From: Mesorhizobium sp.
Lineage (GTDB): Bacteria > Pseudomonadota > Alphaproteobacteria > Rhizobiales > Rhizobiaceae
Direction of reading: 5' to 3'
Length of the DNA stretch: 33,163 nt
NCBI RefSeq assembly: GCF_017306585.1
Contig: NZ_JAFKIC010000167.1
Coordinates: forward strand, 1 to 33,163
Positions 1 to 33,163 of this stretch are shown one piece after another (within the stretch, counting starts at the first letter, position 1; every line of letters begins with the position of its first letter). The notes under the pieces are model-generated. The model was not told the DNA's origin and made no database searches. It worked only from the letters and a program-made list of their open reading frames with translations. The position numbers and the translations under genes were made by a program.

Positions 1-135
1 GCGACCGCTATCGAATATGGTCTGATCGCCGCTCTCATCGCGCTCGCCATCATCACCGGCGCCGGCGCGCTCGGCAATGCCATCAACGCCAAGTTCACCG
101 CGATCGGCACCACCCTGAACAGCAGCGGCGGCTGA
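1..135 (+). CDS. flp: Flp family type IVb pilin, C-terminal part (5' end outside window)
   Basis: The first 44 codons form an open frame closed by TGA. The peptide contains the Flp hallmark: a Glu-Tyr pair followed by a long hydrophobic helix (EYGLIAALIALAIITGAGAL) and a short polar tail ending NSSGG. In Flp pilins the prepilin peptidase cleaves just upstream of this EY-containing helix; that Gly site lies before base 1, so the leader is missing here. Mature Flp pilins are about 50-60 residues, so only a short part is absent. The product is the major subunit of the Flp/Tad pilus, inserted in the inner membrane and polymerised by the Cpa/Tad machinery encoded directly downstream. A strong terminator follows at once, as expected for a highly expressed pilin transcribed separately from the assembly genes. 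Confidence 0.93.
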   Translation, partial: ATAIEYGLIAALIALAIITGAGALGNAINAKFTAIGTTLNSSGG

Positions 136-170
136 TCCGCCTATTGCTGAACGCTGGGGTTACGTTCCTG

Positions 171-202
171 ACAAGGGCCGCCATTGGCGGCCCTTGTTCT
201 AT
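171..202 (+). terminator. Rho-independent terminator of the pilin gene
   Basis: A perfect 12-bp stem (171-182 with 186-197) has a 3-nt ATT loop, is GC-rich inside and A/T at its base, and is followed by a T-rich stretch. It begins 36 bp after the pilin stop codon and should end the pilin mRNA. Confidence 0.85.
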
Positions 203-247
203 TCCGGCCATGGGCCGCCAATGGCGACCTTGTTCTATTCCGGCCAT
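175..247 (+). repeat. Tandem duplication of the pilin terminator, two ~36-bp copies
   Basis: Copy 1 (175-211, 37 bp) and copy 2 (212-247, 36 bp) are head to tail. They share an identical 21-bp segment (192-212 and 228-248) covering the T-rich tail and CCGGCCAT. The differences lie in the hairpin half: copy 2 has an A for T at the palindrome centre, and a G-to-A change and a missing C in the right arm. Its stem is therefore shorter and carries a mismatch. Copy 1 keeps the perfect hairpin. Confidence 0.85.
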
Positions 248-351
248 GTGAGAGCACCGCCAGCAACAGTCGCCTTTTTATTGCCAGCCTCATCAATCGT
301 TAATCGAACCCGTCTAGGTTCAGTCTCCGTGGACAATAGGCATGAGCGCCG

Positions 352-870
352 ATGCTTGAAGCCCTGATCTTCGTCGTCTTTCCGTTCTGCATGCTGTTTG
401 CCGCGATCTCCGACATGCTGTCGATGACGATTGCAAACCGCGTGCCGGTGCTGCTTGTCGTGGTCTTCGCGCTGGTCGCGCCGCTGACGGGCATGGAATG
501 GGCGGCTTACGGTTGGCACTTCGCCGCCGGCGCCATTGTCCTGGCCGTGACGTTCGGCCTGTTCGCCTTGGGCGGCATGGGTGGCGGCGACGCCAAGCTC
601 CTGGCCGCCACGGCCGTATGGATGGGGCTCAACGTAAATCTCGTTGAATATCTCGTGGCCTCCACATTGATCGGCGGTCTTCTGACCATTGCCATTCTGA
701 TCTACCGCAAGTCGCCGCTTGCAGTCGTTACCGGCCGCAATCCATTCCTGCGTCATTTCGCGGATGAGAAGACCGGCATTCCCTATGGGATCGCGCTTGG
801 CCTGGGCGGATTGATGACCTATCCGGACTCACCCCTGGTGGTGTGGGCGCTGGCGCGGCTGGCAAGCTGA
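352..870 (+). CDS. cpaA: Prepilin peptidase CpaA (TadV-type, A24 family)
   Basis: This is a 172-residue integral membrane aspartyl protease that removes the leader from Flp pilin and pseudopilins at the inner membrane. The two catalytic aspartates of the A24 family are visible: D21 in the first loop (AAISDMLSM) and D80 in the GGMGGGDAKLL motif, which corresponds to the GxGD signature. Hydrophobic segments lie at about 3-20, 33-45, 55-74, 82-92 and 100-118. The protein lacks the N-terminal methyltransferase domain of PilD-type enzymes, as is normal for the roughly 170-residue CpaA/TadV class. The ATG at 352 is the first in-frame start; an ATG slightly upstream runs into a stop. It lies 216 bp after the pilin and 218 bp before cpaB, so it may be its own transcription unit. 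Confidence 0.93.
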   Translation: MLEALIFVVFPFCMLFAAISDMLSMTIANRVPVLLVVVFALVAPLTGMEWAAYGWHFAAGAIVLAVTFGLFALGGMGGGDAKLLAATAVWMGLNVNLVEYLVASTLIGGLLTIAILIYRKSPLAVVTGRNPFLRHFADEKTGIPYGIALGLGGLMTYPDSPLVVWALARLAS

Positions 871-1012
871 ACCCGATCTGATTTTCCGTTGTCTACCGAC
901 CGTGTCGCCAACCGGCTGTGAGGGCAGCCGATGAGGGGGCTATGGAACCCATGGCGGCGTGATCCCTCTAATTTATGTAAACCTTAAATTAATCACGATC
1001 GTAAGCATTGCA

Positions 1013-1027
1013 TTAACCTTGTTTTGA
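1013..1027 (+). promoter_or_regulatory. Candidate CtrA box upstream of the cpaB operon
   Basis: The sequence reads TTAA-CCTTGTT-TTGA, one mismatch from the alphaproteobacterial CtrA consensus TTAA-N7-TTAA. It sits 62 bp before the cpaB start in an AT-rich stretch (about 968-1027) that stands out from its GC-rich surroundings. CtrA controls pilus genes in Caulobacter; assigning it here is inference. Confidence 0.4.
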
Positions 1028-1088
1028 CGATTGCGGCTGCAAAGTCCGGCCTGGCTACGTGGTTTGCCAAGGGCGAGGGTTCGGACAG

Positions 1089-1904
1089 ATGCCAGCATCC
1101 CGATTGATTATTCTGAGCGTGGCGGTGGCTGCGGCAGGCGGTGCTGGTTATGTCGCCAAGAACATGGTCGCCGCGCCGCCGCCCCAGATCGTTGTCGATT
1201 CCGGCCCCAAGGCGCCTGAAGTGCCGCTGCAGGACGTGCTGGTGCTCTCGGGTGATGTCGGCATGGGCAACGCACTCGACAACAACATCACCTGGCAGGC
1301 CTGGCCGGCCGACGGCGTCAACGCGAATTTCATCACCAAGGCCACGGCTCCCGACGCGATCGAAAAGCTGAAGGGGTCGATTGCCCGTGTGGCGATGTAT
1401 GCGGGCGAGCCGGTGCGCCGCTCCAAGCTGATCGGCGAGGGGCAAAGCTTCATGTCGTCGATCCTGCCTTCCGGGATGCGGGCAGTCGCCACGACGATAT
1501 CGGCCGATACCTCGGCCGGCGGCTTCATCCTCCCCAACGATTTTGTCGACGTCATCATGACCCGCAGGGCGGACGCTGCCAGCGGCAGCACCGGCTTCAA
1601 CACCGAAACCATCCTGAAGAACATTCGCGTCCTGGCGATCGACCAGACCATCCAGGAAGACGAGGAAGGCAAGAAGACCAGGGTGGGTCAGACCGCCACG
1701 CTGGAGCTGACCCCCCGCCAGGCGGAAATCATCACCGTTGCGCAACAGATGGCGGATCGCCTGACACTTGCGCTGCGGGCGATCACGGACACCCAGGAAA
1801 AGAATCTGGACGAGGCCGACTATCTCGTTTCCGGCAATGGCCGCCGGGGAACGGTGAGGCTCATCAAGTCGGGCGAAGTTTCTGAAGTAGGGGCAAGGAA
1901 ATGA
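1089..1904 (+). CDS. cpaB: Flp pilus assembly protein CpaB (RcpC)
   Basis: The product is 271 residues with an N-terminal hydrophobic anchor or signal (about 5-25, LIILSVAVAAAGGAGYVA). A SAF-type segment follows (about 40-105, including ITWQAWPADGV), then an RcpC/CpaB domain to about residue 240. CpaB proteins act in the periplasm with the secretin and help its assembly. I chose the ATG at 1089 because MPASRLIILS matches the usual CpaB N-terminus and a GAGGG Shine-Dalgarno lies about 9 nt upstream. A start at 1059 would add ten residues unlike the family. The gene opens the cpaBCDEF-tadBC operon, and its TGA overlaps the cpaC start by four bases (ATGA). Confidence 0.92.
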   Translation: MPASRLIILSVAVAAAGGAGYVAKNMVAAPPPQIVVDSGPKAPEVPLQDVLVLSGDVGMGNALDNNITWQAWPADGVNANFITKATAPDAIEKLKGSIARVAMYAGEPVRRSKLIGEGQSFMSSILPSGMRAVATTISADTSAGGFILPNDFVDVIMTRRADAASGSTGFNTETILKNIRVLAIDQTIQEDEEGKKTRVGQTATLELTPRQAEIITVAQQMADRLTLALRAITDTQEKNLDEADYLVSGNGRRGTVRLIKSGEVSEVGARK

Positions 1905-3418
1905 GGCGAAGCGGTAAACTGCCGGCAATCGCGGCAACGGCGCTCAGCCTGCTGCTCGTCGGGACGAATGTGCAGGGCGTTGTCCAGGCCAAGAGCACGC
2001 AGGTGACGGCCACGACCGCCAACCAGCGCGTCAAGCTCGGCCTCAACAAGTCTGTCGTCATAGACCTGCCAAGCGACGCCTACGACATTCTCGTCGCCAA
2101 CCCGACGGTTGCCGATGCGGTGACCCGCACGGCGAGACGCATCTATCTCTTCGGCAAGGCCGTCGGCGAGACCAACATCTTTGTCTTCGGCCCGAACGGC
2201 GAACAGATCGCCAGCCTGGATCTGGCCGTCGAGCGCGATGTCGCCGGGCTGGAGGATTACATCAAGCGCTTCCTGCCGACCTCGGCCATCAAGGTCGAAC
2301 TGCTCAATGACAACGTCATCCTGACCGGCACCGTCGACACGCCGCTGGACGCCAAGCGGGCGGTCGATCTGGCGACGATCTTCGTCTCGGGCGGTGAAGC
2401 GACGACCGGACAATATTCGCAGACCGCGGCCGGCGGCTCTGCCCAGAGCGGTGTCGACATCAACAACCCGGACCAGGAACGCCGCACCTCGAAGATCGTC
2501 AATCTGCTCCAGATCATCGGCGACGATCAGGTTACCTTGAAAGTGACGGTCGCCGAAGTCAGCCGCTCGGTGATGAAGCAGCTCGGCGTCAACATGATAG
2601 GCAGCGGCGGCGGCAACGGCATCAGCTATAGCGCGCTCAGTGACCCTTTCATGGGTCTCGGCAAGCCACTGTCGAACGCGGGCTTCGGCGTCGCAACGTC
2701 GGGGCTACAAGCCTATGTCAATGCGATGGAGCAGTCCGGGGTCATGAAGACCTTGGCCGAGCCCACCTTGACCGCCGTATCGGGCGAGAAGGCGACCTTC
2801 AAGGTCGGTGGCGAATACAATATGGTGACCGGGGTTAGCGCCAACGTCTCTACCGACAACCAGACAGGTCTGAAGACGTATTCGGTCGACAAGATCGAAT
2901 ACGGCATCGGCCTGGAGTTCCAGCCGGTGGTTCTGTCGCCCGGTCGCATCAGCCTGAAAGTCAGAACCTCGGTTTCCGAGCCGACCACCGAAGGATCCGT
3001 GTCGTCATCCACTGACAACAAGAGTATCGGCATGAATGCGCTATCACTGCGCAAGCGCCTTGCAGATACGACCGTCGAACTGCCCTCGGGTGGGTCCATG
3101 ATGATCGCGGGCCTGGTTCGCGACGATGTCAGGCAAGCTGTGACTGGCCTGCCTGGACTGACAAAAATCCCGGTGCTCGGCACGCTCTTCCGCAGCAGGG
3201 ACTTCGTGCGCAACGAGACGGAACTTGTCATCATCATCACGCCGTATCTGGCGCGGCCGGCGGCACGCAACGACCTCGCCAAGCCGGACGACAATTTCAA
3301 CCCTACCAGCGATGGCGCCGCCATGTTCCTCGGCAAGGTCAATCGGGTCTACGGCACCATGCAGACCGACAAGCCCAACGGCCGGTATCACGGCGTTGTC
3401 GGCTACATCTACAAGTGA
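1901..3418 (+). CDS. cpaC: Flp pilus outer-membrane secretin CpaC (RcpA)
   Basis: This 505-residue secretin forms the outer-membrane channel for the Flp pilus. A Sec signal peptide covers about residues 1-30 (basic MRRSGK, hydrophobic core, cleavage near VQA). It is followed by a pilus N-terminal domain (about 45-115, LGLNKSVVIDLP to LAVERDV), a BON-like segment (about 120-165) and the C-terminal secretin domain (about 215-445). The end of that domain shows the conserved GLPGLTKIPVLGTLFRS and ETELVIIITPYL motifs. A roughly 55-residue tail follows, as in other CpaC proteins. ATGA overlap with cpaB and near-contact with cpaD show translational coupling in one operon. Confidence 0.95.
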   Translation: MRRSGKLPAIAATALSLLLVGTNVQGVVQAKSTQVTATTANQRVKLGLNKSVVIDLPSDAYDILVANPTVADAVTRTARRIYLFGKAVGETNIFVFGPNGEQIASLDLAVERDVAGLEDYIKRFLPTSAIKVELLNDNVILTGTVDTPLDAKRAVDLATIFVSGGEATTGQYSQTAAGGSAQSGVDINNPDQERRTSKIVNLLQIIGDDQVTLKVTVAEVSRSVMKQLGVNMIGSGGGNGISYSALSDPFMGLGKPLSNAGFGVATSGLQAYVNAMEQSGVMKTLAEPTLTAVSGEKATFKVGGEYNMVTGVSANVSTDNQTGLKTYSVDKIEYGIGLEFQPVVLSPGRISLKVRTSVSEPTTEGSVSSSTDNKSIGMNALSLRKRLADTTVELPSGGSMMIAGLVRDDVRQAVTGLPGLTKIPVLGTLFRSRDFVRNETELVIIITPYLARPAARNDLAKPDDNFNPTSDGAAMFLGKVNRVYGTMQTDKPNGRYHGVVGYIYK

Positions 3419-3432
3419 ATGGGGAAGCGGAC

Positions 3433-4170
3433 ATGTCTCAGTCAGCCTTGAAGGCACGGACCATCGCCACGGCGATCCGCTCCGGCCGTTCGCGCACCTA
3501 CCGTCGGGCCCTTCCGGCCCTGGCGGTGGCGGTGACGGCCCTGCTGGCCGGTTGCGCGCAGCGCGACAGCATCACCGTCGGCGCCATTCCGGACGACTAT
3601 CGCACCAACCATCCCATCGTCATCGCCGAGAAAAACCAGAAGATCGATCTTCCGGTCGGCGCCGGCGACCGTGGCATGACCGGCTCGCAGCGCGACACGC
3701 TTCTTGGCTTCCTGGACAGCTATGACAAGACCGCCGCCCCGACACTGACGATCCAGGTTCCGCAGGGATCGGCCAATGAAGTTGCCGCGACGGCCGCCGG
3801 CCGCGATTTCGCCCGGCTGGCGGTCGCCAGCGGGGTCAAACGCAACCGGATTGTCGTCGTGCCTTATCAGGCCGGCTCGAGCGAGGCGTCGGCCCCGATT
3901 CGCGTCTCCTACATCGCTGTGAGGGCACAGACGGACAAATGCGGGCGCTGGCCCGAGGACCTGACCAACACTTCGGAAAACAAGCATTATGCCGATTTCG
4001 GCTGCTCCTATCAGAACAATCTTGCCGCCCAGATGGCCAATCCGGCTGATCTGCTTGGACCGCGCAAGCAGACCACCATCGACGCGGAAAACCGTGGCGC
4101 GGTGATCGATGTCTATCGCGCCAGGGGCATATCGACTGAATTCCTCGGCAATTCGGAAGTGACTTACTAA
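3433..4170 (+). CDS. cpaD: Flp pilus biogenesis lipoprotein CpaD
   Basis: The product is 245 residues. A basic N-terminus and hydrophobic stretch end in the lipobox LLAGC, giving lipidation at C41 and outer-membrane sorting. The CpaD domain follows, with the recognisable DDYRTNHPIVIAE segment near residue 55 and a central OmpA-like fold region. CpaD/RcpB works with the CpaC secretin. The ATG at 3433 is preceded by GGGGAAG about 5 nt upstream; a GTG at 3415 overlapping the cpaC stop is possible but has poorer spacing. It lies third in the cpaB operon, 63 bp before cpaE. Confidence 0.92.
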   Translation: MSQSALKARTIATAIRSGRSRTYRRALPALAVAVTALLAGCAQRDSITVGAIPDDYRTNHPIVIAEKNQKIDLPVGAGDRGMTGSQRDTLLGFLDSYDKTAAPTLTIQVPQGSANEVAATAAGRDFARLAVASGVKRNRIVVVPYQAGSSEASAPIRVSYIAVRAQTDKCGRWPEDLTNTSENKHYADFGCSYQNNLAAQMANPADLLGPRKQTTIDAENRGAVIDVYRARGISTEFLGNSEVTY

Positions 4171-4233
4171 GCCACGCCCCGGGAAAAGACTTGGGCAAGT
4201 GAAGCCAGGCGAAGAACAGGCCACGGAAAGAGC

Positions 4234-5523
4234 ATGACCATGAGCAACCTTGCCTATGACGCCACCGTGGACGGCGGCGACACCTCGCCGCAGGACATCG
4301 CAGCGATGCAGGCGTTGCGGCCGGTTCCGCGCATCTCGATCCAGGCATTCTGCGAGACGGAGGGCGTTGCCAATCCGGTCGAGCGCGCCGGCGAGGACCG
4401 CCGCATGACGAAGGCGCATCTCAAGGTCCATATGGGCGGCGTTCCCACCGCGATCGAATTCTACCAGTCGGCGCCGACGCCGAATCTCATCCTGCTGGAA
4501 TCGCGCAGCGAGCCCAAGCAGTTGCTGGAGCAGCTCGCGCAGCTCTCGGAATATTGCGATCCTTCCTCGAAGGTGGTGGTCATCGGTCACTACAATGATG
4601 TCGGTCTCTACCGCGAGCTCATCCGCTCGGGCATCTCCGAATATGTCATCGCGCCGGTGTCGATGGCAGACATCGTCAGTGTCGTGTCGTCGATTTTCGT
4701 CGATCCGGAGGCCGAGCCGCTCGGCCGCTCGGTCGCCTTCGTCGGTGCCAAGGGCGGCGTCGGCTCCTCCACCATCGCCCACAATGTCGCCTGGGCAATG
4801 TCGTCGCTGTTCAAATCCGAAGTCGTCGTTGCCGATCTCGATCTCGCCTTCGGCACCGCCAACATCAATTTCGACCAGGATCCGGCGCAGGGCATCGCCG
4901 AAGCGGTGTTTTCACCCGAACGCATCGACGAGGTCTATCTCGACCGGCTGCTGACCCAGTGCGCCGAGCACCTGTCGCTGCTCGCCGCGCCCTCGACGCT
5001 GGAGCGCGTCTACGACTTCGATCCCGATGCCTTCACGCAACTGGTGGACACGGCGCAGCGCAGCGTGCCGCTGCTGGTGCTCGACGTCCCCCATGTCTGG
5101 ACCGGCTGGGCCAAGAACACGCTGATCAAGGCCGACGAGGTCGTCATCACGGCGACGCCTGAACTGGCCAACCTGCGCAACACCAAGAACCTCGTCGACA
5201 TGTTCAAGCGGCTGCGCCCCAACGATCCGCCCCCGAAGCTGATCATCAACCAGGCCGGCGTCCCCAAGCGGCCGGAGATTTCGCCGTCCGATTTCGCCGA
5301 GCCGCTCGGCCTGACGCCGATGTCGGTGATCGGCTTCGATCCGGTGCTTTTCGGCAATGCCGCCAACAATGGGCGCATGCTCGGCGAGATGGATGCCAAG
5401 AACCCGGTCGTGGCCACGATCAACGAGATCGCCCATGTGCTGACCGGCCGCAGCGAACTGAAGGCGAAGAAGAAGCCTGGCCTGGGCAGCCTGCTCGGCA
5501 AGCTTTCGCGCAACAAGAAATGA
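4234..5523 (+). CDS. cpaE: Pilus assembly protein CpaE (TadZ-like, ParA/MinD-type ATPase fold)
   Basis: The 429-residue protein has an N-terminal receiver-like domain (about 62-155) and a C-terminal ParA/MinD-type domain (about 165-400). CpaE/TadZ proteins place the Tad apparatus at a cell pole. The deviant Walker A segment reads GAKGGVGSST (171-180). The MinD-type signature lysine K173 is kept, but the canonical P-loop lysine is serine (S178), a known kind of deviation in TadZ/CpaE proteins. VVVADLDLAFG (about 197-207) follows as the Walker A' region. Two ATGs compete (4234 and 4240) behind GGAAAG at 4225; I kept the first, and the second would only remove Met-Thr. The gene is followed by cpaF after 23 bp. 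Confidence 0.94.
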   Translation: MTMSNLAYDATVDGGDTSPQDIAAMQALRPVPRISIQAFCETEGVANPVERAGEDRRMTKAHLKVHMGGVPTAIEFYQSAPTPNLILLESRSEPKQLLEQLAQLSEYCDPSSKVVVIGHYNDVGLYRELIRSGISEYVIAPVSMADIVSVVSSIFVDPEAEPLGRSVAFVGAKGGVGSSTIAHNVAWAMSSLFKSEVVVADLDLAFGTANINFDQDPAQGIAEAVFSPERIDEVYLDRLLTQCAEHLSLLAAPSTLERVYDFDPDAFTQLVDTAQRSVPLLVLDVPHVWTGWAKNTLIKADEVVITATPELANLRNTKNLVDMFKRLRPNDPPPKLIINQAGVPKRPEISPSDFAEPLGLTPMSVIGFDPVLFGNAANNGRMLGEMDAKNPVVATINEIAHVLTGRSELKAKKKPGLGSLLGKLSRNKK

Positions 5524-5546
5524 CGCAGTGGGATCGGTAGTCGATC

Positions 5547-7055
5547 ATGTTCGGTAAAAGAGGCAACGACGACGGCAACCGGTTCAAGCCGGAATTTCGC
5601 CAGCCGGCACCAACACCGGCGGCTGCTCCGGCTGCCGCGGGTTCGGCCGACACGGCCGTTCTCGCCCGTCCCGCGGCCGCACCCCAGCCCAACGCGCCCG
5701 CCGCACAGCCGGCCCGCCGCGCGGTCGAGGCGCCGCCGCTCGCGCCTGAGCAGAAGCGGGGCCGCGAAAAGAGCGAAACCTACTACGACACGAAGAGCCA
5801 GGTTTTCTCGGCGCTGATCGACACGATCGACCTGTCGCAGCTCGCCAAGCTCGATCCTGAAAGCGCGCGCGAGGAAATCCGCGACATCGTCAACGACATC
5901 ATCGCGATCAAGAATTTCGCGATGTCGATCTCCGAGCAGGAAGAACTGCTCGAAGATATTTGCAACGACGTGCTTGGCTATGGCCCGCTCGAGCCGCTGC
6001 TTGCCCGCGACGACATCGCCGACATCATGGTGAACGGCTCGAAGAACGTCTACATCGAAGTCAACGGCAAGGTCGAGCAGACCAGCATCCGCTTTCGCGA
6101 CAACCAGCAGCTTCTTAACATCTGCCAGCGCATCGTCAGCCAGGTCGGCCGCCGCGTCGATGAATCCAGCCCGATCTGCGACGCCCGTCTTCCCGATGGT
6201 TCCCGTGTCAACGTCATCGCGCCGCCGCTGGCCATTGACGGCACCGCCCTCACCATCCGCAAGTTCAAGAAGGACAAGCTGACGCTCGATCAGCTGGTCA
6301 AGTTCGGCGCCATCTCGCCGCAAGGCGCCGAAGTCCTCAAGATCATCGGCCGCGTTCGCTGCAACATCGTCATTTCCGGCGGCACCGGCTCGGGCAAGAC
6401 GACACTGCTCAACTGCCTGACGAACTACATCGACCGCGAGGAACGCGTCATCACCTGCGAGGACTCGGCCGAACTTCAGCTGCAGCAGCCGCACGTCGTG
6501 CGCCTCGAAACCCGCCCGCCCAACCTCGAAGGCGAGGGCGAGGTGACGATGCGCGACCTGGTCAAGAACTGCCTGCGCATGCGGCCCGAACGCATCATCG
6601 TCGGCGAAGTGCGCGGACCCGAGGTGTTCGACCTTCTGCAAGCGATGAACACCGGCCATGACGGCTCGATGGGAACCATCCACTCGAACAGCCCGCGCGA
6701 ATGCCTGAACCGTATCGAATCCATGATCGCGATGGGTGGCTATTCGCTGCCGCAGAAAACCGTGCGTGAAATCGTCGTCGGCTCCATCGACGTCATCATC
6801 CAGGCGGCGCGCCTGCGCGACGGCTCGCGTCGCATCACCCACATCACCGAGGTGATCGGGATGGAAGGCGACGTCATCATCACGCAGGACATCGTCCTCT
6901 ACAACATCAAGGGCGAGGACGCCAACGGCAGGCTGCTGGGAGAGCATGTGTCGACCGGTATCGGCCGACCGCATTTCTGGGACAGGGCTCGTTACTATGG
7001 CGAGGAACAGCGCCTCGCCACCGCGCTCGAGGCGATGGAGAAGCGCGCTGACTGA
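5547..7055 (+). CDS. cpaF: Pilus assembly ATPase CpaF (TadA-type secretion ATPase)
   Basis: This 502-residue hexameric cytoplasmic ATPase powers Flp pilus extension. A low-complexity Ala/Pro linker (about 15-70) precedes the conserved N-terminal domain (about 80-250) and the secretion ATPase core. Visible motifs are Walker [10 protein letters not shown] (278-286), the Asp box CEDSAEL (304-310), Walker [10 protein letters not shown] (349-357) and the His box [11 protein letters not shown] (370-380). Length and motif order are typical of CpaF/TadA. It lies between cpaE and tadB in the operon, with 23- and 29-bp gaps. Confidence 0.96.
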
Positions 7056-7084
7056 CGCATCCGCAGGCGTGAGGGTTCTGGTCG

Positions 7085-8098
7085 ATGTTTGGAATTGACG
7101 GCACCGTATTGGCGTTTGTCGTGCTCGCCGGCTTCAGCGCCGGCGCGATCGCCTATGCGTTGCTGTTCAACCAGATCAGCAACGAAAAGCAGGCCGGCAA
7201 GCGGCTCGAGACCATCAAGGCGGCCGAAACGGACCGCTCCATCGTCAAGGCCACGCGCGACCGCGCCGCCGACGCGGCCAAGCGCCGCAAGTCCGTCCAG
7301 GATTCGCTCAAGGAACTCGACGAGAAGCAGAAAACCAAGGACAACGCGATCAAGAAGCCGCCGCTGAAAGCGCAGCTTCGTCAGGCCGGGATGAAGGTTT
7401 CGATCGAGCGTTTCTATATCTATTCCGCCATTTGCGGCCTGGCGCTGACGGTGGTCGCGTTCATGGCCGGCACGCCGCTGCTGGTGCTGCCCGGCGTACT
7501 GGTGGCCGGAGCGTTCGGCCTGCCGCGCTGGTTCGTTTCATTTCGCCGTACCCGGCGCGTCAAGGCGTTCCTCAATGAATTCCCGAACGCGCTCGATATC
7601 ATCGTGCGCGCGGTCAAGTCCGGTCTGCCGTTGAACGATGCCATACGCCTGATCGCCAACGAATCCCCCGAGCCGGTGAAGACCGAATTCCGCCGCATCG
7701 TCGATTCGCAGCAGATGGGCATGTCGATCCCCGATGCGACCTTGCGCATGCCCGAAACCATGCCGTGCACCGAGGCGAGCTTCTTCGGCATCGTCATCCA
7801 GATCCAGTCGCAGGCCGGCGGCAACCTGTCCGAGGCGCTGGGCAACCTTTCGCGCGTGCTTCGTGACCGCAAGAAGATGAAGGCCAAGGTCCAGGCACTG
7901 TCGATGGAAGCAAAGGCGTCCGCCGCCATCATCGGCGCTCTGCCCTTCATCGTCGCTTTCCTGGTCTATCTTTCGAGCCCGAACTACATGCTGCCGCTGT
8001 TCACCACCAGCGTCGGCAATCTGATCCTTGGCGTCGCCGGCGTCTGGATGTCGATCGGCATCTTCGTGATGCGCAAGATGATGAACTTCGAAGTCTAG
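7085..8098 (+). CDS. tadB: Type II secretion F family platform protein TadB
   Basis: The product is 337 residues, an inner-membrane platform subunit that couples the CpaF ATPase to pilin assembly. One membrane helix lies near the N-terminus (about 7-28), followed by a charged cytoplasmic segment (about 35-100) rich in Lys/Arg/Glu. A helix pair lies at about 112-150, the T2SSF domain at about 158-290 (FLNEFPNALDIIVRAVKSG near its start, SQAGGNLSEALGNLS inside), and C-terminal helices at about 280-300 and 310-330. It is separated from tadC by 9 bp. It is distinguished from TadC by its position and its long charged linker. Confidence 0.93.
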   Translation: MFGIDGTVLAFVVLAGFSAGAIAYALLFNQISNEKQAGKRLETIKAAETDRSIVKATRDRAADAAKRRKSVQDSLKELDEKQKTKDNAIKKPPLKAQLRQAGMKVSIERFYIYSAICGLALTVVAFMAGTPLLVLPGVLVAGAFGLPRWFVSFRRTRRVKAFLNEFPNALDIIVRAVKSGLPLNDAIRLIANESPEPVKTEFRRIVDSQQMGMSIPDATLRMPETMPCTEASFFGIVIQIQSQAGGNLSEALGNLSRVLRDRKKMKAKVQALSMEAKASAAIIGALPFIVAFLVYLSSPNYMLPLFTTSVGNLILGVAGVWMSIGIFVMRKMMNFEV

Positions 8099-8107
8099 GG
8101 CAGCGGC

Positions 8108-9124
8108 ATGAGCGAACAAGTCGTCAAGTCACTGACGGATCCCGGCCTTCTGATCGCGCTGCTGGTCGCCATCGCCGTGTTCGCCACCGTCTTCACGCTG
8201 CTGCCCGCCCTTGGCGGCAACCAGCTCAAGTCACGCATGAAATCGGTGGCGCTGGAGCGGGACGAACTGCGCGCCAAGCAGCGCGCCCGGCTTGCGACAG
8301 AGGCCGACCGCCGCCGCAAGGGCCTGCGCGAACAGCAGTCGGTCGGCATGCGCAACATCGTCGACCGTCTGGACCTGCGGCGCGCCCTGGCCGACGAGGC
8401 CACCTTGCAGAAACTCAAGGTCGCCGGTTTCCGCGGACAGAATCCGCTGACCCGGTTCCTCTTCTTCCGCCTCGTCTTGCCTTTCGTCGGTTTCGCGCTG
8501 GGCCTGTTTTACATCTTCGTGCTCGGAGGATTGCCGGACAAACCATTTGTGATCCGGCTCTTCGTCTGCATCCTCGTAGCCTATGGCGGCTTTTATGCGC
8601 CGGTCATCTACGTCAACAACCGCGCCTCAAAGCGCAAGCAGTCGATCCAGATGGCGTGGCCGGATGCGCTCGACCTGATGCTGATCTGCGTGGAATCAGG
8701 CATGTCGGTGGAAGCCGCCTTGCGCAAGGTCGCCGACGAGATCGGCGCGCAGTCGGTGGCCCTGGCTGAAGAATTCATCCTGACCAACGCCGAGCTTTCC
8801 TACCTTCAGGAGCGCAAGCAGGCCTATGAGAACCTCGCGAGCCGCACCGGTCTGGAATCGGTGAAGTCGGTTTCGCAGGCGCTCGTCCAGGCCGAGCGTT
8901 ACGGCACGCCCGTGGCGCACGCGCTGCGCGTGCTTGCCAGCGAAAGCCGTGACATGCGCATGAATGCCGCCGAGAAGAAGGCAGCCGCCCTGCCGCCCAA
9001 GCTCACCGTGCCGATGATCCTGTTCTTCCTGCCGGTGCTTTTCGCCATCATCCTCGGCCCGGCCGGCATCCAGGTCAGCCAGCGCGGCATCTTTGGCGAC
9101 CACCACTCCAGCAGCGCCCAGTAA
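8108..9124 (+). CDS. tadC: Type II secretion F family platform protein TadC
   Basis: This 338-residue protein is paralogous to TadB and is the second inner-membrane platform subunit. An N-terminal helix (about 13-36) is followed by a basic cytoplasmic region (about 38-105), helices at about 115-145 and 150-170, and the T2SSF domain at about 180-310. That domain contains WPDALDLMLICVESGMS and a QALVQAERYGTPVAHAL motif. A terminal helix lies near 298-320. It is the last gene of the cpaB operon; a strong terminator begins 22 bp after its stop. Confidence 0.93.
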   Translation: MSEQVVKSLTDPGLLIALLVAIAVFATVFTLLPALGGNQLKSRMKSVALERDELRAKQRARLATEADRRRKGLREQQSVGMRNIVDRLDLRRALADEATLQKLKVAGFRGQNPLTRFLFFRLVLPFVGFALGLFYIFVLGGLPDKPFVIRLFVCILVAYGGFYAPVIYVNNRASKRKQSIQMAWPDALDLMLICVESGMSVEAALRKVADEIGAQSVALAEEFILTNAELSYLQERKQAYENLASRTGLESVKSVSQALVQAERYGTPVAHALRVLASESRDMRMNAAEKKAAALPPKLTVPMILFFLPVLFAIILGPAGIQVSQRGIFGDHHSSSAQ

Positions 9125-9146
9125 TCCGCTGCCAAGGCCGAAACGA

Positions 9147-9185
9147 AAGAGCCGCGCGAGGGACGTCGCGCGGCTCTTCTTTCTG
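9147..9185. terminator. Bidirectional terminator between tadC and tadD
   Basis: A perfect 13-bp stem (9147-9159 with 9166-9178) has a 6-nt loop. It is followed on the plus strand by CTTTCTTT. On the minus strand it is followed by TTCGTTT, so it can serve both convergent genes. Confidence 0.85.
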
Positions 9186-9210
9186 GGACGACCAGCGGCC
9201 CGATATGCGG

Positions 9211-10035
9211 TCAGTTGGTCGCGGACTTCTTCTTCTTGTCCTGGTCCTTGAGTTGGCTCCAGGCATTCTGCTGGGCCAGCATCTGCCTGAGATAGGCGAC
9301 ATTGGCCTGGGCCTGCTCCGGCGAGAGCTCCTGCGAGGCGATCTTCTCGGCTTCGTCGAAACGGCCCTGCAGGCCGACGACCAGCGCCAGGTTCTGCCGC
9401 ACGCGGCTGTCGGCATTGGGCTGCTGGGCGGCCGAGCGCAGATAGGTCTCGGCGGTGCGCAGATCGCCCTCCAGCACATAGGACATGCCAAGGTTGGACA
9501 GGACCGAGGGTTCGTTTGGCTTGAGTTCGAGAGCCTTGCGGTAGAGCTGGCGTGCGTCGTCCTTCTGGCCGAGTTGATCGAGGATGGCTGCCTCCGCCGA
9601 CACCAGCTTCCAGTCGGGATACTCCGGCGTCTGGGCGCGGCGCACGGCATCGAGCGCTGCCTCGAACTGGCCATTGGCGGCCAGCGCCTTGCCGTAGGCG
9701 GCGAGCACGTCGCGATCCTTGGGGTAGGCGATCGCCAGCTTGCGCATCACGGCGAGCGATTGGTCGGCGTCGCCGTTCATCTGCAGCGCTGCTGCGAAAT
9801 TGGTTGCTATGCGCTTGTCGTTGGGGTTCCTCGAATAGGACTGGCCAAGCGCGGCGGTGGCATTGTGCAGTTCACCCGCGGACATCGTCTCCAACGGCTT
9901 GCCGCTGGTGCGCCCGATCGAGCCGGTGCTCATCTTGTCGGTTCCGCAGCCGGCGACTCCGGCGGCGAGCGCGAGCACGAAGGCCGTGGTGACGAGCCGC
10001 TTTCCCCTGACAGTCATCGTGCGGTCGATCGGCAT
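9211..10035 (-). CDS. tadD: Tetratricopeptide-repeat lipoprotein TadD
   Basis: This 274-residue lipoprotein has an N-terminal signal with lipobox VAGC (C30), followed by TPR repeats over about residues 65-245. The repeats include YGKALAANGQFEAALDAV and SNLGMSYVLEGDLRTAETYL. TadD is the pilotin-like TPR factor of the Tad system and acts with the secretin. The tail is lysine-rich (DQDKKKKSATN). The start used is the ATG at 10035, with a GGAGG about 9 nt upstream; a GTG six bases further up (10041) is an alternative. It is convergent with tadC rather than within the operon, so its expression is separate. Confidence 0.9.
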   Translation of the reverse strand: MPIDRTMTVRGKRLVTTAFVLALAAGVAGCGTDKMSTGSIGRTSGKPLETMSAGELHNATAALGQSYSRNPNDKRIATNFAAALQMNGDADQSLAVMRKLAIAYPKDRDVLAAYGKALAANGQFEAALDAVRRAQTPEYPDWKLVSAEAAILDQLGQKDDARQLYRKALELKPNEPSVLSNLGMSYVLEGDLRTAETYLRSAAQQPNADSRVRQNLALVVGLQGRFDEAEKIASQELSPEQAQANVAYLRQMLAQQNAWSQLKDQDKKKKSATN

Positions 10036-10102
10036 GGGCACTGGCCTCCATTCCTGCGCGTGGCCATTGCACGGCCATCTTCCCTCCCGCAGAAATATTC
10101 TG

Positions 10103-10123
10103 TTAACCCTAACGGATGGTTAA
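10103..10123. promoter_or_regulatory. TTAACC-N9-GGTTAA palindrome between tadD and the aminopeptidase gene
   Basis: Perfect inverted TTAACC half-sites (10103-10108 and 10118-10123) flank a 9-bp spacer in the 126-bp divergent intergenic region. TTAACC is also the CtrA half-site, but the half-sites here are inverted rather than direct. The site could control either divergent gene. Confidence 0.4.
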
Positions 10124-10161
10124 AAACACCGACTCGTGAAAGCCTGCCCGGAGAACATTGA

Positions 10162-11526
10162 ATGCCTGTCGAACTCGTCGAGAAGAAATTGCAGGGCGCG
10201 TTGCCTGTGCACCTGGTGGGCAGGGACGGCCTGGAGGCAGCGGACCTCGCGCCGTCCGCAATCGCCTGGGCGAGGGCCAACGGCTTCTCCGGTGAAGCAG
10301 GTCGCACGCTGGTCTTGCCTGGTGAAAACGGTGCGCTGGCGGGCGCCTTGCATGGCATCGGCGATGGCGAGGGCGCGCTTGGCCTTGGCGTGCTGTCGAA
10401 AGCCCTGCCTGAAGGCGATTGGCATTTCGCCTCGGCGCCGGCCGAACCGGAACTGGCGGCAATTGCGCTGGCGCTCGGCTCTTATGTCTTTACCCGTTAT
10501 GGCAAGAAGCCCGGCAAGGCGCTGCGCTTCGAACTGCCGGCCGGAGCCGATGCCGGCCGGGTCCGACGCATCGCCGATGGCGTCATCCTGGCGCGCGACC
10601 TGGTCAACACGCCGACCAGCGACATGGGGCCGGACGATCTCGAGCGAGCCGTGCGGGCCCTGGCCGCTGCCCACAAGGCTGAGGTCTCGGTGACCAAGGG
10701 CGACGATCTCATCAAGCAGAATTTCCCGATGATCCATGCCGTCGGCCGCGCCTCTTCAAGTGTGCCGCGCCTGATCGACATGACCTGGGGTCAGCCAGGC
10801 GCGCCCAAGGTGACGCTCGTCGGCAAGGGTGTCTGCTTCGACACGGGCGGCCTCGACATCAAGCCGTCGTCCGGCATGCTGTTGATGAAGAAGGACATGG
10901 GCGGCGCGGCCAATGTGTTGGGACTGGCCTCGATGATCATGGCGGCCGGCCTGAACGTAAGGCTACGCGTGCTGATCCCGGCGGTGGAGAACTCGATTGC
11001 CGGCAATGCCTTCCGGCCGGGCGACGTGCTGGCGAGCCGCAAGGGCATCACGGTCGAGATCGGCAACACCGATGCCGAGGGGCGGCTGGTGCTGGGCGAT
11101 GCGCTGGCGCTGGCCGACGACGAAGAGCCTCAGCTCTTGGTCGACATGGCGACGCTGACCGGCGCTGCCCGCGTCGCGCTTGGGCCGGATCTGCCGCCGT
11201 TCTACACCGCCGACGAGGCGCTGGCCTCGGACCTCGCGGCGGCATCGCTGGCGGTGGAGGACCCGCTGTGGCGCATGCCGCTATGGCGGCCTTACGATGC
11301 GAAACTGTCGTCGAAGATCGCCGACATCAACAACGTCACCACGGACGGCTTCGCCGGTTCGATCACGGCTGCCCTCTTTCTAAAGCGCTTTGTCGAGAAG
11401 ACGCCGGGCTGGGCGCATTTCGACATCTTCGCCTGGAATCCCGCGGACCGGCCCTATGGTCCGGCCGGCGGCGAGGCCCAGGGCATCCGGGCGCTGGAGC
11501 GGGTGATTTCGAGCCGCTTCGGCTGA
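10162..11526 (+). CDS. M17 leucyl aminopeptidase family protein
   Basis: The product is 454 residues, a cytoplasmic dinuclear-metal aminopeptidase that releases N-terminal amino acids from peptides. A divergent N-terminal domain (about 1-140) precedes the M17 catalytic domain (about 145-454). Metal and catalytic motifs are GKGVCFDTGGLDIK (221-234), MKKDMGG (242-248) and the family signature NTDAEGRL (302-309). It is shorter than E. coli PepA (about 503 residues) and matches the short alphaproteobacterial form. The start ATG at 10162 is the first good one after the divergent promoter region. It lies upstream of the MarR gene with a 67-bp gap and has no obvious terminator. Confidence 0.92.
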   Translation: MPVELVEKKLQGALPVHLVGRDGLEAADLAPSAIAWARANGFSGEAGRTLVLPGENGALAGALHGIGDGEGALGLGVLSKALPEGDWHFASAPAEPELAAIALALGSYVFTRYGKKPGKALRFELPAGADAGRVRRIADGVILARDLVNTPTSDMGPDDLERAVRALAAAHKAEVSVTKGDDLIKQNFPMIHAVGRASSSVPRLIDMTWGQPGAPKVTLVGKGVCFDTGGLDIKPSSGMLLMKKDMGGAANVLGLASMIMAAGLNVRLRVLIPAVENSIAGNAFRPGDVLASRKGITVEIGNTDAEGRLVLGDALALADDEEPQLLVDMATLTGAARVALGPDLPPFYTADEALASDLAAASLAVEDPLWRMPLWRPYDAKLSSKIADINNVTTDGFAGSITAALFLKRFVEKTPGWAHFDIFAWNPADRPYGPAGGEAQGIRALERVISSRFG

Positions 11527-11593
11527 TCGCGGCAAGCCGGCAAATCGCCGAAACTGAAACGGAACCGAAACAATTTGCGGTCATGCTGGCGCG

Positions 11594-11944
11594 ATGTCGA
11601 TTGCGATGCGCCCGAGCCAGGCCTTGCGACTGTGGCAGCAGGTGATGCTGTCGCAGGTGCGTGAGGATGCGCCCGACCTCACCATGCGCCAGACGGCGAT
11701 CCTGTTCACCATCTATCTCGATCCGCCACCGCACACGGTGCGCGGACTTGCCGCCCGCCTCAACGTCACCAAGCCGGTCATCACCCGCGCGCTGGATACG
11801 ATGGGTGCGCTGAAGCTGGTGTCGCGTCATCGCGACGAACTCGACAAGCGCAATGTCTTGATCAAACGCACGGTCGAGGGTGCGCTCTTTGTCGAGCGCT
11901 TCGGCGATGGTATCATCGCCAAGGCCCATGAATTGCCGATGTAG
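11594..11944 (+). CDS. MarR family winged-helix regulator
   Basis: This 116-residue protein has a winged-helix DNA-binding core: LTMRQTAILFTIYL, then HTVRGLAARLNVTKPVITRALD (recognition helix, about residues 48-70), then a wing with RDELDKRNVLIKRT. This is the DxRxxxx-like pattern of MarR proteins. It is shorter than typical MarR (about 140-150 residues) and lacks most of the terminal dimerisation helices. The effector and targets cannot be read from the sequence. It lies 53 bp before the NlpC/P60 gene on the same strand. No clear Shine-Dalgarno precedes the ATG. Confidence 0.85.
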   Translation: MSIAMRPSQALRLWQQVMLSQVREDAPDLTMRQTAILFTIYLDPPPHTVRGLAARLNVTKPVITRALDTMGALKLVSRHRDELDKRNVLIKRTVEGALFVERFGDGIIAKAHELPM

Positions 11945-11997
11945 GGCTTGGCCCCGGACAGGGTCATGCTCAACGAAAACAGAACCGGATTGCCGAT

Positions 11998-12858
11998 TTG
12001 ACCGCCAGAGACGCTCGCCTGCACGCCTTTCGTTCCGATCTTGCCGATGCCCGCCTGCAAGGCGAAGTCACGGCGGAGCGTTTCGTCGCCGGCCGGCCGG
12101 CGCGGATTGCCGTACCGGTGGCCGATGTACGCAAGGCGCCCCGAGCGGATGCCGGCATCAACACGCAGTTCCTGTCCGGCGACGATGTGCTGGTCTTCGA
12201 GGATATCAAGGGCTGGGCCTGGGTGCAGGGCGAACGCGACGGCTATGTCGGCTATGTCGCCGCCAATCAACTCGGCGGGCGGGAGCAGGCACCAACCCAT
12301 ATAGTCTGCGTTCCGCGAACCTTCCTCTATCCCGGCCCGGACCTGCGCTTTCCGATCGCTGGACACCTGTCGATGGGATCGACGGTGACCGTGATCGGCG
12401 CCGCCGAAACGCGCGGCACGCACTACGCGCTGCTGCCCTCGGGCGAGGCTCTCATATCGGGGCACCTGCGTCCGATTGGCGAGATCGCGGCGGACTATGT
12501 GTCCGTGGCCGAGACGTTTCTGGGCACGCCCTATCTCTGGGGCGGCGCCTCCGGCTTCGGCATCGATTGCTCAGGCCTGGTGCAACTGGCGATGCGGATG
12601 GCGGGCAGGGACGTGCTGCGCGATTCCGACATGCAGGCGGCCTCGATCGGCGAGACATTCCAGCCAGGCCCGGATTATTCCGGCCTGAGGCGCGGCGATC
12701 TCGTCTTCTGGAAGGGTCACGTCGCCATCATGACCGACGAAGAGACAATGATCCACGCCAATGGCCACACCATGCTGGTGTCGCGCGAAGGGTTGAAGGA
12801 CGCCATCGCCCGCATAGGCTATCTCTACGGCGGGCCGACTGGGTTCCGGAGGCCATAG
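11998..12858 (+). CDS. NlpC/P60 family cell-wall peptidase with SH3 domains
   Basis: The product is 286 residues. Two SH3-like segments come first (about 35-95 and 100-160), then an NlpC/P60 domain (about 165-286). The catalytic residues are visible: C191 in GIDCSGLVQ, H241 in WKGHVAIM and a polar third residue region around H253 in MIHANG. NlpC/P60 enzymes cut gamma-D-Glu-diaminopimelate bonds in peptidoglycan peptides. No signal peptide is visible, so the protein may be cytoplasmic and act on recycled muropeptides. The best start is a TTG at 11998: no in-frame ATG lies near the conserved N-terminus RDARLHAFRSDLADARL, and the frame is open further upstream. Confidence 0.88.
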   Translation: MTARDARLHAFRSDLADARLQGEVTAERFVAGRPARIAVPVADVRKAPRADAGINTQFLSGDDVLVFEDIKGWAWVQGERDGYVGYVAANQLGGREQAPTHIVCVPRTFLYPGPDLRFPIAGHLSMGSTVTVIGAAETRGTHYALLPSGEALISGHLRPIGEIAADYVSVAETFLGTPYLWGGASGFGIDCSGLVQLAMRMAGRDVLRDSDMQAASIGETFQPGPDYSGLRRGDLVFWKGHVAIMTDEETMIHANGHTMLVSREGLKDAIARIGYLYGGPTGFRRP

Positions 12859-12870
12859 CGCGGTTTCTTC

Positions 12871-13011
12871 CTTCTCCCCTTGTGGGAGGAGGTGTTGCCG
12901 AAGGCGACGGATGAGGGGTGTTCCAGATGCCACCAGCGTCTCATTCCGCTGGAACCCCCTCATCCGTCTCGGCGCTGCGCGCCGATCCACCTTCTCCCAC
13001 AAGGGGAGAAG
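12871..13011. repeat. RIME-like large palindromic intergenic repeat
   Basis: This non-coding element forms nested inverted repeats. The outer arms 12871-12894 and 12988-13011 match at 23 of 24 positions. Inner arms 12906-12924 and 12951-12968 match with one extra base. A central 6-bp stem (CCAGCG/CGCTGG) lies at 12933-12938 and 12947-12952. A further small hairpin (CGGCGC-TGC-GCGCCG) lies at 12970-12984. Its size and mosaic palindromes resemble the RIME elements described in rhizobia. It fills most of the 226 bp between the NlpC/P60 gene and the helicase gene. Confidence 0.8.
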
Positions 13012-13084
13012 GGAAGAGTCACTGCGATCCCCTTTTGTTCCGATTCTTCTTGGCGATTGACCGCCGCCGCGCTACCTCTGGCAC

Positions 13085-15646
13085 GTGACCGTTGAGCCGC
13101 GCCTTGCCGACCAGAATGCCGCTGTAGCCCTGCCCGAACCGTTCGTCAGATGGTTCGGTGAAAAAGGCTGGTCGCCGCGCGCCCATCAGATCGAATTGCT
13201 GGCGCGTGCGCAGGCGGGACAATCGGTGCTGCTGATCGCGCCGACCGGCGCGGGCAAGACGCTTGCCGGCTTCCTGCCGTCGCTGACCGAACTGGCTGTC
13301 CGGCCGAAGCGAAAGCCGGGCCAGGCGCATCGCGGCATCCACACGCTCTATATCTCGCCGCTCAAGGCCCTGGCCGTCGATATCGAGCGCAATCTCGGCA
13401 AACCCGTCGAGGAGATCGGGCTGCCGATCTCTATCGAGACGCGCACCGGCGACACGCCGTCCCACAAGCGCCAGCGCCAGAAGCTGGTGCCGCCCGATAT
13501 CCTGCTCACCACGCCGGAGCAACTGGCGTTGCTGATCGCGGCCCCCGACGCCCGGCGGTTCTTCGAGGAACTGCGCTACGTCGTGCTCGACGAACTGCAT
13601 TCGCTGGTAACCTCCAAACGCGGCCACCTGCTGGCGCTGGGCCTGGCGCGGCTACGCAACTATGTGCCGGATCTGCAGACGATCGGCCTGTCGGCAACAG
13701 TTGCCGAACCCGACGAACTGCGGCGCTGGCTGGTCAGCCAGAATCCGCCCAAGGGGCTGGCAGCGCCTGACATGGCCGGGCTGATTACCGTGGCCGGTGG
13801 CGCGAAACCGGATATCTCCATCCTCGATTCACGCGAACGCGTGCCATGGTCCGGGCACTCGGCCCGCTACGCCATTCCGGAAATCTACGAGGCGATCAAA
13901 AAGCACCGCACGACGATCCTGTTCGTCAACACCCGCAGCCAGGCCGAGATGCTGTTCCAGGAACTGTGGCGGGCCAATGAAGATTCGCTGCCGATCGCGC
14001 TGCATCATGGTTCGCTCGATGTCGGCCAGCGCCGGCGGGTCGAGAAGGCGATGGGCGAGAACGCGCTGCGCGCCATCGTCGCCACCTCGACGCTGGACCT
14101 CGGCATCGACTGGGGCGATGTCGATCTCGTCGTGCATGTCGGCGCGCCGAAGGGCGCCAGCCGGCTGGCGCAACGCATCGGCCGCGCCAACCACCGCATG
14201 GACGAGCCTTCCAAGGCGATCCTCATTCCGGCCAACCGCTTCGAGGTGCTGGAATGCCGCGCGGCGCTCGACGCCAACTATCTGGGCGCGCAGGACACGC
14301 CGCCCTTGATCAACGGCGCGCTCGACGTCCTGTCGCAGCACGTGCTCGGCGTCGCCTGCGGCGCGCCTTTTGACGCCGATCTCCTGTTCGAGGAAATCCG
14401 CGGCGCCGCACCCTATGCGGCCCTGGAGCGCGACACCTTCGACCGGGTGATCGATTTCGTCGCCACCGGCGGCTATGCGCTGCAGAACTATGAGCGCTAT
14501 GCCCGTATCCGCAAGACCAAGGACGGGCTCTGGCGCGTCTCCAATCCGCGCGTTGCCCAGCAATACCGGCTGAATGTCGGCACCATCGTCGAGATGCCGG
14601 AGCTCAATGTCCGCTATGTCAGGCAGGGCAGGGGCATGGCCGGTCGCGGCGGGCCGGTGCTCGGAAAGATCGAGGAGTATTTCGCCGAGACGCTGCGGCC
14701 CGGCGACAATTTCCTGTTCGCCGGCAAGGTGCTGCGTTTCGAAGGCATCCGCGAGAGCGAATGCGTCGTCTCCAACGGTGCGGGCGCCAACATCATCGTG
14801 CCGTCCTATGCCGGCGGCAAGTTTCCGCTGTCGACCTATCTGGCCGACCAGGTGCGCGGCATGCTGGCCGACCCCGACCGCTGGCAGGCTCTGCCCGAGC
14901 AGGTCGCCGACTGGCTGCGAATCCAGAAAGACAAGTCGGTACTGCCCAAACGCGGCGACCTGCTGGTCGAGACCTTTCCGCGCGGCAACCGGCACTACAT
15001 GGTCGCCTATCCCTTCGAGGGCCGGCTCGCCCATCAGACGCTCGGCATGCTTCTGACACGGCGGCTGGAGCGGGCCAATGCAAGGCCGCTCGGCTTCGTT
15101 GCCACCGACTATTCGCTGGCCGTCTGGGCGCTGGACGACATGGCGGCCCTGTTCAAGGCCAGGAAGCCGTCGCTGGCCGCCCTCTTCGACGAGGACATGC
15201 TGGGCGATGACCTCGAAGCCTGGCTGAACGACAGCTGGATGCTGAAGCGCACTTTCCGCAACTGTGCCGTCATCGCCGGCCTGATCGAGAAGCGCTTTCC
15301 GGGGCAGGAAAAGAGCGGCCGCCAGGTGACGGTCTCGGCCGACCTGATCTACGACGTGCTGCGCAGCCACGAGCCGGACCACATTCTGTTGCAGGCGACA
15401 CGCACCGATGCTTCATCCGGATTGCTCGATGTCAGCAGACTTGCCGACATGCTCTCGCGTGTGCGTGGTCGAATCATGCATAAGCATCTCGATCAGATTT
15501 CGCCGCTGGCGGTGCCGATCATGCTGGAGATCGGCAAGGAATCGGTGAATGGCGGCGCCAACGAGACGCTTCTGATGGAAGCCGCCGATCTGGTCGAGGA
15601 AGCCATGGGTCCGGGACGAGGCCAGGGCCAACAGGGTTTGACTTGA
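13085..15646 (+). CDS. Ligase-associated DNA damage response DEXH-box helicase (Lhr family)
   Basis: This 853-residue superfamily 2 helicase of the Lhr type is linked to a bacterial ATP-dependent ligase repair system. RecA-like domain 1 has Walker A APTGAGKT (52-59), the DEXH box DELH (168-171) and motif III SAT (202-204). Domain 2 (about 250-420) carries STLDLGIDWGDVDLVVH and the arginine-finger motif QRIGRANHRMDEP. The Lhr-specific winged-helix and DUF4 region follows to about 820. The start is a GTG at 13085; it is followed by a plausible N-terminus and no better ATG exists before the helicase core. It is followed by pdeM with a 1-bp gap, so the two are co-transcribed. Confidence 0.92.
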   Translation: MTVEPRLADQNAAVALPEPFVRWFGEKGWSPRAHQIELLARAQAGQSVLLIAPTGAGKTLAGFLPSLTELAVRPKRKPGQAHRGIHTLYISPLKALAVDIERNLGKPVEEIGLPISIETRTGDTPSHKRQRQKLVPPDILLTTPEQLALLIAAPDARRFFEELRYVVLDELHSLVTSKRGHLLALGLARLRNYVPDLQTIGLSATVAEPDELRRWLVSQNPPKGLAAPDMAGLITVAGGAKPDISILDSRERVPWSGHSARYAIPEIYEAIKKHRTTILFVNTRSQAEMLFQELWRANEDSLPIALHHGSLDVGQRRRVEKAMGENALRAIVATSTLDLGIDWGDVDLVVHVGAPKGASRLAQRIGRANHRMDEPSKAILIPANRFEVLECRAALDANYLGAQDTPPLINGALDVLSQHVLGVACGAPFDADLLFEEIRGAAPYAALERDTFDRVIDFVATGGYALQNYERYARIRKTKDGLWRVSNPRVAQQYRLNVGTIVEMPELNVRYVRQGRGMAGRGGPVLGKIEEYFAETLRPGDNFLFAGKVLRFEGIRESECVVSNGAGANIIVPSYAGGKFPLSTYLADQVRGMLADPDRWQALPEQVADWLRIQKDKSVLPKRGDLLVETFPRGNRHYMVAYPFEGRLAHQTLGMLLTRRLERANARPLGFVATDYSLAVWALDDMAALFKARKPSLAALFDEDMLGDDLEAWLNDSWMLKRTFRNCAVIAGLIEKRFPGQEKSGRQVTVSADLIYDVLRSHEPDHILLQATRTDASSGLLDVSRLADMLSRVRGRIMHKHLDQISPLAVPIMLEIGKESVNGGANETLLMEAADLVEEAMGPGRGQGQQGLT

Positions 15647-15647
15647 G

Positions 15648-16364
15648 ATGAATTTCTCGCTGACGCGGACATCGCTGATCGCCGAGGCCGACTTGATAGG
15701 CATCGCGGGCGAGCGCGCTGTCTGCGATCCGCGCGGCGTGCTCTATTTCCCCGAGCTCAAGCTGCTGGCGGTGTCCGACCTGCATCTCGAGAAAGGTTCT
15801 TCCTTTGCCCGGCGCGGCGCGCTGATCCCGCCCTATGACACCGGCGCGACCCTGCTCAGATTGCAGGCCGTCATCTCGGATTATCAGCCGTCGATCGTCA
15901 TCAGCCTGGGCGACTCTTTCCATGACGGTGGCGGCGCGGAGCGCATGCATGCGAGCTTTCGTGAGCGGCTGGAAGCGCTGATGGCCGGGCGCCAGTGGTT
16001 CTGGGTCGCCGGCAATCACGATCCGGAAGCCCCGGCGGATTTGCCCGGCGAGACCGTGCGCGAACTGGCCATCGGCGCGCTTGTGTTCCGGCACGAACCG
16101 TCAAAGGTCCGTGTCGAGGGCGAGATCGCGGGCCACCTTCATCCCTGCGCCCGCATTGTCCAGCGCGGCCGTTCGGTACGGCGCCGCTGCTTTGCCGGCG
16201 ATGGCGGCCGTATGATCATGCCGGCTTTCGGCGCCTATACCGGCTCGCTCAACGTGTTGGACCGCGCCTATGCCGGCCTGTTTCGTCTGGAAACGCTGAT
16301 GGCCTATATGCTGGGCGCGGAGCGCATCTTCGCCATCTCGCATCCGATGCTGCGGCCGGGCTGA
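15648..16364 (+). CDS. pdeM: Ligase-associated DNA damage response endonuclease PdeM
   Basis: This 238-residue calcineurin-like metallophosphoesterase shows all metal-binding motifs: SDLHLEKG (D44, H46), LGDSFHDGG (D89), GNHD (N123, H124), H149 and GHLHP (H163, H165). This set and length fit the PdeM family found beside the Lhr-type helicase in ligase-associated repair loci. The gene begins 1 bp after the helicase stop, so the two products probably work together. Its stop is only 3 bp from the stop of the convergent membrane-anchor gene. The ligase and nuclease members of the usual four-gene set are not in this window. Confidence 0.9.
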   Translation: MNFSLTRTSLIAEADLIGIAGERAVCDPRGVLYFPELKLLAVSDLHLEKGSSFARRGALIPPYDTGATLLRLQAVISDYQPSIVISLGDSFHDGGGAERMHASFRERLEALMAGRQWFWVAGNHDPEAPADLPGETVRELAIGALVFRHEPSKVRVEGEIAGHLHPCARIVQRGRSVRRRCFAGDGGRMIMPAFGAYTGSLNVLDRAYAGLFRLETLMAYMLGAERIFAISHPMLRPG

Positions 16365-16367
16365 GGT

Positions 16368-17303
16368 CTATCTCCCATAGTAGAGCGTAACTGTGTGCTT
16401 CGCCTCGGCGAAGAACAGCCAGCGTTCGACAAGCATGCCGGCGAACTGGCTGATCGCCGCGAGCGCCGCAGCCACCGCCTCGAGAGGCCACGGCAAGGCG
16501 AAGCCCGCAATGAGCAACAGGATCGGCAGGCCGAAGGCCAGCACCTGCGTGATCAGGCGCAGCTTGGCGCTGTGCTTTCGTGCGATGCGAAAGCCCATCT
16601 CCTTGAGCAGGTAATTTTCCTCGGTATGCGGCCATTCGAGAGACCTTACCGTGCCGCCGGCGAGTCCCGTGGCGGTGTTGGCGGTGGTCGGGATCTCCAA
16701 CTGGTCGTTGTGACGCCAGGTCGCCAGCTTCCAGCCCCAGCCGAGCAAGGTGAGCAGGATCGAGGCAGCGAGCAGTCTATTCGTACCGAGGCCAAAGCCC
16801 GCGAGCAGCGCATTGAGAAGCACGATGCCGCTCATCCCCGAGAAGATGAGATAGCCGGGCAAGGTGTAGGGACTGTGCCATTGGGCGATTGGTTTCAATG
16901 AGGCGTAGATCATGCCGGTCATGCAGACCGTGACGATGGCGCCCACGGCGGCCAGAAGCCCTGCGGCGGCCACCCAGCCGTCAAGCCGACCGAAGACCAC
17001 CCACCCGAGTCCGAACAGCCCCGCCGGTATGAAGGTGGCTACCGAAGCGACACCTTCGCGCGACAGCCAGGAACTGCGCCATTGCGAAAAGGCTCGCCAG
17101 GCCCGCTCCGGTCGTCCGAGATGACCGGTGGACGATAAAAGCCCGGCGCTGATCAGGCCAAGCGACAAGGCCATGCCTGCCAGACCCAGCCAGAAGCCCG
17201 GCGCGATGAAGCCTGTGGCGCCAAGCACGCCGAGCAGGGCCAGCAGGCCGTATCCGGCGCCGGTAGCGGTGGTGAAGAAAACGACCGAGAAGGCGGGATG
17301 CAT
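16368..17303 (-). CDS. DmsC/SoeC-type membrane anchor subunit
   Basis: The product is 311 residues with about eight hydrophobic helices: near 5-27, 35-57, 88-108, 111-133, 148-170, 176-193, 250-268 and 270-288. The STGHLGRPERAWRAF motif of DmsC-like anchors follows the second helix. The family passes electrons between the cytoplasmic or periplasmic enzyme and the quinone pool. It is the third gene of the minus-strand operon, 4 bp after the iron-sulfur subunit. In SoeABC the enzyme faces the cytoplasm and the anchor delivers sulfite electrons to quinone; this assignment rests on operon composition and the missing Tat signal on the large subunit. DmsC of a DMSO or polysulfide reductase is the alternative. 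Confidence 0.85.
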   Translation of the reverse strand: MHPAFSVVFFTTATGAGYGLLALLGVLGATGFIAPGFWLGLAGMALSLGLISAGLLSSTGHLGRPERAWRAFSQWRSSWLSREGVASVATFIPAGLFGLGWVVFGRLDGWVAAAGLLAAVGAIVTVCMTGMIYASLKPIAQWHSPYTLPGYLIFSGMSGIVLLNALLAGFGLGTNRLLAASILLTLLGWGWKLATWRHNDQLEIPTTANTATGLAGGTVRSLEWPHTEENYLLKEMGFRIARKHSAKLRLITQVLAFGLPILLLIAGFALPWPLEAVAAALAAISQFAGMLVERWLFFAEAKHTVTLYYGR

Positions 17304-17307
17304 GGGG

Positions 17308-18042
17308 TCAGTTCGAAAGCATGCGGTCGACCCAGCCTAGGAAGCCGCCTTCGGCCTTGACCGGCTCGAGTGCCTTCGCCGGCACGGATGCAGCGCGCTG
17401 CGTATGCGCCCGCGGTGGCAGGTATTTGTTGGTCGGGCGATAGCCCATCTCCGGCATCAGGTCGACGCCCCCGCGCTCCGCCACCAGCTGCGATACGGCC
17501 GAGGCTGGATCGCCAAGGTCGCCGAAATGGCGAGCGCTGGTCGGGCAGGCGGCGACACAGGCCGGCACACGGTCTCCTTCGGCCAGATTGTCGTTATAGA
17601 TGCGGTCGACGCACAGTGTGCACTTCTTCATGACGCCGACATCGGTGTCGAACTCGCGCGCGCCATACGGGCAGGCCCAGCTGCAGAGCTTGCAGCCGAT
17701 GCACTTGCTCTCGTCGATCAGAACGATACCGTCCGATGCCCGCTTGTACGATGCTCCGGTCGGGCAGACGGTGACACAGGCCGGTGTCTCGCAATGCAGG
17801 CAGGAGCGCGGAAAGTTCACGGTGCGCCCGCCCATCTCGGTGGTGTGCTCATAGCTGTGCACGCGGTTGAACCAGACGCCGTCGACATGGCCGCCATAAG
17901 GGTCGGTGTCGGTCAGCGGCGCCATGTGGCCGCCCGTGTTCCATTCCTTGCAGGCGGTCACGCAAGCCTGGCAGCCGACGCAGGTGTCGAGGTCGATGAC
18001 GAGACCAAGCCTTTTGTCCATATGGGAAGGCAGGCAGGTCAT
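17308..18042 (-). CDS. 4Fe-4S ferredoxin-type electron transfer subunit (DmsB/SoeB-like)
   Basis: The product is 244 residues with four cysteine clusters typical of DmsB-type subunits carrying four [4Fe-4S] centres. These are CVGCQACVTAC (C21, C24, C27, C31), CLHCETPACVTVCP, CIGCKLCSWACP and a CTLC...CVAACP arrangement. It shuttles electrons between the molybdenum subunit and the membrane anchor. There is no Tat or Sec signal, which fits a cytoplasmic complex. The C-terminal 35 residues extend past the core and may contact the anchor. Its ATG overlaps the large-subunit stop by four bases (ATGA). Confidence 0.9.
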   Translation of the reverse strand: MTCLPSHMDKRLGLVIDLDTCVGCQACVTACKEWNTGGHMAPLTDTDPYGGHVDGVWFNRVHSYEHTTEMGGRTVNFPRSCLHCETPACVTVCPTGASYKRASDGIVLIDESKCIGCKLCSWACPYGAREFDTDVGVMKKCTLCVDRIYNDNLAEGDRVPACVAACPTSARHFGDLGDPASAVSQLVAERGGVDLMPEMGYRPTNKYLPPRAHTQRAASVPAKALEPVKAEGGFLGWVDRMLSN

Positions 18043-20969
18043 TGGGCGGCTTCCCTTGCGTGGCGGAATTCAGCACCGAAACGCGATATGTCGGGCGACG
18101 GCTCGAAATGCGGCGGTTGTTCGAAACGCTCGAATTGGGGCTCCGTAAAGCCGGCCTCCTGCGGCGCGCATTTGACGATGCGCACGCGAAGGTCAAACCA
18201 TGCCGCTTGACCGGTCACAGGGTCGGCATTCGCATAGCGCCTGCCGTTGGCGTCAGCGGATGTCTGGTCGCCGATGATATGGTTGAGCAGGAAGCCGCGA
18301 TTGCTCTCGCCGGCGTCGTCTTTTAATCCCCAGCTCCCGCGTCTCTTACCGATCGCATTCCAGGTCCAGACCGTGCTCTCGTTCACGCCGTCGATCAGTT
18401 TGATCTGCCCCTTGACCCGGCCGTTGATGCTTTCGATCCACACCCAGTCATCGTCGACGAGCCCGAGGCCCGCCCCGGTCCTGTGATGCACGAACAACCG
18501 GTTCTGGCTGGTGATTTGCCTGAGCCAAGCATTCTGTGAACCCCAGGAATGGTACATGTGCATCGGCCGCTGCGTCAGCGCATGCAGCGGGTATTTCTCG
18601 AGGTCCACGGCGGCTTCCTCGAACGGCATGTACCAGATGGGCAGCGGGTCCATGTAGGTCTCGATGCGCTTGCGTTCCGTCTGCGGCGGCAGCACCCGGC
18701 CATGGCCGCGCGCGGCGAGCCGGAAGCGCTGCATCGGTTCGGAATAGAGCTGGAAGACGATGGGCTCGGCCTTCGGGATAAAGCCCATCTGAACCGCGAA
18801 ATCGAGATAGGCGCGGTTGCCCATCTTGTAGAAGCGCTGGTCAGCGGCAAGGTCATGGTGCCAGAAGCCGCCATTGTCGATATAGCGCTGCAACTGGTTG
18901 GGATTAGGCTTACCCTTGCCGGTCGAAGTGCCGTCCTTGCCGCGCCAGCCGGCCAGCGGGCCGATGCCCGGCGTGCGCTCATGATTGACGATATAGTCGG
19001 CATAGTCGTGGTACTTCGCCGAGCCATCCTCGTTGACGAAGCCAGGCAGGCCAAGCCGCGCGCCGAGCTCGATCAGCACCGACTGGAACGGCCTGACGTC
19101 GCGGTCCGGCTCGACCACCGGATGGCGGATCGCATCGCCCGGTCCGTCGGCATGGCTGATCGGCCGGTCGAGAAGGCTGATGCAGTCGTGGCGTTCGAGG
19201 TAGGTCGTGTCCGGCAGCACGAGATCGGCAAAGGGCACGGTCTCGGAATAATAGGCGTCGGAATAGATGATGAAGGGAATCCTGTAGGCGGCGGCCTCGT
19301 CCTTGTCGGTCAGCATGGCGATGGTCTCGACGGTGTTCATCGAGGAATTCCACGCCATGTTCGACATATACATCATCAGCGTGTCGATCTTGTATGGATC
19401 GCCGGCCCAGGCATTGCGGATGACGCTGTGCATCAGTCCGTGCGCGGCCAGCGGAGCGTCCCAGGAATAGGCCTTGTCGATGCGCAGCGGCGTGCCCGCC
19501 TCGTCGACCAGCAGGTCGTCGGGGCCGCAGACGAAGCCGAGCGGCATGCCGTCCAGGGGCGTCATCGGTTTGACGGCCTTGCCAGAAGGTTTGGGGCCTG
19601 GCGGCGCCGATTTCGGGTAGGGCGGCTTGAAGCGGAAGCCGCCGGGTACATCCACAGTGCCCAGCAGCACCTGCAGCAGGTGGATGGCGCGGCAGGTGTG
19701 GAAACCGTTGGAATGGGCCGAGATGCCGCGCATGGCGTGCATCGCCACCGGTCGGCCCTTGATCGTCTCGTGCCGGCGCCCGGCCCAGTCGGTCCACGCC
19801 ACCGGCAATTCGATCGTCTGCTCGAAGGCGACATGGGCGAGTTCGGCGGCGATCCGCCGGATGGTGGCGGCCGATATGCCGCAGCGCTCGGCGACAGCGT
19901 CCGGTGAATAGCTCTCGTCGAGATAGCGGTCAGCGATCAGCTGGAACACCGGCACGCAGCGTCGGCCATTCACCTCATGGCTGCCGGTGAGTGCCGGCTT
20001 CGCCAGCGCGTCGTCGGCGCGGACCGGCTTTTCGGCAACCCTGTCCCACGCCAGCGGATTGCCGTCCGCGTCACGTACGAACAGCCCGTCATCGGCGGCG
20101 CCCGGTTCCTGTATGACGAGCGTGTGGGCATTGGTGTAGCGCAGGAGATAGTCGAGATCGACGCGGCCTGCCTTCAGCAACTCGTGGATCAACGCGAACA
20201 CGAACAGGCCGTCCGTGCCCGGCCGGATGCCGATCCAGTCGTCGGCGATCGCATTGTAGCCGGTGCGGCACGGATTGATCGACACGACCTTGGCGCCGCG
20301 CGCCTTGAGCTTGCCCAGCCCGATCTTGATCGGGTTGGAATCATGATCCTCGGCGACGCCGAACAGCATGAAGTATTTCGTGTTGTCCCAGTCCGGCTCG
20401 CCGAACTCCCAGAACGAACCGCCGATCGAATAGAGCCCGCCGGCCGCCATGTTGACCGAACAGAAGCCGCCATGGGCGGCGAAATTGGGCGTGCCGAACT
20501 TCGCCGCCCACCAGCCCGTCAAGGACTGCGACTGGTCGCGCCCGGTGAAGAAGGCGAGCTTCTTCGGGTCGGTGCGGCGGATGGCCGAGAGCCGTTCGGT
20601 GGCGATCGAGAAAGCCTCTTCCCACTCGATCTCGCGGAATGCGCCGGAGCCGCGCGGGCCGGTGCGCAAGAGCGGCTTCTTCAGCCGGGCGGGGCTGTAG
20701 TGCTGCATGATGCCGGAGCTGCCCTTGCCGCAGATCACGCCGCGATTGACCGGATGGTCCTTGTTGCCGTTGATGTAGCGGACCTTGCCGTTCTTGATGT
20801 GCACCTCGATCCCGCAGCGGCAGGCGCACATGTAGCAGGTGGTTTTGGCCACACGGTCGGAGACATCGGGCGAGGTATCGACACCGTCGCCCTCGTCAGG
20901 AGCGCGCGTGTCGGCCAGCGGGCGTTGCGACGGTGCCGAATTCGCGCCGCGCGGCGGTCCGTGCATCAT
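18039..20969 (-). CDS. Molybdopterin oxidoreductase, SoeA-like sulfite dehydrogenase large subunit
   Basis: This 976-residue DMSO-reductase-family enzyme starts at the ATG at 20969. The N-terminal [4Fe-4S] motif is C45-x2-C48-x3-C52-x27-C80 (CYMCACRC...VICGKG). The bis-MGD domains follow, and C170 in GGFCSVN is the likely Mo ligand. The C-terminal molydop-binding domain covers about 830-960. No twin-arginine signal is present, so the enzyme should be cytoplasmic; this and the three-subunit operon with a DmsC anchor match SoeA, which oxidises sulfite to sulfate. A TauE/SafE exporter lies nearby. I rejected a TTG start at 21092: the 41 extra residues are Arg-rich, out of family, and are the shadow of a small ORF in another frame. 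Thiosulfate/polysulfide reductase is the main alternative function. Confidence 0.85.
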   Translation of the reverse strand: MMHGPPRGANSAPSQRPLADTRAPDEGDGVDTSPDVSDRVAKTTCYMCACRCGIEVHIKNGKVRYINGNKDHPVNRGVICGKGSSGIMQHYSPARLKKPLLRTGPRGSGAFREIEWEEAFSIATERLSAIRRTDPKKLAFFTGRDQSQSLTGWWAAKFGTPNFAAHGGFCSVNMAAGGLYSIGGSFWEFGEPDWDNTKYFMLFGVAEDHDSNPIKIGLGKLKARGAKVVSINPCRTGYNAIADDWIGIRPGTDGLFVFALIHELLKAGRVDLDYLLRYTNAHTLVIQEPGAADDGLFVRDADGNPLAWDRVAEKPVRADDALAKPALTGSHEVNGRRCVPVFQLIADRYLDESYSPDAVAERCGISAATIRRIAAELAHVAFEQTIELPVAWTDWAGRRHETIKGRPVAMHAMRGISAHSNGFHTCRAIHLLQVLLGTVDVPGGFRFKPPYPKSAPPGPKPSGKAVKPMTPLDGMPLGFVCGPDDLLVDEAGTPLRIDKAYSWDAPLAAHGLMHSVIRNAWAGDPYKIDTLMMYMSNMAWNSSMNTVETIAMLTDKDEAAAYRIPFIIYSDAYYSETVPFADLVLPDTTYLERHDCISLLDRPISHADGPGDAIRHPVVEPDRDVRPFQSVLIELGARLGLPGFVNEDGSAKYHDYADYIVNHERTPGIGPLAGWRGKDGTSTGKGKPNPNQLQRYIDNGGFWHHDLAADQRFYKMGNRAYLDFAVQMGFIPKAEPIVFQLYSEPMQRFRLAARGHGRVLPPQTERKRIETYMDPLPIWYMPFEEAAVDLEKYPLHALTQRPMHMYHSWGSQNAWLRQITSQNRLFVHHRTGAGLGLVDDDWVWIESINGRVKGQIKLIDGVNESTVWTWNAIGKRRGSWGLKDDAGESNRGFLLNHIIGDQTSADANGRRYANADPVTGQAAWFDLRVRIVKCAPQEAGFTEPQFERFEQPPHFEPSPDISRFGAEFRHAREAAQ

Positions 20970-21124
20970 GATCGCGTCGTGCCGGCGGCGCCGGCGGACT
21001 TGGCCCGCGTTTTCGGTCCGGGGCCGCGCATATAGTGCTCTTCCGGGTGGTAGCGATCGCCGGCAAGCCGTCGCCTCAAGCCACGGGTCCAATGCGCAAG
21101 CAGGGATCTGAACCGCTCGATCAT
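20966..21124 (-). CDS. Unrecognised 52-residue ORF coupled to the oxidoreductase operon
   Basis: An ATG-started 52-codon ORF ends in a TGA that overlaps the oxidoreductase start as ATGA, the same overlap used between the two downstream subunits. The peptide begins MIERFRSLLAHWTRGLRRRL, a basic amphipathic helix. The middle is GDRYHPEEHYMRGPGP and the tail is Lys/Ala/Ser-rich. It has no cysteine, transmembrane segment or Tat signal. The upstream context (AT-rich, just after the regulator's operator-like repeat) fits the first gene of the operon. I do not recognise the family. A role as an assembly factor or small subunit of the molybdoenzyme is a guess from position only. It could instead be a leader peptide used for translational coupling. 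Confidence 0.6.
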   Translation of the reverse strand: MIERFRSLLAHWTRGLRRRLAGDRYHPEEHYMRGPGPKTRAKSAGAAGTTRS

Positions 21125-21150
21125 TTTATTCTCTGCGGCCTGGTGGCCAA

Positions 21151-21175
21151 TTTTTTCTAACTTCGTTGGAAAAAG
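21151..21175. promoter_or_regulatory. Inverted repeat in the LysR/molybdoenzyme divergent promoter
   Basis: Arms TTTTTTCTAAC (21151-21161) and GTTGGAAAAAG (21165-21175) pair at 9 of 11 positions around TTC. The repeat lies between the divergent LysR gene and the molybdoenzyme operon, the usual location of a LysR-type operator. It does not fit a strict T-N11-A box. Confidence 0.4.
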
Positions 21176-21247
21176 TAGAATGAAGCTATCGATCCGTCTA
21201 ATCAGTTGTTCTTGTAAATTCGATCGATATTGGTTCTTAATGCTGAT

Positions 21248-22156
21248 ATGACCCTGGAACAGTTGCGCATCTTCGTTGCCGTTGCCGAGCGCGGCCACAT
21301 GACCAAGGCGGCCGAGCTTCTGGGTATCTCCCAGTCGGCGGCATCGGCGGCCATCCGCGCGCTCGAGGAGCAGCACGGCGTCCAGCTTTTCAATCGTGTC
21401 GGGCGCAACATCGAACTGGCCCAGACCGGCCATCGCTTCCTGCCCGAGGCCAAGGCCGTGCTTGAACGCGCCGCTGCCGCGCGCAATGTGCTCGAACATG
21501 TTTCGCAGACCGTGGCCGGCAGTCTCTCCATTGCCGCCAGCCTGACCATCGCCAGCTACTGGCTGCCGCGCCGGCTGGCTTCCTTCCACGAAGCCTATCC
21601 GGCCGTCCGGCTGAGCGTCACCATAGGCAACACCAGGCAGGTCGAGGCCAGCGTACTGGATGGAACCGCCGACCTCGGCCTGGTCGAGGGGCGCACCGAG
21701 TCCGACATATTGCGCCGCGCCAGGGTCGATATCGACCGCCTGATGCTGGTCGTCGCGGCTTCCCATCCCGAGATCGCCGAAACCGCGCCGGGCTATCCCG
21801 ATATCAAAGGGCTGCGCTGGATCATCCGCGAAGGCGGTTCAGGCACGCGAGAGGTGCTGGAGGATTTGGCGCGGCGCGAGGGGATTTCGCTTGCCGACTT
21901 GCAGATATTCCTGGTGCTGCCCAGCAACGAGGCGGTTCGCCAGGCGGTGGAGGCCGGCGCCGGCGCCACCATCATTTCGGAACTCGTCGTCGGACGCGCG
22001 GTGGCCGAGGGGAGCCTGAGGGCGGTGCCCATCGAATTGCCAAGGCGCGACTTCGCCATGATCACGCATCGCGATCGCCAGGCGAGCCTGGCGCAGATGG
22101 CGCTCAAGGCGCATCTAGGCGCGAATCCGGATGAAACGGCTCCGGCCAAGTCGTGA
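21248..22156 (+). CDS. LysR family transcriptional regulator
   Basis: The product is 302 residues with an N-terminal winged HTH (about 1-60: MTLEQLRIFVAVAERGHMTK, then AAELLGISQSAASAAIRALE, then QLFNRVGR). A LysR substrate-binding domain follows (about 90-290). The ATG at 21248 gives the standard LysR N-terminus; a TTG 18 bp upstream would add six atypical residues. It is divergent from the molybdoenzyme operon, so it is the likely regulator of those genes and of itself. The inducer is unknown; sulfite or a sulfonate is an inference from the neighbours. Its stop is 15 bp from the stop of the convergent Hsp70-like gene. Confidence 0.9.
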   Translation: MTLEQLRIFVAVAERGHMTKAAELLGISQSAASAAIRALEEQHGVQLFNRVGRNIELAQTGHRFLPEAKAVLERAAAARNVLEHVSQTVAGSLSIAASLTIASYWLPRRLASFHEAYPAVRLSVTIGNTRQVEASVLDGTADLGLVEGRTESDILRRARVDIDRLMLVVAASHPEIAETAPGYPDIKGLRWIIREGGSGTREVLEDLARREGISLADLQIFLVLPSNEAVRQAVEAGAGATIISELVVGRAVAEGSLRAVPIELPRRDFAMITHRDRQASLAQMALKAHLGANPDETAPAKS

Positions 22157-22171
22157 TTTCGGTTGGCGATA

Positions 22172-23428
22172 TCAACTGAATTTGCGCTGCGCGTCGAGCG
22201 CCAGGCCAAGCCCGACCGAGCCGAACATGTCGCCCTCGATGACGGAAGCCTGCGGCACCAGCGCGAGGATTTCGCGCCGCGCCAGCGGGATCGCGGTCGA
22301 ACCGCCGGTCAGGAACACCGCCGTGATATCAGACGGCTCGACCTCCGCATCGCGGATGGTTTGCGCCACTGTCCCCGTCACGCGTTCGATGTCGCGGGCG
22401 ATCGTCGCCTCCAGGCCGTCGCGCGTGATCGCGGCGGCGAACGCGGCGTCCGGCAATGTCACCGTGACATCAGCCGACGACCTGTCGGTCAGCTCGATCT
22501 TGGCCTTCTCGACCAGCGCCGCCAAAGCGTGCCCGTAGCGGTGCTCGACGACATGGATGAAGCGGTCGACCAGGTCGGCGCGCGCGGCTTCGTAGCGGAT
22601 CTGGCGCAGATGCGTCATCGCCTTGGCGGTGTAGACCAGGTTGATGCGCTGCCAGGTCGCGAGATCGATGAAGTAGCTGGCCGGCAGGTTGCGCTTGCCG
22701 TCCTTGGTCGGCGAGAGATAACCGAGTTCCGGCATGACATGGGCGATGCTGAGCAGCCGGTCGAAATCGGTGCCGCCGATATGGATGCCTCGGCTGGCCA
22801 GGATGTCGTCCTTGCGGTCGCCCGCGCGGGCACGCTCCGGCGAGACGCGCACGATGGAGAAGTCCGACGTGCCGCCACCCATGTCGATGATCAGGGCCAG
22901 CTCCTCGCGCGTCACCTTCTGCTCATAGTCGAGCGCCGCCGCGATCGGCTCGAACTGGAAGGCGATGTGCCTGAAGCCCTGGGCCCGGGCTGCCTTTTCG
23001 AGCTCGCTTTGTGCCTGCGCGTCGGCCGCCGCGTCATCGTCCACGAATTGCACCGGCCGGCCGAGCACAACGTTCTCCACCGGGCCGCCGGCATCCTCTT
23101 CCAGCCGCGTCCTTAGATGACCGATGAAGAGACCGATAATGTCGATAAAACCGATCTGGCGCGCCTTGATGCGGGTCTTTTCATGGGCGAGCGAGCTGCC
23201 GAGCACGCTCTTGAGCGAGCGCATCAGCCGGCCCTCGATGCTGTCGGTATAGTCGCCGATCGCCCGGCGGCCGAAATAGGTGTAGCCGTCCTCGAAATTG
23301 AAGAAGACGGCGCTTGGCAATGTTGGCTGTTCACCCTCCAGGGGGACCAGCCGCGCCTTGCCGTTCCGGATCACGCCCACGGTGGAGTTGGACGTGCCGA
23401 AGTCGATGCCGCCGAATGCCTGACGCAT
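22172..23428 (-). CDS. Hsp70-like protein, YegD type
   Basis: This 418-residue protein has the actin/Hsp70 ATPase fold: phosphate-1 motif GIDFGTSNSTVGV (7-19), phosphate-2 motif IDMGGGTSDFS (about 178-188) and adenosine motif FLTGGSTAIP (about 370-380). It ends soon after the ATPase domain and lacks the DnaK substrate-binding and lid domains, which is the YegD pattern. DnaK proteins are about 640 residues. A strong AGGAGG lies 5 nt before the ATG. Its cellular role is unknown; it is not obviously part of the sulfur genes. It may be co-transcribed with the two minus-strand genes upstream, 168 bp away. Confidence 0.88.
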   Translation of the reverse strand: MRQAFGGIDFGTSNSTVGVIRNGKARLVPLEGEQPTLPSAVFFNFEDGYTYFGRRAIGDYTDSIEGRLMRSLKSVLGSSLAHEKTRIKARQIGFIDIIGLFIGHLRTRLEEDAGGPVENVVLGRPVQFVDDDAAADAQAQSELEKAARAQGFRHIAFQFEPIAAALDYEQKVTREELALIIDMGGGTSDFSIVRVSPERARAGDRKDDILASRGIHIGGTDFDRLLSIAHVMPELGYLSPTKDGKRNLPASYFIDLATWQRINLVYTAKAMTHLRQIRYEAARADLVDRFIHVVEHRYGHALAALVEKAKIELTDRSSADVTVTLPDAAFAAAITRDGLEATIARDIERVTGTVAQTIRDAEVEPSDITAVFLTGGSTAIPLARREILALVPQASVIEGDMFGSVGLGLALDAQRKFS

Positions 23429-23596
23429 TGCAGCCTCCTGTCATTGGTTCAAGGCGGCACGGCGACGACGCGTCGCGCTGTCAGCCGGATGGCCGGACCG
23501 CTCTTTGGAATTGTATGTGCGTGTTGTCCCTGGGCGGGGAGGCGGCGGTTTATCGCATGGGGAGGAAAAGGGAAACCCCTGTTTTCCCCCGTCGGA

Positions 23597-24388
23597 TCAA
23601 TCTTTGCGGAACACCAGCCGCCCGAGCCAGCCCGTCACCATGGCCAGCGATACCGCAAACACGCCGTAGAGAAAGGAATAGTCGTGGGCGACGCGGAAGA
23701 TCGATTGCTCGAAACCGGATTTGCGGATTTCGAGCTGCGCGGAGCTTTCCTTGATGAACAGCCCGCTCTTGAACAGGAAGGCACGCGCCTTGTGGGTGCC
23801 GACCGGCACGTTGGGCGCCAGCCTCACGGTGGCGCGAAACAGGTTCTGCGACAGGAACTGTACGCCGCCGACATTCTCGCTGTAGAGGCCGGCCGCCGCC
23901 TTGCGTTCGCGCAACGCCGCGGTGAACTCCTCGATCGTCGCCGGGCTTTCGCCGGCGTCGGCGGGTTGCATGTAAAGGTTGGAGGCGCCGAGCGACAGCT
24001 GCTTGTAGCTGTTCGGTTCGGTGATGTCCTGCAGCGGCCGTGTCGTCGCCACGGAATAGGAGACCGGCACGTTCTCGAAGGTCTCGGATTCCAGATTGAT
24101 CCAGACGCCGAGCACACGGTCCTTGCGGCGCACCACCACCGGCTTGGGGGGGCCTTCGAGCACGACGATGACGTCGTAGCGGCCTTGGCGCGCAACGAGA
24201 GGGTCAGGGTTTTCAAGCGAGCCGAAGATGGTCAGGTCGGCGCCGGAGAAACCGGCGGTGATCGAGACATTGTCGGTGGACAGCCCGATCTGGATGCCTT
24301 CCGGCAGCGGCGTCTGCGCCTTCGCCGGCACAGCGGCCGCGAGCAGGGAGAGGAAAATGGCTGCCGCGAAGCTTCCCGGGCCCTTCAT
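23597..24388 (-). CDS. TIGR02186 family membrane-anchored extracytoplasmic protein
   Basis: The product is 263 residues. A Sec signal peptide ends near AKA-Q (about residue 24), a long beta-rich extracytoplasmic domain follows (about 25-230), and a single C-terminal helix (about 238-258) is followed by basic residues. This topology places the bulk in the periplasm, anchored at the C-terminus. It resembles the alphaproteobacterial TIGR02186 family, whose function is not known to me. The gene overlaps the TauE/SafE stop by one base (TGATG), so the two are translationally coupled and may form one export unit. Confidence 0.8.
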   Translation of the reverse strand: MKGPGSFAAAIFLSLLAAAVPAKAQTPLPEGIQIGLSTDNVSITAGFSGADLTIFGSLENPDPLVARQGRYDVIVVLEGPPKPVVVRRKDRVLGVWINLESETFENVPVSYSVATTRPLQDITEPNSYKQLSLGASNLYMQPADAGESPATIEEFTAALRERKAAAGLYSENVGGVQFLSQNLFRATVRLAPNVPVGTHKARAFLFKSGLFIKESSAQLEIRKSGFEQSIFRVAHDYSFLYGVFAVSLAMVTGWLGRLVFRKD

Positions 24389-25311
24389 CAGTTGAGGCCC
24401 GCGCCGGACAGCGAATAGAGGTTCGGCGGTGTGACGAAGAGGTCGATGGCAAGTCTTATCGCCACCGCCAGCACCAGCAGCGCCAGCAATGCCCTGAGCT
24501 GCTCCCCGCGCAGCCTCTGGCCGGCCTTGGCGCCATATTGCGCGCCGGCGACGCCGCCGGCCATCAGCAGGAAGGCCAGCATCACGTCGACGGTCTGGTT
24601 GGTGGTGGCGTGAACCAGCGTCGTGTAGGCGGAGGTGAAGATGATCTGGAACAGCGAGGTGCCGATAACCACGTTGGTCGGCACCTTGAGCAGGTAGATC
24701 AGCGCCGGCACCATGATGAAGCCGCCGCCGACGCCCATGATCGACGACAGGAAGCCGATGCCGGCACCGAGGCCAAGCACCGGGATGACGCTGACGAAGA
24801 GTTTCGAGGCCCGGAAGCGCATCTTCAGCGGCAGGCGGTGGATCCAGTTGTGCTGGCCGGATTTCTTCAGCACCGGCGCCGCGCCGCTGCGCGTGGCGCG
24901 CAGCGCATTCACACTCTCGACCAGCATCAATCCGCCGACCGTGCCGAGCAGCACGACGTAAAGCAGAGAGATGAACAGGTCGAGCTGGCCGAGCCTGCGC
25001 AGGAAAGCGAAGACGTAGATGCCGCCGGTGGAGCCGACGATTCCGCCGGCCAGAAGCACGCCGCCGAGCTTGAAGTCGAGCGTGCCACGCTTCATGTGCG
25101 ACAGCGCGCCGGAGAAGGAGGAGGCGATGACCTGGTTGGCGCCCGTGGCGACAGCGATCGCCGGGGGAATGTTGTAGAAGATCAGCAGCGGCGTGATGAG
25201 AAAGCCGCCGCCGACGCCGAACATGCCCGACAGGAAGCCCACCGCGGCGCCCATGGCCAGCAGCACGAAGACGTTGACGGAAATTTCCGCGATCGGGAGA
25301 TAGATGCCCAC
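24388..25311 (-). CDS. Sulfite exporter TauE/SafE family permease
   Basis: This 307-residue permease has about eight membrane helices. The family's internal duplication is visible as two near-identical motifs: FGVGGGFLITPLLIFY (about 30-46) and MGVGGGFIMVPALIYLL in the second half. TauE/SafE proteins export sulfite, sulfoacetate or related organosulfur anions. The start is a GTG at 25311. It lies upstream of, and overlaps, the TIGR02186-type gene. Being near a SoeABC-like operon supports a sulfite substrate, but substrate cannot be read from the sequence. Confidence 0.88.
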   Translation of the reverse strand: MGIYLPIAEISVNVFVLLAMGAAVGFLSGMFGVGGGFLITPLLIFYNIPPAIAVATGANQVIASSFSGALSHMKRGTLDFKLGGVLLAGGIVGSTGGIYVFAFLRRLGQLDLFISLLYVVLLGTVGGLMLVESVNALRATRSGAAPVLKKSGQHNWIHRLPLKMRFRASKLFVSVIPVLGLGAGIGFLSSIMGVGGGFIMVPALIYLLKVPTNVVIGTSLFQIIFTSAYTTLVHATTNQTVDVMLAFLLMAGGVAGAQYGAKAGQRLRGEQLRALLALLVLAVAIRLAIDLFVTPPNLYSLSGAGLN

Positions 25312-25380
25312 CCGTCAGTCTCGATCAGTTTGCCTCTCGGCCGATTCAGCCGTTGCCGGCAGTCTCGCACCGAAAAGCCA

Positions 25381-25443
25381 ATTTTTTCTTGCGCCGACGC
25401 GGCAGCGGGGTCAAACCCCGCCACCGCGCCGAAACAAAAAATA
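25381..25443. repeat. Imperfect inverted repeat between the PodJ-like and TauE/SafE genes
   Basis: An inner perfect stem GCGGGGT-CAA-ACCCCGC (25405-25421) extends outward through G/C-rich then A/T-rich arms (ATTTTTTCTT at 25381, AAACAAAAAAT near 25433). T runs lie 5' and A runs 3' on both strands, so it is not a standard terminator. Confidence 0.5.
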
Positions 25444-25503
25444 TCTCAATCAGTTAACAGGCAAATGTGTGGCAGGGGCGTCGTGGAAACGACGCATCTG
25501 CCG

Positions 25504-28500
25504 TTATTTGCGCGCCAGCAGCGCCTTGACCAGTTTTTCGTCCACCGCGCCGGTCGCCGGCAGCTTGTTGTCGGTCTGGAAGGCGATGATCGCGGTCTTG
25601 GTCTTTTCGCCCATCACGCCGTCGGCGCCGCCGGCGTCGTAGCCGTTCTTGTTGAGGATCAGCTGGATGTTCTTGACCGCCTTCTTCATGTCGATGCCGG
25701 CGGTGGTCTGTGGCGTGCCTTCCTGCCAGGATTCGGGAATGTCGGCGGAGTTGGCGGCAGCATTGAGCGGCTTGGCCTTCCACAGTTCGGTCGCGGCGCG
25801 GGCGCGTTCGAGCTGCTCGGGCCGCAGCGCATTGGCGATCTCGTCGCGCTTGGTGGCAGCGTCCTTGTCGCCGGTCTTGGCGACGAGCGCGAACCATTTG
25901 TAGGATTCCTCCAGGTTCTGCTTCATTCCGACGCCCTTGGCGGCGAGGATGCCGAGGTTGAACTGGCTGTCCTTGACGCCGAGGTCGGCTGCTTCCTGGA
26001 ACCAGTGCGCGGCCGATTCATTGTCGGTCACGCCGTCCGCGGCCATCGCAAACAGCACCGCCAGATTGTGCATGGCGCTGGCGTTGCCCTGTTCGGCGGC
26101 AAGCTGGTACCAGGTCTTCGACTTCTTGATGTCGCGCGCGACGCCGATGCCCTTCTCGTAGAAATTGCCGATGCGGTATTCGGCTGGCGCGAAGCCGAGT
26201 TCCGCCGACTTTTCGTACCATTTGGCGGCGGCGGCCATGTCTTCCTTGACCCCGCGCGACTCGGCATAGCGCGAGCCGACCTCGAAGAGCGCCTTGGCGT
26301 CCCCACCCGCAGCGGCATCGCGCAGCGCGGCGGGACCGGCATCGGCCGGAATGTCGAATTTCGCCGTGGCTGTCGCCGGGGCGGTATCGGCCGGCGCAAG
26401 GGCGCCGGTGGTGTCGCTGGCCGTGGCAGGCGCAGCCGTGGCCGGCTGCGCATCGGTATCCGTTGCCTGGCTGCCGCCAGTAGGGGCGGGCTGTGCGGAG
26501 GCGGTGGCGGCCGGGGCGGCGAACATGGGAGCAACGGGCGCCGGAGCGGCCGAAGCCGTCGCCTCCGGCGCGGCGGTCTGCGGCCCGGAAGAAGACGCCG
26601 AGGTCGTGGGCGCGGGTTCGGCGGCAGGTGCGGCACCCGCCACCGCATTGGTGTCCGAAGGCATCGCCAGCGCGGTCTGGGGCGACACGTCGTCCTTGCT
26701 TGCGGGCGCGGATTGTTCGGCCTGCCTCACGGTTCGCGCTGGCGCGTTGTCCGTTGCCGCCGGCGCGACCTCGGCCTTCGGCTGGCTCGCCGTGTCGATG
26801 GATGCCGTCTGCACGGGCTGCGCGGCGACGATCGGCGCGGCGTCGTTGCTTGCCACCTGGGCGGGATCCGAGAGGAACGCCTTGCCGAGTTGCAGGCCGG
26901 CAAGCGCCAGCATGATCGCGGCGGCGGCCATCAGGATCGGCTTGCGTCGTGCCTTGAGCAGGTCGCCGATCCTGAGCGCCTTCACCGGTCCCTTCATCGT
27001 CGACTGGCGCTTCAGGGCGTCGGCCTCGGCTGCTGCCGCCTGGGCGGCGCGCCGCGCGGCGGCGATGAAATCCGATTTCGCGGCATCGCTGTCGCTCGGC
27101 TTTGCCGGTTGCCCGCGCTCGTCGCGCACCCGCTTCATGATGGCATTGAGGTCGGGAGCGCCCGAGCCGGGCTCCAGCGGGCGGTTGGCCACCTTCGGGT
27201 CGAGCGGCTCGTCTAGATCGACGCTTGGCACATCGACGCTCGGCGCCGAGCCGGCCAACGGCGGCGCTTCCGCCGCCTTCTTGCCCTTGAAGGCGCGTGC
27301 CAGCCCGCCGAACATCGACTTGCGGCCGGCCGGCTGGTCTTTCTCGGCGATCGTGTCGGAACCGAGCGCGGCCATCGCGGCGGCGGCCGCCGCTTCCGCC
27401 GGCGTGCGGGTGCCCAGGCCGCGAGGTGAACTCGTTTCGGCGTTCACGGAGGCAGGCTCGGCACGCAATATGGCGGCGGCGCGTGCGTCGAGATCGGCCA
27501 TGTCACCGGTCAGCGGCAGCGGCTCGTCAATGTTCAACGACGGTGCATTGACCGTCATCTTGGGCCGTCTTGCGCCACGCCAGTTGCTCGGCTCGGCCGG
27601 GCTCGTGTCCAGCAGTTCGCTCACCGCGCCCGACGGTTCGCTGGTTTCCAGCGAACCCAGCCTGTCGACGATCTTGAGCAGCGTGTCGTGGATGGCCTCG
27701 AAGGTCCGCGAATTGCGCTCGTCGGAACGCCGCGTCAGCGTCTCCAGCGTCTTCAGATCCTGGGCGAGGCCGGAAACCGCAGTCGTGTCGGTGTTTGAAC
27801 CGGCCAGCGAACGCACCGCGTTCTCGGCCGCCTCGCGAGCCGCGCCGAGGATGGAATCGCGTGTGCCGGCCAGCGCCTTTTCGATGTCGTTGAGGCGCGG
27901 ACTGATGTCCTCGAATTCCGGCAACGGGGTGCTCGGCTTGGAAAGATGAGCTGACAGGCCGGCGACCTGGCCCTCGAGGCTGCGGATCAGTTCCGGGTCG
28001 ATGCCGGCGACCTGGGCAGCCGATGCGTCGAGACGGTTCGAAATGTCCTGGAGTCTGCTTTCCAGGCCGCGGATCGCCGCCTCGCCCGCCGGATCGGGAG
28101 CGCGCGTCTCGATGCGCTTGGCAAGTGCTGTGAAACGGGCGTCGATGGCTTCCATGATGCCGGCGCTGTCGACCTGCGGCATGCGCTGGTCCAGCCGGTC
28201 GGCAACCTCGTCCAGCCGGCGCTCGAGGTCGCGAAACAGCATGTTGCCCTGTTCGATGGCGTCGCCCTGGCGGCGTTCCATCATGCCGGACAGCACGTCG
28301 AAGCGCTGCTCGAGCCCCTGGAAAATATAATCGGCGTCGGGCATGGCCGGCGCATGGTCGATCTTGTCGGCGATGAGCGCGATCTGCTTGGCCAGCCGCT
28401 CCATGGCCTGTTCGGGCAGATTGGCGCGGCCGGCAAGTTCGTCGACCCGGCTCGAAAGTACGCCTAGACGATCCATTACCGCGTTGCCGGGATGGTCCTG

Positions 28501-29589
28501 GGCCACTTCCTCGATCTGCCGCGCCAGCGAGTCGATCCGCTTCTCGATGCGTTCGAAGGCTTCGTGATCGACCGCATTGGCCTGTGCGGCGACAGTGGAG
28601 GCGACGATGGCGCGGGAAATCTCGTCCAGCCGCTCGTCGATCATGGCAAGCGTGTCGCCGCCGCGACTGTCCTGCTGGCTGGCGAAATGATCGACGGCGC
28701 CGGCCAATGTGCGGACCTTTTCCTCCAGCGAGCGCAGGGAAAGCGATTCCGGTAGATTGTTGACGGCATTGCTGATCTGTTCGAGCCGGTCGGTCAGGGC
28801 CGCAAGCGCCGGATCGTCGGTGCGCTTGCGCTGGTCGGCGTCGACGCGGTCCTCGAAGGCCGACCAGCGGCGGTCGAACTCGTCCCAGCGGCGGTCGACC
28901 TTCTGCACGCTCTCCTCGCGCGCCAGAGTGTCGAGCGCGCCCTTGACCTGCTCGAGTTCCAGCCGCAGCAGGTTGACGCTTCTGTCATCGCTCTTTTCCG
29001 ACAGCGACTTGATGGCGCCGGAAAGTCTTTCAAACTCCAAGCCGAGTTCGGCGCTGCCCTTGCCCTGCGCTCCCGACTTGGACTGGAAGGCGCGGTCGAT
29101 ATCCTTGCGCAACGCGTCGAATTCGCGCTGCAGCCCCGATGTCATCTGGTGGCGCAGTTCCTCGCGCATGCCGCGTAATTCGCCGGCGATCTTGCCGACC
29201 ATGGCGACGCTGTCTTCCTGGCCGCGCACGCGGTCTATGTCGCGGGCAATGGCCTGGTAATTCTGGTCGAAGGCAGGGGCCGGCGCCGGAGCGGGAGCCG
29301 GAGCTTGCGGGCGTGCCGCCGGTTGCGGATCCTCGTACCAGCGCTGCTGGCTGGTCGGCTGGGTGGCGGGATAGCGCGGGTTGGTGCCGGGGTAGCGTGG
29401 ATCTGCGGCGGGGTAGCGCGGATCGTCGCCGTACTGGCGCGGAGCGGGACGCGCCATCGCGTCTTCGCGCGTCTGTCCCAGACGCTGTTCCAGCGTCTCC
29501 AGCGAGCGGTTCAGCTGCTCGAGCGTGGTCTGTGGCCTGCGCTGCCTGCCGGCGTTGAGTGTGTCGAGATAGGACCGCTTGCTGTTCAT
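25504..29589 (-). CDS. PodJ-like polarity protein: coiled coil, one TM helix, SEL1 repeats, peptidoglycan-binding domain
   Basis: This 1361-residue protein has the PodJ order of domains. The N-terminal region is Pro/Ala-rich with tyrosine-containing RYP repeats (about 45-80). A long heptad-rich coiled coil (about 100-640) is full of repeated LEQRL/IEKRIDSLA-type segments. A cytoplasmic linker follows, then one transmembrane helix (about 880-903, ILMAAAAIMLALAGLQL) and an Ala/Pro/Thr-rich periplasmic linker (about 910-1090). SEL1 repeats lie at about 1100-1265, and a peptidoglycan-binding domain (about 1297-1361, KNIQLILNKNGYDAGGADG) ends the protein. In Caulobacter PodJ sets pole identity and is needed for pilus and holdfast placement. 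It is monocistronic here. Long ORFs on the opposite strand are shadows. Confidence 0.85.
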   Translation of the reverse strand: MNSKRSYLDTLNAGRQRRPQTTLEQLNRSLETLEQRLGQTREDAMARPAPRQYGDDPRYPAADPRYPGTNPRYPATQPTSQQRWYEDPQPAARPQAPAPAPAPAPAFDQNYQAIARDIDRVRGQEDSVAMVGKIAGELRGMREELRHQMTSGLQREFDALRKDIDRAFQSKSGAQGKGSAELGLEFERLSGAIKSLSEKSDDRSVNLLRLELEQVKGALDTLAREESVQKVDRRWDEFDRRWSAFEDRVDADQRKRTDDPALAALTDRLEQISNAVNNLPESLSLRSLEEKVRTLAGAVDHFASQQDSRGGDTLAMIDERLDEISRAIVASTVAAQANAVDHEAFERIEKRIDSLARQIEEVAQDHPGNAVMDRLGVLSSRVDELAGRANLPEQAMERLAKQIALIADKIDHAPAMPDADYIFQGLEQRFDVLSGMMERRQGDAIEQGNMLFRDLERRLDEVADRLDQRMPQVDSAGIMEAIDARFTALAKRIETRAPDPAGEAAIRGLESRLQDISNRLDASAAQVAGIDPELIRSLEGQVAGLSAHLSKPSTPLPEFEDISPRLNDIEKALAGTRDSILGAAREAAENAVRSLAGSNTDTTAVSGLAQDLKTLETLTRRSDERNSRTFEAIHDTLLKIVDRLGSLETSEPSGAVSELLDTSPAEPSNWRGARRPKMTVNAPSLNIDEPLPLTGDMADLDARAAAILRAEPASVNAETSSPRGLGTRTPAEAAAAAAMAALGSDTIAEKDQPAGRKSMFGGLARAFKGKKAAEAPPLAGSAPSVDVPSVDLDEPLDPKVANRPLEPGSGAPDLNAIMKRVRDERGQPAKPSDSDAAKSDFIAAARRAAQAAAAEADALKRQSTMKGPVKALRIGDLLKARRKPILMAAAAIMLALAGLQLGKAFLSDPAQVASNDAAPIVAAQPVQTASIDTASQPKAEVAPAATDNAPARTVRQAEQSAPASKDDVSPQTALAMPSDTNAVAGAAPAAEPAPTTSASSSGPQTAAPEATASAAPAPVAPMFAAPAATASAQPAPTGGSQATDTDAQPATAAPATASDTTGALAPADTAPATATAKFDIPADAGPAALRDAAAGGDAKALFEVGSRYAESRGVKEDMAAAAKWYEKSAELGFAPAEYRIGNFYEKGIGVARDIKKSKTWYQLAAEQGNASAMHNLAVLFAMAADGVTDNESAAHWFQEAADLGVKDSQFNLGILAAKGVGMKQNLEESYKWFALVAKTGDKDAATKRDEIANALRPEQLERARAATELWKAKPLNAAANSADIPESWQEGTPQTTAGIDMKKAVKNIQLILNKNGYDAGGADGVMGEKTKTAIIAFQTDNKLPATGAVDEKLVKALLARK

Positions 29590-29903
29590 CGGTGCGTCCG
29601 TCTTTCAGATTGGCCAGCGTATGGCCAGCTCCCCAAGTCCCTGCCGGAACGAGGCGACCGCGCTTCCATGCCACGGTGGAAGACAAGCTTCCCGGGGTTC
29701 ACCCGCGCTCCGAAAAACCGTGAAAAATTCGATACAGGATAAACACGGGTAGCCGACATGCGCACATTTCGCCCAACGTGGTAAACAAGGCGTTAACCAA
29801 GCTTAAGAAGTTGCGAGGAAGTTGGCGCCGGGGCTTTTTTAGTGCGGCATAAAGTTCCGTTTGGAGAACGCCCTTGCGTCATGAGGCGGCTATCGGTATA
29901 GAA
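29590..29903. other. Gene-free region between the PodJ-like and MerR genes
   Basis: No ORF here looks coding. The segment presumably holds the promoter of the minus-strand PodJ-like gene. A TTAA-N6-TTAA element (29793-29806, TTAACCAAGCTTAA) is one base short of CtrA spacing. A T run follows GC-rich sequence near 29835-29840, but I see no complete terminator stem there. Confidence 0.5.
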
Positions 29904-29932
29904 TTGACGTAAACGTAAAAGGCGCATTTTAT
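29904..29932 (+). promoter_or_regulatory. merR promoter with embedded LiuR-like operator
   Basis: The sequence TTGACGTAAACGTAAAA (29904-29920) has the ACGT-N2-ACGT core typical of MerR-type LiuR sites. Its first six bases form a consensus -35 (TTGACG). A TTTTAT -10 follows at 29927-29932 with 17-bp spacing. This suggests that the MerR protein controls its own gene. Confidence 0.6.
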
Positions 29933-30046
29933 GTGCTGTTTGCGATTTTGTTTGTCGAAACCACGGCTGGAAGCACGCCCCCGCTTCCAGTCAGGCGACG
30001 CCTGGTCCAGGACCGCGACGCCATCAGACGGGGAAAGCCAGTGACC

Positions 30047-30508
30047 ATGAAGCTTATCTCGGCCGGCGAGACCGCGGCCAATACCAACAATGTACCTGTC
30101 GAAGCCGGCGAGGATCTCGCCCGCATCGGCGAAATGGCCAAGAAATATGGCGTGACGCTGCGCACGCTGCGTTTCTATGAAGACAAGGGCCTGCTCAATC
30201 CGCAGCGTGACGGCTCGACCCGTCTCTACACGCGCCGCGACAAGGCCCGGCTGAAACTGATCCTGCTCGGCCGCAAGGTCGGGTTCTCGCTGCGCGACGT
30301 CAAGCAGATGATGGACCTCTACGATCCGACCGGCTCCAACACCAAGCAACTGCGGCTGGCGTTGGACAAGTCGGAAAAGCAGCTTGCCCGCCTGCAGAAG
30401 CAGCGTGCGCTGATCGACGACGCCATCAACGAGCTGAGCGGTTCGATGTCGGCCGTGCGCCAGATGCTGATTGAGCGTACGACAGCGCCGGCCAGCGCCG
30501 CCAGCTGA
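30047..30508 (+). CDS. MerR family regulator, LiuR-like
   Basis: The product is 153 residues. The MerR HTH starts at about residue 25 (ARIGEMAKKYGVTLRTLRFY, then EDKGLLNPQR) and has the usual RLYTRRD wing. A dimerisation coiled coil lies at about 108-145. No metal- or drug-binding cysteines are present, which fits regulators of branched-chain or fatty acyl-CoA catabolism rather than metal sensors. The ATG at 30047 has GGGAAAG about 9 nt upstream; a GTG at 30041 is the alternative, and a start at 29933 would lie within the promoter. The same operator core precedes this gene and the downstream dehydrogenase gene, so self-regulation plus control of that operon is likely. Confidence 0.88.
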   Translation: MKLISAGETAANTNNVPVEAGEDLARIGEMAKKYGVTLRTLRFYEDKGLLNPQRDGSTRLYTRRDKARLKLILLGRKVGFSLRDVKQMMDLYDPTGSNTKQLRLALDKSEKQLARLQKQRALIDDAINELSGSMSAVRQMLIERTTAPASAAS

Positions 30509-30534
30509 CGGATCAGCGGAATTTCTGACGATCG

Positions 30535-30569
30535 AAGCCGCGTGGCCATGCCGCGCGGCTTTTTTCTTT
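30535..30569 (+). terminator. Rho-independent terminator of merR
   Basis: A 12-bp stem (30535-30546 with 30550-30561, one G-U pair) has a CAT loop, is GC-rich, and is followed by TTTTTCTTT. It starts 26 bp after the merR stop and separates merR from the dehydrogenase operon. Confidence 0.88.
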
Positions 30570-30668
30570 CCTGGTCAGTCCCGAGCACGACAGTCCGCTT
30601 GCTGGCCCAAGCGGTCATGCGGCTCGAGGTTCGCCGCATTCGAGGGATGGAAATCTTGTCGCATCGAC

Positions 30669-30698
30669 AAAATTGACGTTTACGCAAACGTCAATTTT
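30669..30698 (+). promoter_or_regulatory. Perfect 13-bp-arm palindromic operator upstream of the acyl-CoA dehydrogenase operon
   Basis: Perfect arms 30669-30681 and 30686-30698 flank ACGC; the core is TTGACGTTT-ACGC-AAACGTCAA. It shares TTGACGT..ACGT with the site upstream of merR and overlaps a TTGACG -35 (30673-30678). No clear -10 is seen at 17 bp. It is probably the MerR/LiuR-like binding site, 86 bp before the start codon. Confidence 0.65.
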
Positions 30699-30784
30699 TG
30701 CTATCCCGCCCTCAACACGGGTCCGCATGCCGCCCTGACTTGGTTTCGGGGTTTTCGGGCCAGGTCCGCAGGGTGGAGAAAAAC

Positions 30785-32575
30785 ATGCCGACATACAGGG
30801 CTCCGGTCCAGGATACGCTGTTCGTGCTGAACGAGGTGCTGGGCTATCAGCGCTATTCCAACCTTCCCGGCTTTTCCGACGCCACGCCTGACGTGCTCGA
30901 GGCCATCCTCGCCGAAGGCGCCAAGCTCGCCGAGAACGTCATGCACCCGCTCAACCGTGTCGGCGACATGGAAGGCTGCGTGCGTCACGACGACGGCTCG
31001 GTGACGACGCCCAAGGGCTTCAAGGAGGCTTTCGACCAGTATCGCGAAGGCGGCTGGATGGGGCTCGCCGCCCCGGTCGAGTTCGGCGGCCAGGGGCTGC
31101 CCTACATGGTGCACCAGGCGGTCTCCGAATACATGGTCTCGGCCAACATGGCGCTGATGATGTATCCGGGCCTGACGCAGGGCGCGATCGCGGCGATCAT
31201 CACCCACGGCAGCGACGAGCAGAAGGCCATGTGGCTGCCCAGGCTGGTCGAGGGCGTCTGGACCGGCACAATGAACCTGACCGAGCCGCATTGCGGCACC
31301 GATCTTGGCCTGCTGCGCACCAAGGCCGTCCCCAACGGCGACGGCACCTACAGGATTTCAGGCCAGAAGATCTTCATCTCGGCCGGCGAGCACGACATGT
31401 CGGACAACATCGTCCATCTGGTGCTGGCCCGCATCGAGGGAGCGCCGGAGGGCGTGAAGGGCATTTCGCTGTTCATCGTGCCGAAGTTCAAACTCGATGC
31501 CTCGGGCAATCCGGGCGAGCGCAACACGCTCTCCTGCGGTTCGATCGAGGAGAAGATGGGCATTCACGGCAATTCGACCTGCGTGATGAATTACGACGAG
31601 GCGCAAGGTACGCTGCTGGGCGAGGAGAATGGCGGCTTGAAGGCCATGTTCACGATGATGAACGAGGCGCGGCTCGGTGTTGCCCTGCAGGGGCTGTCGC
31701 TGTCCGAGATTGCCTACCAGAACGCCGTTTCCTACGCCAAGGATCGCCTTCAGGGCCGTTCGCTCTCAGGGCCCAAGGCGCCGGACAAGAGGGCAGACCC
31801 GATCATCGTCCATCCCGATATCCGCCGCAGCCTGATGACCATGAAGGCCTTTAACGAGGCCGGCCGCGCGCTGGCGCTGTGGACGGCGATCAAATCCGAC
31901 ATCGCGCATCGCTCCCCCGACGACAAGGACCGGCAGGCCGCCGAGGACTACACCGGCCTGATGACCCCGGTGGTCAAGGGCGTGTTCACCGACAAGGGGT
32001 TCGACCATGCGGTGATGGCCCAGCAGGTGTTCGGCGGTCACGGCTATATCGAAGAGCACGGCATGAGCCAGTTCGTGCGCGATGCCCGCATCGCCATGAT
32101 CTATGAAGGCGCCAACGGCATCCAGGCGCTCGACCTCGTCGGCCGCAAGCTTGGCCTGAATGGCGGCCGTGCGGTGCAGGCCTTCTTCAAGGAGGTCGGC
32201 GACTTCTGCGAGGAAAACCGCGCCGACGAGAAAATGGCGCCGTTCACCAAGGGGCTGAAGAAGGGCCTCAACGACCTGCAGGCGGCCACCATGTGGCTGG
32301 TGCAGAACGGCATGGCCAAGCCCGACAATGCCGGCGCCGCCTCCACCGATTACATGCATCTCTTCGGCCTCGTGGCGCTCGGCTACATGTGGGCGCAGAT
32401 GGTCAAGGCGGCGCAGGGCAAGACCGGTGCCAACGGTTCTCAGTCCTTCTACGACAACAAGGTGGTGACGGCGCGCTTCTTCATGGAGCGGATCATGCCG
32501 GAGACCTCGGCGCATCTCGCCCGTATTTCGAGTGGCGCGGACACGCTAATGGCCCTTCCGGCGGAAGCGTTCTAG
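30785..32575 (+). CDS. Acyl-CoA dehydrogenase, long C-terminally extended form (DmdC-like)
   Basis: This 596-residue FAD-dependent enzyme introduces the alpha-beta double bond into acyl-CoA. The order is a family-specific N-terminal region (about 1-75), the ACAD N-domain (about 80-155), the middle domain with NLTEPHCGTDLGLLRTKA (about 160), and the C-terminal helical domain with the catalytic Glu E441 in MIYEGANGIQALDL. An extra C-terminal domain (about 465-590) distinguishes this roughly 600-residue class, which includes 3-methylmercaptopropionyl-CoA dehydrogenase DmdC. Substrate cannot be decided here. The ATG at 30785 has GGAG about 8 nt upstream; the longer frame from 30698 would start inside the operator region. 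It is followed by a second dehydrogenase gene. Confidence 0.92.
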   Translation: MPTYRAPVQDTLFVLNEVLGYQRYSNLPGFSDATPDVLEAILAEGAKLAENVMHPLNRVGDMEGCVRHDDGSVTTPKGFKEAFDQYREGGWMGLAAPVEFGGQGLPYMVHQAVSEYMVSANMALMMYPGLTQGAIAAIITHGSDEQKAMWLPRLVEGVWTGTMNLTEPHCGTDLGLLRTKAVPNGDGTYRISGQKIFISAGEHDMSDNIVHLVLARIEGAPEGVKGISLFIVPKFKLDASGNPGERNTLSCGSIEEKMGIHGNSTCVMNYDEAQGTLLGEENGGLKAMFTMMNEARLGVALQGLSLSEIAYQNAVSYAKDRLQGRSLSGPKAPDKRADPIIVHPDIRRSLMTMKAFNEAGRALALWTAIKSDIAHRSPDDKDRQAAEDYTGLMTPVVKGVFTDKGFDHAVMAQQVFGGHGYIEEHGMSQFVRDARIAMIYEGANGIQALDLVGRKLGLNGGRAVQAFFKEVGDFCEENRADEKMAPFTKGLKKGLNDLQAATMWLVQNGMAKPDNAGAASTDYMHLFGLVALGYMWAQMVKAAQGKTGANGSQSFYDNKVVTARFFMERIMPETSAHLARISSGADTLMALPAEAF

Positions 32576-32582
32576 GTTTGTT

Positions 32583-32601
32583 GGGCCGGCGCCGCCGGCC
32601 C
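32583..32601 (+). other. Perfect hairpin between the two dehydrogenase genes
   Basis: An 8-bp G/C stem (32583-32590 with 32594-32601) has a GCC loop and no T tail. It lies 7 bp after the first dehydrogenase stop, so it is more likely an mRNA-stability or attenuation element than a terminator. Confidence 0.5.
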
Positions 32602-32627
32602 ACATATGTCGGAACGCGGAGGAAATC

Positions 32628-33163
32628 GTGGCGACAAATCCAAGCGAAGTGCTTTCTCTACCGAAGCCCGCCTGGGCTGCCGACGAGGTCGGCATGCTCT
32701 ACGACATGGCGAGCCGCTTCATGTCGGAGGAAATCGCGCCGCGCTACGACGAGTTCGAGAAGAACGAGATGGTCGACCGCGAGAGCTGGCGCAAGGCCGG
32801 CGCGGCAGGCCTGCTCTGCGCCTCCATGCCGGAGGAATATGGCGGCTCCGGCGGCACCTTCGCGCATGAGAGCGCCATCATCGAGGCCATCGGCCATGTC
32901 GGCGTCGACGGTTTCGGCATCGGTCTGCACAATTCGATCGTCGCGCCCTACATCCTTCACTACGGCTCGCAGGAGCAGAAGAAGAAGTGGTTGCCCAGGC
33001 TCGCCACCGGCGAACTGATCGGTGCCATCGCCATGACCGAGCCCGGCGCCGGCTCGGACCTGCAGGGCGTCAAGACACGCGCCGAAAAGGACGGCAACCA
33101 GTACAAGATCAACGGCTCCAAGACCTTCATCACCAATGGCCAGCTTGCCAACCTCATTATCGT
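32628..33163 (+). CDS. Acyl-CoA dehydrogenase, N-terminal part (3' end outside window)
   Basis: An open frame of 178 codons runs off the window end. It starts at GTG 32628 with GGAGGA about 5 nt upstream. It contains the ACAD N-domain (about 15-125, including SMPEEYGGSGGTFAHES) and the start of the middle domain with the FAD/substrate motif MTEPGAGSDLQGVKTRA (about 138-154) and NGSKTFITNGQLANL. This layout fits the ordinary roughly 380-residue acyl-CoA dehydrogenase, distinct from the long form upstream. It is probably co-transcribed with that gene after a 52-bp gap. Confidence 0.92.
   Translation, partial: MATNPSEVLSLPKPAWAADEVGMLYDMASRFMSEEIAPRYDEFEKNEMVDRESWRKAGAAGLLCASMPEEYGGSGGTFAHESAIIEAIGHVGVDGFGIGLHNSIVAPYILHYGSQEQKKKWLPRLATGELIGAIAMTEPGAGSDLQGVKTRAEKDGNQYKINGSKTFITNGQLANLII

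Follow-up and report, generated by a model that had tools for sequence, protein, structure and literature searches.

A 52-codon ORF at the head of a SoeABC-like molybdoenzyme operon in Mesorhizobium is, on comparative sequence evidence, a real and conserved protein gene. We consider it about evenly balanced whether its product is an accessory protein of the SoeABC-like sulfite dehydrogenase, a biochemical role that we infer because 130 genomes of the genus share both the small gene and one type of soeA and because an N-terminal extension of SoeA accompanies the small gene. The features of the window, the whole 33,163-nucleotide stretch of DNA that was analyzed, are listed in Table 1.

Table 1. 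Positions of the small gene, the soe operon and neighboring features in the window
Feature	Position	Strand	Remarks
52-codon small gene, first in operon	20966..21124	-	Conserved frame, start and stop; dN/dS 0.28
Core motif of the small protein, residues 25-37 (YHPEEHYMRGPGP)	21014..21052	-	
soeA-like molybdopterin oxidoreductase, 976 aa	18039..20969	-	Molybdop_Fe4S4, Molybdopterin, Molydop_binding; ATG overlaps small-gene TGA
SoeA N-terminal extension (GANSAPSQRPLADTRAPDEGDGVDTSP)	20868..20948	-	Co-occurs with small gene
soeB-like ferredoxin subunit, 244 residues	17308..18042	-	Fer4_11; ATGA overlap with soeA
soeC-like membrane anchor, 311 residues	16368..17303	-	DmsC
Divergent promoter/regulator region with conserved blocks	21125..21247		
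Divergent LysR-family regulator	21248..22156	+	YeiE among best NCBIfam matches, below cut-off
TIGR02186 protein	23597..24388	-	Near soe operon
TauE/SafE exporter	24388..25311	-	Near soe operon

The ORF runs on the minus strand from an ATG at 21124 to a TGA ending at 20966 and encodes MIERFRSLLAHWTRGLRRRLAGDRYHPEEHYMRGPGPKTRAKSAGAAGTTRS (52 aa) in an uninterrupted frame. The sequence-only reading had placed the ORF in the correct interval and left its strand unstated; on the plus strand, a stop codon interrupts the reading of this interval. That reading had also warned that a soeA start at the TTG at 21092 would bury the small gene. Indeed, the soeA frame is open back to this TTG (1017 aa), across most of the small gene, and a longest-ORF call reaches it, so that the window illustrates a trap in start calling. 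The window is GC-rich, and spurious ORFs are numerous in it.

We examined the distribution of the small gene within the genus. A strong homologue (E ≤ 3.4e-16) was detected in 130 of 146 Mesorhizobium genomes, and a match at E ≤ 0.01 in 145. SoeA was matched in 144 of the 146 genomes, with the window type (≥86% identity, some fragments) in 130 and a form of 60-62% identity in 14. When the lists were compared by hand, the 130 genomes with the strong small gene were the same 130 with the window-type soeA; in one of them (G132), the two genes lie on separate contigs. No strong small-gene match was found in the remaining 16 genomes (the 14 with the 60-62% soeA and 2 without soeA). The strong loci that were read, which are not a random draw, comprise the 30 best, 33 selected elsewhere in the genus, and 2 named ones. 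Counts of starts and overlaps cover 64 of these 65 loci, with L043, which has no start, left out. The script-picked start codons were ATG in 50, GTG in 7, and TTG in 7 of the 64 loci (62 genomes, two read twice). The frame is shorter in G131, and G143 lacks a start codon around the expected position. Absence of the reading frame from related genomes had been proposed as grounds for rejecting the gene; the search instead returned strong homologues throughout the 130 genomes.

Selection on the small gene was then estimated from the 51 of the 65 strong loci with exactly 52 codons (50 distinct genes). The dN/dS ratio was 0.28 (bootstrap 0.18-0.42), with 0.32 for codons 2-22, 0.083 for codons 23-41, and 0.75 for the last 11 codons, and third codon positions held 52% of the differences among the genes. 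The other two sense frames gave ratios of 1.3 and 1.8, and the antisense frames 1.2, 0.40, and 1.8. We take the antisense value of 0.40 to reflect the sense signal, because the third positions of that frame coincide with those of the sense frame. A near-neutral ratio, the other result that had been expected of a spurious frame, was thus not obtained, and the reading frame is under selection at the amino acid level. A chance ORF, or a shadow of soeA or of antisense coding, might be expected in GC-rich DNA with many spurious ORFs, and the one antisense frame at 0.40 fits it; however, this explanation is hardly tenable because the ORF is conserved with a dN/dS below neutral, and it is also contradicted by 8 loci from three further families within the order. 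No Pfam match of the small protein was listed up to E 10, and no NCBIfam match was found. Together with the conservation and the dN/dS ratio, these results agree with the earlier proposal of an overlooked protein-coding gene overlapping a SoeABC-like operon.

From its domains, homology, and neighbors, the operon is best called SoeABC-like. SoeA contains the Fe4S4, molybdopterin, and dinucleotide-binding domains of the SoeABC catalytic subunit, and the ferredoxin-like (Fer4_11) B subunit and DmsC-type C subunit likewise correspond to those of SoeABC. No twin-arginine signal was seen by eye at the SoeA N-terminus. The best NCBIfam match of SoeA was the thiosulfate reductase PhsA, far below the cut-off, and its best PDB match was 2vpw from Thermus, which is also named thiosulfate reductase. 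The TIGR02186 protein and the TauE exporter recur in longer Mesorhizobium loci. The enzyme probably oxidizes sulfite to sulfate at the inner membrane face, with sulfite as the substrate suggested by homology and neighbors. A regulator site had been proposed upstream of the small gene. The divergent LysR-family gene and strongly conserved intergenic blocks are present there, and the site itself is at most plausible. YeiE, one of the best matches of the regulator although below the cut-off, has been linked to sulfite stress in Salmonella (PMC12880088).

Next, the association was followed outside the genus. In the order sample, SoeA was matched at E ≤ 1e-150 in 108 of 397 genomes, and the region upstream of soeA was read in 57 of these and in 13 further genomes of the genus. 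Eight genomes from three other families (G505, G549, G571, G457, G611, G605, G541, and G484) carry the motif of the small protein in front of soeA, and the small gene also lies upstream of soeA in G262, which belongs to the same family as Mesorhizobium. No motif was seen upstream of soeA in the remaining loci read, G212 included. In G550, the small gene instead follows soeC, 18 nt behind it and in the same orientation.

An N-terminal extension (GANSxPSQRPLA...EGDGVxTSP) is present in SoeA proteins linked to the small gene, and in Mesorhizobium relatives an ATG (in one, also a GTG) is kept 40-43 codons upstream of the Fe-S cysteine motif. Extension and small gene were scored together in 73 of 81 loci; the 8 without a match to the Fe-S anchor were left out, and no motif was seen in those. 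Both features were present in 27 loci, corresponding to 25 genomes because G505 and G484 were read twice, and neither was present in 44. The two discordant loci were G212 (L143), which has the extension without the small gene and a SoeA of 83% identity, and G550, which has the small gene without the extension and a different SoeA N-terminus. From the Mesorhizobium loci L041-L073, 7 of 33 were scored in this way, and the 32 of 33 that were listed all showed the extension by eye. A tree was built from the catalytic regions of SoeA at 41 loci; one of its clades, with 25 rows and support of 100/100, holds 24 of the 26 positives. G484 falls outside this main clade and still has both the small gene and the extension, which fits an exchange of the SoeA body under a retained 5' region. 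The link between extension and small gene is strong, yet it may be explained in part by descent and DNA adjacency, since nearly all positives in the tree share one clade and the two features adjoin in the DNA.

We also examined the junction between the small gene and soeA. The TGA of the small gene (20968-20966) overlaps the ATG of soeA (20969-20967) as ATGA, and the stop of soeA overlaps the start of soeB in the same form at 18042-18039, in agreement with the arrangement described for both gene pairs in the sequence-only reading. The overlap was ATGA in 63 of 64 loci and GTGA in one. Pairing of the anti-Shine-Dalgarno sequence with the 17 nt upstream of soeA, ending 3 nt before the ATG, averaged -2.5 kcal/mol (64 loci), compared with -2.7 for 300 random coding 17-mers of the window, while the small gene's own leader gave a modest -4.1. 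Given the gene overlap and a soeA ribosome-binding site that does not surpass random coding DNA, translation of soeA probably proceeds by coupling through termination-reinitiation. Tight coupling is not universal, since the junction varies in the 8 loci outside the genus: ATGA in three (G457, G611, and G605), GTGA in G541, a TAATG overlap in G484, a 3-nt gap in two (G549 and G571), and a gap of tens of nucleotides in G505. An RNA attenuator at the soeA start was considered and rejected, as folding around the start was not in excess in the 3 loci analyzed (z 0.4 to 1.7).

This junction bears on whether the small ORF is a regulatory leader, with ribosomes stalling at RGPGP or merely being delivered to soeA, such that translation matters and the product does not. 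The nearly uniform ATGA overlap, the background-level Shine-Dalgarno pairing of soeA, and a constrained core followed by 11 nearly free codons all fit a leader. Moreover, translation arrest is supported by the motifs RAPP, RGPP, and RAGP (PMC12992588), and a copper operon is known to be under the control of an upstream ORF that has a RAPP motif at its C-terminus (PMC9426467). However, RGPG is absent from the main text of PMC12992588, the small gene of G550 lies behind the operon, many copies elsewhere precede varied or opposite-strand genes, and distant relatives (L238-L244) keep YxPExxYMRG without GPGP, two of them ending at that glycine. Because of these features, the selection on the protein, the existence of paralogues elsewhere, and the lack of excess RNA structure at the soeA start in the 3 loci, a working protein is favored, and the leader, one of the roles offered in the sequence-only reading, appears unlikely.

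We next investigated the motif and its distribution. The motif of the small protein is YxPExHYMRGPGP. A set of 154 distinct sequences was gathered with the pattern Y.PE..YMRG, which fixes its eight named positions by construction; the sixth position was His in 144 of them, and the three residues after MRG were P in 134, G in 146, and P in 147. A 16-member profile matched 120 of 247 genomes in the family sample and 64 of 397 in the order sample, and a 31-member profile matched 15 of 367 in the class sample. In the phylum sample, the 31-member profile matched 16 of 289 genomes. Every one of these belongs to the same order; the matches listed were close relatives, and this count says little about other classes. 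A second copy in the window's own genome is an orphan, flanked by Ku-like and DCC-like genes (named by eye). Other copies lie directly behind genes for a sulfatase, a DctM permease, a CoA-transferase, a DSBA-domain protein, an alcohol-dehydrogenase-like protein, or a DUF6894 protein, or in front of a gene for a Cu/Zn superoxide dismutase. These contexts were called with a GC-position score, and 15 proteins, 14 of them from relatives, were checked in Pfam. For many copies, the downstream genes were varied or on the opposite strand, and several local syntenies, rather than one conserved neighbor common to all orphans, were found. Of five annotated plasmid copies, those of Sinorhizobium and Bradyrhizobium are entered as hypothetical proteins, and for those of Chelativorans and two Mesorhizobium the gene table, which is incomplete, shows no gene.

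A sulfur theme was noticed among the contexts (sulfatases, a radical-SAM protein beside a sulfatase, and a PLP enzyme that is cysteine-synthase-like by eye), covering few of them. A general-stress promoter before the orphan paralogues was rejected: the EcfG-like pattern occurred in 1 of 38 orphans versus 27 of 1900 shuffles, and in 0 of 14 soe-linked copies versus 14 of 700.

Because most family members examined are not beside soe genes, the motif cannot be specific to SoeA, and the soe-linked copies form one branch of a wider family. The dedicated subunit or chaperone put forward in the sequence-only reading can therefore be kept as an accessory role, in line with the co-occurrence and the SoeA extension, but not as a dedicated one, given a family found beside various genes and 44 of 73 loci with neither feature. 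It is possible, if doubtful, that the small protein is independent and has a general role, sharing the operon for co-expression without contacting SoeABC. How common the family is in the family and order samples, and the variety of genes that its members adjoin, would suit such a protein. By contrast, the 130 genomes of the genus that have a strong small gene are also those with the window-type soeA, and the G550 copy remains in the soe operon although at its opposite end. The soe-linked members also have GPGPK after the core where many orphans have GPGPA, a signature to be read with GPGPK present in some non-soe members too.

Features of the product were also analyzed. The N-terminus of the small protein has a hydrophobic moment of 0.71, reached by 63 of 2000 shuffles, and a charge of +4. 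These values uphold the basic amphipathic N-terminus noted earlier, as a modest signal that is weaker in several other family members. The best N-terminal segment has a mean hydrophobicity of -0.32, which does not suggest a transmembrane helix, with the same charge of +4. In the PDB, no convincing relative of the small protein was found; the best match (E 0.3) was to an NqrF chain, in which a short segment resembles YMxGPGP.

The accessory-protein reading would work as follows. The operon would comprise four genes, the first encoding a small basic cytoplasmic protein and the others SoeA, SoeB, and SoeC, and ribosomes finishing the small gene would restart on soeA, so that both products are made together. 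The small protein may act on SoeA or on SoeABC as a whole; the simplest role would be in assembly, stability, or docking to the membrane. The N-terminus, basic and amphipathic, could contact the membrane or the extension of SoeA, and the YxPExHYMRGPGP segment could bind a partner common to the whole family. A protein of two such parts, a helix facing the client and a motif that all members share, would reconcile the SoeA link with the wider family. A bolder generalization, which we put forward tentatively and regard as rather unlikely, is an alphaproteobacterial family of tiny adaptors in which the N-terminal helix is matched to the neighboring system (SoeABC, sulfatases, transporters, and others) and YxPExxYMRG docks these clients onto one shared partner. 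If this were true, the gene of the window would be the sulfite-oxidizing version, and the partner would be reachable through the motif.

The family is widespread, has a near-invariant motif, and is absent from Pfam and NCBIfam. In the open-access literature searched, we found no description of the motif or of such a small gene. For rhizobial sulfite detoxification, a missing factor becomes directly testable, and the shared motif offers a handle on a common partner.

Small conserved helpers of respiratory systems are already known. TorE, described as a membranous protein, improves anchoring and complex formation of its respiratory system (PMC6134056). The present protein resembles TorE and NapE, as far as their descriptions allow comparison, in being very small and retained with a respiratory system, but differs in its basic N-terminus, negative mean hydrophobicity, and motif. 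With the RAPP/RGPP/RAGP arrest peptides and the upstream-ORF regulator CruR, the gene shares a small first ORF, an R-G-P segment, and a coupled downstream gene; however, it has RGPGP in place of those motifs, this segment is missing in distant relatives, and the gene can sit behind the operon. The redox-enzyme chaperones TorD, DmsD, and NarJ, also encoded by accessory genes in molybdoenzyme operons, are about 200 residues long, whereas the small protein has only 52 residues and no Pfam match. In gene content, the operon resembles the SoeABC sulfite dehydrogenase, a complex iron-sulfur molybdoenzyme, with a Mo/Fe-S A subunit, a ferredoxin B subunit, a DmsC-type C subunit, and a TauE exporter and YeiE-like LysR regulator nearby. 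SoeABC has been described with three subunits (PMC8076601), whereas the present operon begins with a conserved small gene as a fourth member, and its SoeA is extended at the N-terminus.

The divergent promoter region between the small gene and the LysR-family gene contains two conserved blocks, which are likely to be LysR sites.

Within the operon, SoeA bodies of different lineages were found in two genomes of one genus (L160 in G484 vs L149 in G605), whereas the small gene and the N-terminal extension of SoeA were similar, and recombination may have replaced the SoeA body. At L180 (G078), a frame change near residue 289 splits soeA, reflecting either an assembly error or decay, but leaves both the extension and the small gene undamaged.

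The window's own genome also carries a second family member, an orphan away from soe genes, on contig C248.

Features in the promoter region and the second family copy
Feature	Position	Strand or reading	Remarks
Conserved block around TTACAAGAACAACTGATTAGAC	within 21125-21247	minus-strand reading	divergent promoter region
Conserved block around GAAGTTAGAAAAAATT	within 21125-21247	minus-strand reading	divergent promoter region
Orphan copy MNFLTHLIGYAAAIREFVAPTYRPERYYMRGPGPACARRGTSLGAH	L222 (also L031)		flanked by Ku/LigD-like and DCC-like genes, named by eye

At five loci (L118, L126, L128, L133, and L213), a family member lies 8-9 nt downstream of a small same-strand gene, which is DUF6894 in L128 and similar by eye in the others. 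Longer family members at L209, L210, L214, and L216 are flanked by an ABC-F-like gene (called by eye, and putative at L209) and a 2-hydroxyacid dehydrogenase gene (by Pfam at L214 only); L212 has the same setting, less close. Sulfatase genes adjoin or stand near family members at L075, L207, L221, and L227, with some members immediately behind them. At L221, the neighbours on the two sides of the family member are a LysR-like gene and the gene for a radical-SAM/SPASM protein similar to a sulfatase-maturing enzyme.
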